A stretch of DNA of 64,000 nucleotides from Terriglobia bacterium. GTDB lineage: Bacteria > Acidobacteriota > Terriglobia > Terriglobales > Acidobacteriaceae. Of the stretch, positions 1-64,000 are shown in pieces; position 1 is the first letter of the stretch; each line of letters opens with the position of its first letter. The DNA is taken from the NCBI GenBank assembly GCA_020072645.1, contig JAIQGK010000003.1:496001-560000 (forward strand), written 5' to 3'. Both the position numbers and the translations under genes were made by a program. Below the pieces are notes generated by a model that worked only from the letters and a program-made list of their open reading frames with translations, was not told the DNA's origin and ran no database searches.

Positions 1-891
1 TGCATTCTTGTCGAGTCCCAGGGCGTGTCTATTCTGCTTGATCCGGTGCTGAGTTATACCTATGAGAGTAGTATCTCTCGATTCACATATCTCGATTTGC
101 CCGATCATATTGATTACGTGCTGATTACTCACGGCCATCCGGACCACATTCTTTTCGAAACCCTGCTTCAGCTTCGCCACAAGATCAGAACTATCCTTGT
201 TCCACGCAACGGTGATGGCCATCTGCAGGATCCCTCGCTGAAGCTCCTGCTGGAAAACTGTGGATTCAAGAATGTAATCGAAATCAACGAAATGCAAGAA
301 GTCCACGCCGGCAAAGTTTGCATCACCGGTCTTCCCTTCATGGGAGAACATGCCGATTTGAACATCAAGACGAAACTGGCGTGGCTGGTGAAGATGGGCC
401 CACATTCACTGCTGTTCGCGGCGGACTCGTGCACCATTGAACCAAGGTTGTATCAGCACCTGCGCCGGGAGATTGGAGAAATCGATGCCCTGTTTCTTGG
501 TATGGAGTGTGACGGAGCACCGCTCACGTGGCTCTATGGTCCGCTGCTCTCCCAAAAATTAGACCGCGGTATGGATGCGTCGCGCCGCTTGTCGGGTTCG
601 AATTGCGAACAGGGAATGCACATTGCGAACACCTTCGGCTGCCGCGATGTCTACGTATACGCCATGGGCCAGGAGCCGTGGCTTAACTACATGATGAGTC
701 TCAAATACACGGAGCAATCGCGTCCCATTGTTGAGTCAAACAAGCTCATCAAGGCATGTCACGAACAGGGAATCGTTGCGGAAAGGTTGTTCGGCGATAA
801 GGAAATCCTGCTTGAACCCAGAATGGCGCCAGACGCCCCAGATGAAGCCCAGAGCGTTGCAGCAGGCGCACCGGAAAGGAGTATTGTATGA
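1..891 (+). CDS. MBL-fold metalloenzyme, CmlA-like (5' end missing)
   Basis: Partial gene: the reading frame is open from base 1, so the true start lies outside the window. The protein has the metallo-beta-lactamase metal motif HGHPDH (H-x-H-x-D-H), then GEHADL about 85 residues later, FAADSC as the likely bridging Asp, and a C-terminal MGQEPWL segment. An E-H pair where a plain MBL hydrolase has a single His recalls CmlA, a diiron MBL-fold beta-hydroxylase acting on carrier-bound amino acids in nonribosomal peptide pathways. That placement is from memory of the family and is inference; an ordinary MBL hydrolase remains possible. Its stop overlaps the next start by 4 bp (ATGA), so it is translationally coupled to the SLATT protein. 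Cyclic-peptide-type exporters follow, which fits a biosynthetic locus continuing to the left. Confidence 0.75.
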   Translation, partial: CILVESQGVSILLDPVLSYTYESSISRFTYLDLPDHIDYVLITHGHPDHILFETLLQLRHKIRTILVPRNGDGHLQDPSLKLLLENCGFKNVIEINEMQEVHAGKVCITGLPFMGEHADLNIKTKLAWLVKMGPHSLLFAADSCTIEPRLYQHLRREIGEIDALFLGMECDGAPLTWLYGPLLSQKLDRGMDASRRLSGSNCEQGMHIANTFGCRDVYVYAMGQEPWLNYMMSLKYTEQSRPIVESNKLIKACHEQGIVAERLFGDKEILLEPRMAPDAPDEAQSVAAGAPERSIV

Positions 892-1823
892 CGATATTGG
901 AAACTGTAGCTTTGGACCAGCGACGGTGGTCAGAGACAGCCTTCAGGGTGAAGGACAGTAATTGGGCGCGCTATAGGCTCATGGCCATATTGGTTCTTGC
1001 CGGCGCAATCCTGGAAGCTGTCGCGTTGCAGACGCATACCTTGCATCCGGCAGTTTCGCAACTAGCTGGCTATGCCGGAGCGGCCGCACTGGCTCTAGTG
1101 TTGGTGATAAGGACGAAAGGGCTGCAAAGGGAGCGCGCCCAGGCTTGGGTCTTCGCCGCAGCGGCTGGGGCATCGCTCATGAGCGAAATGTATCGTTACC
1201 GGACTTCGACTGGTCCCTATTCCGGACATCTTGGAGGTAATCCCGAAGCCACGCTGTTGCGGCGCCGGGATGCCATCTTTGAAAAAGTGAAATTGATCGA
1301 AAAATACCTCGCGGAGCCAGATCCGAAATCGTTGCCTCCACTTGGGCCGCTCGATGTGGACGCTTATATCGCCGAGCGTGTCACGCGTAAGGTCAGTACG
1401 TTTCGAAGGGCCGCCAAAGAATTTTCTGAAATGCAAACCCAGTGGCTGAGAATGGAATATGTCATGGCCAGTATTGCGGCGTTAGCTGCGATTGTCTTAA
1501 CCTTCACCCACAACCAGGGGTACAGCGCATGGGTCATCATCGTCGCATTCTTCAGCCTTGTGTTGGGCGCCAGTACCAAGTTGGAACGGTACGCCACACT
1601 CATTGCCGAATTACGAACTATGCCGGATCGACTCACCGGCATTCTTGAAAGATGGCGTGCGAATCAAGGCACGCTTGAGGACCTGGTGGAGCGGATTGAG
1701 ACTGCTCATCTTGCGGAAGCCGAGAATTGGGTTGCTGTCCTGGATGAGGGGCCTCCGGAGGACGTCAGCTTGTCAGGGGTCTCTGCGCTGGAGCCGCATG
1801 ACACCGTCCATCCAGTCCACTAA
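888..1823 (+). CDS. SLATT/DUF4231-type membrane protein, two TM hairpins
   Basis: A 311-aa protein with two hydrophobic hairpins, at about residues 28-72 and 190-232, each followed by helical segments. The patch after the first hairpin (SEMYRYRTSTGPYSG) and the C-terminal AEAENWVAVL resemble DUF4231/SLATT proteins, which carry a 2TM domain plus conserved amphipathic helices. SLATT domains are proposed membrane-perturbing effectors when paired with nucleotide-signalling or SLOG proteins. No such partner is visible here. The gene instead overlaps an MBL enzyme by 4 bp and precedes a peptide exporter, so an accessory or self-protection role is as likely. The family call rests on recalled motifs. 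The start is fixed by the ATGA overlap. Confidence 0.7.
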   Translation: MTILETVALDQRRWSETAFRVKDSNWARYRLMAILVLAGAILEAVALQTHTLHPAVSQLAGYAGAAALALVLVIRTKGLQRERAQAWVFAAAAGASLMSEMYRYRTSTGPYSGHLGGNPEATLLRRRDAIFEKVKLIEKYLAEPDPKSLPPLGPLDVDAYIAERVTRKVSTFRRAAKEFSEMQTQWLRMEYVMASIAALAAIVLTFTHNQGYSAWVIIVAFFSLVLGASTKLERYATLIAELRTMPDRLTGILERWRANQGTLEDLVERIETAHLAEAENWVAVLDEGPPEDVSLSGVSALEPHDTVHPVH

Positions 1824-1899
1824 GCCCCACTTTGTCCACGTAATCTTCTTCCATAAATGAAAACGGTCATTGCACTAGCAGGAATGTGCTCAGGAATTT

Positions 1900-3537
1900 A
1901 TGAATGTAATTCGATTTTTCGCGCGTAACGCACGCTCTAAACTGCTCGTTGCCGTAATCGCCGGCATAATCAGCGGCCTCAGCAGCATGGTTCTGCTTGC
2001 GCTCTTCGGGAACGTGTTGAGGGGAGGCAACCGCTATTCAACCTTTACCTTGCTATGTGTTCTTCTTGCGCTCTGCTTGTTTCTGCCGCTGACCCGCTTC
2101 ATTTCCGAGGTGATCTTACTGCGTCTGGCCCAGGCAGAGCTGTTTGACCTTCGCATGCGGCTCAGTCGCCGGGTCCTTCAGTCTGCACTGCGTCGTCTCG
2201 AAATTCTAGGGCCCGAGCCGCTCATGACTGCTCTTACGGATGATATCCCCGGAATCGTGGAGGCACTTCAACTAATACCACCGCTGTGCCTGAATATGGC
2301 GATTGCGCTCAGCGGCCTCATTTACCTGGGCTGGCTGTCATGGCAGGTATTGCTTTTGGTTCTTGGATTTCTGGCTCTAGGTTTGTTGGTGTATCACCTG
2401 CCAATCAGGCTGTGCCTGAAACAATGGGAGGGAGCCCGTGATGAGTTGAATGTCCTGTGGGGCTATTTTAAGGATTTGACTGAAGGCGTGAAAGAGCTGA
2501 AGCTGCATTCTCGCCGACGGCATGTTTTTCTTTCTCAGGTATTGCGCCGCCCGGCGGCAGCACGGCTCAAATATTTGATCAGTGCTTTCAACTTCCATGG
2601 AATGGCCAATAGTCTTGGGCAGATGCTGGTCTTTGCAGCCATCGGGGTGATTCTCTTTTCATCCATCGGGCGTCATTCTGGCATTGGAGTCCCGGCTGGC
2701 AGCATTATTACTGTGCTCTATATCACCTCCGCGCTGCAGTTTGTCATGAATGTAATACCGCCTCTCGGGAAAGCCGACATAGCTTTGCAAACACTGGATG
2801 GTTTGACCCGGCAGCTTGAGGGCCCCGGGATACAGGAACTTCAACCAGACTTAGCTACAGATGCTGGCCCCAGGTGCGAGCGCTTAACTTTGAAGGCGAT
2901 TACCCATGCTTACCACAGCAAGCAGGCGAAGGAAGCCTTTACTCTTGGGCCCATAGATATCAATCTGAAATCGGGCGAATTGGTTCTGGTGGCAGGCGGA
3001 AACGGCAGTGGCAAGACGACTCTCGCCAAAATCATTACCGGGCTCTATCCTGCAGAGACCGGGGAACTTCTGCTGGATGGCCAGCTCGTCACAGATGAAA
3101 ACAGAGAGTTCTATCGCCAGCATTTCTCTGCGATCTTTTATGACTTTTATCTTTTCGAAAGCCTCTTGGGCCTGGAGAAACCGGACCTCGACAAGCACGC
3201 ACGGGAACGCTTAGAGCGACTCCAATTGGACCGTGTAGTTACTGTTGAGAATGGAGCTCTTTCCACAACACAGCTGTCACAAGGACAGCGGAAACGCTTA
3301 GCCTTGCTCACTGCAACCCTGGAAGACCGTCCGATTTATGTATTCGATGAGTGGGCTGCCGACCAGGACCCGGAATTCAAGGACTTCTTCTATCGTGACC
3401 TTTTGCCGGACCTGAAGGCACAAGGCAAACTTGTTCTCATCATCTGCCATGATGACCATTACTTCGACGTGGCAGACCGCATGATCAAGTTGGAAAGTGG
3501 AAAGATCATCTACGATGGTGTGCCTGCTGCATGCTGA
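1900..3537 (+). CDS. Cyclic-peptide-type ABC exporter (PvdE/SyrD-like), copy 1
   Basis: A 545-aa half-transporter with the membrane domain first (six hydrophobic segments in about residues 1-300) and the ATPase domain at about 330-545. Walker A is GGNGSGKTTL, the signature is LSQGQRKRLAL in place of LSGGQ, Walker B ends YVFDEWAADQDP, and the H-loop is CHDD. This signature and DEWAADQDP are typical of the cyclic-peptide/siderophore exporter group (PvdE, SyrD). It would act as a homodimer, or as a heterodimer with its paralogue at 5027, exporting a peptide or peptide-like compound across the inner membrane. An AGGAA-type ribosome site lies six bases before the ATG. The substrate is unknown. Confidence 0.88.
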   Translation: MNVIRFFARNARSKLLVAVIAGIISGLSSMVLLALFGNVLRGGNRYSTFTLLCVLLALCLFLPLTRFISEVILLRLAQAELFDLRMRLSRRVLQSALRRLEILGPEPLMTALTDDIPGIVEALQLIPPLCLNMAIALSGLIYLGWLSWQVLLLVLGFLALGLLVYHLPIRLCLKQWEGARDELNVLWGYFKDLTEGVKELKLHSRRRHVFLSQVLRRPAAARLKYLISAFNFHGMANSLGQMLVFAAIGVILFSSIGRHSGIGVPAGSIITVLYITSALQFVMNVIPPLGKADIALQTLDGLTRQLEGPGIQELQPDLATDAGPRCERLTLKAITHAYHSKQAKEAFTLGPIDINLKSGELVLVAGGNGSGKTTLAKIITGLYPAETGELLLDGQLVTDENREFYRQHFSAIFYDFYLFESLLGLEKPDLDKHARERLERLQLDRVVTVENGALSTTQLSQGQRKRLALLTATLEDRPIYVFDEWAADQDPEFKDFFYRDLLPDLKAQGKLVLIICHDDHYFDVADRMIKLESGKIIYDGVPAAC

Positions 3538-3632
3538 GCCGAACATAGACGCGCCGGTTGAACGCATTTGGATCTGACCAAACCGCCCGTCCGCACTTTA
3601 AAAAAATAACTTTAAAAAAGTAATTAGTACAG

Positions 3633-4928
3633 ATGACAAACGCCGACTTAACTTCCGTTTTCCTGGTACTTTTGCTCCTTGTCACATTGGCGCAATTGCT
3701 CGGTTGGCTATTCGTCAAGCTGAGGCAGCCGAAAGTCGTAGGTGAAATCCTCGCCGGCATTTTAATCGGCCCCGCACTGATTGGCCGCTTTCCATTTGCA
3801 TCGGTCATCACAGACGTGGTCAAGCAGCAGGCCAGCATTCTGAGCTTCGTCTATTGGCTGGGCTTGCTATTACTGATGTTCTTTTCCGGAGCTGAGACGC
3901 AGCAACTCTTCGATCGCCATGAGAGGCGGCAAGTGGGATGGCTGACGATCTTTGGCACCGGTATGCCCTTTGTCCTGGGGCTGATATTTGGCCGATGGTT
4001 AATTCATCCTGCTTTGGCTGGACCTAATGGCAACCGCATCTCCCTCATCATCATTCTTGCGGCGGCTGTGGCAGTTACGTCAGTACCCGTGGTTTCGAAG
4101 ATTTTTGCCGACCTCAGAATCCTGCACACACGGTTTGCCCGGCTCGTGCTCGGCGTGGCGGTGTTCGAAGATATGGTATTGTGGCTGGCCCTCGCAGTGG
4201 CAACGGCCTTGGCCAGCAATAGGGCGCTCGATGCAAGGCAGATCTCATCCCATCTGCTCATTACCTCAGGTTTCTTCGTGCTCGGGTTAACGCTTGTCCC
4301 CCGAATAGTAAAGCGGCTGAATACATCACCACTTAATGTATTTGCCAGGCAGTCACCGGTGGCTTACGCCCTTGCCCTTCTGCTTGGATATTGCGTTGTG
4401 GCTGGCGCGCTTGGAGTAAGCCTTGTGTTTGCAGCTTTTCTAGCCGGGTTTGCCGTTGTGCATGAGAGGAGCAGGTTGTTTGCAGATGCAATTGAAGCCA
4501 TAGGGAAAGTTTCATTTGCGTTCTTTATTCCTGTCTACTTCGCCATTGTTGGATTGAAGCTTGACTTGGTCCGGGGCATATCACTCTGGATGATTATTGC
4601 TTTCCTCGTTGGAAGTTGCTGCGTAAAGATTGCTTCTGTCGCATTGGCCGGCAGATTGGCAGGTTTTCGCGGAATGGATCTGATCAACCTGGCCATCACA
4701 ACTAACGCGCGTGGTGGACCAGGTATTGTTTTGGCAAGCGTGGCTTTCGATGCTGGGATTATCAGTCCGCAGTTCTACACAGCGCTCGTGCTGGCTGCGG
4801 TTCTGACTTCTCAATTTGCGGGAGCGTGGCTGGATTACGTTTTGCGCAAAGGTTGGCCGCTGCTAACCCCCGCTGCCGCTCCTGAACCTGTTGTTCAACC
4901 GGCGCCGGAATTCCCGGTTGCCTCTTGA
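3633..4928 (+). CDS. CPA2-family cation/proton antiporter (Kef/NapA type)
   Basis: A 431-aa integral membrane protein with about 12 hydrophobic segments and no C-terminal RCK/TrkA-N domain. Diagnostic stretches are LRQPKVVGEILAGILIGP in TM2 and NARGGPGIVLASV near the C terminus. The core acidic pair reads E-D (VFEDMVLW), where electrogenic relatives have N-D or D-D. It would exchange Na+ or K+ for protons at the inner membrane. It lies between two exporter paralogues on the same strand. In specialised-metabolite loci such antiporters are often accessory or resistance genes, which is an inference here. A poly-A/T-rich leader precedes the ATG and no strong ribosome site is visible. Confidence 0.85.
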   Translation: MTNADLTSVFLVLLLLVTLAQLLGWLFVKLRQPKVVGEILAGILIGPALIGRFPFASVITDVVKQQASILSFVYWLGLLLLMFFSGAETQQLFDRHERRQVGWLTIFGTGMPFVLGLIFGRWLIHPALAGPNGNRISLIIILAAAVAVTSVPVVSKIFADLRILHTRFARLVLGVAVFEDMVLWLALAVATALASNRALDARQISSHLLITSGFFVLGLTLVPRIVKRLNTSPLNVFARQSPVAYALALLLGYCVVAGALGVSLVFAAFLAGFAVVHERSRLFADAIEAIGKVSFAFFIPVYFAIVGLKLDLVRGISLWMIIAFLVGSCCVKIASVALAGRLAGFRGMDLINLAITTNARGGPGIVLASVAFDAGIISPQFYTALVLAAVLTSQFAGAWLDYVLRKGWPLLTPAAAPEPVVQPAPEFPVAS

Positions 4929-5026
4929 ATCTGAATTTACGGCCGCAAGTCTGGCAATGGGAGAAGCTTTGTGCAACGGATTGCTGCAGATCATTGCTTA
5001 GTTAGGGAAGGATACCTGGTACACAC

Positions 5027-6670
5027 ATGATTAAGTGTATGTTATTTCTTTGGCGTAATTATCCAGGCCGGTTTGTGGCCGCCATAGCGTTAACCATTCT
5101 GAGCGGATGCAGTAGCATCATGCTACTGGCCCTGGTAAGTATTGTCCTGCAAGGGCGCCCGGTTTCCAAAGAACTTGTTATCTGGAGCTTTGTTGGCTTT
5201 TGCCTACTGCTGCCACTAGGCCGATTCTTCGCCGATATTTTGATTTCGCAGGCGGCCCAAAAAGGGGTCTTCGACCTGCAAATGCGTTTGCCCCGGAAGA
5301 TCGCTGGGGCGCCTTTACGGTTTCTGGAAGACCAGGGGGCGCACCGGCTGTTCGTCATTTTGACTGAAGACCTCCGGGTATTAGGCAACGCGATGTTGAC
5401 TCTTCCTACCGCCTGCCTCAACCTGGTAATTTTCGCCGGTGGTTTGGTTTATCTGGGCTGGCTTTCGCGGCTGGCATTTGTAACTGCGCTTGGATTCATT
5501 GTTTTCTGCCTGGCAATCTACCGTTTCCCGGCATCTAAGGCGGCAAACTCTCTGCGATTATCACGGCAAGCAACGGACGGTCTCTATCAACATCTTCGGA
5601 CGCTTCTGGGCGGCGCCAAGGAACTCAAGCTGAATCAGCGGCGCCGGAAAGCTTTTTTTTCCCAGGTTCTCCAACCGTCTGCGTCTGCGATCCGCGCTCA
5701 CAATGTCTCAGGCATGACGGCGTCGACGGCAGCCACAGCTTGGGCCCAGACATCGGGTTTTGTACTTCTCGGCGCACTCTTGCTTGCTATACCTTTGATC
5801 AAGCTCAATCCCCAGGAGCGGATTGGCTACACCATGGTTGTTGTATTCATGATGGCCACCTTGCAGGGTGTCCTCACCAGAGATGCTATGCGTGATTACA
5901 GGCGGGCGGCGATTGCGCTCCAAAAGATTGATGACTTCGAGCGAAGTTTGACTGCCCTTCATGCCGAACCGGGTTCTGCCCTCCCAGAGGACACCAAATA
6001 TGAGTTCAGCCGCCTGGAATTGTCCGACGTCACCTTTGCCTACCATCGGGCGGGGGAGATTCATGATTTCATTGTCGGGCCTGTGAATCTAAGCCTCGTG
6101 CCAGGAGAAATCGTCTTCCTTGTAGGCGGCAACGGCAGTGGGAAGACGACTCTGGTCAAAGTCCTGGTTGGCCTCTATGCTCCGGCGAGTGGCAAGGTGC
6201 GTCTGGACGGTGAAACGATCACAGATGCAAACCGGGAACACTATCGCCAGCATTTTTCTGCCGTATTCGCTGACTTTCACCTCTTTGATCGTCTCCTGGG
6301 CCTGGAAAGCACCCAACTGGACGAGCATGCTAAAAACTATCTGGCTCAACTTGAATTGGATCATGTAGTCGAAGTGAAAGAGGGTGCCTTATCTACGACG
6401 AAACTCTCCCAGGGCCAGCGCAAGCGTTTAGCCTTGCTGACCGCATATATAGAGGACCGTCCAATTTATGTTTTTGACGAGTGGGCTGCCGACCAGGATC
6501 CGTTCTTCAAGAGAGTCTTCTATTACAATCTTTTGCCGGAATTGAAGGCCAGGGGTAAGGCTGTTCTGGTGATTAGTCATGACGACAGATACTACAACGT
6601 CGCGGATCGTATCATTCGTCTGGACTGCGGAAGCGTCATTGCAGTACCGGATGTGGCACAGACCGTTTAA
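5027..6670 (+). CDS. Cyclic-peptide-type ABC exporter (PvdE/SyrD-like), copy 2
   Basis: A 547-aa paralogue of the exporter at 1900-3537, collinear along its whole length. It has six N-terminal membrane segments, Walker A GGNGSGKTTL, signature LSQGQRKRLALL, Walker B YVFDEWAADQDP and H-loop SHDD. The nucleotide-binding domains are nearly identical in these motifs, while the membrane domains differ much more. This suggests an old duplication with divergence of substrate specificity, or a heterodimer. The antiporter gene now separates the copies. The next gene starts 26 bp downstream, so they are probably co-transcribed. Confidence 0.88.
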   Translation: MIKCMLFLWRNYPGRFVAAIALTILSGCSSIMLLALVSIVLQGRPVSKELVIWSFVGFCLLLPLGRFFADILISQAAQKGVFDLQMRLPRKIAGAPLRFLEDQGAHRLFVILTEDLRVLGNAMLTLPTACLNLVIFAGGLVYLGWLSRLAFVTALGFIVFCLAIYRFPASKAANSLRLSRQATDGLYQHLRTLLGGAKELKLNQRRRKAFFSQVLQPSASAIRAHNVSGMTASTAATAWAQTSGFVLLGALLLAIPLIKLNPQERIGYTMVVVFMMATLQGVLTRDAMRDYRRAAIALQKIDDFERSLTALHAEPGSALPEDTKYEFSRLELSDVTFAYHRAGEIHDFIVGPVNLSLVPGEIVFLVGGNGSGKTTLVKVLVGLYAPASGKVRLDGETITDANREHYRQHFSAVFADFHLFDRLLGLESTQLDEHAKNYLAQLELDHVVEVKEGALSTTKLSQGQRKRLALLTAYIEDRPIYVFDEWAADQDPFFKRVFYYNLLPELKARGKAVLVISHDDRYYNVADRIIRLDCGSVIAVPDVAQTV

Positions 6671-6696
6671 ACAATCTGAAAATCAGGAGGCAACTT

Positions 6697-7797
6697 GTGA
6701 AAATTCGATCTCTTCTCTTATTTTATCTGGTTTTCGGTTTGGCTTATTCAGCTTTCGCGTTCTCCAACTTTTTCACTGAGGATGGAGGCGATCCGGCGAA
6801 AGCAGCCGACCAGAAGGTTTATTCAAAAAATCCTGAGGCCAACGAGCTCTATATCCAGGGGATGGACTATCTCAGCAAAGGAAAAGCATGGCTCGGCGGA
6901 TCAGTGGAGAACGCCAAGATGGCACTGAAACTCTTCCGTCAGGCTGCAAAGAAGGACCCTCAACTCGCCTTGGCATACCTCGGGCAGGCAGATGCGCTGG
7001 ATGCAGCCAGCTTTTCTGCCCCCGGTAGCCTGGAACCGGGAAAAGTGTACCGCGAGCAGGAGGCAGCTGCGCTCAAGGCTATAGCGCTGGATGATAGTTT
7101 GACTGGCGCGCATACAACCCTTGCCGAAATCTATCACGACAATGAGTACGACTGGCCCAAAGCTGAAAGAGAAATGAAGCGGGTGATTGAACTCACCCCA
7201 AAGGCCGCTGTAGGATATGTTTACTATGGGCTGTTTTTGGGGACCATGGGCAGGTTTGAGGAAGCCGAGGCACAGCTTAAATTGGCACAGACGCTGGATG
7301 AAAAAAACGCTACGCCCAACCGGGCAATGATGCAGGTCCTCTATTGGGAGCACAAGGACGACGCAGCGGTTGCCGAAGGGTTGGAGGCGTTGCGCAAAAG
7401 CAAAGCACTAAACACCCATTTCTTCCTGGGATTCGTGTACATTCATCAAGGCCAATTTGAAAAAGGAATTGAAGAGCTGAAGTTGGCCTCTGAGGGAGGC
7501 GATGCGGGTTCGCTGGCGGGACTTGCCTATGCCTATGCCATGGCGGGAGATAAGACAAATCTTAAGGACACCCTTGAGCGGTTTCAACACCATCCCGCCC
7601 GTGACCATGTTCCCTATCGCTTAGCGGCAGTTTATGTGGCCTTGGGGGACAAGGATCGCGCCATAAGCTTGATAGAAAAGGATTACCGGCAGCGAAGCAG
7701 CTGGTTAAATCGTTTGAAGGTCGATCCCGTCATGGATCCGCTTCGCCAGGAGCCACGCTTTAAACAATTGATGCGTAAGATGAATTTCGAACAGTGA
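6697..7797 (+). CDS. Secreted or lipid-free periplasmic TPR protein
   Basis: A 366-aa protein starting at GTG with a near-perfect AGGAGG ribosome site eight bases upstream. Residues 1-22 form a signal peptide (positive residues, hydrophobic core, AFAF region). The mature part is a series of tetratricopeptide repeats, for example A-x-A-Y-L-G-Q-A-D-A-L and A-x-T-T-L-A-E-I-Y. Such proteins scaffold protein-protein contacts. It lies 26 bp after the second exporter and is probably the last gene of that operon; its partner is unknown. No catalytic motif is visible. Confidence 0.75.
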   Translation: MKIRSLLLFYLVFGLAYSAFAFSNFFTEDGGDPAKAADQKVYSKNPEANELYIQGMDYLSKGKAWLGGSVENAKMALKLFRQAAKKDPQLALAYLGQADALDAASFSAPGSLEPGKVYREQEAAALKAIALDDSLTGAHTTLAEIYHDNEYDWPKAEREMKRVIELTPKAAVGYVYYGLFLGTMGRFEEAEAQLKLAQTLDEKNATPNRAMMQVLYWEHKDDAAVAEGLEALRKSKALNTHFFLGFVYIHQGQFEKGIEELKLASEGGDAGSLAGLAYAYAMAGDKTNLKDTLERFQHHPARDHVPYRLAAVYVALGDKDRAISLIEKDYRQRSSWLNRLKVDPVMDPLRQEPRFKQLMRKMNFEQ

Positions 7798-7855
7798 GTG
7801 TCCTGGAACAAAATGATTTAGAACATTGAACTATCCTGGGCGAGGTGCTTTATTT

Positions 7856-10393
7856 ATGTTGCCAGACAATCATGAGGCGAACGACCTCGGTGGCGGACTC
7901 TGGTGGGACAATCTCCTAAGGGACCTTCGCTATGCATTGCGAATGCTGCGTAATGCTCCTGGTTTTACTATCATTGCGGTGCTGACGGTTGCTCTAGGAA
8001 TTGCAGCGACGACGGCCATTTTTAGTATAGTGGATGCTACGCTGTTGCATCCACTGCCGTACCCCCAGCCTGACCAACTCGTACGCATCCAGGATGATCT
8101 TCCAGGTGTAGGCAGCCACGATGTCGGGATGTCAATCCCGGAGGTGTGGGATTTTCAGCGTTCCGGTATTTTTCAATGGATTTCACCGGATGTGTTCGAT
8201 GAATGCAATCTAACAGGCTCAGATCAGCCTACGTTGGCCAAATCAGTCGTTGTTATGCCGAGTTTTTTCACCCTGCTGGGCGTCAAACCGCAGCTGGGCC
8301 GCATCTTCGATCCTAACGACCCAACACCTGGATTTAATCTCGAAGCTGTCATGAGTGACGGATTATGGAAGCGGGCGTTTGGGAGTGATCCTCATATTCT
8401 GGGCAAAACCATACGGGCCGACAACGACTCATATCAGATCGTTGGCGTCATGCCACCTGGTTTTCACAATCCCGGAGGAACACCAGCCGAGAGAAATGCG
8501 GAACTTTTTTTTGCAGGGGGCTTCGCAGGTCCACCATTCCTTCCAAGCAATAGTACTCCGGGGCGAGATAGTCACTGGCCTGGAGTTATTGCGCGACTTA
8601 AACCTGGACTCACGGTTGCAGAGGCCCAGAGCCGGGTAGATGCGCTGGTCGCATCCTTGCAGAAACAATTTCCCAAAGATTATCCGGCGCAAGCTGCATG
8701 GAAGGTGCGATTGGTGCCGCTCAAAGAAGTCATGGTCGGTGATGTCCGCCGCCCGGTGCTTCTATTATTTGGCGCCGTGGGATTGGTCCTGCTGATCGGC
8801 TGCGTGAACGTCGCTAATCTCCTGTTGGCGCGGGCCAGCGCGAGAGGACGAGAAATGGCCATTCGCCAGGCGCTCGGCGCCGCGCGCAGGCAGTTGGTGC
8901 GTCAATTACTGACGGAAAGTTTGGTTCTCTCCCTGCTTGGCGGAACAGCGGGTTTAGCAATTCTCTTCTTCGCCAGAAGATTTCTCTTGCGACTGGTCCC
9001 CGACAATCTGCCGCAGCTCAATGAGATATCCATTGGCTGGAGCGTTTTGCTTTTTGCCCTCGGCGCCTCTCTTCTTACGGGTGTACTTTTCGGCCTGGCT
9101 CCCGCTCTGCATGCCGGTAAGTTGAGCTTGATTCATGTGCTCAAACAGGAAGGGCGCGGCTCAAGCGGTTCCGACAGACAGGTGCGCACGCGCCGCCTGC
9201 TTGTGATATCAGAGTTCGCTCTTTCGTTGGTGTTAATGATTGCTGCGAGCCTTCTGCTGCACAGTTTCTGGGACTTGCTCAATGTGCGGCTCGGATTCAA
9301 TCCCCAGAGCGTCATGATGATACGGATGAGGCTGCCTTCTCCAAATGACCCCAAGGCCGACCTCTACGGAACTCCTGCGCTGGAGACGCCGTTCTTGCAA
9401 GAAATACTTCGTCGTAGTAGGGCCCTACCGGGGGTCGAAGAAGCGGCCATCGGAAATAAGGCTGCGGTTCCCCTGGGTCACGATCAAAGGGACCTAAGTG
9501 TGTTCCGTGTGATTTTTGAAGGACGCGGAACGCAGACTACCAATAATGATGCTCCTTTGGTCAATGCGGCGAGGGTTACGCCGGAATATTTTCACCTGAT
9601 GGGTATGACGCTGCTGCGCGGCCGTTTATTCACTGACTTGGATTATGACACGGCGCCTTCAGTGACCCTGATCAATGAGGCAATGGCCAAGACTTATTGG
9701 CCCAATGAAGATGCTTTAGGAAAACGAGTGAAGTTTACTCGGGCGTCGTCTCCCTGGACCACGGTGATCGGCATTGTCGCGGATGCGCGGACAGAATCGG
9801 TGGAGAGCGCAAACGTTCCACAAGTATATGCCCCTCTGTACCAGCGGGGCGAACACCATCTGGCAATATTTTTGCGCGGACGTCTGGACACTGCTGCCAT
9901 TCCTGGGCAAGTTCGCCAACTGGTGCAGTCGGTGAACCCCGAGCTCCCCATTTACGCAGCTGAGACACTGAATGAAGTCGTGTCCGATTCTCTCGCTGTG
10001 CGGCGGTTCTCGATGGAAATCATTGCCTTATTTGCCTTGACGGCGCTGCTTCTTGCCGGGTTGGGTATTTATGGGGTGATCTCGTACATCGTGAGTGAAC
10101 GTACACACGAGATCGGCATCTACTTTGCACTGGGGGCGCAACAAGGAAAGGTCTTGAAGATGGTTCTGCGTCAGGGACTGACCCTGGCGATTGTGGGTGC
10201 TGCTGTTGGACTGGTCGTTGCGCTGATGGTGTCGCACTTGATGGCCGGCCTACTTTATGGCGTGCGGCCTGCCGATCCAGTCATATTTATCGGAGTTACG
10301 ACCGTGCTTACGTTGGTCGCGTTCGCGGCGTGTTATCTCCCCGCCCGGCGTGCGATTCGCGTTGATCCGATCATGGCTCTTCGCAACGAATAA
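7856..10393 (+). CDS. ADOP-family MacB/FtsX-type permease
   Basis: An 845-aa permease without an ATPase domain. One membrane segment lies near residues 40-60, followed by a MacB-type periplasmic domain, then three TM segments of the first FtsX domain ([20 protein letters not shown]). A second MacB/FtsX unit repeats this and ends [16 protein letters not shown] and [16 protein letters not shown]. This duplicated layout with no cognate ATPase matches the acidobacterial duplicated orphan permease family; its substrate is unknown. I chose ATG 7856 because GAGGTG lies at a suitable distance before it; a TTG at 7826 in the same frame has no ribosome site. A related gene faces it at 13824-16283. Confidence 0.88.
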
Positions 10394-10631
10394 GATTGAT
10401 GGGACGAACATTCTTGGATGCCAGCTATGACTTTTACCAGGGACGGGATTTGCCATTTAACGCGAGACCCAACTCGATTCTAAGTTGGCGTACCAGTTCT
10501 AGAATCACCGTGGTTTAATGCCTCAGAGCTCGGTTTTTCTGGGACCTTCAGGAGCGGGAGATGCAAACCTGGTTAAAGAAAACCTGGTCGCATGATACGC
10601 TAACACGAATCAAAATTAAGGAGAGTCACCG

Positions 10632-11228
10632 ATGAAGCGAATACGGACCTTCCTCCTGCTTGTAGCCATCCTTACGCTGGCCGGCTTGGTGCACAATATC
10701 GAGGGCAGCGCCGCGGCGCAGTCGCAATCGGCGCAACCCACCTTAGCTTCCATGGTGGAACGCCAGCTCAGCGATACCGAAAAGGAAGTGGTGGACGCTG
10801 CCGAAGCAATGCCGGAAGATAAATTTAACTTCTCTCCTGAAAGTTTGAACATTGCCGGGAGTGAATACAAGGGCGTGCGTACATTTGCCCAGCAAGTTAA
10901 GCATATTGCCGCTTCAAACTATTTTCTGTGGGCAACAGTAACTGGCGATAAGACACCAGAGGTTTTCAATGATGGGAAGGGTCCGGACAACCTGAAGACC
11001 AAAGCCGATATTATCAAGTTCCTGAAAGAGTCTTTTGCTTTCGCTCGCAAGGCTGCCGCTACATTGACGGACCAGAACATGTTACAGCCTTTGGGAAACA
11101 GCAAGTCGCTTCGCCTCTCCCGGGCCGAATTCGCCGTCAGCCACTCCTTCGACCATTATGGACAGATGGTTGAGTATCTACGGATGAATGGAATCGTGCC
11201 ACCAGCCAGCCGGCGATCGTCGAATTAA
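10632..11228 (+). CDS. Secreted DinB-like protein
   Basis: A 198-aa protein with a signal peptide (about residues 1-30, ending near SAAAQ) and a helical body resembling the DinB/YfiT four-helix bundle. Three His in typical places (QVKHIAA, SHSFDHYGQMVEYLR) could bind a metal. DinB-like proteins include thiol-dependent transferases, such as the bacillithiol transferase BstA. With a YpdA-like gene elsewhere in the window a thiol link is possible but unproven, and export argues for a different role. AAGGAGA stands nine bases before the ATG. Confidence 0.75.
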   Translation: MKRIRTFLLLVAILTLAGLVHNIEGSAAAQSQSAQPTLASMVERQLSDTEKEVVDAAEAMPEDKFNFSPESLNIAGSEYKGVRTFAQQVKHIAASNYFLWATVTGDKTPEVFNDGKGPDNLKTKADIIKFLKESFAFARKAAATLTDQNMLQPLGNSKSLRLSRAEFAVSHSFDHYGQMVEYLRMNGIVPPASRRSSN

Positions 11229-11397
11229 TCGCCATCCTTAGGCTAGCTGGGGTGAATGAATCTAGCTTGTGCGCCCATCCGGCGCAACAGCTCTCGATAA
11301 ATGGAGCCTGCGTCCCAAGGGCCTTTGGACGAAGAGCTGTTTAAGCCCGATCTCATCTCGAAGTTTTACTAAAGATAAAAATAAGGATTTGGCAACC

Positions 11398-13746
11398 ATG
11401 CCGCTAAAAACAGCTGCCACCTCATTGGTGTATTCACTGAAAGTCGTATGCGGTGTGGCGTGCTTTCTGTTTTGCAGTATTGCCATCGCTCAGCAGAAGG
11501 CCCTGACGGCCGCGGACTACGCGCGCGCCGAAAAATTCATGGACTATAATGCCGATCGGCTGGTTTTTCACAACATTCAGCCGGCGTGGTTTGCTGATGG
11601 GCGCTTCTGGTACCGCGATTCATCCGCGGAAGGGAACCAGTTCGTGGTATTCGATCCGATCAAACAGACTCGAGAGCCGGCCTTTGATCATGCCAAAGTA
11701 GCATCGGCTCTTTCGAAGGCTGCGGGCAAGAGCTATGACAGGTGGCATCTACCTTTTACCCGCTTTGAATATTCAGCCGATGGAAAAGGAATTTTATTCG
11801 GCATTGAAGGCAAGCGCTGGGCGTGCGACTTGAAAGGCGATTCCTGCGAATTGATACACGACGACACTCCGCACGGTGCGATGCTATCGCCAGACAAGAA
11901 GCGAGCGGCCTTTATCCGCGACTATAACCTATGGGTGCGGGAGTTAGACACGGGCAAGGAGACTCAGCTTACGACCGATGGCGTGAAAGATTACGGCTAT
12001 GCGACGAACAACGCAGGCTGGACCCACGGCGATGGTCCTGTGCTCTTGTGGTCGCCTGATTCCAGAAAAATTGCCACGTTTCAGCAGGACCAGCGTAATG
12101 TGGGCGACATGTATCTGGTGGAAACCAAGCTGGGGCATCCGAAACTGTTAACGTGGAAATATCCTCTGCCCGGCGATAAGGTGGTGACCATGATCGAGAG
12201 GGTGGTCATTGACCTGGACACGCACAAGGTCATCCGCCTGAAAATGCCTCCTGACCAACACCGGACAACTCTTTGTGATGACGTGAGGTGCAGCAGGAAT
12301 TTGACGGACGTGCAGTGGAGCCCGGACGCATCTAGCCTGGTGTTTGTCTCCAGTTCGCGCGACCATAAGCAGGCCACGCTGCGAGTAGCCAATGCTTTTA
12401 CCGGTGAGGTGCGGGACGTGTTGGAAGAGAAAGTGGCTACGCAATATGAGTCCGGCTGGCGGCGCCCAAACTGGCAGTACCTGGCAAGTTCCAATGAAGT
12501 GATCTGGTTCTCCGAGCGCAGCAACTGGGGACATCTTTATCTCTATAACTTTGCGACTGGTCAACTGAAGAACCAGATTACAAGTGGTGATTGGGTGGTC
12601 ACGGAACTTGTGTGGGTGGATGAGAAGGCGCGAGTTGCGTATTTTCTGGCGGCGGGAAAAGAGCCTGGCGAGAATCCTTATTTTCGACACTTTTACCGTA
12701 TCGACCTGGATGGCAAAAACCTGAAGCTGCTTACCCCTGAAGATGGCGACCATACTATTGCGCTTGCACCTTCCGGAAAGTATTTCACCGATTCGTATGG
12801 CACGCTGGATAGTCCGCCGGTTACCGTATTGCGCGACTCGTCGGGCAAACTGCTGGCAACCATTGCCAAGACCGACATTTCGCGGTTGCTGGCCGCAGGA
12901 TGGCTGCCTCCTGTCCCTTTCTCGGTGAAAGGGCGCGATGGGGTCACAGATGTTTATGGTCTGCTGTTCAAGCCAAAAAAATTCGATCCTGCAAAAAAGT
13001 ATCCCATCATCAACGACATTTATCCCGGCCCGCAATGGGGCAGCGTCGGCATGACCGCTTTTGGCAAGTGGGGATTTGCTGCGGCGCATGGCGATGCAGA
13101 GTGCCTGGCCGAGCTGGGTTTTATCGTAGTGAAGATCGAAGGCATGGGAACTCCGCTACGGTCAAAGAAGTTTCGTGATACGTCTTACGGAAACATGGGC
13201 GACGATACGCTGCCGGATCAGGTTGCGGGCATGAAGCAGTTGGCGCAGCGGTTTCCGTGGATTGACATTGATCGCGCCGGCATCTGGGGACACTCGGGCG
13301 GAGGATCTGCCAGCGCCGCCGCCTTGTTCCGTTATCCCGACTTCTTCAAGGTCGGTATTTCGGAATCGGGCAACTATGACAATCGCGAATACGAAGATGA
13401 CTGGGGCGAGCGATACGAGGGCTTGCTGGTGAGCAACCCGGATGGTACGAGCAACTATGATAATCAGACCATTCAGGATCTTGCCAAGAATCTGAAAGGG
13501 CATCTGCTGTTGATACATGGCACCATGGATGACAATGTGCCGCCGTATAACACTCTGCTCCTTGTGAATGAGCTGATTAAGGCGAACAAGGACTTTGATT
13601 TGCTGTTGTTGCCAAATCGCGACCACCTCTACATTTGGGACCCATACCCGATGCGGCGGCGCTGGGACTACTTTGTACGTTATCTGATGGGCGCTGAACC
13701 CCCGCAGGGTTATGAAATCAAGGGTCCGTCAAAGAGCTCGCCGTAA
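11398..13746 (+). CDS. Secreted S9 family peptidase, DPP IV-like
   Basis: A 782-aa exported serine peptidase. A signal peptide (about residues 1-28, ending FCSIAIAQQ) is followed by a DPP IV-type beta-propeller (about 60-500) and an alpha/beta-hydrolase domain (about 540-775). The nucleophile elbow is GIWGHSGGG, the Asp is in HGTMDDNVPP and the His in NRDHLYIW. It should release N-terminal dipeptides from periplasmic or external peptides. The nucleophile motif GHSGG differs from the usual GWSYGG of DPP IV. An in-frame GTG at 11269 would precede the signal peptide; I prefer ATG 11398, which has AAGGA upstream and puts the signal peptide at the start. Confidence 0.88.
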   Translation: MPLKTAATSLVYSLKVVCGVACFLFCSIAIAQQKALTAADYARAEKFMDYNADRLVFHNIQPAWFADGRFWYRDSSAEGNQFVVFDPIKQTREPAFDHAKVASALSKAAGKSYDRWHLPFTRFEYSADGKGILFGIEGKRWACDLKGDSCELIHDDTPHGAMLSPDKKRAAFIRDYNLWVRELDTGKETQLTTDGVKDYGYATNNAGWTHGDGPVLLWSPDSRKIATFQQDQRNVGDMYLVETKLGHPKLLTWKYPLPGDKVVTMIERVVIDLDTHKVIRLKMPPDQHRTTLCDDVRCSRNLTDVQWSPDASSLVFVSSSRDHKQATLRVANAFTGEVRDVLEEKVATQYESGWRRPNWQYLASSNEVIWFSERSNWGHLYLYNFATGQLKNQITSGDWVVTELVWVDEKARVAYFLAAGKEPGENPYFRHFYRIDLDGKNLKLLTPEDGDHTIALAPSGKYFTDSYGTLDSPPVTVLRDSSGKLLATIAKTDISRLLAAGWLPPVPFSVKGRDGVTDVYGLLFKPKKFDPAKKYPIINDIYPGPQWGSVGMTAFGKWGFAAAHGDAECLAELGFIVVKIEGMGTPLRSKKFRDTSYGNMGDDTLPDQVAGMKQLAQRFPWIDIDRAGIWGHSGGGSASAAALFRYPDFFKVGISESGNYDNREYEDDWGERYEGLLVSNPDGTSNYDNQTIQDLAKNLKGHLLLIHGTMDDNVPPYNTLLLVNELIKANKDFDLLLLPNRDHLYIWDPYPMRRRWDYFVRYLMGAEPPQGYEIKGPSKSSP

Positions 13747-13823
13747 GCAGCGCGGAACACGAGTGCTGGCCGGCCGGGCCCGTTGAGTTATCCGCCATCG
13801 TTAAGCCTTGGTGGGGTGATGAA

Positions 13824-16283
13824 TCATGCCCCGCGCAAAGCCTCGATTGGGCTTATTTTCGATGCCCGGCGTGCAGGAAAATAGCTGGCTGCAAATGACA
13901 CAAGCAGCAAAATCAGAGGAACCGCAAGAAATACAATTGGATCTATGACATGAATGCCATAGATGAGGCTTGAAATCAGCGGCGCCGTCACCGCGGCCAT
14001 AACCAGACCGATAACGATACCAACGCCGGCCAGCAATCCTCCCTGGCCCAGGACCAACTTCAGAATATTGCTTTGCTGTGCGCCCAGAGCGATGCGCACG
14101 CCGATCTCCTGCGAGCGTTGCCCGACCAAGTATGCCAGCAGTCCATAAATTCCGACACAAGCCAACAGCAACGCCATGACCGCGAAAGCGCCCACTAACT
14201 CGGCCGAAAATCTGCGTTGGGCCAGAGACCTTGCCATCACGTCTTCCAGAGAACGAACATTGTAGACAGGCAGGCCGGGATCGATTGACTGGATTTCACT
14301 GCGAATCTGCCCTTCCAGAGCGGATGGGGGAAGGGATGTGCGCAACACAAGATTCAGCGCCCTGTCCCGGTTCTGGTAGACCGACGTATAAATATGAGGC
14401 ACACCATTTACGTCGAGACCATCCTGCTTGATGTCCTTGATGATGCCCGCGACCGTGTACCAGGCATAAGGAGAATTTCTCCCCCACTTAACCCGCTTTC
14501 CCAGAGCGTCACTATTCGGCCAGAACCGCCGCGCCGTGCTTTCGTCAATGATTACGACCGGAAGTTTATCTGCCTGGTCCCCTTCAGTGAAAAAGCGTCC
14601 GCGCACGAGAGGCGTTTGAATGATCTTGAAATAATCGGGGCTGACTCGAACTAACTCTGCGGAGAGTTTTTGTGTCGAGTCAATGGGCCTGTCTTCGATC
14701 GTCAGGTCTGTGCTGCGTTCCGGTGGAGCACCCGGCAAATCAGAGGTTACCCCCGCCAATTCAATGCCGGGAATTGCGCCCGTCCGCCGCAACAATTCTT
14801 GGGCAAAGGTAGCCTGCTGGCCAATGGTTCTGTAGGGATCAAGCTTTGGATCATTGGGAACAGGGAGCCAGATGCTGGAAACCACGACTTTCGCAGGATT
14901 GAAGCCGGGATCTTCCTGCAGAAGGCACCAAAAGGTATGCATTAACAATCCTGCCCCAATCATCAACATTACAGTCAAGGCCATTTCAGAAACAATCAGC
15001 AAACCGCGCAAGCGGTGGGTTTTGACGCTGTAGCCAGAGCCTCGCGCACCCTCTCGAAGCGAGGCAATCACATCGGCTTTGGTGGACTGGAGCGCTGGGG
15101 CAAGACCAAATACTAAACCTGTAAGTAAAGAAATCACGGTGGCAAACCCCAGGACCACCCAGTCAATAGTAATTTCGTTTTGTCGTGGGATCTTGAACGG
15201 AACAAATCGAATCGCAAAATTCAGGAGCACTTCCGCCATCAGAATGCCTATGACTCCGCCAATCAGAGACAGAACGATCGATTCGGTGAGCAGTTGGCGG
15301 ATTATGCGCACTCGGCCGGCCCCCAAAGCCAGCCGCATGGACATCTCTCGCTGTCTGCCGGATGCACGGGCGAGAAGAAGATTGGCAATATTTGCGGAAG
15401 CGATGAGGATCACCAGGACTACGGCTCCCATGAGCACCGCCATGATGGGGCGCACCTTGCCTACAAGAGATTCCTGCAGTGGAATGATATGAACTGACCA
15501 TTGCGATCTGGGCGGATAATCCGACGCATAGTCCCGTCTTATCTCGGTCGACATGATGTCCAGCCGGTTTTGGGCGCTTTTGAGTGAAATTCCGGGTTTC
15601 AGTCGGGCAATCACCGACGCCACCCTTGTAGTACGCATCGGCGGGGGGGCTGGATCAGCGCTGAAGCCTGATGTGAGCCATACCTCCACCTCCGAAGCTA
15701 TGGTTTTGCCCGGATGGCGAAATTCGGGGGGGAGAACGCCGACAATTGTATAAAGATCGTTATCGAGCCGGACCCTTTTTCCAAGAATGTTCGGATCTTT
15801 GCCAAAGGCACGCCGCCATAAGCCGTCGCTGATCACGGCTGCTTCGGCAAATCCTAAAGCGAAATCCTGGGGACCAAATAGGCGGCCTATCTGGGGCTTG
15901 GCTCCCAGCAGCGTAAAGTAGTTTGGCGTGACATTGACAAATTCCAGACGCTCCGGCTCCTTGGAGCCGGTTAAATTTACACTTCCACCGCCAATTAAAA
16001 CCACGTCCTCAAAAACACCCGGCCTTGTTTGCAGATCTTTCCATTCAGGAACAGAACAGAACATATCCGTAAGACCCACCCCAGGATCGTCTATCCTCAC
16101 TTTTACCAAGCTGTCAGGGTCACGAAATGGAAGAGAATGTAATAAGACAGAATTAATGACGCTGAAAATCACTGTGTTGACGCCAATTCCCAAGGCCAAG
16201 GTCAAAACAGCGACGACGGTAAACCCCGGATTCTTGCGCAGTAGCCTGAGTCCAAAACGAATATCCTGAATTAAGGTTTCCAT
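13824..16283 (-). CDS. ADOP-family MacB/FtsX-type permease
   Basis: An 819-aa permease without an ATPase domain, collinear with the one at 7856. It has an N-terminal TM segment (GFTVVAVLTLALGIGVNT), a MacB-type periplasmic domain, an FtsX TM block with [20 protein letters not shown], and a second unit ending RSQEIGVRIALGAQ and ARRASKISPIEALRGA. It is transcribed towards the DPP IV gene. GAAGGA stands a few bases before the ATG. The function is unknown; the family is expanded in Acidobacteriota and orphaned from its ATPases. No PadR-type regulator lies beside it. Confidence 0.88.
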   Translation of the reverse strand: METLIQDIRFGLRLLRKNPGFTVVAVLTLALGIGVNTVIFSVINSVLLHSLPFRDPDSLVKVRIDDPGVGLTDMFCSVPEWKDLQTRPGVFEDVVLIGGGSVNLTGSKEPERLEFVNVTPNYFTLLGAKPQIGRLFGPQDFALGFAEAAVISDGLWRRAFGKDPNILGKRVRLDNDLYTIVGVLPPEFRHPGKTIASEVEVWLTSGFSADPAPPPMRTTRVASVIARLKPGISLKSAQNRLDIMSTEIRRDYASDYPPRSQWSVHIIPLQESLVGKVRPIMAVLMGAVVLVILIASANIANLLLARASGRQREMSMRLALGAGRVRIIRQLLTESIVLSLIGGVIGILMAEVLLNFAIRFVPFKIPRQNEITIDWVVLGFATVISLLTGLVFGLAPALQSTKADVIASLREGARGSGYSVKTHRLRGLLIVSEMALTVMLMIGAGLLMHTFWCLLQEDPGFNPAKVVVSSIWLPVPNDPKLDPYRTIGQQATFAQELLRRTGAIPGIELAGVTSDLPGAPPERSTDLTIEDRPIDSTQKLSAELVRVSPDYFKIIQTPLVRGRFFTEGDQADKLPVVIIDESTARRFWPNSDALGKRVKWGRNSPYAWYTVAGIIKDIKQDGLDVNGVPHIYTSVYQNRDRALNLVLRTSLPPSALEGQIRSEIQSIDPGLPVYNVRSLEDVMARSLAQRRFSAELVGAFAVMALLLACVGIYGLLAYLVGQRSQEIGVRIALGAQQSNILKLVLGQGGLLAGVGIVIGLVMAAVTAPLISSLIYGIHVIDPIVFLAVPLILLLVSFAASYFPARRASKISPIEALRGA

Positions 16284-17185
16284 TGCACATTCCTTCTATG
16301 GATTGAGGCAGGTCGTGTGCGGGTTAAGAGCGGCAACGACGAACCCCATTTTCAAAGAGAAGCTTTTGGACGGTCTTTTGCAACGGTAAATCATAAACAA
16401 CAGCGCATTTCCATCCAGATTTTTTTCGTGAACATCAGAGACAGGTAAGCTCGAATCTGGGCAGGATCCGATATCTTTGGACCATCTGTAGGAACCGAAG
16501 CAATTGCCATAGGTTTTCTCATTCAAACCCGCCCGCCAACTGGAGCCTTCGGACATCGGATCAATGCAGGAATTCCGAGTCCCAGACGTTTGTTTGTCCT
16601 ACCCTGCGTGGCAACCCTGAAGCGGGTGAAAAAGCAATAGTTTCAAAGCGAACACCCTCTTTTAACGGTGCTTCTAACGGCTGTCCGGCTGATGCTCATT
16701 GCACGGCTTTTGTGATCAAACGTGCAACTGCGTGTGTAGCTCGGTCAATAAATATAACATAAACGGAGAATGGTCGGCCTATCAAGCGTGCGAGCTGCAT
16801 ATTTCATTTGGCTGTTTCATTTTGGAACAATCTACTCTGCCTCCCGGAAAAAATCCCAAGACTTTCTTGCAAACTGGCTGCGCCGAGTGTTTAGACTAGC
16901 GGAACGGAAAGCAGAGAGAGATTTAATCTTCTTAGCCAAGCCCAATGCGGGTGGAGCTCAGAAAATCGGCAATTCCAAGCCTGTTTTAGGACGTTCACTC
17001 ACCGGCGCCTTCTGAGATATCACTGATGACAAGAGCTATATAAACGCTAGTGAGAATCCCACTCTCTCCGCCATTTCTTGAAATCAATTACCCAGGAAAT
17101 CTTACAGTTGTGCTATTTTGCTTGTCTTACCGCGGGAGAAGCTATTTCGTAGAATTAGAGCATAGCTTTAGGATACAAACCCACC
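16284..17185. other. 900-bp gap without a convincing gene
   Basis: I see no convincing gene here. Short open frames on both strands lack ribosome sites and do not resemble known proteins. The stretch is more AT-rich than its flanks towards 16700-17150, and it borders a decayed gene, so it may be old mobile or degenerated DNA. The promoter of the minus-strand permease must lie near 16290-16400. Confidence 0.4.
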
Positions 17186-17550
17186 ATGAGTGACATAAAG
17201 TTGTTCAGGATCGGTTCTATCATAAAGTTAACGAGCTGCAAGGGAGATCGGCCACTATTGAAAAATCCCTTCAGACTCTGATTGAACAGCATATGGAAGA
17301 ATTTCTGGGGATCAGTTTTCTCGCCTCGGAATACACGACTGGCTGATCGCATAGCGGCAGAATTGATTCCATGGGAATTGACGAGAATGGCTCGCCCGTC
17401 GTTATCGAGTACAAACGAACGTTGAATGAGAACGTGATTACCCAAGGACTGTTTTATTTGGACTGGCTTCTGGATCATAAGGCTGAATTCATTCTGCTCG
17501 TCACCAAACTCACAAGCATCACGACTTCATGCGCGACGGGCGCTGATTTA
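17186..17550 (+). pseudogene. Degenerate DUF5655-like protein gene
   Basis: Translation starts at ATG 17186 with MSDIKLFRIG and runs out of frame after about ten codons. The reading continues in another frame from about 17221 (VNELQGRSATIEKSLQTLIE), hits a TGA at 17344-17346, then reads SGRIDSMGIDENGSPVVIEY and QGLFYLDWLLDHKAEF before losing similarity near 17500. The segments in order match what I recall of DUF5655 proteins, whose N-terminal half is endonuclease-like (the ID-x-x-GIDENG-x-P-x-x-IEYK core). At least one frameshift, one stop and a missing C-terminal half make it non-functional. Confidence 0.75.
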
Positions 17551-17632
17551 TTTTCGATACTGATGGTCCTGCATTTGCTCATCATGGTTAGTGCGCATGA
17601 TTGGGCGCGGCGAAAAATGCAGGCAGGTAGGC

Positions 17633-18187
17633 TTATTTCAACTCAGTAATGATTGCGCGCTGTTTTCCGTTCATCAGCGTTTCCGTGTGGGTGCGATCGC
17701 GCTGATTGAACCTGACTGTGCCGGTGGTGTACTTGTTTACGACCTCTTTTCCGTCCGGAGTCGTCGATTTCAGGTCGCCGTCCTCAAGGAACACCACGAC
17801 AACGTCTTTGTCGTGGAAATGCATTGGCGTCGCAACGCCCGGAGTCCATGTGGAATCCCAGACGATCACGCGATCATTCTCAAATACCTTCTTAGTTCCG
17901 GGCCGTGGAAAGGCCGCCGGATAACCACTCTTGTTTTCTATTGGGGGGACCGGATGATCTTTTAAGTCGATCACAAATAAGCGCCCGCTGATCTTCGAGG
18001 TAGCTCCTTTCAGCACATATACCGCGTTGCCAGAGAGAGAAACAACAACAGCGTCATTTGGCTGCGCTGATGTGGAGTAGTCTGAGACGTCCAGCACGCT
18101 GACGCGGTCATTGTCGATGACCGGCTTGGCTGCCGTTGGAGAAGCGGCTTGGAACAGCATCACGCAGAGCAGCAGCAATTGGACCAT
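17633..18187 (-). CDS. Exported cupin-fold protein
   Basis: A 184-aa protein with a signal peptide (MVQLLLLCVMLFQAASPTAA) followed by one or two beta-rich domains. The C-terminal half has a cupin-like motif with metal-binding His (TPMHFHDKDVVVVFLEDG) and a second His in RDRTHTETL. The N-terminal half repeats a similar pattern without the His motif, suggesting a bicupin with one active site. The substrate is unknown. It is a single-gene unit converging with the pseudogene upstream of it. Confidence 0.65.
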   Translation of the reverse strand: MVQLLLLCVMLFQAASPTAAKPVIDNDRVSVLDVSDYSTSAQPNDAVVVSLSGNAVYVLKGATSKISGRLFVIDLKDHPVPPIENKSGYPAAFPRPGTKKVFENDRVIVWDSTWTPGVATPMHFHDKDVVVVFLEDGDLKSTTPDGKEVVNKYTTGTVRFNQRDRTHTETLMNGKQRAIITELK

Positions 18188-18313
18188 CGGCTCACCATCC
18201 TCTAAGGCTGGGTCAGTAGAACCGACATACTATACAGTATTGCAGTCTAAAGAAGTTATTTTCTACATCGCGACTGAGGTCGCGGATAATGAAGTTTCAA
18301 GAGGCCGCCGCGC

Positions 18314-18808
18314 GTGGAGAGAATCGCTCAATACCGGCTCGATGAAGATTTTCCTTCCAAAACAATTTCTCTCTGCGCATCCGATTCCCTTACGGAGCTG
18401 CCAGCCCTAATTCATCCCTCGAATGCTCATTTTGTATTGTTTCTTGCCATTGATGGCAGCAAGTTTGATACCGAGACTATTTACTCGGTTTCAGAAAAAT
18501 TGCTGGATCAAGGTATGGTTTACGCATGCGTGTGGGGGCCGGATTGTGAAAGCGTCCATGACAGCATCGACCGGCCGATATTTCGGCGTCAGCCAGAGGG
18601 GACAGATGGCAATATCGTCATCACGACATGGCACGCTGAGGATCCGATCAGCGAGGCTGTCTGGTTTTTCCTCAATTGCGCGTGGCCTGCTTCAGATTAC
18701 GAGCAGACATGCTCTGATTGGGTCGCTGCCGTCATTGGAAATCCTGTGTGGGAAGCAGAGATCAGAGCGACACTGCTTGCCGAAAAAGAAGAGAACGAGG
18801 CCCCGTGA
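18314..18808 (+). CDS. Uncharacterised cytosolic protein
   Basis: A 164-aa protein with no signal peptide and no membrane segment. A central stretch (VWGPDCESVHDSID) with Cys and His, and the alternating hydrophobic pattern, suggest a small alpha/beta fold. I do not recognise a named family. It sits 45 bp before recN on the same strand. The 5' end is uncertain: no strong ribosome site stands before 18314. Confidence 0.55.
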   Translation: MERIAQYRLDEDFPSKTISLCASDSLTELPALIHPSNAHFVLFLAIDGSKFDTETIYSVSEKLLDQGMVYACVWGPDCESVHDSIDRPIFRRQPEGTDGNIVITTWHAEDPISEAVWFFLNCAWPASDYEQTCSDWVAAVIGNPVWEAEIRATLLAEKEENEAP

Positions 18809-18853
18809 TCTGTGTGTTAGACTGCGCTCAATTTCCTTCTGAGGTTGCCATCG

Positions 18854-20530
18854 GTGCTTCTGGAACTGCGCGTCGAAAATTATGCCGTGATCGATAGCCT
18901 GGCGGTGGAGTTTGCGCCGGGGCTGAACTTGCTCACGGGCGAGACCGGAGCGGGCAAGTCGATCCTTATCGATGCACTGTCTTTATTGTTAGGCGACAAA
19001 GCTTCTAGTGACATGATTCGCCATGGCGCGGAAAAAGCGTTGGTGAGCGGCGTGTTTGAGGCCGATGAAAAGCGGCTCCGTCCCCTGCTGGAAGAAAATG
19101 GGATTGAGCCGGAAGGGAATCAGGTAATCGTAAAGCGTGAAATTGCGGCGGGAGGCAAGGGACGTGTCTTCGTCAACAATCAGCCCGCGACGGTCGCCTT
19201 GTTGCGGGCGCTGGCGCCGGCGCTGGCGTCAATCCACGCGCAAAATGAAACAATCCTTGCCTTCGATGAAGCTGCGCGTCTGGGGCTGCTGGATACATAC
19301 GCCGGCCACGACTTGAGCGAGCTGGCGGAAAAGCACGCCGCATGGACAGAAGTGCGCGAGCGGCTGGCGCAGTTGGATCGCGATGAGCAGGACCGCCTGC
19401 GCATGGCCGACCTTTGGAGCTTCCAGAAGAAAGAGATTGAGGCGGCGAAGTTGCATCCGGGCGAAGACCAGAAGCTGGAGACGGAAAAGCGCGTCCTGGC
19501 CAATTCAGAAAAGCTCTTCGGCGCGGCCACGGCTGCTTATCAAGTCCTGTATGAAGATGATGCTTCGGCGCTGACGCAGATCTCTGCGGCGCGGAAACAA
19601 CTGGAAGAACTCGCGCGTTTTGATGAAAAGTTCCTTGAGGCTCTGGCATCGCTGGAGTCCGCCAAGGCGGCGATCGAGGATGTGAGCGCCACGGCCCGTG
19701 ACTATGCCGATGGAATTGACGCTTCGCCGGAGCGGCTGGCGGAAGTGGAAGACCGGCTTGCGCTCTTGGATCGGCTGAAACGCAAATATGGTAAGACGGT
19801 CGATGAAGTGATTGCTTATGGCGAGGATGTCGCGCGCAAGCTGAATGAGCTGGAAAATCGCGAAGATCTGGTGCGCGACCTGAAGAAACAGCTTACGGCA
19901 GCGGCGGCAACTTATCTGGCGGTGGCGCAGACGGTGTCCAAGCGGCGTTACAGCGCGGCGCGGGAGTTGCAGAAGCTGGTTGAGGGGGAAATCAATCAAC
20001 TGGCGATGAAAGCGCAGTTCAGGATTGAAGTGTCCGGCTCGGACGAGCCGGCGAACTGGACCTCCGCGGGCTTTGATGGCGTGACATACATGATCTCGCC
20101 CAATCCAGGCGAGCCGCTCAAGCCGGTAGAACAGATTGCCTCAGGCGGCGAGCTTTCACGCGTGATGCTGGCGCTCAAGGCCACCATTGAGGCAGGGAAG
20201 AAAAGCAAAGGCGGAACGCAACGGACGTTAGTTTTTGATGAGATTGATACCGGCATTGGCGGGCGTGCGGCGGAAGCCGTAGGCAAGAAGCTGAAGTCGC
20301 TGGCGCGGGCCAACCAGGTTTTGTGCATCACCCATTTGCCGCAGATCGCGTCTTTTGCTGACCATCATTATTTGATCGAAAAGCGCGAGACGGCGGGACG
20401 AACCAAGACGCTAGTCAGGGCGCTTACCCAAGCTGAACAGACAGAAGAGATTGCGCGTATGTTGAGCGGCGAGAAGTTGACGGAAACATCGCGCCAACAC
20501 GCGGAGCAGTTGCTGAAGGCTAATGGCTAG
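18854..20530 (+). CDS. recN: DNA repair protein RecN
   Basis: An SMC-like ATPase of about 558 aa that acts in double-strand break repair. N-terminal Walker A is LTGETGAGKSILIDALSLLL, followed by a coiled-coil middle (about residues 150-350), a C-terminal ATPase half with the signature LSRVMLALKA, and Walker B VFDEIDTGIGG. The length is normal. I start at GTG 18854, giving the classic N terminus LLELRVENYAVID, with GAGG nine bases upstream. A TTG at 18845 in frame would abut that ribosome site, so it is less likely. Confidence 0.93.
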   Translation: MLLELRVENYAVIDSLAVEFAPGLNLLTGETGAGKSILIDALSLLLGDKASSDMIRHGAEKALVSGVFEADEKRLRPLLEENGIEPEGNQVIVKREIAAGGKGRVFVNNQPATVALLRALAPALASIHAQNETILAFDEAARLGLLDTYAGHDLSELAEKHAAWTEVRERLAQLDRDEQDRLRMADLWSFQKKEIEAAKLHPGEDQKLETEKRVLANSEKLFGAATAAYQVLYEDDASALTQISAARKQLEELARFDEKFLEALASLESAKAAIEDVSATARDYADGIDASPERLAEVEDRLALLDRLKRKYGKTVDEVIAYGEDVARKLNELENREDLVRDLKKQLTAAAATYLAVAQTVSKRRYSAARELQKLVEGEINQLAMKAQFRIEVSGSDEPANWTSAGFDGVTYMISPNPGEPLKPVEQIASGGELSRVMLALKATIEAGKKSKGGTQRTLVFDEIDTGIGGRAAEAVGKKLKSLARANQVLCITHLPQIASFADHHYLIEKRETAGRTKTLVRALTQAEQTEEIARMLSGEKLTETSRQHAEQLLKANG

Positions 20531-20645
20531 TCGCCGCAGATTTCGCAGATAGGCGCAGATGATCCGGAGCAGGACCGCGACCATTTCGCATCTCGCGCGT
20601 CTATAAGTTTTTGCACCCAAGAAAAAATAAATTGAGGCCAATCGC

Positions 20646-21125
20646 ATGCCATCCACCTCAACATCCTCTAGCGCCTTTCTCGCTATCTTTTGGGGCGGTC
20701 TGGCTTGCGGCGTATTTGATATCACGCAGGCCTTTATTGCGTTTGGCCTGCAGTTCCATTTCCGCCCCAGCCAGGTATTGCAGTCGGTCGCTTCAGGGTT
20801 GCTGGGACCCAAGTCGTTCCAGGGCGGCGCGAAGACCGCGGCACTGGGTCTCTTCTTGCACTTCCTCATCGCGTTTATCTGGGCAGTGATTTACTTTGTG
20901 GCCAGCCGGCAGATTGCATTTCTGACAGAAAGGCCAGTAATCGCAGGACTGCTATATGGCGAATTTGTCTAGGTGATGATGAATTGCGTGGTGGTGCCGC
21001 TCTCGGCGATACATCGTTGGCCGCCGAGAACCGATGCCGCGTCGATCATTACCGGGCCCATCCTACATACGGTGCTGGTTGGGCTGCCGATTGCGTTGGC
21101 GGTGAGTAAGTGGGCGCCGAAATAG
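20646..21125 (+). pseudogene. Small membrane protein gene interrupted by in-frame TAG
   Basis: From ATG 20646 the frame encodes a hydrophobic protein (WGGLACGVFDITQAFIAF, then FLIAFIWAVIYFVASRQ) and stops at TAG 20970-20972 after GEFV. The same frame continues for 50 codons with VMMNCVVVPLSAIHR and GPILHTVLVGLPIALAVSKW and ends at TAG 21123-21125. The two halves together give about 159 codons with four TM segments, as in small uncharacterised membrane proteins with a Y or F at the stop position. A recent nonsense change is the simplest reading; sequencing error or readthrough are alternatives. Confidence 0.65.
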
Positions 21126-21126
21126 A

Positions 21127-21462
21127 TTGCCAAAAATCCCAAGATTGCCAAAATTGAAAAAGAAAACTACTGCCTCTAAGCTGCCGCCGATTCATCCTGG
21201 CGAGATACTCCGCGAGGATTTCATGAAGCCTCTCCGGCTCACAGCGCACCGCCTGGCTATGGCGCTTCATGTTCCTGCTACCCGGATCGCGGAAATTATC
21301 CACGAGCGCAGAGGAATCACAGCGGATACAGCCATTCGTCTCGGACGATACTTCAAGACCACCGCGCGTTTCTGGCTCAATCTCCAGACAGCCTACGATT
21401 TGGAGACTATCGAAGACGAGTCGCTGGCACAGATCGAACGTGAGGTCAGAGTCGGGATCTAG
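21127..21462 (+). CDS. HigA-type HTH antitoxin, orphan
   Basis: A 111-aa protein with a cationic N terminus and the HigA signature PPIHPGEILREDFMKP, followed by an XRE-type helix-turn-helix (RLAMALHVPATRIAEIIHER) and the conserved FKTTARFWLNLQTAYDLE. In HigBA modules the toxin gene comes first. Directly upstream is the interrupted membrane gene and no HigB-like frame is visible, so this antitoxin is an orphan, perhaps a transcription regulator. The start is a TTG at 21127; ATG codons further in would cut into the motif. Confidence 0.8.
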   Translation: MPKIPRLPKLKKKTTASKLPPIHPGEILREDFMKPLRLTAHRLAMALHVPATRIAEIIHERRGITADTAIRLGRYFKTTARFWLNLQTAYDLETIEDESLAQIEREVRVGI

Positions 21463-21617
21463 ACGGCCATCTGCGCCCCATCCCCGTTCACCCCCAGATA
21501 CTCCCTGATTACTGCTAAATATCGATAATTCAATGAGTTGGCTTAGTCGGCGGGCTCTTTATTCTTTAAGATACAGGCAGGAAAAAGTGTACAAAAGGGT
21601 ATAATCAACAGATCACA

Positions 21618-22586
21618 ATGACACCTGAAACTAAGACTTTGTTGCTGCTGAAGCCCCGGGGTTTTTGCGCCGGAGTGGTAAGGGCCATTGATATTGTCCG
21701 CATTGCGCTGGACGCCTTTGGGCCACCCATCTATGTGCGCAAAGAGATCGTCCATAACCGCTACGTGGTGGAAGAACTGAAAGCCAAGGGCGCGATCTTT
21801 GTTGATGAAGTTTATGAAGTCCCAGACGGCCAGCGCCTTATTTACAGCGCTCATGGGGTTTCACCCAGCGTGCGCGAGGCCAGCAAACTGCGTGACCTGC
21901 GAGTGATTGATGCCACCTGCCCGCTGGTAACCAAGGTTCACGTTGAAGCCGTAAAGTACGCCAAGGGCGGCTACAGTATCATTCTGATCGGCCATCACGA
22001 TCATGATGAGGTGATCGGCACACTGGGTGAGGCGCCTGAAGTTACCCAGGTAGTGGGCAGCGCCAATGAAGTGGATGCCCTTGAGGTTCCCGATCCTACC
22101 CGGATCGCCTACATCACGCAGACGACGCTAAGCCTGGACGAGACCAAGGACGTGATTGAAGCGCTGCGGAAGAAGTTTCCGTTGATTGAAGGGCCGCATG
22201 CACAGGACATCTGTTATGCCACGCAGAATCGCCAGACGGCGGTAAAAGATGTGGCGCACCAGGCCGATCTGCTGCTGGTGGTGGGCTCGGAGAACAGCTC
22301 CAACTCGAACCGGCTGGTGGAGGTTTCCACTAATCTGGGAACGCCATCTTACCTGATCGATAAGGCGAGCGACATAAAGCCCGATTGGCTTACCGGGAAA
22401 AAGACAGTTGCGCTCACGGCGGGCGCATCCGCGCCGGAGATCCTGGTGGAGCAGGTGGTCGATTTCTTAAAGGAAAAAGGGTTCACCACAATCCGTGAAG
22501 TGGAGGTCATGCCGGAAAACGTCCGCTTTGGCCTGCCGCCTGAGATTGTGGAAGCAATTGCTGCAGCCCCCGCTGCCGCGGAGTAA
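21618..22586 (+). CDS. ispH: 4-Hydroxy-3-methylbut-2-enyl diphosphate reductase
   Basis: A 322-aa iron-sulfur enzyme that makes IPP and DMAPP in the last step of the MEP pathway. The three cluster Cys are in RGFCAGVVRAID, IDATCPLVTKVH and QDICYATQNRQ. Other active-site segments are SAHGVSP, GHHDHDEV and ENSSNSNRL. The length is normal. Four bases separate its stop from the squalene-hopene cyclase start, linking precursor supply to hopanoid synthesis. ispH next to hopanoid genes makes biological sense and is the start of a long same-strand cluster. Confidence 0.95.
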   Translation: MTPETKTLLLLKPRGFCAGVVRAIDIVRIALDAFGPPIYVRKEIVHNRYVVEELKAKGAIFVDEVYEVPDGQRLIYSAHGVSPSVREASKLRDLRVIDATCPLVTKVHVEAVKYAKGGYSIILIGHHDHDEVIGTLGEAPEVTQVVGSANEVDALEVPDPTRIAYITQTTLSLDETKDVIEALRKKFPLIEGPHAQDICYATQNRQTAVKDVAHQADLLLVVGSENSSNSNRLVEVSTNLGTPSYLIDKASDIKPDWLTGKKTVALTAGASAPEILVEQVVDFLKEKGFTTIREVEVMPENVRFGLPPEIVEAIAAAPAAAE

Positions 22587-22590
22587 ATCC

Positions 22591-24594
22591 ATGAGCAAGA
22601 AGTTTGGCGCGCAAGCAGCGCATATGCTTTTTGGAAAAATCGATGACATGCTGGAACGCGTGTCCTTTGGTATTGAGAAGGCGCGCGACTATCTCTTTGC
22701 GCAGCAGCATGAAGATGGCTATTGGTGCGGTGAACTGGAAGCCGATACCACGCTTGAGTCGGACTACATTGCCATTCACACCTTGCTCGGCACCGGCAAT
22801 CCGGGCCGCATGCAACGCGCAGTGCCGGAAATCATCCGCCACCAGAATGCGGACGGTGGCTGGCCCATTTACACGGGCGGGCCTTCGAATATCAGTGCCT
22901 CAGTAAAGGCTTACTTTGCGTTGAAGCTGATGGGCTACAAGCCTGACCATCCTGTGCTGGAGCGGGCGCGCACCAGAATTTTGGAAATGGGCGGCGCCAC
23001 GGAGTGCAACACCTTTACCAAGATTTATCTGTGCTTCCTTGGCCAGTATGACTGGGAAGCCGTTCCGGCTGTTCCACCGGAAATAGTGCTCTTTCCCAAC
23101 TGGTTCTGGTTCAACCTGTATGAGATTTCGTCATGGTCGCGGGCCATTCTGGTGCCGCTATCCATCGCCTATGCCAAGAAGCCGCTGAAGAAGATTCCGG
23201 CAGAAATGGGAATCGACGAGCTGTTTGTGGGCGGACGCCACGGAAAGCACCTGCACCTGAAGTGGACCGCCAAGAAGATTTCCTGGAGAAACTTCTTCCT
23301 GGTGCTGAACCGCGTCGTCCATTTCTGCGAGCGGTTCCACATTCGGCCGTTGCGCTATCTGGCGCTGAAGAAAGCCGAACGCTGGATGCTGGAGCGCTTT
23401 GAAAAATCAGACGGGCTGGGCGCAATCTATCCCGGCATTTTAAACTCCATTGTCGCGCTGCGCTGCCTGGGCTATTCCACCGATGATCCGCAGGTGATCC
23501 GAGCACTGAGCGAGTTTGAGAAGCTGGGCATTGATGAACCCGGTATTGCTGATCATTCGGAACCCACATTCCGCATGCAGCCCTGCATGTCTCCCGTGTG
23601 GGACACGGCTCTGGCGATGTTCGCGCTGGGAGAAAGCGGCGTCTCAAAAAACGATCCACGGATGCTGAAAGCGGCTGACTGGATTCTGAGCAAGGAAGTT
23701 CGCACCAAAGGCGATTGGGCCGTGAAGGCTCCAAACGTTGATCCAGGTGGCTGGTACTTTGAGTTCAATAATGAGTTTTATCCTGACGTGGACGATTCAG
23801 CCATGGTGCTGTTAGGGCTGGATAAAGTAGAGAATCCGCGTGAGCGCTATCAGCATGAAGTCAGCCAGCGCGCCATCGACTGGATTTTTGCCATGCAGTG
23901 CAAGAGTGGCGGTTGGGCATCATTCGACAAAGACAATACGCGCATGGTGTTCCAGAATATTCCTTTTGCCGACCACAACGCCATGCTCGATCCGCCGACG
24001 GTGGACATCACTGGCCGCGTGCTGGAGATGCTGGCGGCGTACGGTGTAACAGGTGACGACAAGCGCGTAAAGAAAGCGATCAAGTTCATCTTGAGCGAAC
24101 AGGAGCCCGATGGCTCGTGGTTTGGGCGCTGGGGCGTGAACTACATTTATGGAACCATGCTGGTGCTGCGCGGCTTGCAGGCCATGGGTGTGGACCATCA
24201 CGAGCCGTACGTGCAGCAGGGCGCGGAATGGCTGCGCATGGTGCAGAACTCTGACGGCGGTTGGGGCGAGACTTGTGGCTCGTATGACGATCCCACCACG
24301 CGCGGCATTGGTCCCAGCACGCCTTCACAAACTGCCTGGGCCATTATGGGTTTGCTGGCGGCGGGTGATACACGCAGTGAATCCGTGCAGCGCGGAATTC
24401 TTTACCTGCTGGAAACGCAGCGGCCTGATGGACACTGGAACGAAGATCATTACACGGGCACGGGCTTTCCACGAGTTTTTTATCTGGCCTACCATCTGTA
24501 TCGCGACTACTTCCCGCTGATTGCGCTGTCAACGTACGCGCGTGATTTCTCAGCGTTGTATGAAGAGGGAAGTGTCGGGTACGCGAGAGGCTGA
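22591..24594 (+). CDS. shc: Squalene-hopene cyclase
   Basis: A 667-aa class II triterpene cyclase that turns squalene into hopene or hopanol at the membrane. The catalytic acid motif is DVDDSA (family consensus DXDDTA; T to S here). Several QW repeats are visible (QHEDGYWCGEL, QNADGGW, QCKSGGWASFDKD, QEPDGSWFGRWG, QNSDGGWGE, QRPDGHWNED). The length is normal for the family. ATG 22591 lies four bases after ispH; a longer frame upstream would overlap ispH and is rejected. It forms the core of the hopanoid cluster. Confidence 0.95.
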   Translation: MSKKFGAQAAHMLFGKIDDMLERVSFGIEKARDYLFAQQHEDGYWCGELEADTTLESDYIAIHTLLGTGNPGRMQRAVPEIIRHQNADGGWPIYTGGPSNISASVKAYFALKLMGYKPDHPVLERARTRILEMGGATECNTFTKIYLCFLGQYDWEAVPAVPPEIVLFPNWFWFNLYEISSWSRAILVPLSIAYAKKPLKKIPAEMGIDELFVGGRHGKHLHLKWTAKKISWRNFFLVLNRVVHFCERFHIRPLRYLALKKAERWMLERFEKSDGLGAIYPGILNSIVALRCLGYSTDDPQVIRALSEFEKLGIDEPGIADHSEPTFRMQPCMSPVWDTALAMFALGESGVSKNDPRMLKAADWILSKEVRTKGDWAVKAPNVDPGGWYFEFNNEFYPDVDDSAMVLLGLDKVENPRERYQHEVSQRAIDWIFAMQCKSGGWASFDKDNTRMVFQNIPFADHNAMLDPPTVDITGRVLEMLAAYGVTGDDKRVKKAIKFILSEQEPDGSWFGRWGVNYIYGTMLVLRGLQAMGVDHHEPYVQQGAEWLRMVQNSDGGWGETCGSYDDPTTRGIGPSTPSQTAWAIMGLLAAGDTRSESVQRGILYLLETQRPDGHWNEDHYTGTGFPRVFYLAYHLYRDYFPLIALSTYARDFSALYEEGSVGYARG

Positions 24595-24595
24595 A

Positions 24596-24760
24596 GATCG
24601 GGTGACCCGGTGATCGGGACATCGGGTGATCGGAAGAGCAAAACCAACTGCGGATGAACGAGGATTAGCGCGGATTTGTACAAGATCGCGCAAATGAGCG
24701 CAGGCGAGGGCGCCTGCGGTCCAGAAGACTTTAGCAGGTGAACGAAACTGGTGGAGCAAC
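24596..24760. repeat. Intergenic repeat, GATCGGGTGATC family copy
   Basis: Starting two bases after shc, this stretch has iterated GATCGGG/GGTGATCGG words, then CAAAACC, then AGCGCGGAT-type words. It closely resembles the region directly after the ypdA-like gene at 61478. Both sit at a gene 3' end. It separates shc from hpnH by 231 bp and may act as a transcript end or processing site. Confidence 0.5.
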
Positions 24761-24825
24761 AACACAAAGCTAAAAGCCAAGAGCTAATAGCTAATAGCTA
24801 AGAGCTGATTTAAGGGGAGAACGAT

Positions 24826-25953
24826 TTGCCGGTACCAATTTCACAGATGTGGACAGTGGCGAGCTATGTTGTTAAACAAAAGCTGGCCAGACGCAAGCGC
24901 TATCCGCTGGTGCTGATGCTGGAGCCGCTCTTTCGCTGTAACCTGGCGTGCGCGGGCTGCGGCAAAATTCAGTATCCCGCGCACATCCTGAAAAAAGAGC
25001 TCACGCCGGAACAGTGCTTCCGCGCGGTGGATGAGTGCGGCGCCCCGATGGTCTCAATACCTGGCGGCGAGCCACTGATGCACTCGCAGATTGGCCAGAT
25101 CGTTGAAGGGCTAGTGGCGCGCCAGAAATATATCTATCTCTGCACTAATGCGCTGCTGCTCAAGGAAAAGCTTGATCTGTTCAAGCCCAGTAAGTATCTG
25201 ACGTTTTCTGTCCACGTAGATGGCGAACGCGAGCACCACGATTTCTCTGTCTGCCGCGAAGGCGGGTACGACCTGGCCATAGAGGGAATGAAAGAAGCGC
25301 TGCGGCGCGGCTTCCGCGTGACGACGAATACCACATTGTTCGACGGCGCGGATCCTAATAGTGTGCGCGAACATTTTGACCAGATGATGGAACTCGGAGT
25401 CGAAGGCATGATGCTTTCGCCTGGATATTCTTACGACAAAGCGCCGGACCAGAAGCACTTTCTGGGTCGGGCGCGCACGCGCAAGTTGTTTCGCGCCATC
25501 CTGTCAAACCGCAAGAAGAGCTGGCAGTTCAATCAGTCGCCGCTCTTCCTGGAATTCCTGATGGGCGAACGCCAGTATGCGTGCACTCCCTGGGGCATGC
25601 CCACCTACAACATCTTTGGCTGGCAGAAGCCGTGCTACCTGCTTCAGGACGGCTACGCCGATACATTCCAGGAATTGATGGACAGCACGGCATGGCATGA
25701 GTACGGAACGGAGTCAGGAAATCCGAAGTGCGCGAATTGCATGGTGCACAGCGGGTATGAGGCTTCTGCGGTTAATGAAACGTTCAGCTCATTGCGCGGC
25801 CTGCTGGCCACGGCAAAAGCCACGCTCTTCACGAGCCACAAAGATGAACACGCATTGAAGCTATTGAGCGAGCATGTGCGGCCGGTGCACAGTTACAACC
25901 CCCTGGTGCAAATCGAGGAATCGTCCAACCAGCTTGAGGAGACCAGTGCATGA
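24826..25953 (+). CDS. hpnH: Hopanoid radical SAM protein HpnH
   Basis: A 375-aa radical SAM enzyme that joins the 5'-deoxyadenosyl group to diploptene to give adenosylhopane, the first side-chain step. The cluster motif is C-N-L-A-C-A-G-C (CxxxCxxC), with [16 protein letters not shown] context, and GGEPLMH follows. The start is TTG 24826, with AAGGGGAGA upstream, giving [16 protein letters not shown] as in other HpnH. The next gene starts inside its stop (ATGA), so translation is coupled. Confidence 0.95.
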
Positions 25954-26378
25954 CGGAGTCAGTTCCGAACAATGCTGTTAAAGCGGCTGACTCGCTCGAA
26001 GTCGCACCGGGGTTCAAGCATGAAAAGCTGGAAGGCTGGGTGCCGGAGCTGGCCGGTGAAGAAGAAGTTCGGCAGGCTCTTGAGAAGGCCTTCGATTACC
26101 GCGGTGACGTGACAATCACGCGCAAAGACGGCAGCAAGGTTGAAGGATACATTTTTGATCGGCGTACCGGTAAAACGCTGAGCGATTCCGCGGTACGGTT
26201 GTTCCCTAAAGATGCGGACCAGAAAATATCCATTCCATATTCAGAGATTGCCGCGCTGGCCTTCAGCGGGCGCGATACCGCCGCGGGAAAAAGTTTCGAA
26301 GCCTGGGTGCGCAAGTACTGGGAAAAGAAAGCTGCCGGTGAGAAGAATATAGGGATACAGGCGGAAGCGCTGGAGTAG
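25950..26378 (+). CDS. Uncharacterised 142-aa protein coupled to HpnH
   Basis: A soluble 142-aa protein whose ATG overlaps the hpnH stop by 4 bp. Residues 20-50 look helical and acidic ([16 protein letters not shown]). A beta-rich middle follows ([20 protein letters not shown]) and then [20 protein letters not shown]. The charged C-terminal helix reads [17 protein letters not shown]. The [13 protein letters not shown] pattern recalls small Sm-like barrel proteins, but I cannot name a family. Its tight coupling to hpnH suggests a hopanoid-linked role such as adaptor or regulator, which is inference. Confidence 0.75.
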
Positions 26379-26506
26379 ATTGCAACCCCGAGGAGCGGGG
26401 GAGACCTACTGATAGTGGTTGTTACTACGAGCAAAAATGGGCTATCGCACGCAATTGGATGTTTTTGGTGATTGCAGCATGCTGCGGCAGATTTTTTGGA
26501 GCTGAA

Positions 26507-26731
26507 ATGGCAGTCTTAAAGCTAACGTCGTTGGGCAATTCGATGGGAGTTGTAATCCCTAAAGAAATGCTGGAGCGCCTGAAAGCAACGGAAGGCGATC
26601 AGCTGCTTGCCGTGGAGACGCCCAATGGGTATTTTCTTACCGCTTACGATCCTGCCTTGGATGAGGAACTTAAGCTCGGTAGGGAGTTTATGCGTAAGTA
26701 TGACGCCACCTTTAAGGCACTCGCCAAGTGA
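26507..26731 (+). CDS. AbrB/MazE-type antitoxin
   Basis: A 74-aa protein with a swapped-hairpin AbrB DNA-binding fold: LTSLGNSMGVVIPKEMLERL, then the acidic tail that normally neutralises the toxin. ATG 26507 gives MAVLKLTSLG; an in-frame TTG at 26459 would add a non-conserved, hydrophobic extension. Its stop overlaps the GTG start of the Doc-type toxin gene (GTGA). The pair would normally autoregulate its promoter. It lies inside the hopanoid cluster between the 142-aa gene and hpnA. Confidence 0.82.
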   Translation: MAVLKLTSLGNSMGVVIPKEMLERLKATEGDQLLAVETPNGYFLTAYDPALDEELKLGREFMRKYDATFKALAK

Positions 26732-27130
26732 GCGAGCCGAAGTGGCTTAGCGAATTATCAGTGATGCTTTTGCATGTGGAAAGTCTGGCCCGGTACGGAG
26801 GCGCAGGAGGCTTACGTGACGCGGGTTTGTTGCAATCCGCTCTAGCGCGTGCCCGCAATCTGTATGTGTAATGTGTATGAGGGTGTAAAAGAGATGGAGC
26901 GCTTAGCAGCAGCGTACGGGTCTGGAATCGCGCGCAATCATCCCTTTGTGGATGGAAATAAGAGAACTGCGTTTCTAACGATCGGCCTGTTTCTCCTTAA
27001 AAATGGTTATATGTTGAATGCAAATGACGCAGAAGCAATAGATGCCATGTTTGCGTTGGCGTCAGGCGATCTAACCGAAGACGAGCTAGTTGAGTGGATA
27101 CGCCGCTATTCAACGGCTGGAAAGGGGTAG
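26728..27130 (+). pseudogene. Doc/Fic death-on-curing toxin, frameshifted
   Basis: The first frame from GTG 26728 encodes a Doc N terminus (EPKWLSELSVMLLHVESLAR, then LLQSALARARNLYV) and stops at TAA 26869-26871. The second frame resumes with YEGVKEMERLAAAYGSGIA and contains the Fic/Doc active-site motif HPFVDGNKRTAF plus the C-terminal helices ending WIRRYSTAGKG. Doc toxins phosphorylate EF-Tu. The break is a perfect 7-bp tandem duplication, ATGTGTA twice at 26864-26877; removing one copy rejoins the frames as NLYVYEGVKEM. As read, the toxin is inactive unless a smaller C-terminal protein is made from ATG 26871 or nearby. Confidence 0.85.
26864..26877 (+). repeat. 7-bp tandem duplication ATGTGTA x2 within the Doc gene
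   Basis: Two exact adjacent copies of ATGTGTA. Seven bases shift the frame by one. Deletion of either copy restores the ancestral Doc reading frame exactly. Confidence 0.95.
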
Positions 27131-27164
27131 GGTTCCCTCGCTGTGCTCGGGACAAAGAGAGAAC

Positions 27165-28184
27165 ATGAAGGCCTTCATCACAGGAGCTACGGGATTTGTC
27201 GGCAGCCACGTGGCGCGCGCTTTAGCTGCGCAAGGCGCTGAACTGCGATTGCTCGTTCGTCCAACCAGCCGTCTCGATAATATTGCCGATTTGCGGGCAG
27301 AAACCGCTACGGGCGACCTTCGCAATCCTGAGTCGCTCAAGAAGGCGATGGCCGGCTGTGAGTTTGTGTTTCACGTGGCTGCCGATTACCGGCTGTGGGT
27401 TCGCGACCCGGAGCAGATGTATCTCTCGAATGTGGAAGGCACGCGGACGATTATTCAGGCTGCGCAAGAAAGCGGCGTGCGTCGCGTGATCTATACCAGT
27501 TCTGTGGCGACGATGGGTTTTACCCGCGATGGGCATATTGCAGGAGAAGACTCGCCGGTTTCTATCAAAGATATGGTGGGGCATTACAAGCGGTCAAAGT
27601 TCATGGCAGAGCAGATTGCTCTGGAAGCCGGCAACAAAGGCGCAAATGTCGTAGTGGTGAATCCCACGACGCCGATTGGCGAGTACGACATTAAGCCAAC
27701 GCCGACCGGAAGGATCGTGGTCGACTTTCTTAAGCGGAAATTTCCTGCCTATGTCGATACGGGCTTAAATCTGGCAGACGTGAAGGAAGTTGCGCGCGGA
27801 CACCTGCTGGCGATGGAAAAAGCGCGGCCAGGACAGCGTTACATTCTGGGCGGAGAGAACCTGACGTTAAAGCACATCCTGGACAAACTGGCATTGCTCA
27901 CCGGTCTGCCTGCCCCGACGATGAAAGTGCCGCATGCTGTCGCGATGGGATTTGCCGTCTTCGACCAGTTCTTTACCGGCACGATCCTGGGCAAAGAGCC
28001 TCGCGCCACTATTGACGCAGTGAAGATGGGCCGCAAGAAAATGTTTGCTTCATCGGCAAAGGCTGAGCTTGAGTTGGGCTACAAAATTCTGCCAGTCGAA
28101 GATGCGCTGCGGCGCGCGATCAACTGGTTCCAGGCGCACGGATACGTTGAATCTCCCGTGCAGGTTGCAACGGTGAACGCATGA
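27165..28184 (+). CDS. hpnA: Hopanoid-associated sugar epimerase/dehydrogenase HpnA
   Basis: A 339-aa extended SDR protein. The nucleotide-binding motif GATGFVGSHVARAL is at the N terminus; the catalytic region has TSSVATMG and YKRSK (YxxxK). HpnA occurs in hopanoid clusters and resembles dihydroflavonol reductases and sugar epimerases; its exact substrate is not firmly established. ATG 27165 yields MKAFITGATG; an in-frame upstream start at 27090 would overlap the Doc gene. Its stop overlaps hpnG by 4 bp (ATGA). Confidence 0.92.
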   Translation: MKAFITGATGFVGSHVARALAAQGAELRLLVRPTSRLDNIADLRAETATGDLRNPESLKKAMAGCEFVFHVAADYRLWVRDPEQMYLSNVEGTRTIIQAAQESGVRRVIYTSSVATMGFTRDGHIAGEDSPVSIKDMVGHYKRSKFMAEQIALEAGNKGANVVVVNPTTPIGEYDIKPTPTGRIVVDFLKRKFPAYVDTGLNLADVKEVARGHLLAMEKARPGQRYILGGENLTLKHILDKLALLTGLPAPTMKVPHAVAMGFAVFDQFFTGTILGKEPRATIDAVKMGRKKMFASSAKAELELGYKILPVEDALRRAINWFQAHGYVESPVQVATVNA

Positions 28185-28927
28185 GCAAGATCGCAATCAT
28201 TGCGGCCATGGAACGGGAAATCGCACCATTGGTGCGCGGCTGGCAGCGCGAACCGCTCTCTTCCGGCGAAAGAAAGTTCGTAGTCTTTGAACGCGATGGA
28301 GTAGTCGCGGTGGTGTCCGGAATCGGCTGCAAGAACGCCGAAGTGGCGGCCCGGGCGGTACTGACGCAATATCAACCGTCGCTCCTGATTTCAGCGGGCC
28401 TGGCAGGCGCGCTGATACGGAGCCTGAAAGTCGCGAGTGTTTTTACGCCGAGCGTGGTCGTGGATGCGGTTGACGGCGCCGAATATCGATGCGCGGCGGA
28501 TCCCAACCACGTGAGCGGTGGCGTGCTCGCCACAGCGCCCGGAATTGCAGGAACTGAAGCCAAGAGAGAACTGGTAAATCGATTTCATGGGTTGGTCGTC
28601 GATATGGAAGCTGCCGGCGTGGCCCGAGTGGCGCAGCAGGAGCAAGTCGGGTTTCGCTGTGTGAAAGCCATCTCTGATGAAGCTGATTTTGTGATGCCGC
28701 CGATGGGAAAATTTCTAAATACTGCTGGAGAGTTTCAGAGCGGCAAGTTCGCGTTGTGGGCTGCTCTGCGGCCATGGCAGTGGGCAAGGGTTGCGGCTCT
28801 GGCGCGAAACAGCAAGCATGCCACAGACGCACTTTGTAACCGCTTGCGGAACGACATCGCGAGCACATTGCCGCCAAAGGAAGTTGTTACACTGAATAGA
28901 GTAGAGTTCCTGGAAGTGAAACGTTAG
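28181..28927 (+). CDS. hpnG: Hopanoid-associated nucleosidase/phosphorylase HpnG
   Basis: A 248-aa member of the MTA/SAH nucleosidase-like family. It begins MSKIAIIAAMEREIAPLV and has the conserved VVDMEAAGVARVA and KAISDEADF motifs. HpnG removes adenine from adenosylhopane to give ribosylhopane or its phosphate, in the cytosol or at the membrane surface. Its start is inside the hpnA stop, and the next gene starts three bases after its stop, so it belongs to a tight operon. Confidence 0.9.
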   Translation: MSKIAIIAAMEREIAPLVRGWQREPLSSGERKFVVFERDGVVAVVSGIGCKNAEVAARAVLTQYQPSLLISAGLAGALIRSLKVASVFTPSVVVDAVDGAEYRCAADPNHVSGGVLATAPGIAGTEAKRELVNRFHGLVVDMEAAGVARVAQQEQVGFRCVKAISDEADFVMPPMGKFLNTAGEFQSGKFALWAALRPWQWARVAALARNSKHATDALCNRLRNDIASTLPPKEVVTLNRVEFLEVKR

Positions 28928-28930
28928 ATC

Positions 28931-30052
28931 ATGCATACGGCTATCAAATCCGAATCCGTGGAAGGAAAACTCACTCCCACACGAATGATGCGAGCTGCTG
29001 TCTATCGCGGCAAAAACGATGTCCGGTTGGAGACGGTCCCTGTACCGGAAATCGGTAAGGGAGAGTTGCTGGTACGTGTACACACCTGCGGCATTTGCGG
29101 TACTGATCTAAAAAAAATTCTGACTGGATCGCATTCCGCTCCTCGTATTTTCGGGCACGAGATGGCCGGGCAGGTGGTTGCAATCGCTGAAGGCGTAAAG
29201 AACTTTTTTCCCGGCGACCGCGTGATGGTGTTCCATCACATTCCCTGCGGCGAGTGCTATTACTGCCGGAAAAAAGTTTTTGCGCAATGTCCTGTTTATA
29301 AACAGGTCGGCGCGACCGCTGGATTTGAGCCCAGCGGCGGTGGTTTTGCCGAATACATTCGCGTGATGGACTGGATCGTACGCAAGGGCGTGGTGAAAAT
29401 CCCCGACCATGTTTCGTATGAACAAGCTTCATTTATCGAACCAGTAAATACGTGCCTGAAAGCAATTGAATTGTTACAGCTGCAAAGTGATGAAACGGTG
29501 TTGGTTATCGGCCAGGGGCCCATTGGGATCATTTTGGCGGCATTGGCCAAACGGACGGGTGCGACCGTAGTAACTTCCGATTTGTATCCCCAACGCCTTA
29601 AAATAAGTGAAAGCTTCGGGTTAAAGCACAATGTGAATGCAGGGTCGGAAGATCCGGCGCAACGGGTTAGGGACCTTACTGACGGGCGCGGAGCAGACGC
29701 TGTGATCCTGGCGACGGCGGGAAATAGTTTGATAAAGCCCGCCATGGATGCCACTAGGCCAGGCGGAAGGATCATGCTGTTTGCGCAGACGCAGCGGAGC
29801 GAAGTCGCAATCGATCCTGCTGCTGTTTGCATGGATGAAAAAATGCTGGTGGGCTCATATAGTGCATCAGTCGATTTGCAGGACGAGAATGTGCGTCTGG
29901 TATTCAGCGGAGAAATTGATTTCGAGCGGTTGATCTCGCACCGGTTTCCTCTAGATAAATCCGTAGAGGCGATCCAGTTGGCTTCACATCCGTCGCCGGA
30001 ATCAATGAAGATCGTTATTCAGCCCGGTTTGGAATGGGAGAAACATATTTGA
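28931..30052 (+). CDS. Zinc-dependent MDR dehydrogenase in the hopanoid operon, copy 1
   Basis: A 373-aa medium-chain dehydrogenase/reductase. The catalytic zinc site has CGICGTDLKK and GHEMAGQVV, the structural zinc four Cys in CGECYYCRKKVFAQC, and the Rossmann motif is GQGPIGII. It resembles sorbitol/threonine dehydrogenases that oxidise polyols or reduce sugars. It lies three bases after hpnG and eight bases before a second MDR gene. From the position I infer a role in reducing ribosylhopane to bacteriohopanetetrol or in another side-chain step; the sequence itself does not fix the substrate. A Leu-rich polyol-type active site cannot be judged by eye. Confidence 0.88.
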   Translation: MHTAIKSESVEGKLTPTRMMRAAVYRGKNDVRLETVPVPEIGKGELLVRVHTCGICGTDLKKILTGSHSAPRIFGHEMAGQVVAIAEGVKNFFPGDRVMVFHHIPCGECYYCRKKVFAQCPVYKQVGATAGFEPSGGGFAEYIRVMDWIVRKGVVKIPDHVSYEQASFIEPVNTCLKAIELLQLQSDETVLVIGQGPIGIILAALAKRTGATVVTSDLYPQRLKISESFGLKHNVNAGSEDPAQRVRDLTDGRGADAVILATAGNSLIKPAMDATRPGGRIMLFAQTQRSEVAIDPAAVCMDEKMLVGSYSASVDLQDENVRLVFSGEIDFERLISHRFPLDKSVEAIQLASHPSPESMKIVIQPGLEWEKHI

Positions 30053-30060
30053 AAGGACAA

Positions 30061-31095
30061 ATGACAGCCGCGGTCCTCTATGGCAAGGAGGACATCAAGA
30101 TTGAAAAAGTGCCTATTCCCGCGCTCGAACCCGGCGAGGTGCTGGTGAAGGTGAATGTGGCGCTTACCTGCGGGACTGATCTCAAGGTTTATCAGCGCGG
30201 CTACCATGCCCGCATGATTGTTCCGCCGGCACTGTTTGGCCATGAGCTTTCCGGCGTAATTGAAGAAGTTGGGCCAGGCGTGCGCGACTTCCGCCGCGGC
30301 ATGAAAGTTGTTGCCCTGAACTCCGCTCCATGCGGCGCGTGCTTTTATTGCCTGAAGCATCAGGAGAACATCTGCGAAGATCTTTTGTTCAACAACGGCG
30401 CATATGCGGAATACATAAAGATCCCGCGCCGCATTGTTGAAACCAACATGCTGGCGCTACCGGATGACCTGAGTTTTGAGTCGGCAGCGATGACTGAGCC
30501 GCTGGCCTGCGCCTTGCGCGGCTTGCAGGAAACTGGAGCGGACATCGGCGACACAGTGACTGTGATCGGCGCGGGCCCATTGGGATTGATGCTTGTGCAG
30601 GTGGCCAAACTGACGGGATGCAAAGTCATCGCCGTGGTAAAACGCGCTGAGCAGGTGACGGCTGCAAAAAGATTTGGGGCGGATGAAGTGGTGCAGATCG
30701 GGAAGCATCATGACCCCATTGACCGCGTGATCGGAGTTACTGAAGGCCGTGGATCAGATATTGTGATTGAAGCCGTGGGCCGGCCGCAAACGTGGCAGTG
30801 GGCGGTGGAAATGGTCCGTCGCGGCGGCGTGGTGAATTTCTTTGGCGGATGCGCCAGCGGGACGAAAGTCGAACTGGATACAAACCGGCTGCACTATTCT
30901 GAAATCACGCTGAAAGCCACGTTCCACCACACCCCGCAAACAGTCCGCAAGGCGTTTTCACTGATTGCGGAAAAGAACGTGAAGAGCACAGACTATGTTA
31001 CTGGCGAGGCGCCTCTCTCCAAACTGAAGCAAGTCCTGCAACAGATGCTGGACCGCGGGAGCCAGATTAAAACGGCCATCATTCCCGGCCACTGA
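30061..31095 (+). CDS. Zinc-dependent MDR dehydrogenase in the hopanoid operon, copy 2
   Basis: A 344-aa MDR paralogue of the previous gene. Catalytic zinc residues are in CGTDLKVYQRG and GHELSGVIEEV, the structural zinc Cys are in CGACFYCLKHQENIC, and the NAD-binding motif is GAGPLGLM. I chose ATG 30061, giving MTAAVLYGKED with AAAGGA upstream. An in-frame ATG at 30034 would overlap the previous gene by 19 bp. The two bases before hpnC link it to squalene synthesis. Two consecutive MDR genes, not close copies, suggest a two-step or heteromeric reaction; this is inference. Confidence 0.88.
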   Translation: MTAAVLYGKEDIKIEKVPIPALEPGEVLVKVNVALTCGTDLKVYQRGYHARMIVPPALFGHELSGVIEEVGPGVRDFRRGMKVVALNSAPCGACFYCLKHQENICEDLLFNNGAYAEYIKIPRRIVETNMLALPDDLSFESAAMTEPLACALRGLQETGADIGDTVTVIGAGPLGLMLVQVAKLTGCKVIAVVKRAEQVTAAKRFGADEVVQIGKHHDPIDRVIGVTEGRGSDIVIEAVGRPQTWQWAVEMVRRGGVVNFFGGCASGTKVELDTNRLHYSEITLKATFHHTPQTVRKAFSLIAEKNVKSTDYVTGEAPLSKLKQVLQQMLDRGSQIKTAIIPGH

Positions 31096-31097
31096 TC

Positions 31098-32030
31098 ATG
31101 TCAGTATCGCGCACAAGCACTTCGTCCATGCCGCTGGGGTGGAATGCGCTGCCGGAATCGTATCGCATTCCGGCCACCGCGCCTTCGCTGGACGAAGCGC
31201 GTGCGTATTGCGAGCGGCTGGCGAAATCGCATTATGAAAATTTTTCGGTTGCCACGTGGTTCCTGCCCAGCCGCCTGCGCCAGCATTTTTACAATGTTTA
31301 CGCCTACTGCAGAATCTCTGACGATCTGGGCGACGAAGTGGGTGATCCGCAGCAGTCTCTGGAATTGCTGGACCAGTGGGAGGCAGAATTAAATGCCTGC
31401 TATGCGGGATCGCCAAAGCATCCCGTGTTTGTTGCGCTGGGTGACACAGTGAAGCAATTCAGCATCCCACAGCACGAGTTTTCTGATTTGCTGATCGCGT
31501 TCCGGCAGGACCAGACCGTCACACGTTTTGAGACGTTTGACGACATTCTTGCTTACTGCCGTTATTCAGCAAATCCGGTCGGCCATCTGGTCCTTTATCT
31601 TTGCGGCTATAGTGACGCCGAACGGCAGCAACTTTCCGACTACACCTGCACCGCGCTGCAATTAGCGAATTTTTGGCAGGACGTTTCTGTTGATTATGGC
31701 AAAGGCCGCATTTACCTTCCGCTGGAAGACCTGCGCCGCTTTGGCGTAACTGGTGAGGACATTGCGCAGCGCCGCGCAACACCGCAATTTGTGGCCATGA
31801 TGAAATTTGAAGTCGAGCGGGCGCGGGATTGGTTTGCTCGTGGACTGCCGCTGGTAAAAATGGTCAATCGCGAACTGGCGGTCGATCTGGAATTGTTCAG
31901 CCGGGGCGGCCAAGAGATACTGAATGCCATAGAGCGCCAGGACTTTGACGTGTTGCGGGCTCGTCCGGAGATTTCGAAAACGCGCAAACTGATGCTGGTG
32001 TTTCGCGCGGCCATGGGCAAGCTTCTGTGA
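31098..32030 (+). CDS. hpnC: Squalene synthase HpnC
   Basis: A 310-aa trans-isoprenyl diphosphate synthase-like protein. The first acidic motif is SDDLGDEVGD and the second NFWQDVSVDYGKGR. In the three-enzyme route HpnD makes presqualene diphosphate, HpnC converts it to hydroxysqualene and HpnE reduces that to squalene. It starts two bases after the MDR gene, and hpnD starts inside its stop (GTGA). Confidence 0.92.
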   Translation: MSVSRTSTSSMPLGWNALPESYRIPATAPSLDEARAYCERLAKSHYENFSVATWFLPSRLRQHFYNVYAYCRISDDLGDEVGDPQQSLELLDQWEAELNACYAGSPKHPVFVALGDTVKQFSIPQHEFSDLLIAFRQDQTVTRFETFDDILAYCRYSANPVGHLVLYLCGYSDAERQQLSDYTCTALQLANFWQDVSVDYGKGRIYLPLEDLRRFGVTGEDIAQRRATPQFVAMMKFEVERARDWFARGLPLVKMVNRELAVDLELFSRGGQEILNAIERQDFDVLRARPEISKTRKLMLVFRAAMGKLL

Positions 32031-32929
32031 GCGACCAGCTCAGCCATGCCTACGCAGTCTGCCGCGGCATTTCACGCCGTGCGGCCAAGAATTTCTATTA
32101 CGGCTTTATGGTGCTGCCATCAGAAAAGCGCAACGCGCTGAGCGCGGTGTACGCATTCATGCGCCACGCCGACGATATCTCAGACGAACCCGGAGTTGAC
32201 CCACAAATAAAGCGCCAGAAGTTGAGTGAATGGCTGGATGCAGCAAAAGCGGTCTTTGCAGGCAAGGCAACCGATGATCCGGTTCTGATGGCGCTGGGTG
32301 ACGCGCAGAAGAAATTCAAGATTTCGCCGGAGCTTTTTGAAAAGTTGGTTTACGGCACCAGCCTGGATCTGGATATCCCGCCCGCATCAGCAGAATCGCC
32401 GGCCATCCTATGCGAAACGTTCGAAGACCTGAAGCAGTATTGCTATTACGTCGCGTCTGTCGTCGGGCTGGTATGCATACGTATTTTTGGCTATCAGGAC
32501 ACCAAGGCGGAATTTCTGGCGGAAGACTGCGGCTTGGCATTCCAGTTGACCAATATTATTCGCGACATAAAAGAAGACGCATCCATGGGTCGCATTTATA
32601 TTCCTGCGGAAGATCTGGTGCGCAGCAATCTTACGGCCGCAAATTTCTCTTCGAACGTGTTGCGGGATCCGGCACAGGCGCAGCAACTGCGGCCTGCCCT
32701 GGAATACGAAGCTGAGCGCGCGAGGAAATATTATGAATCGGCAAAGTGGCTGATGGAGCTGATTGATGAAGACAGCCGGGCCGCCTTATGGGTCCTGGTG
32801 GAAATATATAGCCGCCTGCTGCAGAAGATCACAGATCGCAATTACGATGTGCTTACAGAGCGCGTCAGGCTGACGCTCTGGGAAAAATTGAAAGTATTAT
32901 CACGCGGATTTCTACTCCGCATCGCATGA
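32027..32929 (+). CDS. hpnD: Presqualene diphosphate synthase HpnD
   Basis: A 300-aa relative of squalene/phytoene synthases with Asp-rich motifs MRHADDISDE and NIIRDIKEDASMGR. It condenses two farnesyl diphosphates to presqualene diphosphate. The GTG start overlaps hpnC, and hpnE starts in its stop codon (ATGA). The length is normal. Confidence 0.92.
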   Translation: MSDQLSHAYAVCRGISRRAAKNFYYGFMVLPSEKRNALSAVYAFMRHADDISDEPGVDPQIKRQKLSEWLDAAKAVFAGKATDDPVLMALGDAQKKFKISPELFEKLVYGTSLDLDIPPASAESPAILCETFEDLKQYCYYVASVVGLVCIRIFGYQDTKAEFLAEDCGLAFQLTNIIRDIKEDASMGRIYIPAEDLVRSNLTAANFSSNVLRDPAQAQQLRPALEYEAERARKYYESAKWLMELIDEDSRAALWVLVEIYSRLLQKITDRNYDVLTERVRLTLWEKLKVLSRGFLLRIA

Positions 32930-34326
32930 CGTCCGACACTCGGCAATATAGTGTAGCTATCGTGGGCGGTGGACTTGCCGGCCTGGCAGCAGCCTGCGCG
33001 CTGGCCGAAGCCGGATTACGCGTCAGTGTTTTTGAGCGCAGGCCCTACGTTGGAGGTCGGGCTTCGTCTTACGAGCACCCGGGAACGGGCGAGGTGGTGG
33101 ATAACTGCCAGCATGTGCTGCTTGGCTGCTGCACGAACCTGATTAATTTTTACGATCGCCTGGGCGTGAGTGGGAAGATCCGGTGGTTTGATGAACTGAC
33201 ATTCATCGAGCCCGGCGGTCGCGCCAGCAGAATGGCGCCGTCATTTTTTCCTGCTCCAATGCACAACATTCCAACGTTTCTCGGCGCCAAGATGCTGAGT
33301 GCCAGTGACAAAATTGCGATCTCCCGGGCCATGGCGGTGATGAGCCACGGCCTGCCGGAGGATTCATCGGAAGACTTTCTTTCATGGTTGCAGCGACACA
33401 AGCAGACTGAACAGGCGATTGAGCGGTTCTGGAAGACTGTATTGGTAAGCGCGCTGAATGAAGATCTTGATCGCATCTCAGTGCGCTATGCTACGCAGGT
33501 TTTTCGGGAATCATTCATGAAGTCTGCCGCGGCCGGCAGGATGGGACTGCCAAGCATCCCTCTCTCGGATTTGTACGGAAAGGCGATTGACTATATACGT
33601 GCTAGAAACGGGCAGGTTCTGCTGCGGTCGTCGGTGACTGCAATCGGACCGAAAGAGGATCGAGTGGGAGTATTAACCAGTTCGGGCGAGCAGCAGTTTG
33701 ATTTTGTTGTCTTGGCCGCGCCTTTTCAAAACGTGGCAAGCCTCCTGCCGTGTGACGAATCTGCCGAGCCAATCAAGCAGCAACTGGCGAAGTTTGAGCC
33801 GTCATCGATTACGGGAATTCACCTGTGGTTTGACCGCGAGATCACGCCTCTGCCACATGCGGTACTGCTGGACCGCACGATTCAATGGATGTTTCATAAG
33901 TCAAAATTTCATGAAGGCCGGCAAAACGCTGGTCAAGGCAGCTATGTCGAGTTGGTGGTAAGCGCGTCAAAATCATTGGTGCAGAAGTCGCGCGAAGAAA
34001 TCCTCGAACTGGCAACGCGCGAGCTGGCTGAGTTCTTTCCCGCGGTGCGCGAGGCGAAGCTGGTGAAATCCACGGTGATCAAAGAAATTTATGCCACCTA
34101 TGCAATTCTCCCCGGGCTGGACAAGTTCCGTCCGGCGGCAAAAACACAATGGCCGCAAGTCTTCCTGGCGGGCGATTGGACGGCGACTGGCTGGCCTGCA
34201 ACCATGGAAGGCGCGGTTCGTAGCGGATATCTTGCGGCTGAAGCATTGATGAAAAGCGTTGGACAAGAACAGATGTTTGTTGTCGCCGACTTGCCGGCGA
34301 CCGGATTTATGAAGCTGTTTTGGTAA
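32926..34326 (+). CDS. hpnE: FAD-dependent hydroxysqualene reductase HpnE
   Basis: A 466-aa flavoprotein of the carotenoid desaturase-like group. The dinucleotide motif is VGGGLAGLAAACALAEAG, followed by FERRPYVGGRASSYE, with a C-terminal FAD-closing segment FLAGDWTATGWPATMEGAVR. It completes squalene synthesis. It overlaps hpnD by 4 bp and ends the cluster; a long gap and terminators follow. Confidence 0.93.
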   Translation: MTSDTRQYSVAIVGGGLAGLAAACALAEAGLRVSVFERRPYVGGRASSYEHPGTGEVVDNCQHVLLGCCTNLINFYDRLGVSGKIRWFDELTFIEPGGRASRMAPSFFPAPMHNIPTFLGAKMLSASDKIAISRAMAVMSHGLPEDSSEDFLSWLQRHKQTEQAIERFWKTVLVSALNEDLDRISVRYATQVFRESFMKSAAAGRMGLPSIPLSDLYGKAIDYIRARNGQVLLRSSVTAIGPKEDRVGVLTSSGEQQFDFVVLAAPFQNVASLLPCDESAEPIKQQLAKFEPSSITGIHLWFDREITPLPHAVLLDRTIQWMFHKSKFHEGRQNAGQGSYVELVVSASKSLVQKSREEILELATRELAEFFPAVREAKLVKSTVIKEIYATYAILPGLDKFRPAAKTQWPQVFLAGDWTATGWPATMEGAVRSGYLAAEALMKSVGQEQMFVVADLPATGFMKLFW

Positions 34327-34563
34327 ATGTTTCTGCCGATCTGATCATTCGCTCTGCGATGATTGCCGCAATCTACCCCTTTGTTTTCAATAGCTTATTG
34401 CCCACCCCTGCTGCAGGAATCTCCCGATCACCCGTCGAAGCCGGAACCGAGCTAACAGAATTAAGAAATTTAACACCGCTTTAATTTTGTCACGTACAGT
34501 GCGGGCGCATGATCCTAATTGTTAAACGGTCCTCCCCCTTAGTTCAAGGAAAGGACAGACGAG

Positions 34564-34659
34564 ATGAGCGAGTCACAACAGTTTAGAAACTTCCGGATAT
34601 GGGCAGCAGTGGGAGTTGCTCTGGTTTATGTGGTTCTGGCAGTCAGTGGAAACGCATAA
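34564..34659 (+). CDS. Predicted 31-aa single-pass membrane peptide
   Basis: A tiny open frame MSESQQFRNFRIWAAVGVAL followed by eleven residues to NA. It has a polar N terminus and one hydrophobic segment (AAVGVALVYVVLAVSG). AAGGAAAGGA stands eight to ten bases before the ATG, and two hairpins, one ending in a T-run, follow within 90 bases, as expected for a stand-alone transcript. A weak promoter-like TTGTCA at 34487 precedes it. The role is unknown. It might be a peptide serving membrane homeostasis, but nothing in the sequence proves this. Confidence 0.5.
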   Translation: MSESQQFRNFRIWAAVGVALVYVVLAVSGNA

Positions 34660-34679
34660 GAACTGAACACAAATTTTTG

Positions 34680-34748
34680 AAAGCGCACCGACCCTCCCTT
34701 GCGCTTTACCGAAAGATCAGCACGGTCGAACCTGGCGTGCTGATCTTT
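34680..34748. terminator. Tandem hairpins, second with T-run
   Basis: AAAGCGCA at 34680-34687 pairs with TGCGCTTT at 34700-34707. AAAGATCAGCACG at 34712-34724 pairs with CGTGCTGATCTTT at 34736-34748, followed by a T-rich tail. It ends the small-peptide transcript and also lies just past the end of ribE on the other strand, so it may act bidirectionally. Confidence 0.75.
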
Positions 34749-34756
34749 TGCTTTTG

Positions 34757-35413
34757 CTAGAAACCCTGTCGTATCAGTTCCGCTGCTGTAAGTTTGCCGC
34801 TTACTTTGCCGTGGGGCATCTTTTCAGCGTATTTTGCCAGAACATCCACTTCAATATTGACAGGATCGCCATCGTGTAGTGCGCGAAGGTTGGTTGACTG
34901 CCAGGTGTGCGGGATGATGGCAATTTCCACTCGACTTCCTTCAATGCCTGCGACGGTGAGACTTATGCCTTCAATCGTGATTGAACCTTGAGGGACCACA
35001 TAGCGAGAAAGCTCAGACGGCAACTCGACAACCAAACGCCAGTCATCGCGAAACTTGATCTTTTGCAGGCTGACAATGGAACCCACTCCGTCCACGTGTC
35101 CTTGCACCACATGGCCGCCCATGCGGTCCTGGGCCTTGGCCGGTAATTCCAGATTCACAATTGACCCGGCTTTCAGTCGTTGCAGCGATGTACGGTTTAA
35201 AGTCTCTTCTGCAAGGTCGGCGGAAAATTGATGTTCGCTGATGTCAAGCGCGGTGAGGCAGACGCCGCTCACGGCGACGCTATCACCAGTTTTTAATTCG
35301 GATGGAATGGCCGTGGCTTTGATGGTGATGCGGGTGACGGAACCACGGTTCTGGCCAGCCACGCGTTCTGTAGAAGCGATTTCGCCGGTTTCCTGGATGA
35401 GTCCGGTAAACAT
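34757..35413 (-). CDS. ribE: Riboflavin synthase alpha chain
   Basis: A 218-aa protein with two lumazine-binding domains (N-terminal MFTGLIQETGEI and a second repeat around MGGHVVQGHVDGVG). It dismutates two 6,7-dimethyl-8-ribityllumazine molecules into riboflavin. Its ATG shares one base with the ribD stop (TGATG), so the pair is translationally coupled. The order ftsY-ribD-ribE is on one strand. Confidence 0.93.
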   Translation of the reverse strand: MFTGLIQETGEIASTERVAGQNRGSVTRITIKATAIPSELKTGDSVAVSGVCLTALDISEHQFSADLAEETLNRTSLQRLKAGSIVNLELPAKAQDRMGGHVVQGHVDGVGSIVSLQKIKFRDDWRLVVELPSELSRYVVPQGSITIEGISLTVAGIEGSRVEIAIIPHTWQSTNLRALHDGDPVNIEVDVLAKYAEKMPHGKVSGKLTAAELIRQGF

Positions 35414-36591
35414 CAGATGTGCTCCTCCGGCGCCAGATAAGGATCGCGCAGGTATCCTTCGACCGCGAAATCCTCGCCGAAGCGATGCAGAACGATGTCT
35501 TTCACCTGCGCTGCTTCGCTGAGACGGCGGAACCCTTCACCGCCGGCAAAAGGCACTGATCCGCCACCGGCAAGAATCTTAGGGGCGTAATAAAGAAAGA
35601 TCTTGTCCACCACGCCCGTGGCAAGCGCGGTCCAGTTGACTAGCGCGCCGCCTTCAATCAGCAGGCTGGTGATCCCCAGTTCACCCAGACGAACGGCGAT
35701 TTTGGCGAGGTCGGGGCGGCCATCACTCGAGCCGAGCGGGATCTGTTCCACACGAATGCCATGTTCTTCCAGGAGACGGCGTTTCTTTTCTTCGGCAAAG
35801 GAACAGAAGATCAGCACGTCATCCTTGGCGGTCTTGACCAGGCGGGATTCCAACGGACAACGCAGGCGCGAGTCAAGCACAACGCGAAGGAGCGGTAGCC
35901 GTCGAGGAAAACCGGTACGGTCAGTGAGCAAAGGATCGTCCGCAATGACGGTGCCAACTCCGACCATGATCGCATCTGATTCATGCCGCAGCTCCTGCAC
36001 GTGTGCGCGAGCTTCCTCGCTGGTGATCCAGCCACCTGTGGCGCCGGTAGCGCCAAGGGCGGATGGATTGAAGGAGTCTCCAGGTGGCGGAGCGATCTTG
36101 CCGTCTAATGTCATACCTGACTTCAGCGTGACGAGCGGCAGGCCAGTCAGGATGTGGCGAGCGAAGGCTTCATTGATCCGACGCGCCTCGGCTTCCAGCA
36201 AGCCAGATTCAACGCGAATTCCGGCAGTGCGCAATTGTTCAAACCCTTTCCCCGCGACTTTGGGATTTGGATCCGGCATGGCCGCCACCACACGCTTGAT
36301 GCCAGCAGCAATCAGCGCGTCAGTGCACGGTGGCGTGCGACCGTGATGGCAATGTGGTTCAAGGTTGAGATAAATTGTTCCTCCGCGTGCGCGCGACCCA
36401 GCCTGCTCAAGCGCCAAGACCTCTGCATGCTTCAGACCGTCGAAGATATAGTAGCCTTCGCCAACAAGCTGCCCAGTGTTGTCCACAATTACCGCCCCAA
36501 CGCGGGCGCCGGGAGAGACGAGCGCTGTACCGCGACGCGCGAGTTCCAGCGCCTGGCGCATGAAGTGCTCGTCTTGTGCAGAAAATGCCAT
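35413..36591 (-). CDS. ribD: Bifunctional riboflavin deaminase/reductase RibD
   Basis: A 392-aa protein with an N-terminal CMP/dCMP-type deaminase (about 1-145) and a C-terminal HTP reductase (about 150-380, from VTLKSGMTLDGKIA). The active-site HAE is present in LKHAEVLAL and the second zinc Cys in GRTPPC. The first Cys motif, normally EPC, reads EPHCHH: the ligand position is His with Cys one residue later. SPGARVGAVIV replaces the usual NPRVGAVIV. The enzyme should turn DARPP into ARPP for flavin synthesis. Confidence 0.92.
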   Translation of the reverse strand: MAFSAQDEHFMRQALELARRGTALVSPGARVGAVIVDNTGQLVGEGYYIFDGLKHAEVLALEQAGSRARGGTIYLNLEPHCHHGRTPPCTDALIAAGIKRVVAAMPDPNPKVAGKGFEQLRTAGIRVESGLLEAEARRINEAFARHILTGLPLVTLKSGMTLDGKIAPPPGDSFNPSALGATGATGGWITSEEARAHVQELRHESDAIMVGVGTVIADDPLLTDRTGFPRRLPLLRVVLDSRLRCPLESRLVKTAKDDVLIFCSFAEEKKRRLLEEHGIRVEQIPLGSSDGRPDLAKIAVRLGELGITSLLIEGGALVNWTALATGVVDKIFLYYAPKILAGGGSVPFAGGEGFRRLSEAAQVKDIVLHRFGEDFAVEGYLRDPYLAPEEHI

Positions 36592-36617
36592 GATTTACAC
36601 GGTGGCCGATCGCGAAA

Positions 36618-37568
36618 TTAGTTTGTCGAGAACAATGACTCGGCAAAATTCTCAGCATTGAACGGCAAGAGATCACCGGCCTTTTCACCCACTCCCACGT
36701 AGCGCACCGGCAATCCAAGCTCGCGAGAAATGGCCACTACCACGCCACCTTTTGCCGTGCCGTCGAGCTTGGTAAGAACGATCCCCGTCACGCCTGCGGA
36801 TTCAGTGAACAGACGCGCCTGCTGCAATCCATTCTGGCCGGTAGTGGCATCCATCACGAGCAGAACTTCATGGGGCGCTCCGGGAATAATACGCTGCGCG
36901 GTACGCTTCATTTTTTCCAACTCGGCCATGAGGCTGCTTTTGGTATGCAGGCGGCCAGCGGTATCAATGATCACGCTGTCCGTGTGGCGGGCTTTGGCCG
37001 CGTTGAGCGCGTCATAAAGCACGGCTGAAGGATCGCCACCGGGCTTGGTTTTGATCACTTCAACTCCCGTCCGCGATCCCCAGACCTCAAGCTGTTCAAT
37101 GGCAGCGGCGCGGAATGTATCTGCGGCACAGAGCAGAACGGTCTTGCGTTCAGTGCGCAGAGCGTGCGCCAGCTTTCCGATAGTGGTTGTTTTTCCCGTG
37201 CCGTTCACCCCTACAACCATGATGATTTCCGGCTCACCTTTCGCGAGTTTGCCGGCTCGCGCTGGCGTCGCGTTCAGGATGGCAAGCACCTGCTCCTTGA
37301 TCAGTTTTTTGAGCTCGGCGGTGTCCTTGATCTGCTTGCGATCGGCTTTTTCGCGGAGCTTCGACAATATTTCCTGGGTGGTTTTCATGCCAAGATCAGC
37401 GCCTAGCAAGATACCTTCCAGATCGTCCAGCGTGCTGCTGTCGATCTCCTTGGTCAGGGCCATCACTTCATCAATGCGCTCGCTCAGGTTCTCGCGCGTG
37501 CGCGTGACGGCCTGCTTCATTTTGTCGAGAAACGACGGTTGCGGTGTTCCGAATAAGGTCTGAATCAT
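36618..37568 (-). CDS. ftsY: Signal recognition particle receptor FtsY
   Basis: A 316-aa SRP GTPase with the NG domain: helical N part (about 1-85), G1 GVNGTGKTTTIGKLA, G3 DTAGRLHTK, and TKLDGTAKGG. The long acidic A domain of some relatives is absent, as is common outside enterobacteria. It docks the SRP-ribosome complex at the membrane and works with the SRP RNA found in this window at 53587. It lies 26 bp upstream of ribD. Confidence 0.95.
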   Translation of the reverse strand: MIQTLFGTPQPSFLDKMKQAVTRTRENLSERIDEVMALTKEIDSSTLDDLEGILLGADLGMKTTQEILSKLREKADRKQIKDTAELKKLIKEQVLAILNATPARAGKLAKGEPEIIMVVGVNGTGKTTTIGKLAHALRTERKTVLLCAADTFRAAAIEQLEVWGSRTGVEVIKTKPGGDPSAVLYDALNAAKARHTDSVIIDTAGRLHTKSSLMAELEKMKRTAQRIIPGAPHEVLLVMDATTGQNGLQQARLFTESAGVTGIVLTKLDGTAKGGVVVAISRELGLPVRYVGVGEKAGDLLPFNAENFAESLFSTN

Positions 37569-37794
37569 TGCGTGTATGAATGCCTGCCGAACATTTCATT
37601 ATATCGGTATGCGTCTCTGCTATTCACTGTCAAAGCTACCACTTAACGATTTACGAGACATCAGCCGATAACTTAAGCTACAGTTTGGAAGAAAGTGAGC
37701 GATATGTTGAATTGTGACGGCTATTTCGTCCATTCTGCAACTCGCGAACGAGCGGCCAGGCATCTAAAAAATAATGAGTTCCGGAGAGCAGGAG

Positions 37795-38046
37795 ATGACC
37801 AAATCAGATAAAGGGTTACCGTTTGATATCGACGAAATTCGTCTCGTTGCGGATTTGCGGATCATGCATTCGAAGGTGCATGAGCTTTTTGAGGTTGTCT
37901 CAGTGCTCAAACGGGGGCACGAAGAAAATTTTATTCGGAAGTATGCAGATCATGCCATGCTGGAAAAAGACATCCAGCGTGTGGATGAGATCTACCTTTG
38001 GTTCATCAGGCTGAAAGAAGAAGGACTAAAACTGAAGAAAAAGTGA
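37795..38046 (+). CDS. Uncharacterised 83-aa protein
   Basis: A soluble, highly charged protein, mostly helical in appearance (LRIMHSKVHELFEVVSVL; IQRVDEIYLWFIRLKEEGLK), with a possible coiled coil. No family is recognised. ATG 37795 has GGAG at a good distance; ATG 37774 in frame lacks a ribosome site and would add seven residues. It stands alone, pointing towards the HD-GYP gene. Confidence 0.6.
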   Translation: MTKSDKGLPFDIDEIRLVADLRIMHSKVHELFEVVSVLKRGHEENFIRKYADHAMLEKDIQRVDEIYLWFIRLKEEGLKLKKK

Positions 38047-38084
38047 TTGGTCCGCAGATGTCCCAGTCGCATCAGCGATAACTG

Positions 38085-39881
38085 TTATGCCTGAGTCTGC
38101 GCGCTGACCGCAGCGGCAGCCGCGGCTTCCTCGCCGCTTACGGTGGCCGCGCGATGGATGCGCAGCTTACCCGTCTCAAATACCTTGGTCATTGCCGCCA
38201 CAACCGTGGGATCAAACTTGGTTGCCGCCAGTGAATTGATAATACGAATCACATATTCTGGATCCATCGCCGCCTGATAAGGGCGGTTGGTGGTCATGGC
38301 GTCAAACGTGTCCGCGACCATGATAATGCGTGGCATCAGCGGAATCTGGTCGCCCTTGAGTCCGTGAGGATAACCGCGGCCATCTAGCGATTCGTGGTGC
38401 AGTTCGATTCCCGGCAGCATGTCCCGCAGGGCTTCCACCGGACGCAGAATTGCGGCGCCCTTGGTGGTATGCGTCTTCATGATCTCGAATTCTTCCGGCG
38501 TGAGCGCGCCTGGCTTCTTCAGGATGCGGTCTTCAATGCCAATCTTGCCCACGTCATGCAGCTGCGCGGAGACACGAATCTTCTCAATGTCTTCCTCTTT
38601 CAGTCCCATTTCCGTGGCAATGAGGACGGAGTAGCGTGTAACGCGATCAGAATGGCCGCGAGTATATGGATCTTTTTCGTCGACCGCGCCGGCCAGCATC
38701 TGGATGGAGCTCAGGAACAGCGTGCGGTTTTCTTCCGCGGCCTTCTTAAGATCATCGACGAACTGTTCCAGATCGTCGGTCATGGTGTTGAAGGTCTGGG
38801 CCAACTCGCCAAACTCTGTGCGGCTCTTCAGACGGACACGATGCTTGAAATCTCCGCCGGCAATGGTGCGGCTGGATTCGGTCAGCACATGCAATGGCGT
38901 GGTGAGACGCCGCGCGGCCCATATCCCTACAAAGATGCTGAACGCAATTGCGATTAAAGCCGCGCGTATGGCTTCGCGACGCATGTCAGTAATATCGATA
39001 TAGGCTTCTTCCTGTGTTTTTTGCGCGACAACCGCCCAGCCTAATCCTGTCACAGGGAAATACGTGCCGAGCATCGGAATACGGTTCTTGCCTTCCTGGA
39101 CCGAGTAGTCCATGGTGACGGCGACAGGCACTTTGCCCTTCTGATCGACGAAATTTTTTACCAACTCGTTGGAGTTCATGTCCTGGCCGGTGGCATAACG
39201 CGGACTGGGCGAAGCAACGACCCGGCCTGAGCGATCGACAACGAACGTATCCAGGTTTTGCGTGTTCTTGGCCTGCTGGAGTTGTTTCACCAGATATTGC
39301 AGGTCGATCACCAGTTCCAGCGATCCGAGATATTCGTGATTATCACTGAGAACTGGCTTGCCGACAACCATAACAGTGCGGGCCTGTTTTCCGGAACCGA
39401 TGGAAAGTGGATCGCCGTTGTACTCGCGTCCGGCATGTGCGGCCGCCAGACCGCGTTCCAATTCCCTTTCCAGGAACGTATCGGGCTCGATGATGCCCGC
39501 GTTCATCGTGAGTTGGTTTTCCGTGTTTACCAGCCTGGCGTAGGGAGCGAATGAATCTGGGTCTTCAATGTAATTCTGCAGTAGCGCCCTCACGTCCGGC
39601 GCTTCAATGTTCTTGCCGCTCAGGTTGCCGCTGCTTGTAACCTTGATGGAGAAGGCAAGACTGGAAAGCGTGGAGCCGATGTCCTTCTCACGCTGCGCAA
39701 TGGATTGGGCCAGTGTGGTGGTCACGCTGTTCTGCAACAGCTTTTCATTGCTTCCAAGGGTTTCGCGGTTTCGCGCCACCATCTTGGTGGCATAGAAATA
39801 AAGCGGCACCACTCCCACCGCTATTAACACGATGAGAATCAGGTACAGAATCGGTATCCGGGCGGGCAACGGCAGTTTCAT
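38085..39881 (-). CDS. Membrane sensor with HAMP and HD-GYP domains
   Basis: A 598-aa protein: TM1 (about 9-30), a large extracytoplasmic sensor, probably Cache-like (about 35-300), TM2 (about 308-328), HAMP (about 330-382), then an HD-GYP phosphodiesterase (about 400-570). Visible HD-GYP residues are HDVGKIGIEDRIL, ELHHESLDGRGYPHGLKGD and VADTFDAMTTNRPY. It should hydrolyse cyclic-di-GMP in response to an external ligand. The C terminus is Ala-rich. The length is normal for this layout. Confidence 0.9.
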   Translation of the reverse strand: MKLPLPARIPILYLILIVLIAVGVVPLYFYATKMVARNRETLGSNEKLLQNSVTTTLAQSIAQREKDIGSTLSSLAFSIKVTSSGNLSGKNIEAPDVRALLQNYIEDPDSFAPYARLVNTENQLTMNAGIIEPDTFLERELERGLAAAHAGREYNGDPLSIGSGKQARTVMVVGKPVLSDNHEYLGSLELVIDLQYLVKQLQQAKNTQNLDTFVVDRSGRVVASPSPRYATGQDMNSNELVKNFVDQKGKVPVAVTMDYSVQEGKNRIPMLGTYFPVTGLGWAVVAQKTQEEAYIDITDMRREAIRAALIAIAFSIFVGIWAARRLTTPLHVLTESSRTIAGGDFKHRVRLKSRTEFGELAQTFNTMTDDLEQFVDDLKKAAEENRTLFLSSIQMLAGAVDEKDPYTRGHSDRVTRYSVLIATEMGLKEEDIEKIRVSAQLHDVGKIGIEDRILKKPGALTPEEFEIMKTHTTKGAAILRPVEALRDMLPGIELHHESLDGRGYPHGLKGDQIPLMPRIIMVADTFDAMTTNRPYQAAMDPEYVIRIINSLAATKFDPTVVAAMTKVFETGKLRIHRAATVSGEEAAAAAAVSAQTQA

Positions 39882-40073
39882 AAAGCCAGAGACGTAATCC
39901 TCAAATTGTATGCTGAAATCACCCTAAATCTAACCAAAAAAGAGACCTTTCGCGCGATTACGGAAGTACTCCAGATTGGTGCGGGTAGCGATACCATCAT
40001 GCATGAATTAGGGAGTTTCCCTGAGAAAAAGGCGATTTCAGAGCCATAAGTGGGAGTTGTATGAGCGCACTCC

Positions 40074-41093
40074 TCAGAACTTATCTTCCACCTTGCCGGG
40101 CCGGGTCATCAATTCCCGGATGGCATCGTGAGGAGACTTGCCGTCATGCAGGATGGCATACATTTGCTCGGTAATTGGCATTTCAACCTGGAATCTCTTC
40201 GCCAGACCCAGGGCAGCATTCGTAGTAAGCACACCTTCCGCCACCATACCGTGCATACCGGCGATAATCTGTTGCAAAGGCTGTCCCTGGCCCAGTGCTT
40301 CACCGACGCTGCGATTTCGTGAGAGACCTCCAGTGCATGTGAGCACCAGGTCGCCCATACCGGAGAGGCCAAATAAGGTTTGCGGTTTGGCGCCGCATGC
40401 CACAGCCAGCCGGGTAATTTCCGCCAGTCCTCGGGTGATCAACGCGGCCACCGAATTGTGGCCCAGTCCCAGGCCGCTGCACACGCCGGCGGCTATGGCA
40501 ATCACGTTCTTGAGGGCGCCACCCAATTCAACGCCGGTGAGATCGTCATTCATGTAAACGCGGAAGCTAGGATCGCTAAAGTCTTTCTGCACGCGCGCCG
40601 CCAGGGCGCTATCCGCGGAGGCGACGGTGACGGCAGTTGGGTGTTTTTCCGCTACTTCCTTGGCGAAGGACGGGCCGCTGATGGCGCCGATCTTTGGCTC
40701 AAAGCCACAGAGCCGCTCCACCACTTCATGAATGACTTGAGTCATGCGCAGAAGGGTGTCATTTTCAATGCCTTTGGTGGCGCTCACAAAAAGCATATGT
40801 GGCTGAAGCCACTGCGCCATATGCTCAAAAGTACGGCGGCAATGGTGTGAAGGCATTACGCTGACAATGATTTCCACGCCGGAGAGCGCTTCCTTGAAAT
40901 CATTTGTCGCCGTTATGGACGGAGGCAGCGAGCAACCGGGAAGAAACAGATCGTTGGTGCGCGAACGAGCAATGCTTTGCAGGACTTCTTTTTCAAGCGC
41001 CCATAAGCGGACGTCATGGTCGCCGCGACGGCCCGTCACCATGGCCAGGGCCGTGCCCCATGCTCCAGCGCCGATCACGGCTATCCGGCTCAA
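40074..41093 (-). CDS. gpsA: Glycerol-3-phosphate dehydrogenase [NAD(P)+]
   Basis: A 339-aa enzyme making sn-glycerol-3-phosphate for phospholipids. The N-terminal Rossmann motif is IGAGAWGTALA. Other conserved parts are SGPSFAKEVAEKHPTAV, the catalytic Lys in GALKNVIAIAAGVCSGLGLG, and the substrate-loop RGLAEITRL. It starts at TTG, overlapping the plsY stop (TTGA), so glycerol phosphate synthesis and acylation are coupled. Confidence 0.95.
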   Translation of the reverse strand: MSRIAVIGAGAWGTALAMVTGRRGDHDVRLWALEKEVLQSIARSRTNDLFLPGCSLPPSITATNDFKEALSGVEIIVSVMPSHHCRRTFEHMAQWLQPHMLFVSATKGIENDTLLRMTQVIHEVVERLCGFEPKIGAISGPSFAKEVAEKHPTAVTVASADSALAARVQKDFSDPSFRVYMNDDLTGVELGGALKNVIAIAAGVCSGLGLGHNSVAALITRGLAEITRLAVACGAKPQTLFGLSGMGDLVLTCTGGLSRNRSVGEALGQGQPLQQIIAGMHGMVAEGVLTTNAALGLAKRFQVEMPITEQMYAILHDGKSPHDAIRELMTRPGKVEDKF

Positions 41094-41761
41094 AGCTGTT
41101 TCTCCGCGACTTGAGGTTTACTCCCGCCGAATCTGTTCTCAGTTCCTGTAAGCAAGCGGCTGATATTTTGATGATGCTTGAGAATGATGATCAATGACAC
41201 GCCGGAAGCTAATAGCAAAGAGAGCCAGTCAGCGTTTTGCATGAAATAGGCAGCTACGGGGAATGCGATGGCGCCCAGAATTGAGCCGAGAGACACGTAC
41301 CGCGTGATTGCAACAATGAGAATAAAAATCGCCAGGGCCAGCAGAATGGCTTTGGGAAACAAGACACAGAATACGCCGAGAGCCGTGGCAACACCTTTGC
41401 CGCCTTTAAAACGCAGCCAGGCGGGAAAGACATGGCCAAGAACGGCGAACAGAGCTGCCAATGACATTAATCGCAAAACGGGAGCGCAGGGATGTTCAAA
41501 GGCTTCGCCGCAGAGATTGTATTTTGACCCAGCAATAAGAACGGCCAACCAGACGGCCGTCGCGCCTTTCAAAGCATCCAGCGCCAACGTTGCGATCCCC
41601 AGTCCTTTCGCGCCAGAGCGCGCGACATTGGTAGCGCCGATGTTACCGCTGCCGGTCCGGCGAATGTCTTCACCACGAAAAATGCGCACCAGCAGATACC
41701 CGAAGGGAATTGATCCCAGCAGGTAAGCGACAGCCGCGACGATGAGATAAAGAGTGATCAT
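41090..41761 (-). CDS. plsY: Acyl-phosphate:glycerol-3-phosphate acyltransferase PlsY
   Basis: A 223-aa membrane enzyme with about five TM segments and the three PlsY motifs: GSIPFGYLLVR, TGSGNIGATNVAR and FKGGKGVATALG. It transfers acyl from acyl phosphate to glycerol-3-phosphate, the product of the adjacent gpsA. The two genes overlap by 4 bp. Confidence 0.95.
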   Translation of the reverse strand: MITLYLIVAAVAYLLGSIPFGYLLVRIFRGEDIRRTGSGNIGATNVARSGAKGLGIATLALDALKGATAVWLAVLIAGSKYNLCGEAFEHPCAPVLRLMSLAALFAVLGHVFPAWLRFKGGKGVATALGVFCVLFPKAILLALAIFILIVAITRYVSLGSILGAIAFPVAAYFMQNADWLSLLLASGVSLIIILKHHQNISRLLTGTENRFGGSKPQVAEKQL

Positions 41762-41774
41762 GAAACGCGTAATG

Positions 41775-42317
41775 CTATTCGAGCGCGAACCGTTCCAGCT
41801 TGGTGTATTTCGACCCGCCTTTCTGCGGCTGGCTTTGGTACAAGAAGAATTCGCGCGCAGTCATTGTACCGAACTGCGGCGGAGGATCAGCTAGTAGCGG
41901 TCGTAACTCCCGCAGCGGCCGCGAACTCGTCCGCGCCAGTGTGAGATGCGGATGATAAGGCTTAGTTTCGCGCGAAAAGCCCAACTTTTCCATCGCAGCG
42001 TCAATGCTTGATGCCAGACTCGGCAGACTGTCGCCGCCCTCCACCCCTGCCCAGAAGACGCGCCCCGCGTTTGGATTAGGAAAGAATCCTACGCCTGTAA
42101 ACTTCACTTCAAAGGGGGTGGTCTTGATCGGCCCCAGAGCGGCTTTTATTTTCCCCACTGCAGCATCATCTACGTGGCCGATAAATTTCAATGTAACATG
42201 CAGGCCTTCCACGCGGGCCCAGCGAGCTTCACGCGCCAGCAGACGTGCACGTTCCATGTATTCCGTAAGGCGCGCGCGTATTTCTGCCGGGATATCCAGT
42301 GCAATAAAGAGGCGCAT
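41775..42317 (-). CDS. thpR: RNA 2',3'-cyclic phosphodiesterase (LigT/ThpR)
   Basis: A 180-aa 2H phosphoesterase with the two motifs HVTLKFIG and HPHLTLAR. It starts MRLFIALDIP as is typical. It opens 2',3'-cyclic phosphate ends of RNA. cinA, just upstream, ends two bases before its start, and plsY follows 13 bp later, so all belong to one minus-strand transcript. Confidence 0.92.
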   Translation of the reverse strand: MRLFIALDIPAEIRARLTEYMERARLLAREARWARVEGLHVTLKFIGHVDDAAVGKIKAALGPIKTTPFEVKFTGVGFFPNPNAGRVFWAGVEGGDSLPSLASSIDAAMEKLGFSRETKPYHPHLTLARTSSRPLRELRPLLADPPPQFGTMTAREFFLYQSQPQKGGSKYTKLERFALE

Positions 42318-42318
42318 G

Positions 42319-43566
42319 TTACATCAGCTTGCGGCGGACCATGTCCAGGGCTTGTTGTGTAGCCCAGTGGCGTATACGGTCGCGGTCGCCGGGAAACGTT
42401 CGCTCAATCACTTCAGTATGGCTGCCATCGGCCAATGCATGAAAGACGAGGCCTACCGGCTTTTCATCCGATCCGCCTGCCGGTCCGGCAACGCCAGTGA
42501 TGCCAATCCCGAAGCTTGATTTGCAATTATTGCGAATGCCTTCCGCAAGCGCCGCGGCAACTTGGCTGCTAACTGCGCCATGTTCTGCGATCAGTAGAGG
42601 CGGAACTCCCGCCAGAGCAGTCTTTACGGAGTTCTCATAGACGACAGCGCCACCCAGGAAATAACGCGAACTGCCGGGAACGGATGTTATTCTTTGGGCC
42701 AACATGCCCCCGGTGCAAGACTCAGCTACGGCCAGAGTTTTTTCCCGCATACCCAGGTAATAGCCCACAATCTGCTCCATGCTCTCACCTTTGGTGGCAA
42801 AGATGGCGTCTTCAAATTCATCCTCAAGCAGCGTAGCGAGCGCATCCACGCGCTTTTGGGCTTCTTCAAACGAACTGGCCTGCGCGCGGAGATGAAGTTG
42901 CACTTCTCCAGGGGTTCCGGCAAGGATCGTGGTTTCAACGCCCTGGGCTGCTTTGTAAATGGGCGCGGCGCGTTTATCGACCATTGATTCGCCAATCATG
43001 CCGATCTTTAATTCGCGCGTCGCGATATGTTGCGCCGGAACAAGCCTCTTCAGGCGTTCGAAGACATGCTCTTCAAACATTCCTCTGAGTTCATGCGGAG
43101 GCCCCGGCAAAAGAACAATGATTGCATGGCCATATTGATCGTCAATATGCAGGAACTGGCCCGGAGCTGAGCCGCGTTTATTGTCGAGCGCATCAGCGCC
43201 GTCAATCACGTCACCCTGGCGTTCATTGTTCTCCGCCATCTTCCAGCCGCGCGCGGCGAAACGAGCGCGCAGGTCTTCCACAATGCGCGCGTGTCTTTTA
43301 AGCGGACGCCCCAGCGTTTCTGCCACGCACTCACGGGTAAGATCGTCTTCAGTGGGACCGAGGCCTCCCATGAAGATGACGATATCTGCACGTGAGAGCG
43401 CAATACGGGCGACGTTGATCAGATCAGAACGGCGATCGCCTACAATGGTTTTGAAGCTGACTTCCACCCCCAGACGATTCAACTGCTCGGTGAGGAAGAG
43501 CGAGTTCGTGTCCTGGCGGAAGGGAGTCAGCAGCTCCGATCCGATGGCAATGATCTCAGCGTTCAC
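42319..43566 (-). CDS. cinA: CinA: nicotinamide-nucleotide amidase, competence/damage-inducible
   Basis: A 415-aa protein with an N-terminal MoaB/MogA-like domain (AEIIAIGSELL; FMGGLGPTEDDLTRE; LLPGPPHELRGMFEE) and a C-terminal PncC domain (VAESCTGGMLAQRIT; GGAVVYENSVK; GIGITGVAGPAGGS). It turns NMN into nicotinic acid mononucleotide in pyridine salvage. The full two-domain length is normal. Confidence 0.95.
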   Translation of the reverse strand: MNAEIIAIGSELLTPFRQDTNSLFLTEQLNRLGVEVSFKTIVGDRRSDLINVARIALSRADIVIFMGGLGPTEDDLTRECVAETLGRPLKRHARIVEDLRARFAARGWKMAENNERQGDVIDGADALDNKRGSAPGQFLHIDDQYGHAIIVLLPGPPHELRGMFEEHVFERLKRLVPAQHIATRELKIGMIGESMVDKRAAPIYKAAQGVETTILAGTPGEVQLHLRAQASSFEEAQKRVDALATLLEDEFEDAIFATKGESMEQIVGYYLGMREKTLAVAESCTGGMLAQRITSVPGSSRYFLGGAVVYENSVKTALAGVPPLLIAEHGAVSSQVAAALAEGIRNNCKSSFGIGITGVAGPAGGSDEKPVGLVFHALADGSHTEVIERTFPGDRDRIRHWATQQALDMVRRKLM

Positions 43567-43575
43567 GTTAGCAGT

Positions 43576-44664
43576 TTAAATGAGAGAAAGGCCCTGCACG
43601 CCCCAGGTGAGGTGGAAAACGGCGTTGGTGGTGACAAGCACTGCTCCGCCAGTCCGCGTGAATGCCAGCCCGACCAGGCCATTTCCGGCAATTGCCAGGC
43701 TAGCGTGTTTTTCTGGTGTGATTTTTACAATGCCGCGCTTGCCGCCAAGCGATGCCGCGACGTAGAGATTTCCCTGGGTATCGAAAGCCAAACCCTGGGG
43801 CCGCCCGAGTCCGCGATAGAAGACCGTGACTGTGCCATGAGGATCGACGCTATAAACCGCGTCAAAGCTTGAGTTGGTGGGACCAGTCACGTACAGCGTG
43901 CCGTCAGGCGCAAAGGCCAGATGATAGGCGGCTACGCTTGGTTCCAAAGTCGCAAATACAAAAATTTGCCGGTCCGGCGCAATGCGCCAAATCGTCCCGC
44001 TACGATCACCCACATAGAGATTGCCGGACTTATCAAAAGCGATCCCGGTGGCGACACCCATGCCCTCGGCGTACGTGCTGAGCGTGCCGTTCGGCGCCAC
44101 GCGGTACACAGTGCCGTCATAGCGCGAGGAAACATAAAGTTGTCCCTGTGGATCAAAGGCCATCCCTGTGGCGTTCATCAGCTCAGGTAGAAATGGCTTG
44201 ACGTTGTAATCGGGGTCGATTTTGTAAATCGCGACAGGAACTTTCTGGCCGCGGCCGCCGGAATAGGTGACAAAAATATTGCCGTCGCGGTCAATCGCAG
44301 GGTTGGCGACAGGATGCAGACTCTCCGCGATAGGCTGAGCAATCTTGAGTTCGCGACCGTTGCTTACGTATCCATTGTTTTGGATTGTGACCAGACCTGA
44401 CTGGGCGCCGAAAGGAACACGCGCAATCACAAAATCTTCTGAGCTCACCACAATGGGGCCGCGCATGCCATTGAACAAGACTTCCGGCCGCGCCAATTGT
44501 GGGGGCTTGAGAGCGCGTCCCAGAATGCGCACCTCGCCTCCAGGGAGTGAAGCGGGCGGATCGATGGCTTCAATATAGGGGTTGCCATCTACATTCTTCT
44601 TGCCCAGCAGACTTTCGGTAATTCCCATGGAGGTGCGGCCTAACGCGCTATAAAATGCAGCCAT
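43576..44664 (-). CDS. NHL/SMP-30-like beta-propeller with N-terminal IPT-like domain
   Basis: A 362-aa protein. The N-terminal 90 residues resemble an IPT/TIG immunoglobulin-like fold (IDPPASLPGGEVRILGRALK; VLFNGMRGPIVV). The rest is a six-bladed propeller of NHL repeats (GMAFDPQGQLYVSSRYDGTV; GIAFDKSGNLYVGDRSGTIW; GLAFDTQGNLYVAASLGGK). No signal peptide is evident. It may bind sugars, lactones or proteins; the role is unknown. From 44664 it overlaps pgpA by 25 bp. An internal ATG at 44628 avoids this and gives MGITESLLGKK, so the start is open. Confidence 0.75.
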   Translation of the reverse strand: MAAFYSALGRTSMGITESLLGKKNVDGNPYIEAIDPPASLPGGEVRILGRALKPPQLARPEVLFNGMRGPIVVSSEDFVIARVPFGAQSGLVTIQNNGYVSNGRELKIAQPIAESLHPVANPAIDRDGNIFVTYSGGRGQKVPVAIYKIDPDYNVKPFLPELMNATGMAFDPQGQLYVSSRYDGTVYRVAPNGTLSTYAEGMGVATGIAFDKSGNLYVGDRSGTIWRIAPDRQIFVFATLEPSVAAYHLAFAPDGTLYVTGPTNSSFDAVYSVDPHGTVTVFYRGLGRPQGLAFDTQGNLYVAASLGGKRGIVKITPEKHASLAIAGNGLVGLAFTRTGGAVLVTTNAVFHLTWGVQGLSLI

Positions 44665-45131
44665 ATCTGAAGCAAGGCAAGCGCGTACAGCCCTGCGCCA
44701 ACGTCATCCATCATGATTCCGGTACCTCCCGGCAGCGCTTCCAGGCGGCGCAGAGGGAACGGCTTCACTATGTCAAAGCTACGAAAGAGTATAAAACCCG
44801 CAAGCATGTATTTCCAATTCACCGGGACGGCAATCAACGCGATTATCTGACCGGCAACCTCATCAATCACCACAAATCCGGGGTCTTTGATGCCGCTTTC
44901 TCGTGCTACAACCGTCGAGGGAGGAATGCCGATCAGCGTCACCAGCACGGAAACGGCTATGGCGGCGGGAACAAGCCATGCGGGCGGCAGCCACATGCTG
45001 GCAGCCCACCACAATGCGAGCGTTGCCGCAGATGCCCACGTCCCGGAGCCAGGCTGAAGATGCCCGATGCCGAAGAAAGTGGCGATCAGCCAGGAAAGGC
45101 GGGAACGTGTTGGGGAGGAACTATTGATCAA
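44640..45131 (-). CDS. pgpA: Phosphatidylglycerophosphatase A
   Basis: A protein of about 163 aa with four hydrophobic segments that dephosphorylates phosphatidylglycerophosphate. The family signature spans FFGIGHLQPGSGTWAS, the acidic VVIDEVAGQIIAL and RSFDIVKPFPLRRLE, then DDVGAGLYA. I chose TTG 45131 so that it begins LINSSSPTRSRLS. The longer open frame would run into the toxin gene and has no ATG or GTG. No strong ribosome site is visible. Confidence 0.88.
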   Translation of the reverse strand: MINSSSPTRSRLSWLIATFFGIGHLQPGSGTWASAATLALWWAASMWLPPAWLVPAAIAVSVLVTLIGIPPSTVVARESGIKDPGFVVIDEVAGQIIALIAVPVNWKYMLAGFILFRSFDIVKPFPLRRLEALPGGTGIMMDDVGAGLYALALLQIWLHFIAR

Positions 45132-45148
45132 GCAGACCTGTATAGATG

Positions 45149-45568
45149 TTACAAAAAAGGGTTTTTGACTCGAAGTTCGCCAAACCGCTGTTCGTGTTGA
45201 AAATCTTCTGAATAGAGGATCTTGCACCCGCTTTCCCGTGCTGCTGCCACAATCAGGGAGTCATACCAAGGTAGGCGATAACGGGAATGAAGTTGCAGAG
45301 CTTCCTTATACGTTTGTATAGATTGCACAACCAGCAAGGGCTGGAACATTGTTGATAGATAATCTTCTGCTTCCGCTAATGTCATTGCCGGTTGAAATTT
45401 TCGAAACGCGAGATTAAAAAATTCCTGAGCTACCTGTTGACTTACAACTCCTTTTCGCGTGGAAACAGCTTGTTTGATTAACCGGCGCGCCTGTTCTGCC
45501 TTTTGGGCAGCACGGGCATCGAACATATAAGCAAAAATATTGGTGTCCAGAAAAAATTTATCGTTCAT
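45149..45568 (-). CDS. PIN-domain toxin (VapC-like)
   Basis: A 139-aa PIN nuclease. Active-site acidic residues are in FFLDTNIFAYMFD, LAEAEDYL and LPWYDSLIVAAARESGC, and ILYSEDFQH. Such proteins cleave tRNA or rRNA. The partner antitoxin overlaps its start by 11 bp upstream, the usual antitoxin-first order. It follows yacG on the same strand and ends 18 bp before the pgpA start. Confidence 0.88.
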   Translation of the reverse strand: MNDKFFLDTNIFAYMFDARAAQKAEQARRLIKQAVSTRKGVVSQQVAQEFFNLAFRKFQPAMTLAEAEDYLSTMFQPLLVVQSIQTYKEALQLHSRYRLPWYDSLIVAAARESGCKILYSEDFQHEQRFGELRVKNPFL

Positions 45569-45776
45569 GCATTTCGTCGCGGGTATATGGGCCGCGAGAC
45601 TTAATGTGTCGTAACCGCTTCATCAGGGCCTCTACCTTTTTAGCGTCCTGAGACGTTCCGGCGAATTGTTCAAGCCATTCCCTGAACGCCGCATTTAGCG
45701 TTCTTCGCTGAGCTCGGGCCACAAGCCGGGCTTGCTCGATAAGATCCTCATCCGCACTCAATGTAATATTTTTCAT
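45558..45776 (-). CDS. VapB-like antitoxin
   Basis: A 72-aa protein starting MKNITLSADEDLIEQARLVA, the ribbon-helix-helix-like start of several VapB antitoxins, with a charged C terminus to wrap the toxin (KKVEALMKRLRHIKSRGPY). It overlaps the PIN gene by 11 bp, which couples translation. The module probably represses its own promoter. The next gene upstream on this strand is yacG-like, 71 bp away. Confidence 0.83.
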   Translation of the reverse strand: MKNITLSADEDLIEQARLVARAQRRTLNAAFREWLEQFAGTSQDAKKVEALMKRLRHIKSRGPYTRDEMHER

Positions 45777-45846
45777 ACATAAATAGTGTACACGATAATC
45801 GTGTGCCTACAGCGTGGAAGTTGAGGCCGAATATTCGATTTCGAGC

Positions 45847-46083
45847 TTATTGCTCCGAGGAATTGCCGTCGGGATCTCGCTTCAGCTTTGATTGCTGTTC
45901 GGCAAGGTCCTCAAGCAACTCTGGATCATTGATCTTGGTGGAAATCACATAGCCGCCGCTGGCCCATTTGCCCAGATCGATAGTGCGGCAGCGGTCGCTG
46001 CAGAAGGGGAAGTCTTCCTGCGTCCTCAGCACGATTGTACGGCAGATAGGACAGCGAAGTGAAAGTGGCTTTTTCTTCGGCAT
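45847..46083 (-). CDS. yacG: DNA gyrase inhibitor YacG-like zinc protein
   Basis: A 78-aa protein with the zinc motif CPICRTIV plus FCSDRCRTIDLGKWASGGY, typical of YacG, which can bind GyrB and inhibit gyrase. The tail is charged (QQSKLKRDPDGNSSEQ). It starts MPKKKPLSLRC and follows the rimO gene by 21 bp. Confidence 0.9.
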   Translation of the reverse strand: MPKKKPLSLRCPICRTIVLRTQEDFPFCSDRCRTIDLGKWASGGYVISTKINDPELLEDLAEQQSKLKRDPDGNSSEQ

Positions 46084-46104
46084 ACAAAATTAGATGATGC
46101 AGAT

Positions 46105-47634
46105 TTAGCCAACGATGCGCGCCACAAGGTCATAGTCATGGGCTTCAGTAATTTCACAGCGATAGAAAGTGCCCGGCACTAGTTCCTCGTGGTCACCAAA
46201 ATCGTTGATAAATAATTTACCGTCAATTTCCGGAGCGTGCATTTCCGTGCGGCCTTCCCACAGAAGGTCGGTTTCTTCTGAAGGTCCGAGCGCAAGAACG
46301 TCATACTGGCGGCCAATCAGCTTGCGCTTGTTCTTTTTGCTGATTTGTCGCTGGATCTGCATCAGCTTTTTGCGGCGGCGTTCAATCTCGCGCGGCGGAA
46401 CTTTGTCGCCCAGGTGATAAGCGGCCGCTCCGTCTTCGTCAGAGTAGCTGAAGACTCCCAGCCAGTCGAATTCCGCAGCTTTCACGAATTCGCACAGTTC
46501 GGCGAAATCAGATTCTGTCTCTCCCGGGAAGCCGACAATGAAGGATGTGCGCAGCGTGAGATTGGATATTGTGCGGCGCATCTTTTCGATCGACTTCAAA
46601 AATATTTCAGCTCCCGCGCCGCGCTTCATGCGCTTGAGAACAGACGCGGAAGCGTGCTGCAACGGCACATCGATGTAGGAGCATATTTTCTCGTGCTTCG
46701 CAATCGTCTCCAGCAGCTTGCCGGTGATCTTGTTGGGATAGGCATAAAGGAAGCGCACCCAGCGGAGATCTTCAATCTGGGCCAGTCGCTCCAGCAGCAA
46801 AGCAAGGCCGTCTTTCAGGCCAAGATCTTCGCCGTAACAAGTCGTGTCCTGGCCAATGAGCGTGATCTCGCGCACGTCATTGGCCGCGAGCCGCTCGGCC
46901 TCAGCTATGACGGATTCAAAATGCCGGGAACGAAACTTCCCGCGCAACTGCGGGATGATGCAGAAGCCGCAAGGATGGTCGCAGCCTTCGGCAATTTTGA
47001 TATAAGCCGACGCTTTTGGCGTGGCCAGCACGCGCGGCGTGGTTTCGTCATAAAGATAGTTGGGCAGATCGGCGATCGCGCCGTCCCATTCCGCGCGGGA
47101 GAAGCGCCCCCTCTGCTCACGCGCCATCCCTTCAGCCCGCGCCGGCATACCGGACTTTAATGCCTGGCTGTTCGAACCATGATTCAGGATGACAAACGGC
47201 GAGTCGTCTGTGGGCGCAGTGCCACCATGGATTCCGGCAGCAGCCAGAATCGCGTCCAGTTCGCCGGTTCCCACCACGGCATCAACTTCAGGAATGTTCT
47301 TTTGGATTTCCGTTCGATAGCGTTCCACCAGGCAGCCTGCCACAATCAGCTTTTGCGCCTTGCCTGTGACTTTGTGCTGCGCCATTTCCAGGATCGTGTT
47401 CACCGATTCCTGCTTGGCCGAGTCAATAAACGAGCAGGTATTTACCACGATCACGTCGGCATCTTCCGCGCGTGCCGTGATCTGCGCTCCGCCGGTTTGT
47501 AACATGCCCATCATTACCTCGCTATCCACGAGGTTCTTGGGACAGCCCAGGCTGACAAAGCCAACTTTTAGTGGGCTTGGCTGGGAGACAGAATCCGGCT
47601 GCGGAGGCGCTAGTGTGGGGTTTTCTACTGGCAT
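46105..47634 (-). CDS. rimO: Ribosomal protein S12 methylthiotransferase RimO
   Basis: A 509-aa radical SAM enzyme that adds a methylthio group to Asp of ribosomal protein S12. The N-terminal UPF0004 domain has Cys in GCPKNLVDSE, NTCSFID and VAGCLVERY. The radical SAM motif is EGCDHPCGFCIIPQLRG and a TRAM domain closes the protein. It is longer than usual (about 440 aa): about 55 extra residues lie between the two domains (about 146-195), rich in Gly, Ser and Arg. The N terminus has a short Pro-rich tail. Confidence 0.93.
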   Translation of the reverse strand: MPVENPTLAPPQPDSVSQPSPLKVGFVSLGCPKNLVDSEVMMGMLQTGGAQITARAEDADVIVVNTCSFIDSAKQESVNTILEMAQHKVTGKAQKLIVAGCLVERYRTEIQKNIPEVDAVVGTGELDAILAAAGIHGGTAPTDDSPFVILNHGSNSQALKSGMPARAEGMAREQRGRFSRAEWDGAIADLPNYLYDETTPRVLATPKASAYIKIAEGCDHPCGFCIIPQLRGKFRSRHFESVIAEAERLAANDVREITLIGQDTTCYGEDLGLKDGLALLLERLAQIEDLRWVRFLYAYPNKITGKLLETIAKHEKICSYIDVPLQHASASVLKRMKRGAGAEIFLKSIEKMRRTISNLTLRTSFIVGFPGETESDFAELCEFVKAAEFDWLGVFSYSDEDGAAAYHLGDKVPPREIERRRKKLMQIQRQISKKNKRKLIGRQYDVLALGPSEETDLLWEGRTEMHAPEIDGKLFINDFGDHEELVPGTFYRCEITEAHDYDLVARIVG

Positions 47635-47685
47635 GCTGTCTCTCTATTGTAGCATCGCAAGGGCCAGTGTTTTTGCGGCTCCGAC

Positions 47686-47800
47686 ATCGCAGATGTGTTA
47701 TTGAAAGAAGCGAAATTTGGCCGCGAATGCACGCGAAAAAGCGCGAATTATTTGATCCGTGTTCATCTGTATCCTTCGTGGTATTGGCATGAGAGCATTA
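47686..47800. repeat. Dispersed GCGAATTT/GCGCGAAT-type intergenic repeat
   Basis: A GCAGATGTG...GGCCGCGAATGCACGCGAAAAAGCGCGAATTATTT-like stretch of alternating GCGAAT words, seen in similar form at 20533-20566, 24650-24690 and 54894-54990. It is non-coding. Confidence 0.4.
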
Positions 47801-47852
47801 AAGCTCTTATTGCTAAATGGATCTCTCGCTACGCTCGAGATTTCAGAGAGAA

Positions 47853-49418
47853 TCACTGGCTCAACACAATCTTGCCCTCCGGCGTTCGCTCCACCATGGG
47901 CGCATGGACTCCTAGCAATTCACGTCGCCACCATGCTTCATCTCTGCGTTTGGTAGCGCGGTCAGTGAACCAGTATTGCCAAATCACGGCGCGCACCTTT
48001 TGTGGCGGCGCGCTGCTAAAAGGATTCCCGGCAAAGAGCGTAAGGACATCAGGCTCATTGCTCAACAAGCGCGCCTCTGTCTGCACCACCAAGGGATAAT
48101 TGCGCCAATTGCCGAGCGAGGCAAACCACAAGTCCCATTCGAAGCGAGGCTGATAAGGAGCGTAGATACCCGGCGCCTTGTGGATATCCTGCGGCTTGTA
48201 GCGGAAAGGATAAGGGATCCACTTTTGCCCGTCGGTTGAACCCTGAAACTCAATCTCGTAACGCTCATGCGTCATGTTGGCAAACAGGCCGTACTGGTTG
48301 GCGATGCGGAAGGGATCGAGAGCGCGTGCAGGGTCCAGAGGAAGCGGCGGCGCGTAAGGAATCATGGCAAAGAGCAAAGCGGTAGTCGCGTAAAAAATCC
48401 AGCCAAGATAGATAGCTGCAACGCCTCGCCAGACTGGTTGAAGCCAGGCAGCAGAGCGCGATGGCGAGGCTGTGTCCGATAGCACCGTTGAAACCTGCCT
48501 GCTCCAATTTTTCCAGCGTTGTGGTAGCAGCGAGCGGACAAAGCCATCGTCGAGCAGCAGAAAGCCCAGCACCAGGACAAGGTAATTCAGGAATGTGTAA
48601 TTCGCCGTCAAGATAATCCCAATCTGAAAGGGCGTGACAATGAGAAAGCAGATGATCTTGAAGCGGCGAGGAAGGAAGAGCATCCAGACCAGACCGAGTT
48701 CGGCAGCCAGCGTCATGAAGGCCGTGGCTGCATGGAACCAATGCGGAAGCTGCTGCACGTACCAGCCAATCCAGGTCGGCAGCGGGCCGTTCTGGTAGTA
48801 GTCATCCATGGCGGTGAAGTGACGCCAGGAATAGTCGCCACTGGTGAGCTTGACGACGCCAGATTCAAAGTAGATGCGGAACCACTCCCAGCGAAGGAGA
48901 AACAGGCTGAGGCGCGAAGGAGCGTGAGTCGTGCCGATGCCTGGCCACAGTCCGGGCGGAGCAAAAAATAGAGAGATGAAGCCGGCTTCCAGAAGCATGC
49001 CATCCGATTGGAAGCCGGAAAAATCCTGCGCTGCGGTAACGAATGACAGGAAACACACCAGGCATACCGTCAAGGACAAGCGAGGCCAGAGGTTGAAGAC
49101 CACGGCCAGTGAAGCGATCAGGCCGATCCACGTAATCAGCATCAATGCATGATTGCCAGCTCCAAACCAGAGCAGCGTTGGGGCAAACCAGAAACGTTGC
49201 AGACTTGGATAGTAATTTGCCACGTCGCTCAGATAGCCCGTGGCAGGCAGGATGCCGTTGGGGCCGATCATGCCTTTGATCTGAAATATGAGCGAGTAGA
49301 ACGCAGAGAAGTATATGACGCCCAGAGAGCGGAGAAATATCCAGCGCGGCAGCAGATGCGTACGCGGGGCTTCCGGCCCCAGCAGCCATTCCTCGGCCAG
49401 TCGAATACGAGCGAGCAT
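47853..49418 (-). CDS. Lipase maturation factor 1-like membrane protein
   Basis: A 521-aa multi-pass membrane protein with about eight hydrophobic segments and a soluble C-terminal part (RFEWDLWFASLGNWRNYP; NEPDVLTLFAGNPF). The segments RWIFLRSLGVIYFSAFYSL, FQSDGMLLEAGFISLFFAPP, RWEWFRIYFESGVVKLTSGD and LEFFGNYTFLN-type parts match LMF1-like proteins, animal homologues of which help fold lipases. The bacterial role is not established. It is 22 bp downstream of the methyltransferase gene. Confidence 0.85.
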   Translation of the reverse strand: MLARIRLAEEWLLGPEAPRTHLLPRWIFLRSLGVIYFSAFYSLIFQIKGMIGPNGILPATGYLSDVANYYPSLQRFWFAPTLLWFGAGNHALMLITWIGLIASLAVVFNLWPRLSLTVCLVCFLSFVTAAQDFSGFQSDGMLLEAGFISLFFAPPGLWPGIGTTHAPSRLSLFLLRWEWFRIYFESGVVKLTSGDYSWRHFTAMDDYYQNGPLPTWIGWYVQQLPHWFHAATAFMTLAAELGLVWMLFLPRRFKIICFLIVTPFQIGIILTANYTFLNYLVLVLGFLLLDDGFVRSLLPQRWKNWSRQVSTVLSDTASPSRSAAWLQPVWRGVAAIYLGWIFYATTALLFAMIPYAPPLPLDPARALDPFRIANQYGLFANMTHERYEIEFQGSTDGQKWIPYPFRYKPQDIHKAPGIYAPYQPRFEWDLWFASLGNWRNYPLVVQTEARLLSNEPDVLTLFAGNPFSSAPPQKVRAVIWQYWFTDRATKRRDEAWWRRELLGVHAPMVERTPEGKIVLSQ

Positions 49419-49440
49419 GTCAATTCCAGCAGATTTATCT

Positions 49441-50166
49441 TTAATTCTTCTTTTTCAAGACGTAGATGACCCACGGGGCAATTGAAGTCTCAGTCAGCCA
49501 CTCGCAGGGCTCATTTTTGTGTCCAAGGGGTGCGTGGTGCGCGACGAGGTCGAGCTCGGATGCAGCAAAGAGTTTCAGGTAGTCTTCATGGAACCAGGCG
49601 AGGTCTACCACGGGACGATGGTCCTCGACGTCCTTCATCACGATCCTAACCGGGTCTCCGCCTTGCGCGAGGCGATTCTCGGGAAAATCCTTTGTCGTGA
49701 ACGATGCCCACTCATGCTTGTAGATATCAGGTCTGGAGCCGAGCAGGATAATCCGTCCTTCATTATTCAGCAGACGCCGCAGGCCGCGGAGCAATTCACA
49801 CCGCCTGGGCACACCCGGGATGTTATCAAAAGCGAATGCAGATAGAATCAGATCGAAACTGCAATGCTCGAGTGCGCTGAAGTTGCCGTCGTTGACCAGT
49901 AGATACTTTCCTGCCGGATCGGCTTTTCCAGCTAGATGGATCATGCTGGCCGATACGTCGAGGCCGACCGTTTCAAAACCGAGGTTTTTCAGGAAGCGCG
50001 TGGAACGTCCGGCGCCGCAGCCGAAATCAAGTGCTTTGCGTCCGGTTACGTGCTCGGCGATGATCGCTGGTAAATCGCGGTAGGCCAGGTAGTAGGTGCC
50101 GGGGAACTCGAGTCTCGCATACGCTTCCGCTCTCCTGGTGTCGTCATACACATTGGAAAATGACAC
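49441..50166 (-). CDS. Class I SAM-dependent methyltransferase
   Basis: A 241-aa methyltransferase with motif I ALDFGCGAGRSTRFLKNLG, then GLDVSASMI and DLILSAFAFDNIP. It resembles small-molecule (UbiE/Tam-like) methyltransferases. The start is a GTG at 50166 with AGGGAGAGGA upstream. The substrate is unknown. It shares a transcript with the LMF1-like gene. Confidence 0.85.
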   Translation of the reverse strand: MSFSNVYDDTRRAEAYARLEFPGTYYLAYRDLPAIIAEHVTGRKALDFGCGAGRSTRFLKNLGFETVGLDVSASMIHLAGKADPAGKYLLVNDGNFSALEHCSFDLILSAFAFDNIPGVPRRCELLRGLRRLLNNEGRIILLGSRPDIYKHEWASFTTKDFPENRLAQGGDPVRIVMKDVEDHRPVVDLAWFHEDYLKLFAASELDLVAHHAPLGHKNEPCEWLTETSIAPWVIYVLKKKN

Positions 50167-50432
50167 GATTCCTCTCCCTTATCATTCAGCCCGAATCGAT
50201 ATTCGACGCCCAGCCGTTCCCGTAGATACCACCTACAGTTTAAGGCCTGGTAGCAGCATTCTCTACATCGGTTGAGCAAGCTCTTCGATCAGGCGGAGGT
50301 TGGGAGTTCGCTCTTCGTTATGGACTCGGGGGATGCGACCAGCGTCAGGGGACGTTCCCTATCGTGTCACCCGATCCAGCGATTTTGAAGTATCGTTAAG
50401 CCAACGAAAACTTGCATTCCACGGAGGGGAAC

Positions 50433-50903
50433 ATGTTAAAGCGAATTCTGGCAGCGACGGTATGCGGCCTGATCTTGATGACAGTGTCGCTACAAGGTGC
50501 TTTTGCCCAGGGCAATGGGAAAGGCAAAGGACACAATAAACAGGCGCAGTCTAACGACGACGATCGAGACCGCGACAGCGATCGTGGCGGACGTATTGTG
50601 TTCAGCGTGCGGGACCGAGACACGATTCGCAGCTACTATCAAGATCGAAATTCCAACCTTCCACCGGGATTGGCCAAGCGCAATGGAAACCTTCCTCCGG
50701 GATTGCAAAAGCACCTGGAACGTGATGGCACGTTACCTCCGGGACTGCAGAAAAGGGTGCAGCCATTTCCAGAGGACTTGGAACGGCGCCTGCCGCCGCT
50801 GCCGGACATATATCGCCGGGTCACGCTCGGCGTTGACATTATGATTCTTGACCGTCGCACGCAGCGGATCGTGGATATAATCCATGACATTCTGCGACCG
50901 TAA
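50433..50903 (+). CDS. Exported LPPGL-repeat protein, CigR-like
   Basis: A 156-aa protein with a signal peptide (about 1-25, ending GAFAQ), a basic GNGKGKGHNK stretch, an acidic DDDRDRDSDR stretch, then three repeats of the kind NLPPGLAKRN, NLPPGLQKHL, TLPPGLQKRV, and a C-terminal helix (VDIIHDILRP). The LPPG repeats and the late DRRTQRIVDII strand recall CigR/RcnB-like periplasmic proteins. The role is unknown. ATG 50433 has GGAGGGGA upstream. Confidence 0.75.
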   Translation: MLKRILAATVCGLILMTVSLQGAFAQGNGKGKGHNKQAQSNDDDRDRDSDRGGRIVFSVRDRDTIRSYYQDRNSNLPPGLAKRNGNLPPGLQKHLERDGTLPPGLQKRVQPFPEDLERRLPPLPDIYRRVTLGVDIMILDRRTQRIVDIIHDILRP

Positions 50904-50932
50904 GACCGGTTATCGACAGTTTCAGGCAGAGA

Positions 50933-53263
50933 CTATTTCTTTCCGGCGATTTCTTCGTAGAGTTCGGGAAGCAGTTGAGCGTCTTCCACCGATGCGTCAA
51001 AGCGCGCGCGCTCATAGTGTTCTGTGAAAAGCTCAACATCGCGGCGTATTCGCGGATCGGGAATGGAAGAGGCAAACTCCTCAGCAGTTTGCGATTGTTC
51101 TTTTCGTACGCCGCGACGGGCCATCATTTTGAGCATGCGCTGATACCAGAAGCTGGCGGAGGTGCGCGGAGCTTTTTGCGGATGCCTGAGGGCGCGCGTG
51201 CGCTGGATCGTGCGCCACGTCATCGGCGCAAACGGCAAGGCCAGGAGTAAACCGAGAAGCACACAACAGAGCGCCATCTGCCGGGGCGAAAGATCTTGCA
51301 GCTTTCGCTGCCAGCGACTGATGACTTCCACTATACGGAAATATCGGCGTTCAGCCCATGCCCTGAAACTAGATTGAGCGTTGCCTGTGGCTGTGCTCAG
51401 GTCTGAGCGCAATTTCATCTGATGAGTGAAATCATAGTTCACGATCCACTCGCGCCATATCTGCCGCGCCGCATCAAGGTATAAGCCTACTCGTGACCAG
51501 CCTGTTTGTGGCTCATCAGCGCTGCCCGCCGGAGTGGGATCAAATGAGACCCAGCCATACTCCGGGAAATAGACCTCTACCCATGAGTGTGCGTCCTTTT
51601 CGCGAACAATGTAGCTATTGGTGAGGTCGTTATATTCGCCGCCGCGAAAACCATTGACGATGCGGGCTGGTATGCCTAGCGTGCGCAGCATCATGACCAT
51701 GGAGGTAGCAAAATATTCACAGTGGCCTTTCTTGCGCTCGAAAAGAAAGCGGGCAAGCGGATCAGGCTCACGCAATCCCGGCAATTGCAGTGTGTAGCCG
51801 TAATTGCTTTGCAGGTAGCGCTCAATATCCTTGGCGCGCATGTAGTTCGAAGCCGAGGAGGCAGTCACCTGCCGCGCCAGTCTCGCAATACGCGGATCAA
51901 GGTTTGGCACCTGTAAATATAGATTCGCCACGTGCGCGGGATAGTCCGTGGAGTTGGAATCAAGAACGAGAGGCTCAGGGTCGCGCGTATCGGCTTCCGC
52001 GGAGTAGATGCCGACGGTCTGTCCGCCTTCATCCGCTGTCCCGGAGCCGTTATCAGCGGCATGAGCATTGAATATGGATCCGTCTGACTTAATCTCCAGA
52101 ATCCGGTAGTCGCCATTAATCTTGAGCGGGACTGGCGCCAGAAAGAAAAGGTTCAGGCCCACCGGTTCCATTACCACGCGATAGGTAAGCGTTTGTAAAT
52201 GAGGTGCGGAGCGCCGCCTTTCAGAATAAAAAGAAAAATTGCTGATGCGAGTGAGGTCCAGCGGAGTGTTGTTCAGGCCATGCTGCGTTGGAATTTCCAG
52301 CGGGTTCCACCAGTGCCGTCCATCAAAATTTGCCAGGGTAATGCCGCGCCAGTGCGGGTTGCTGGAGAGTTTTCCGAACTGGACTTCAATATGCATCACA
52401 ACGTTGCTGGATTGCTGGATCTGGCCGATACCACCAAGATTTACTTCCGGACTGAATCCAGCGACCAGGGAGCTTTGTACGCCAAGATTGCGCAGATATC
52501 CGCTGCTACTTACGCGCGGCAGGATGAAGAAAAACAGCGCAGCGCCGGCCAGGGTCAGTAATCCGAGAAAGCCGGAGATCCCAGCCAGCGAGCCGTAAAA
52601 CTTTGCATCGTGATGGGGCGGAACGCCGGCAGCCAGCGTTTCCTGCTCTGAGCGCCGCATCTCCATGCTGACAAAAGTGGCGATTGCCACCAGGATAAAT
52701 ACGGAAAAAGTGAGCAGGAAGAGCGTATCCACGGTCAGGACCGCGGCCGCCAGCAACATAAGGAATGAGAGCACGGCCAGGTACATAAGATCGCGGTCAC
52801 GCCGCACGGAAAAAATCTTGATGACCATGCTGAACAGCACCATGTGCACCGTGGCGCTGATAAAGCTTTCTGAAAAATAAAAATAGTCCGCCGCGTAAAA
52901 GGCGAAATAAATCAAGGTCAGGAAGGTAGTCCAGCGCTCAGAGATGACCAGGGTCTTGCGCATCAGGAGGAGATAGCCGCGCAAAAGCAGCGCGGGCAGC
53001 ACCAGCGCAAGGGAAGGCGCATCCAGCTTGTTGGTCCCCATGAGCGCGGTGAAGCCGACGACTACAAGGATGTAAAGCGACCACTGAAAGAAACGCTCAG
53101 CGCTGCCCGAACCGGGAACGGCCTTCATTGCTGTGAAGTTGAGACTGCGCGTGGACACTGCTTTATTGTCGCCGAATTTCAGGGCGGAGCAAAGCGCAAT
53201 CCGCGCGCCGATGACCCAACGTAACCCTTTATTTTGTCGCTTCGCTTCAAACCGCTTCGGCAT
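50933..53263 (-). CDS. TgpA-like membrane transglutaminase
   Basis: A 776-aa protein: about six N-terminal TM segments (about 55-220), a periplasmic transglutaminase-like domain with Cys in KKGHCEYFATSM, His in REKDAHSWVEVYFP and Asp in WVSFDPTPAG, one more TM segment (about 640) and a cytosolic C terminus. It matches the TgpA group (DUF3488 plus transglutaminase). The catalytic triad is complete. The start is uncertain: the first 13 codons run into a repeat, and an internal ATG at 53128 (MKAVPGSG) precedes the first TM segment directly. Confidence 0.88.
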   Translation of the reverse strand: MPKRFEAKRQNKGLRWVIGARIALCSALKFGDNKAVSTRSLNFTAMKAVPGSGSAERFFQWSLYILVVVGFTALMGTNKLDAPSLALVLPALLLRGYLLLMRKTLVISERWTTFLTLIYFAFYAADYFYFSESFISATVHMVLFSMVIKIFSVRRDRDLMYLAVLSFLMLLAAAVLTVDTLFLLTFSVFILVAIATFVSMEMRRSEQETLAAGVPPHHDAKFYGSLAGISGFLGLLTLAGAALFFFILPRVSSSGYLRNLGVQSSLVAGFSPEVNLGGIGQIQQSSNVVMHIEVQFGKLSSNPHWRGITLANFDGRHWWNPLEIPTQHGLNNTPLDLTRISNFSFYSERRRSAPHLQTLTYRVVMEPVGLNLFFLAPVPLKINGDYRILEIKSDGSIFNAHAADNGSGTADEGGQTVGIYSAEADTRDPEPLVLDSNSTDYPAHVANLYLQVPNLDPRIARLARQVTASSASNYMRAKDIERYLQSNYGYTLQLPGLREPDPLARFLFERKKGHCEYFATSMVMMLRTLGIPARIVNGFRGGEYNDLTNSYIVREKDAHSWVEVYFPEYGWVSFDPTPAGSADEPQTGWSRVGLYLDAARQIWREWIVNYDFTHQMKLRSDLSTATGNAQSSFRAWAERRYFRIVEVISRWQRKLQDLSPRQMALCCVLLGLLLALPFAPMTWRTIQRTRALRHPQKAPRTSASFWYQRMLKMMARRGVRKEQSQTAEEFASSIPDPRIRRDVELFTEHYERARFDASVEDAQLLPELYEEIAGKK

Positions 53264-53554
53264 CTCGCATGTGGTGGGATTTTGTCAGCCTTGACGCGGC
53301 GGGCTCCCACCCCGCCAAGCGCAAGAGCGGCGCATGTCGGGGACCCCGTGGCTCAGCGCGCAAGCCGGCCTCGCCCTGGATCATCGGTCGCTTCGCTCCA
53401 AAACTGCTAATGCATTTTCTTTATGGCGGGATTTGTCAGCCCTGATGCGGCGGGCTCCCACCCCGCCAAGCGCAAAAGCGGCGCATGTCGGGAACTCCGT
53501 GGCTCGGCACGCAAGCCGGCCCTCGCCCTGAATCATCAGTTGCTTCAAGAAACT
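53239..53554. repeat. Two tandem ~150-bp direct repeats
   Basis: Unit 1 runs from about 53239 (CGCTTCGCTTCAAACC) and unit 2 from about 53388 (CGCTTCGCTCCAAAACT). Both contain the shared core GGGATTTTGTCAGCC/GGGATTTGTCAGCC, GCGGGCTCCCACCCCGCC and GGCGCATGTCGGG, and end near CAAGCCGGCC. They are about 90% identical by eye over roughly 120 bp. They lie between the TgpA-like gene and the SRP RNA gene. Confidence 0.8.
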
Positions 53555-53586
53555 CAAGCGGAACCAAAGATGTTAGAATTGAAAAC

Positions 53587-53680
53587 GCCGGGTCCCGCGC
53601 GACGCAATCCCGCCAATCCCGCCAGGTCCGGAAGGAAGCAACGGTAACGGGCTAGTGCGTGTGCAGCGGGGTACCCGGTA
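53587..53680 (+). ncRNA. ffs: Small signal recognition particle RNA
   Basis: The conserved SRP domain IV core CAGGTCCGGAAGGAAGCA lies in the middle, at about 53623-53640. The ends pair: CCGGGTCCCGC near 53588 with GCGGGGTACCCGG at 53667-53679. An A-rich then T-rich tail follows. The length of about 94 nt fits the short bacterial SRP RNA. It works with Ffh and FtsY (also in this window). Confidence 0.9.
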
Positions 53681-53692
53681 AAAAGTTTTTCC

Positions 53693-53794
53693 ATGAAAAA
53701 GCTTCTTTGGGTACTTAGTGCAATCTTTCTGATTGTTGTTCTATGCAAGACATTCCTTCCTGAATGGATCGTTTCCGGGTTTCACATCGACTGA
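53693..53794 (+). CDS. Possible 33-aa single-pass membrane peptide
   Basis: ATG 53693 opens [20 protein letters not shown] and ends at TGA 53792. A basic N terminus and one hydrophobic helix give a good signal-like peptide. There is no clear ribosome site, and it starts just after the SRP RNA gene, so it may be chance. Confidence 0.3.
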
Positions 53795-53894
53795 GCTCGC
53801 GCATTCCGCGCCGCAAGTCCCCAGAGCGCTACCGCTGGTTTCTAAAACCACTTACAATATTAGGTTTTACAACATACCGACCCGGAGAACCTTT

Positions 53895-54890
53895 TTGGCC
53901 AACCTTGTCCGCGCGAAAATCTCAGCCCTCGGAACTTATGTCCCACCGCGCCTTCTGACGAATACCGACCTGGAAAAAATGGTCGAGACCTCCAACGAAT
54001 GGATTGTCGAGCGCACCGGAATCCGGCAACGGCACATTGTGGATAAAGGTGTGGCCACGTCCGACCTGGCGATTGCAGCTGCCAACAAAGCCCTGAAGGA
54101 GCGTGGCATTCCCGCCACCGAGATCGAGGCAATCTTTGTGGGTACAGTTACGCCGGACATGCTTTTCCCGGCAACAGCTTGCATTGTCCAGGACAAGATT
54201 GGCGCGAAGGGCGCCTGGGGTTATGACATCTCAGCGGCCTGTTCCGGCTTTGTGTACTCCTTGCAGACGGCGGTGAAATTTGTGGAGTCCAGCGCGCATA
54301 AGCGGGTGCTGGCAATTGGCGCCGACGTGATGACCTCGATCATTAATTATCAGGATCGCGCCACCTGCATCATCTTTGGCGACGGCGCGGGTGCGGTCCT
54401 GGTGGAGCCTGCGACAGACGACAATTATGTGATCGACTTTATTCATGAGGTGGATGGTTCCGGCGCATGTTCACTGTTCATGCCCGGAGGAGGCAGCCGC
54501 AATCCCACCACCCATGAAACAGTGGATAAAAAGATGCATTACGTCCATCAGGACGGGCAGGCGGTGTTCAAATACGCTGTGCGCAAAATGGCGGAAGCCT
54601 CTGAGACCGTCCTTTCGCGCAATGGATTCAAAGGCAGCGACGTGGCGCTGTTCGTGCCGCATCAGGCTAACAAGAGAATTATTATGTCTGCCGCGGACAG
54701 GCTGGGACTGAAGGAAGACCGCATCATCATCAACATTGATGAGTTTGGCAACACGACTGCCGGGACTATTCCGCTGGCACTGGAAAGCGCTCGCCAGCAA
54801 GGACGGCTGAAGAAAGGCGACCTGGTGCTGATTGCGGCCGTGGGCGCAGGATTTACCGTTGGTGCGACTTTGTTGCGGTGGGCTTGCTAG
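53895..54890 (+). CDS. fabH: Beta-ketoacyl-ACP synthase III
   Basis: A 331-aa condensing enzyme that starts fatty acid synthesis with acetyl-CoA and malonyl-ACP. The catalytic Cys is in [16 protein letters not shown], the His in [11 protein letters not shown] and the Asn in [17 protein letters not shown] chose TTG 53895, with GGAGA nine bases upstream, giving the usual start [16 protein letters not shown]. The longer frame from 53733 would add an unrelated 54 residues. Confidence 0.95.
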
Positions 54891-54893
54891 GTT

Positions 54894-54990
54894 TTCGCCG
54901 CAGATTTTCGCGGATAAACGCAGATCAATACAAGATCAGCCGCGAATTTTACGAATGAACACGAATCAAATTGAATTCGCGCTTTTCGTA
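54894..54990. repeat. Dispersed CGCAGATTTTCGCGGAT-type intergenic repeat
   Basis: Non-coding words of the form CGCAGATTTTCGCGGATAAA, CGCAGATCAATACAAGATCA and CCGCGAATTTTACGAATGAA. Related words stand after recN, after shc and downstream of rimO. Confidence 0.5.
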
Positions 54991-55006
54991 TTCATTCGCG
55001 GCCAAA

Positions 55007-56443
55007 TTATTTCTTCCCCGTAATGTCGTCCCGTCTCTTTGCTGCGTCTTTTGGATACTGCGGCTCGGTCATGCTCACGGGATCGAGAATTTCTTCAATC
55101 TCTTTTTCCGTCAACAGCTTTTTGTCACGGGCAATGTCGATGATTGAGCGTCCGGTAGCAACCGACTCCTTCACAATTTCTGCCGCCTTGGCATAGCCGA
55201 TGTAGGGGTTCAATGCCGTCGCCAGCGAGACGGTGCTCTGGGCGTAAAAGGCATTGCGCTTTTCATTGGCGGTAAGGCCCTTCACGCATTTTTCGGTAAA
55301 GACGCGCAGCATGTTGGTGAGAATGGAAATGGACTGCAGGACGTTGTAGGCCATGGTTGGCATCATTACGTTCAGTTCGAGCTGGCCTCCCTGAACCGCC
55401 ATGGCAACAGCCGTGTCATTGCCGACTACCTGGAACGAAACCATCGCTGCCAGTTCGGGCATTACCGGATTGATTTTGCCCGGCATGATGGAAGAGCCTG
55501 GCTGAAGCCCAGGCAGATTTATCTCAGCAAATCCAGTGTTTGGCCCCGAAGAGATGAGCCGCAGATCATTCGAGATGCGAATCACCTCCAGCGCAAGATT
55601 GCGTAGCGACGACGACACCTGCGCCATACACGCGTTGGATTGCATAGCCCAGCGCATGTCGGCAGCAGGCGTGAGTTTTTGGCCGGAGATTTTTGCCAGG
55701 TTGGCGACAGCTTTGGCGCGATAGTCAGGATGCGTGTTGATGCCGGTGCCAACGGCGGAGCCGCCGAGCCCCAGCTCACGCAACGAATCACCGGCGTGGC
55801 GAATATCGTCGATGGCTTTGCGCATGGCTACCCCATAGGCGGCAAACTCCTGGCCCAGACGAATCGGAACAGCATCCTGCATGTGCGTACGGCCCGACTT
55901 CATAATCCCGTGAAATTCTTTACCCTTGGCCTCAAAGGCCGCTGCCAGCACGTCGAGAACGGGATAGAGTTTTTCCAATTCCAGCAGAGTAGCCACGCGC
56001 ATCGACGTAGGGAAAACGTCATTGGTGGACTGGCCGTAATTCACGTGGTCATTGGGATGGACGGTGTACTCGCCCAGCTTGCCGCCCATGAGCTCCGTCG
56101 CGCGGTTGGCGATGACTTCGTTCGAATTCATATGGAAGCTCACGCCGGCGCCGGCCTGAAACACATCGACCACAAACGAAGCGTCCCACTTGCCGTCAAT
56201 AACTTCTTTGGCCGCCTGCATGATTGCGTCAGCACGTTTGTCGTCAACCAGGCTGAGCTCTTTGTTGGCCTGTGCAGCGGCGTACTTCACCATCCCAATG
56301 GCGCGAATCAATGTGGGATTGGCGCGCATGCCGGAGATCGGGTAGTTTTCCACGGCGCGCGCGGTTTGGACGCCGTAATAAACGTCGGCGGGAATTTCCT
56401 TGATGCCGATAGAGTCTTTTTCCTGGCGAAATTGCTGGGCCAT
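55007..56443 (-). CDS. aspA: Aspartate ammonia-lyase
   Basis: A 478-aa member of the fumarase/aspartase superfamily. The superfamily signature is GSSIMPGKINPVMPE; other conserved parts are HPNDHVNYGQSTND and SGRTHMQDAVP. It interconverts aspartate with fumarate and ammonia. The N-terminal IPADVYYGVQTARAVENYPISG is aspartase-like and argues for AspA over fumarase, though specificity by motif is not certain. Confidence 0.9.
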   Translation of the reverse strand: MAQQFRQEKDSIGIKEIPADVYYGVQTARAVENYPISGMRANPTLIRAIGMVKYAAAQANKELSLVDDKRADAIMQAAKEVIDGKWDASFVVDVFQAGAGVSFHMNSNEVIANRATELMGGKLGEYTVHPNDHVNYGQSTNDVFPTSMRVATLLELEKLYPVLDVLAAAFEAKGKEFHGIMKSGRTHMQDAVPIRLGQEFAAYGVAMRKAIDDIRHAGDSLRELGLGGSAVGTGINTHPDYRAKAVANLAKISGQKLTPAADMRWAMQSNACMAQVSSSLRNLALEVIRISNDLRLISSGPNTGFAEINLPGLQPGSSIMPGKINPVMPELAAMVSFQVVGNDTAVAMAVQGGQLELNVMMPTMAYNVLQSISILTNMLRVFTEKCVKGLTANEKRNAFYAQSTVSLATALNPYIGYAKAAEIVKESVATGRSIIDIARDKKLLTEKEIEEILDPVSMTEPQYPKDAAKRRDDITGKK

Positions 56444-56623
56444 GCTGTCCCTCTTTTATGAGTGCGGAATGCGTATGCGCCCATGATGCGGCGCAAAACT
56501 AGTGATTATAACTTGGCGCTCTGGCGTTCTGAAAATCCGCCAAGACCAACTTGCAGCGGCGAATCTTGCAGATGCGCCGGCCCAAGTTGCTTGCAAACTG
56601 CCGTTGTATGATTGACGAAGATT

Positions 56624-56965
56624 ATGTTTGAAGGCATCCTGTCTTTTCTCACTCCAAGCCCCAAGCGTTCTCAGGCCGACGAGAAGCTGGACGAAGCACT
56701 CAGCAGTGCCACGCAGCTTGACCATTATTTCTTTTTCGCTGACCAGGGTGATGCCGACCGTGCCGCACAGCGTTTACAAGAGCGCGAATGGACGATTGAG
56801 TCGGTCAGCCTGAATGCCGAGGTGGAGAAAGTTCAGCTACAAGCGCGGCAACCGGGCCCAATTGAAAACCTGAGCGCATTGCAGACTGAGCTTGACCTGT
56901 TTGCCGATGAATTCAACGGCGAATACGACGGCTGGCAGGTCCCCGGCGTCACAGAGCATCTTTAG
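56624..56965 (+). CDS. RraB-like ribonuclease E inhibitor domain protein
   Basis: A 113-aa protein with the pattern HYFFFADQGDADRAAQRLQE, then ELDLFADEFNGEYDGWQVP near the C terminus, as in RraB/DUF695-type proteins. In gamma-proteobacteria RraB binds RNase E; in this phylum the partner is unknown. ATG 56624 replaces a TTG at 56612, giving MFEGILSFLTPSP. Confidence 0.8.
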   Translation: MFEGILSFLTPSPKRSQADEKLDEALSSATQLDHYFFFADQGDADRAAQRLQEREWTIESVSLNAEVEKVQLQARQPGPIENLSALQTELDLFADEFNGEYDGWQVPGVTEHL

Positions 56966-57097
56966 CTTAGATTTAACCGTCCTACTTTGGTTCCTCATTT
57001 CCCGATCACAGTCGGGGCGGCTGTGCTACACAACTTTCGAGGGCGCACTGGCTTTCACGCATGTCGGCCCCAAGCTCTTGGCTTTACAATCTCCAGC

Positions 57098-58351
57098 ATG
57101 GACAACGAGAAAGACGCAAAGAGGGAAGTGGCGGACAAAGACTGGAAGACCAAACTCATACATTCTGACGCCACCGTGCCTGAGGGTTTTCGCGCGCTGG
57201 CGACGCCGGTCTATCGCGGATCGACGGTCCTTTTTGATGAGGCGGCAGCGGCCAGCGATCGCTGGAACCAGCATGAGGTCGGCTATACGTATGGACTTTA
57301 TGGCACGCCCACCACGCTGGAACTGGCGGCCAAAATCTGCGAACTGGAAAAAGGTTTTCGCACGTTTATCACTCCCGGTGGACAGGCGGCCATCTCGCTC
57401 ATCCACCTGTCGCTGCTGAAGAGTGGCGATCATGTGCTGCTGCCGGAAAGCATTTACGGGCCAAACAGGATGTTTTCCAACGGAGTGCTGCGGCGCTTTG
57501 GTGTTGAGGTAAGTTATTATCCGCCGGGCGCGGGCGCCGGCATCCGCTCGGAGTTCAAGCCCAATACGCGCCTGGTATGGTGTGAGAGTCCGGGATCCAT
57601 CACCATGGAAGTGCAGGACCTGCCCGCTATAGCGCAGGCCGCGCATGAGCACGGCGCGCTGGCCGTGCTGGATAACACCTGGGCCGCGGGCATTTACCTT
57701 GATGCGTTTGCAGTGGGCATGGACGTGACCATGCAGGCGCTGACCAAATATGTTGGCGGACACAGTGATCTGTTGCTGGGATCTGTCACGATCCGACCGG
57801 AGCAGATGGATTCGCAAGTAGCTTCGCGCAATGGGAATGCGAAGATGTCTGCGCGGGAAATTTATGAACTCCTGGGTGAGACGCACCAGGTACTCGGTTG
57901 CGCCGCTTCGCCCGATGATTGCAGCCTGGCGCTGCGCGGCATGAAGACCATGGCCGTGCGGCTGAAGGCCGTCGAGCAAAATGCACTGGGGCTGGCGCAG
58001 TGGCTGAGCACACGTCCTGAAGTTGAAACCGTCCTGCATCCTGCATTGCCTTCCTGTCCCGGACATGAGCTCTGGAAGCGTGACTTCACCGGCGCGACGG
58101 GACTGTTTTCCGTGGTGTTCAAACCGCAATACAGCAAAGATCAGGTGCTGGCGTTCACTGACGCGCTGCGGTTGTTCAAGATCGGCTATAGCTGGGGTGG
58201 CGTTACCAGCCTCGCCATGACGTACGATCTCCAGTCACCCAAGCGCCCTGCGTACGGAAACCGCCTGGTGCGGCTATATACGGGGCTGGAGGCGATTGAA
58301 GATCTGATCGCTGACGTGGAACAAGCGCTGGAGAGACTTACCACTGATTAA
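57098..58351 (+). CDS. metC: Cystathionine beta-lyase
   Basis: A 417-aa PLP enzyme of the Cys/Met metabolism family that splits cystathionine to homocysteine. The PLP Lys is in ALTKYVGGHSDLLLG, and the substrate-loop and cofactor residues are in SIYGPNRMFSNGVLRR and LDNTWAAGIYLD. The AAGIYLD motif fits a MetC-like rather than MetB-like assignment, moderately. ATG 57098 gives MDNEKDAKR. The upstream frame to 56987 has no ribosome site. Confidence 0.88.
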   Translation: MDNEKDAKREVADKDWKTKLIHSDATVPEGFRALATPVYRGSTVLFDEAAAASDRWNQHEVGYTYGLYGTPTTLELAAKICELEKGFRTFITPGGQAAISLIHLSLLKSGDHVLLPESIYGPNRMFSNGVLRRFGVEVSYYPPGAGAGIRSEFKPNTRLVWCESPGSITMEVQDLPAIAQAAHEHGALAVLDNTWAAGIYLDAFAVGMDVTMQALTKYVGGHSDLLLGSVTIRPEQMDSQVASRNGNAKMSAREIYELLGETHQVLGCAASPDDCSLALRGMKTMAVRLKAVEQNALGLAQWLSTRPEVETVLHPALPSCPGHELWKRDFTGATGLFSVVFKPQYSKDQVLAFTDALRLFKIGYSWGGVTSLAMTYDLQSPKRPAYGNRLVRLYTGLEAIEDLIADVEQALERLTTD

Positions 58352-58408
58352 CATTTCGAGACGAGACAAAGCCTCGTAAAGGGCCGGTGCCTTTTTGGAA
58401 GTACCGGG

Positions 58409-59272
58409 CTAATCCTCTTCGTCTTCATCTTCCTCTTCATCTGTTGAATTGTCTTCATTGTTCATTAGGGTACTGAGTTCTATCACTTCCAGCGGACATC
58501 CGGGCCAGTTGTGCCGCCAGCAGACAATCACGTCGCATTCTGAAATTGCATGATGGTGCAAAAGAAAATTCTTGCTCTCGAATTCGTATTCAACCAGTAC
58601 CGGCTGCCAGCGTCCGGGTTCCACTTCCCTCATAGCATTGCAGTCGGGGAAGGCGGACTGGATACGGGTCACCGCATAGCCTAGCTTTCGGCACATGGCG
58701 CCAAACAGAAAGATCACCCCGGCCTCGTTGGTGGGGGCATGGGTCAGAGGCCCTGACGTTATCGGTGGCCCGTAGATTGGCCGGTTCGGAAGGAATCTCC
58801 GTTTCGTGCGGGGCCTGGGTTCGCCGGGATTCCTGCGTTGCCGTCTGGATTGCAAGTGCTTCGCGGCAATATACAGCACGTCTTTCCATTTCTTTTCCAG
58901 GCCCGCTTTGTTTGCATACGCAATCATTCCGCTGGGTATGTCCTTCCATCCTGCAAACACCCGGCCAAACGGACGGTAGCTGTGTTTGCCATGCAGTTCA
59001 AAGTCGGCGACTGTCGGTACCTTCCCCAGCTTTCGTACCACTTTGGCCCAATCCAGGAACAGGTCTTCTACGCTCAGTCTGTAGCCATATCCTTGGCCTT
59101 CAAGACCGCAGGCGCGCAGGGTTTTGGCATAGTTGCCAAAATGGGTTCGGATGGCGAGCCGGCTGATCTTCGTGGATTTCACCAGCTCTGTGAGCTGTAC
59201 AGTGCGGCCAAGTTTCTTGGAGTGTTTCTGGATCACGGCGATGATTTCGTCTCTGGACACTGCATCCTCCAA
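58409..59272 (-). CDS. Homing-endonuclease-associated repeat protein, acidic tail
   Basis: A 287-aa protein with two HNH_repeat-like modules (about 10-60 and 70-125), which carry helix-turn-helix-like segments (KISRLAIRTHFGNYAKTLRAC; HGKHSYRPFGRVFAGWKD). The C-terminal half (about 185-270) has conserved Cys/His/Glu (YEFESKNFLLHHHAISECDV; CWRHNWPGCPLEVIEL), which resembles a restriction-like or nuclease fold, and it ends in a poly-acidic tail (STDEEEDEDEED). It may bind DNA and cut it, but an active site cannot be assigned. No selfish insertion is visible, so it is not an obvious homing gene. Confidence 0.65.
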   Translation of the reverse strand: MEDAVSRDEIIAVIQKHSKKLGRTVQLTELVKSTKISRLAIRTHFGNYAKTLRACGLEGQGYGYRLSVEDLFLDWAKVVRKLGKVPTVADFELHGKHSYRPFGRVFAGWKDIPSGMIAYANKAGLEKKWKDVLYIAAKHLQSRRQRRNPGEPRPRTKRRFLPNRPIYGPPITSGPLTHAPTNEAGVIFLFGAMCRKLGYAVTRIQSAFPDCNAMREVEPGRWQPVLVEYEFESKNFLLHHHAISECDVIVCWRHNWPGCPLEVIELSTLMNNEDNSTDEEEDEDEED

Positions 59273-60461
59273 TGAAAATGCTCCAGAAGTTGTGGGGCAG
59301 ACGTGGCAAGTTTAAGGGCTTGGCCGCATTGGCAAGGCTCGGCCGGATCGGCAAAAGCCGCCAGCCGAGAGACACTACAGCCAAAAGCGAATAACCAAAG
59401 GCCGTAAGCCGGTCTTATTTCCACACTTCTTGGAGTTAGTTTCTCTGGCAGGTCCGTGGACGCATACGGTACGCCCAAAGACCAGGAGGTTGCAGGCCGT
59501 TTTGGATCGTCCCTGCCTGGGATTTCCCGCTCTGCCGTTGGCGTGGCAAAGAGCTTCAGCCGGCGCCGCTCCCGTCTGAAGTTAGATGAACTTTAGCAAA
59601 TATGGAACGAAGAGTCAAGAGTTAAATTTTGTATTTATTTCGTTTTTTGACGGGCCAAGAGGGAACAGTGGATAGGAAGCCATTTCCCCCTTTCTGCCCT
59701 TTGCGTCGACCGTGTCCTTATGCCGGCAGTGTCTCGGTGACCAAGCTCTTTCTAACCTGTCGTGCTGTGCGGCGCGCGAGTTCCGCTTGCGGGACGAGCG
59801 CAGAAGGTACAACGGATTCCAAGTGCGTGCAGGACTCTTTGAATTGCTCCGCTTACTTCCGCAAAAAGAAAAAGGCCAACAGGGCCTAAAGGCCGTTCTT
59901 TTGTGACCGTTTACGGCACGAATAAATTCGTGCCCTGACACTTGTGTTCCCGGACAGAAGCATTTAGTCGACATGACAAGGCCCACAGGACACCTGTTCT
60001 CTATTCCGCATACTCAACAATATTGTGTCCACCCGCCATACAAGTGTCAGGGCACGAGTTTACTCGTGCCGCAGAGCCGCAAAATGACGCCCCCATGCGC
60101 CGCAGGCTCGCGCGCAGCAACGCGGAGCGCGAATAAACCAACCCAAATCCAATTTTCCGATCAACACAACCACCCGCCGGCAATCATCCGCTTCCAGCTG
60201 TGCTCTCGAAAATACCGGCGTTCCCCAACTCCGGCCCACACTGCCATATCGCATCCACCTCCATACAAGTGTCAGCGCAACGAGTTTACTCGTGCCGCAA
60301 AGACGCATTAATGATGATCCGTCCTTGCGCCGCAGGCCCGCGCGCAGCGCGCAGCGGAGTGCGCATAAAACCAAATCCGCGCTTATCAGTGCAAATCTGC
60401 GGCAAGTTCTTCCGATTCCGGCGATCCCGGCGCTCCCCTCTCCCTGTAAAATAAAACTCTC
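59273..60461. other. 1.2-kb gap with repeats and a possible minus-strand terminator
   Basis: No convincing gene. At 59861-59886 the minus strand can form AGGCC-CTGTT-GGCCT followed by TTTTCTTTTT, a terminator-like hairpin with no known gene upstream. Three palindromic units lie at 59915-59946, 60031-60150 and 60255-60388. The ypdA-like promoter must lie near the right end. Confidence 0.5.
59915..60388. repeat. REP-like palindromes GGCACGAGTTTACTCGTGCC, three copies
   Basis: The 20-bp palindrome stands at 59915-59934 (as GGCACGAATAAATTCGTGCC), 60051-60070 and 60277-60296. Each is flanked by ACAAGTGTCAG (inverted in the first copy). Copies two and three extend as direct repeats of about 120 bp (60031-60150 and 60255-60388) with shared TGCGCCGCAGGC and AAACCAA parts. 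They form perfect or near-perfect hairpins. Confidence 0.85.
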
Positions 60462-61469
60462 ATGGAACACAAGGGCGACCACTTTGACGTGCTGGTGATT
60501 GGCGCCGGCCCCACGGGCATGGCGTGTGCCATTGAGGCGCAGCGCGCCGGTTTTACTTCAGTAATGGTGGACAAGGGCTGCCTGGTGAACTCGCTGTTTC
60601 ACTATCCGGCGAACATGGTTTTCTTTACCACGCCGGAGCTGCTGGAGATTGGCGACATCCCGTTTACCACAGCCAACCAGAAGCCCAACCGCTCCGAGGC
60701 GCTGGAGTATTACCGCAACGTGGCGCAGCATTATCGACTGGACGTTCGGCAATACCAGCGCGTGGCGAGTGTGACCGGCTATGACGGTGCTTTCAAAGTC
60801 GTGACGCAGGACCTGCACGGCCACGATCACGAATATGTGGCGCGCAAAATTGTGGTGGCCACGGGATATTACGACCGTCCGAACTATATGGGCATTCCCG
60901 GCGAGGACCTGCCCAAGGTGATGCACTACTACAAAGATCCGCATCCGTATTTTGATATGGACGTTCTCGTGATTGGGGCAAAGAATTCCGCGTCCATTGC
61001 GGCGCTGGAGCTGTGGAGGCGCGGCTCGCGCGTGACGATGGTGCATCGCGGGCCGGAGATTCATCGCAACGTGAAGTACTGGATCAAGCCAGACATTGAA
61101 AATCGAATCAAGAACGGCGAGGTGGCGGCGTACTTTAACAGCTGCGTGCTGGAGATTAGGCCGGAAGAGGTGCGCCTGAAGACGCCTGAGGGCGAGCGCG
61201 TGCTGAAAAACGATTTTGTGTTTGCGCTGACGGGTTACCATCCGGATTACGAATTTCTGGAGAGCCTGGGGATTGAGTTGACACGCCCGGAGATGAAGCC
61301 GGTGTGCGACTTGCAGACATTTGAAAGCAATGTGCCGGGAATTTATGTTGCGGGATGCGTTGTGTCGGGTTCCAAAACGAGTGAGATATTCATTGAGAAC
61401 GGACGCTTTCACGGCAAGCAGATTGCCGACGACCTGAAGACAAAGTTGCAAGTGGCCAGGGTGAAGTAA
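60462..61469 (+). CDS. ypdA: YpdA-like bacillithiol disulfide reductase
   Basis: A 335-aa FAD protein of the thioredoxin-reductase-like group without the redox CxxC. The FAD motif is VIGAGPTGMACAIEAQ and the NAD(P) motif VIGAKNSASIAALELW. The segment GCLVNSLFHYPANMVFFTTP, with its Cys, is characteristic of YpdA, which reduces bacillithiol disulfide with NADPH. This implies bacillithiol metabolism in the host. ATG 60462 gives MEHKGDHFDVLVIGAG. Confidence 0.9.
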   Translation: MEHKGDHFDVLVIGAGPTGMACAIEAQRAGFTSVMVDKGCLVNSLFHYPANMVFFTTPELLEIGDIPFTTANQKPNRSEALEYYRNVAQHYRLDVRQYQRVASVTGYDGAFKVVTQDLHGHDHEYVARKIVVATGYYDRPNYMGIPGEDLPKVMHYYKDPHPYFDMDVLVIGAKNSASIAALELWRRGSRVTMVHRGPEIHRNVKYWIKPDIENRIKNGEVAAYFNSCVLEIRPEEVRLKTPEGERVLKNDFVFALTGYHPDYEFLESLGIELTRPEMKPVCDLQTFESNVPGIYVAGCVVSGSKTSEIFIENGRFHGKQIADDLKTKLQVARVK

Positions 61470-61477
61470 GCCAGGAC

Positions 61478-61651
61478 AAGATCGGGTGATCTGGCGATCG
61501 GGAGATCCGGTGATCGGAAAGCCAAAACCTGACTGTGGATAAGCGGATCAGAAAAAAGCAACAGCTTACAAGTGATTCGCACTGACAACACTGATCAACA
61601 AAGGGTGCTCCGATCACCCGATCACGTGCGATCACCAGATCACCCGATCTT
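61478..61651. mobile_element. 174-bp inverted-repeat element (MITE- or REP-like)
   Basis: The left arm AAGATCGGGTGATCTGGCGATC (61478-61499; 22 bp) matches the reverse complement of the right arm at 61630-61651 with one mismatch. Between the arms are further GATC-rich words and a CACCCGATCACGTGC stretch. It starts nine bases after the ypdA stop and ends at the stop of the next gene on the opposite strand. It contains no gene. A related copy without a clear right arm follows shc at 24596. Confidence 0.6.
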
Positions 61652-61924
61652 TTAGATATCTTCTTCCATATAGTCCATTACGGCGTGGAGATTATTCTCT
61701 TCCAGAAAAATATTCGGCAGGCGGACACGGTTTTCTTTGTTAAGGCGCTGGGCGGCTGATTCGGCAGTAGGCAGGTCAACGCGCATTTCTTCATGCAGGA
61801 AGGGGACAAGTTCGTCGGACTCAACGCGTGCGACAAAGGTGCCGCCGGCATTTTGTTCGAACATGATCTGATAGTTGACCGGTTGGCCGTCAATTTTCAT
61901 GAGATCCAGTGTGCCGGTGGGCAT
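61652..61924 (-). CDS. Uncharacterised 90-aa protein
   Basis: A soluble, acidic protein starting MPTGTLDLMKIDGQPVNYQI with a likely beta-alpha fold (ARVESDELVPFLHEEMRVDL) and a C-terminal MDYMEEDI. No family is recognised. Its 3' end touches the inverted-repeat element. A weak GGAGGAAC precedes the ATG. Confidence 0.7.
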   Translation of the reverse strand: MPTGTLDLMKIDGQPVNYQIMFEQNAGGTFVARVESDELVPFLHEEMRVDLPTAESAAQRLNKENRVRLPNIFLEENNLHAVMDYMEEDI

Positions 61925-62189
61925 GCGCGTTCCTCCAATGTGCCTAGCAGGGTAATATCATATCGGACGCCATGAGTTTAATGCGGCAATTGCAGCCGTG
62001 TAAACTCGGTGGGGCGAAAATTTAATTTGTCTCAGGGCCAGGAAAGAGCTGCTTTGGCCAGCCCACCTCCTGTGGGGGAGGGGCATCGTATGAAATAGTC
62101 CGGCGTGCTGGCTCTTTTCGTTCCCCATGGATGGTTTCTCAGAGCATCGGCTGGAGATTCGCAAAACTTATATTTGGAGACGGAACGAC

Positions 62190-62783
62190 ATGAAACGTTT
62201 AGCCATTTTAAGCGCTTTGGCGCTTTGTATCGCTTCACTTGCGCCTGCGGCATCTGCCCAGAGCGGTGACGATAAAAACCATGGAAACTTTGGCGTGTAT
62301 GCCGACTTTACGCGCCTTCAACCTGCCGACCTCAACCTGCTTGGCGTGGGCGCGCGGCTTGGTGTAAACGTGAGAAAGCACGTTGTCTTAGAGGGTGAGA
62401 TGGCCTATGACTTTGAGCGCAACAAAACTCAGACCATCACAACCGGCGTAGTCACCAGCACGGTCCGCTCCAATCTGCGGCTGCTCCACGGACTTTTTGG
62501 CCTCAAGATCCAAAGCACCGGTCCAGTGCGTGTCTTCGGATTGCTGAAAGGCGGCTTCGTTAATTTTGGCGTTGGCGGGCCCGTGACTGCAGGCGTGATC
62601 AACAACCAGATCAACAACATTACTGACGGCGACACGAATGGCGTTTTCTATCCCGGCGGCGGCGTTGAATTCAATGCTGGCTGGTTTGGTTTCCGCGTGG
62701 AAGCCGGTGACGAAATCATGTTCCTGAATGCCGGTACGCGCAATAATTTCCGTGCCACTGTCGGCCCGCAGATCCGGTTCTAA
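62190..62783 (+). CDS. Outer-membrane beta-barrel protein
   Basis: A 197-aa protein with a signal peptide (about 1-23, ending ASAQ) and alternating amphipathic strands ending in Phe (RATVGPQIRF), as in small OmpA/OmpX-like barrels. Examples of strands are GVGARLGVNVRKHVVLEGEM and GFRVEAGDEIMFL. The role is unknown. ATG 62190 has TTGGAGACGG upstream. A strong terminator follows. Confidence 0.8.
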   Translation: MKRLAILSALALCIASLAPAASAQSGDDKNHGNFGVYADFTRLQPADLNLLGVGARLGVNVRKHVVLEGEMAYDFERNKTQTITTGVVTSTVRSNLRLLHGLFGLKIQSTGPVRVFGLLKGGFVNFGVGGPVTAGVINNQINNITDGDTNGVFYPGGGVEFNAGWFGFRVEAGDEIMFLNAGTRNNFRATVGPQIRF

Positions 62784-62808
62784 CAATTCGACTCTTGCCA
62801 GCAGAAAA

Positions 62809-62843
62809 AAAGAAAGCAGCTCTTTCCGGGCTGCTTTCTTTTT
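62809..62843 (+). terminator. Rho-independent terminator after the beta-barrel gene
   Basis: AAAGAAAGCAGC at 62809-62820 pairs with GCTGCTTTCTTT at 62830-62841 around the loop TCTTTCCGG, and a T-run follows. Confidence 0.88.
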
Positions 62844-62932
62844 CGCCCAAGAAAGCTGCAGTCCTGTGGCTCTTATGACGTGTCCCGCCGGCGGCCAGCT
62901 TCACCGAGCCTGTGTTAGATTAGTAAGAGTGT

Positions 62933-63008
62933 GGGCGCGTAGCTCAGTTGGTAGAGCAACGCCCTTTTAAGGCGTGGGTCGCTGGTTCGAATCCAGCCGC
63001 GCTCACCA
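62933..63008 (+). tRNA. tRNA-Lys (anticodon TTT)
   Basis: The 76-nt cloverleaf has acceptor GGGCGCG pairing with CGCGCTC, D arm TAGCTCAGTTGGTAGAGCA, anticodon loop CTTTTAA with TTT, T arm GCTGGTTCGAATCCAGC, and encoded CCA at 63006-63008. Confidence 0.96.
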
Positions 63009-63076
63009 TTTGTTTCACGGGCTTACGCCGCGCCGAGCACCGGCTATCACTTTTACACCAGAGACTGTAATTCTTC

Positions 63077-64000
63077 ATGTCCAATCCAACCGACCCGGAA
63101 ATCCAGCCAGACAAGCCGTCCTCCACCGATTCCACCGAATCGTTTCAGGACATTCTTTCGCAATTTGAGCAGAGCCATTCTCACAAGCCAGAAGAAGGCA
63201 GCCGCAGGATTGAAGCCACCGTTGTGACGCTCACGCCTGATTCCATTCTGCTCGATATCGGCTTCAAGACGGAAGGCATTCTTCCTCTCACGGCGCTGCG
63301 CCCCGGAGAAACCGTGAAGCCCGGCGACAAGCTGCTGGTCAGCGTGAAAGGCCGCGATCCGGAAGGCTATTACGAAGTTGCGCTGGGCAAGATCTCTCGC
63401 CCCATTGACTGGCCGTCTCTGGAGCAGGCATTCAATGAGAAAGCGACGATTGTCGGCACCGTAACTGCCGCGATTAAAGGCGGGTTGAGTGTCGACGTGG
63501 GCGTGCGCGCTTTTATGCCGGCTTCGCGCAGTGGAGTACGTGACACTACCGAGATGGAAAAGCTGGTCGGACAGGAAATTCGCTGCCGCATCACCAAGCT
63601 CGATGTGACGGAAGAGGACGTAGTTGTCGACCGGCGCGTGATTGCCGAAGAAGAAGAGCGCGCCAACAAAGAGCGGCGCTACTCTGAAATCCAGGAAGGG
63701 GAAACCGTTCGCGGAACGGTGCGCAGTCTGGCCGACTACGGCGCATTCGTTGATATTGGCGGCGTTGACGGCCTGCTACATGTGGCGGAAATTTCCTGGA
63801 GTCGCGTGAACAAGCCTTCTGACCTTCTTTCTGTTGGACAGGAGATTGAAGCGCGGGTGCTCAAGGTTGATCCGGAAAAGCGCCGCATTTCTCTTGGCAT
63901 GAAGCAGCTTTTGCCGCATCCCTGGGACTCCGCTGCGGAAAAATATAAGCAGGGTGAGCGCGTGCGCGGCACAGTTTCTCGCCTGGCTGATTTTGGGGCG
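63077..64000 (+). CDS. rpsA: Ribosomal protein S1 (3' end missing)
   Basis: The frame is open from ATG 63077 to the window edge (308 codons). After an acidic N-terminal extension (PTDPEIQPDKPSSTDSTESF) come S1-type RNA-binding repeats: VVTLTPDSILLDIGFKTEG, GTVTAAIKGGLSVDVGVRAF, GTVRSLADYGAFVDIGGVDG and the start of a fourth, GTVSRLADFGA. It binds mRNA at the 30S subunit during initiation. Confidence 0.95.
   Translation, partial: MSNPTDPEIQPDKPSSTDSTESFQDILSQFEQSHSHKPEEGSRRIEATVVTLTPDSILLDIGFKTEGILPLTALRPGETVKPGDKLLVSVKGRDPEGYYEVALGKISRPIDWPSLEQAFNEKATIVGTVTAAIKGGLSVDVGVRAFMPASRSGVRDTTEMEKLVGQEIRCRITKLDVTEEDVVVDRRVIAEEEERANKERRYSEIQEGETVRGTVRSLADYGAFVDIGGVDGLLHVAEISWSRVNKPSDLLSVGQEIEARVLKVDPEKRRISLGMKQLLPHPWDSAAEKYKQGERVRGTVSRLADFGA

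Follow-up and report, generated by a model that had tools for sequence, protein, structure and literature searches.

Within the 64,000-nucleotide stretch of Terriglobia DNA analysed here (the window), two adjacent genes encoding zinc-dependent MDR oxidoreductases, MDR1 and MDR2, were found between an hpnG-like gene and hpnC of a hopanoid cluster. New here are the conserved and, as read from the sequences, opposite cofactor signatures of this old tandem, together with the co-occurrence of MDR1 and hpnH in Acidobacteriota and, independently of it, in Armatimonadota. We tentatively propose, as a reading that falls somewhat short of an even chance, that MDR1 and MDR2 form a lineage-restricted pair of soluble zinc oxidoreductases of the polyol/sugar type that would have the C5 polyol tail of hopanoids as their target, MDR2 acting in the reducing and MDR1 in the oxidising direction.

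Gene order and published hopanoid clusters

All the genes of the cluster are located on the + strand. Neighbouring genes were scored against NCBIfam cut-offs, and domains were assigned using Pfam gathering scores. The genes shc (squalene-hopene cyclase, 22591..24594), hpnH (adenosylhopane synthase, a radical SAM enzyme, 24826..25953), hpnA (an SDR "sugar epimerase", 27165..28184), and hpnC (31098..32030) scored 753, 549, 497, and 360 bits against TIGR01507, TIGR03470, TIGR03466, and TIGR03464, respectively, all over the cut-offs, and the hpnD (32027..32929) and hpnE (32926..34326) ORFs were assigned by their position and by homology in related loci. MDR1 (28931..30052), the conserved core of which begins at 28988, and MDR2 (30061..31095) are separated from the upstream hpnG-like gene (28181..28927), from each other, and from hpnC by 3, 8, and 2 bp, respectively, and the coordinates thus confirm the tight packing described in the first-pass annotation. 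The mechanical ORF of MDR2 opens at 30034; its start was taken as 30061, yielding the 8-bp gap, because an ATG conserved in the family is present at this position with GAAAGGA just 5' of it. On the 3' side of hpnH, ug3 (25950..26378; name from PMC5462960) encodes a conserved 142-aa protein for which no Pfam family was matched. It recurs 3' of hpnH in many Terriglobia loci, and the copy in genome G007 is 55% identical.

The HpnG family (TIGR03468) was the top match of the nucleoside phosphorylase encoded upstream of MDR1, with a score of 86 bits that is below the cut-off of 187. The other HpnG matches in Acidobacteriota were also below this cut-off, those linked to clusters scoring approximately 71–117 bits, compared with 224 for the HpnG of Methylobacterium. 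The position of the gene in the window argues for an HpnG function despite its score, and automatic annotation will miss such proteins, as their scores are far below the cut-off.

Hopanoid clusters of Acidobacteria were previously described by Sinninghe Damsté (2017; PMC5462960) as cluster A (ug2-hpnC-hpnD-hpnE), cluster B (ispA-shc-hpnH-ug3), and cluster C (hpnA-hpnG-ug1). In that report, ug2 is a Zn-binding alcohol dehydrogenase of ~350 aa that every SD1 and SD3 species possesses, but that C. thermophilum (Chloracidobacterium) lacks. The gene positions of ug1 and ug2 are identical to those of our pair, and we equate MDR1 with ug1 and MDR2 with ug2 by gene position rather than by accession. 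The linkage of the MDR genes to hopanoid genes is real, yet already published in outline. However, the text of PMC5462960 leaves ug1 undescribed, gives no function for ug1 or ug2, mentions neither their pairing nor their cofactor types, and does not report them from Armatimonadota, UBP4, or genomes devoid of hopanoid genes. The same authors proposed HpnA for the ribosylhopane step, and the enzyme converting ribosylhopane to bacteriohopanetetrol (BHT) was still unassigned in 2025 (PMC12583986), in line with what the first-pass annotation had stated. Our literature search for a named ribosylhopane reductase or for an MDR adjoining hpnG found none.

Protein features and predicted cofactors

MDR1 and MDR2 matched ADH_N (GroES-like, PF08240) and ADH_zinc_N (PF00107) above gathering scores. 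Each protein contains four structural cysteines, a catalytic Cys/His-Glu/Glu set, and a GxGPxG motif, which bears out the intact zinc sites and the Rossmann motif initially reported from the window. The zinc ligands of MDR1 (C37, H57-E58, and E151) and its C87/C90/C93/C101 residues were invariant among 28 MDR1 sequences, as were C37, H61-E62, E146, and C91/C94/C97/C105 among 26 MDR2 sequences. AlphaFold models (pLDDT of 93.9 for MDR1 and 93.2 for MDR2) predicted folds with TM scores of 0.85–0.90 to 4cpd, 1e3j, and others, the nearest structures being thermophilic alcohol, butanediol, ketose/sorbitol/polyol, and threonine dehydrogenases. Domains, zinc ligands, and fold place both proteins in the zinc-dependent MDR superfamily. 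They are only 30% identical to each other, and their clear divergence, already noted in the first reading, is therefore well founded.

In MDR enzymes, the cofactor preference can be read from the residue at the end of Rossmann strand beta-2, an acidic residue being the usual sign of NAD(H), and Val or Gly followed by basic residues that of NADP(H). At this position, 100 of the 101 MDR1 orthologues carry Asp and one carries Glu, whereas MDR2 has Val/Gly followed by Lys/Arg and then Arg (Gly-Arg-Arg in most of the Armatimonadota sequences read), and only 3 of its 100 sequences are acidic here. We thus read MDR1 as a putative NAD(H)-dependent enzyme and MDR2 as a putative NADP(H)-dependent enzyme.

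L-threonine 3-dehydrogenase (TIGR00692) was the top NCBIfam family for both proteins and shares their domain plan and zinc sites, but the scores obtained (176 and 172 bits) are far below its cut-off of 458. Polyol/ketose dehydrogenases (the ketose reductase 1e3j and sorbitol, xylitol, arabinitol, and butanediol dehydrogenases) were among the nearest solved structures by both sequence and fold and share NAD- or NADP-type Rossmann signatures with the pair, at approximately 25–30% identity. The Phe-Arg-Tyr stretch in the substrate loop of 1e3j, whose Arg-Tyr we take to be polyol-binding, aligns with Ser-Ala-Ser in MDR1, in a region where the alignment is weak, and a nearly invariant Phe-His-His-Thr-Pro is found in the corresponding region of MDR2. 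A relative of MDR2 (44% identical) is encoded on a Rhodococcus plasmid beside genes for a DeoR regulator, a class II aldolase, and an FGGY kinase, a neighbourhood that by analogy points to sugar/polyol substrates.

In a tree of 79 sequences, MDR1 and MDR2 fell into separate clades, and both clades also contained tandem cousins from other acidobacterial families. For this reason, the tandem looks older than its hopanoid linkage, unless several lines have lost this linkage. The tandem cousins of families f44, f42, f29, and f57 fell outside the hopanoid-linked clades and were rejected as group members; those of f44 and f42 also deviate in the NADP signature. The f44 cousin pair is located near a P5C dehydrogenase-like gene, named by eye from its sequence. 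Distant tandem cousins were also present in the hopanoid-free genomes G070 and G117.

Distribution with and without hopanoid genes

The survey of Acidobacteriota comprised 159 genomes that were at least 90% complete. MDR1 orthologues, defined by at least 50% identity, were detected in 26 of them, the next identities dropping to 39% with a clear gap, and all 26 genomes also carried MDR2. Forty-four genomes contained hpnH, namely 25 of the 26 MDR1 carriers versus 19 of the 133 others (Fisher 3e-16, a value that ignores shared ancestry). The lone hpnH-negative carrier, G100, is 93% complete and has shc and hpnA. Nineteen of the 44 hpnH-positive genomes had no MDR1 orthologue, so no general step requires MDR1. 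These included three Chloracidobacterium-like genomes, which had only an MDR2-like protein that was just 46% identical, and shc-hpnH-hpnA-hpnG clusters devoid of any MDR were found in several families.

A scan of named loci, with one genome per species, returned at least 80 loci with the closest MDR1 relatives. Among the 80 matches listed, further hpn genes were present in the same stretch in 71, a co-directional hpnG just upstream in 53 (MDR1 adjoins hpnG in the Granulicella and Edaphobacter loci), and MDR1 and MDR2 were adjacent in 74. The gap was exactly 8 bp in 42 of these 74 listed pairs, and such recurrence indicates that the spacing is not due to chance. Where the cluster is split, MDR1 remains with hpnG and MDR2 remains beside hpnC. 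The listed loci that had no other hpn genes in the same stretch were six of Vicinamibacteria type, one from Armatimonadota (Chthonomonadales), and two others.

Among 151 Armatimonadota genomes, MDR1 orthologues (at least 41% identity, next best 37%) were found in 17 and hpnH in 30, with hpnH present in 14 of the 17 MDR1 carriers versus 16 of the 134 others (Fisher 4e-9). The pair and hpnH were on separate contigs or far apart in these genomes, so that they co-occur without close linkage. The order MDR1-MDR2-hpnC-hpnD-hpnE was observed in 4 of the 12 Armatimonadota stretches read and also in UBP4. The shc gene was found in 12 of the 16 MDR1-carrying Armatimonadota searched, and some of its absences are probably assembly gaps, since G318 has hpnH but no shc. 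The co-directional clusters and the co-occurrence with hpnH in two phyla uphold the functional link to C35 hopanoid genes suggested by the first-pass annotation. No MDR was present in the four hpn loci read from Burkholderia, Mycetohabitans, Methylobacterium, and Streptomyces, and a search of 72,556 plasmid and chromid records (31 with hpnH), which covers replicons other than the main chromosomes of these hosts, gave only distant matches to MDR1 and MDR2 in Rhodococcus and Metabacillus.

It had been expected that BHT producers keep the pair and that non-producers lack it. This fits well within Terriglobia, but overall the presence of the pair does not follow BHT production, as Chloracidobacterium-like genomes lack MDR1 and hopanoid-free Vicinamibacteria-type genomes carry both genes. 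Six such Vicinamibacteria-type genomes possess the pair but neither shc, nor hpnH, nor an hpnA above the cut-off, and hpnC/hpnD are also absent in three of the six. These are MAGs of unstated completeness, but assembly gaps would be an unlikely cause of an absence shared by all six. A coherent pathway was sought among the conserved neighbours of the pair in these genomes, and only proline dehydrogenase and housekeeping genes were found; at L054 and L152-L154, the pair is directly 3' of a proline dehydrogenase-like gene, named by eye.

In family f26, the order is hpnA-MDR1-MDR2-hpnD with no recognisable HpnG, and MDR1 directly follows hpnA in its loci (L052-L058 except L054 and L055; L184, L191, L224, and L227). 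The nucleoside phosphorylase-type matches of f26 are unlinked and resemble MTAN or futalosine hydrolase instead of HpnG, so that the enzyme releasing adenine from adenosylhopane in this family is in question. The idea that the pair substitutes for HpnG was rejected, as one of these unlinked proteins could serve instead.

Candidate roles on the hopanoid tail and incomplete clusters

The conversion of ribosylhopane to BHT is a core step for a lipid family whose fossils inform Earth history, and the pair represents two concrete candidate enzymes in cultured soil bacteria, each with a predicted cofactor. The ribose-derived C5 tail of ribosylhopane and BHT is a substrate of the sugar/polyol type, and both MDRs would most likely act on it. 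MDR2 would reduce a carbonyl, for which the C35 aldehyde of open-chain ribosylhopane is the best candidate, and in our best reading of the sequences it is the better candidate of the pair for NADPH-dependent reduction of ribosylhopane. Since this reduction needs one NADPH enzyme, the adjoining NAD enzyme suggests a second, oxidising step, and MDR1 may run in this direction on a hydroxyl or hemiacetal of the tail, a direction and division of labour that we infer. This module would span Acidobacteriota (Terriglobia and relatives), some Armatimonadota, and UBP4; even if the tail is indeed the target of the pair, a different solution must exist in other phyla. The two enzymes might also form a stereo-inverting couple, in which a hydroxyl of BHT or ribosylhopane would be oxidised to a ketone and re-reduced from the opposite face to yield a tail isomer such as 34R-type BHT. 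We consider such a couple improbable; if true, enzymes would provide a route to the kind of hopanoid tail isomers that serve as environmental biomarkers. Several observations count against a redox pair acting on the tail, namely its presence in Vicinamibacteria-type genomes devoid of shc, hpnH, and bona fide hpnA, a cross-phylum linkage to hpnC-D-E that is at least as strong as that to hpnG, and the involvement of two enzymes where ribosylhopane to BHT requires one reduction.

One or both MDRs could simply be a lineage-specific ribosylhopane reductase producing BHT, replaced otherwise in other phyla. The linkage and the zinc MDR chemistry invoked for this candidate in the first-pass annotation stood: the pair adjoins hpnG and co-occurs with hpnH, MDR2 has an NADPH-type signature, and the step has no assigned enzyme (PMC12583986). 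As a general reductase, it conflicts with the many hpnG- and hpnH-containing genomes that lack the pair, genomes with shc-hpnH-hpnA-hpnG and no pair being common. Furthermore, Chloracidobacterium, which produces BHT and BHT cyclitol ether (PMC5462960), likely corresponds to the genomes with no MDR1 and an MDR2-like protein of low identity, and the pair exists in hopanoid-free genomes, making a strict reductase role possible but doubtful. HpnA (TIGR03466), earlier proposed for the same step, also has an NAD(P)-binding oxidoreductase fold and is encoded in the same clusters, but it belongs to the SDR family, has no zinc, and co-occurs more widely with hpnH. The hpnA gene adjoins hpnH in most Acidobacteriota clusters and in the majority of the hpnH loci examined from Armatimonadota, whether or not the pair is present, and because it tracks hpnH more tightly than the pair does, HpnA still competes with the pair as a candidate reductase. 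HpnA could thus be the reductase wherever it is present, the pair adding a lineage-specific change such as oxidising a tail hydroxyl or inverting its configuration, which the opposite cofactor signatures would fit as an oxidise-then-reduce couple. This appears unlikely, given that 6 of 48 hpnH-positive alphaproteobacteria have no hpnA (PMC12583986), that hpnA is reportedly dispensable for BHT in Burkholderia cenocepacia (cited in PMC5462960), and that the literature consulted documents no unusual BHT isomer in Acidobacteria.

Genomes carrying the pair but no shc or hpnH, the distant cousins in G070 and G117, and the relative in a Rhodococcus sugar operon would agree with a general redox pair for small-molecule sugars or polyols, drawn into the hopanoid operon for regulation with no hopanoid substrate. 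We judge this quite unlikely in view of the repeated hpn linkage in three phyla and the co-occurrence with hpnH even where unlinked. A role in the metabolism of squalene or of other isoprenoids is highly improbable: MDR2 stays beside hpnC in split clusters, as in cluster A of PMC5462960, and MDR1-MDR2-hpnCDE occurs in genomes with no detectable shc or hpnH, but hpnC-D-E are already enough to make squalene (according to PMC5462960), three pair carriers have no hpnC/D, and MDR1 stays with hpnG when clusters are split. These likelihoods overlap and do not sum to one: the strict reductase role and that of HpnA combined with inversion either fall within the favoured reading of a polyol-type pair acting on the tail or can coexist with it.

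Some clusters of the survey were incomplete in other ways. G007 is 100% complete and has kept shc and hpnH, but hpnA, hpnG, MDR1, MDR2, and hpnC/D are missing; at L071 (G007:C102), transposase-like ORFs are found at 8945-10676, where hpnA-hpnG-MDR1-MDR2 would follow ug3. This genome was discarded as a natural co-loss experiment, as the lost genes are contiguous in relatives and the IS-like gene is near a contig end, pointing to one event or an assembly gap. In other hpnH-positive families (L067-L069), a ~330-aa protein with only weak local similarity to HpnD is encoded next to hpnG; it is perhaps a one-step squalene synthase that replaces hpnCDE.
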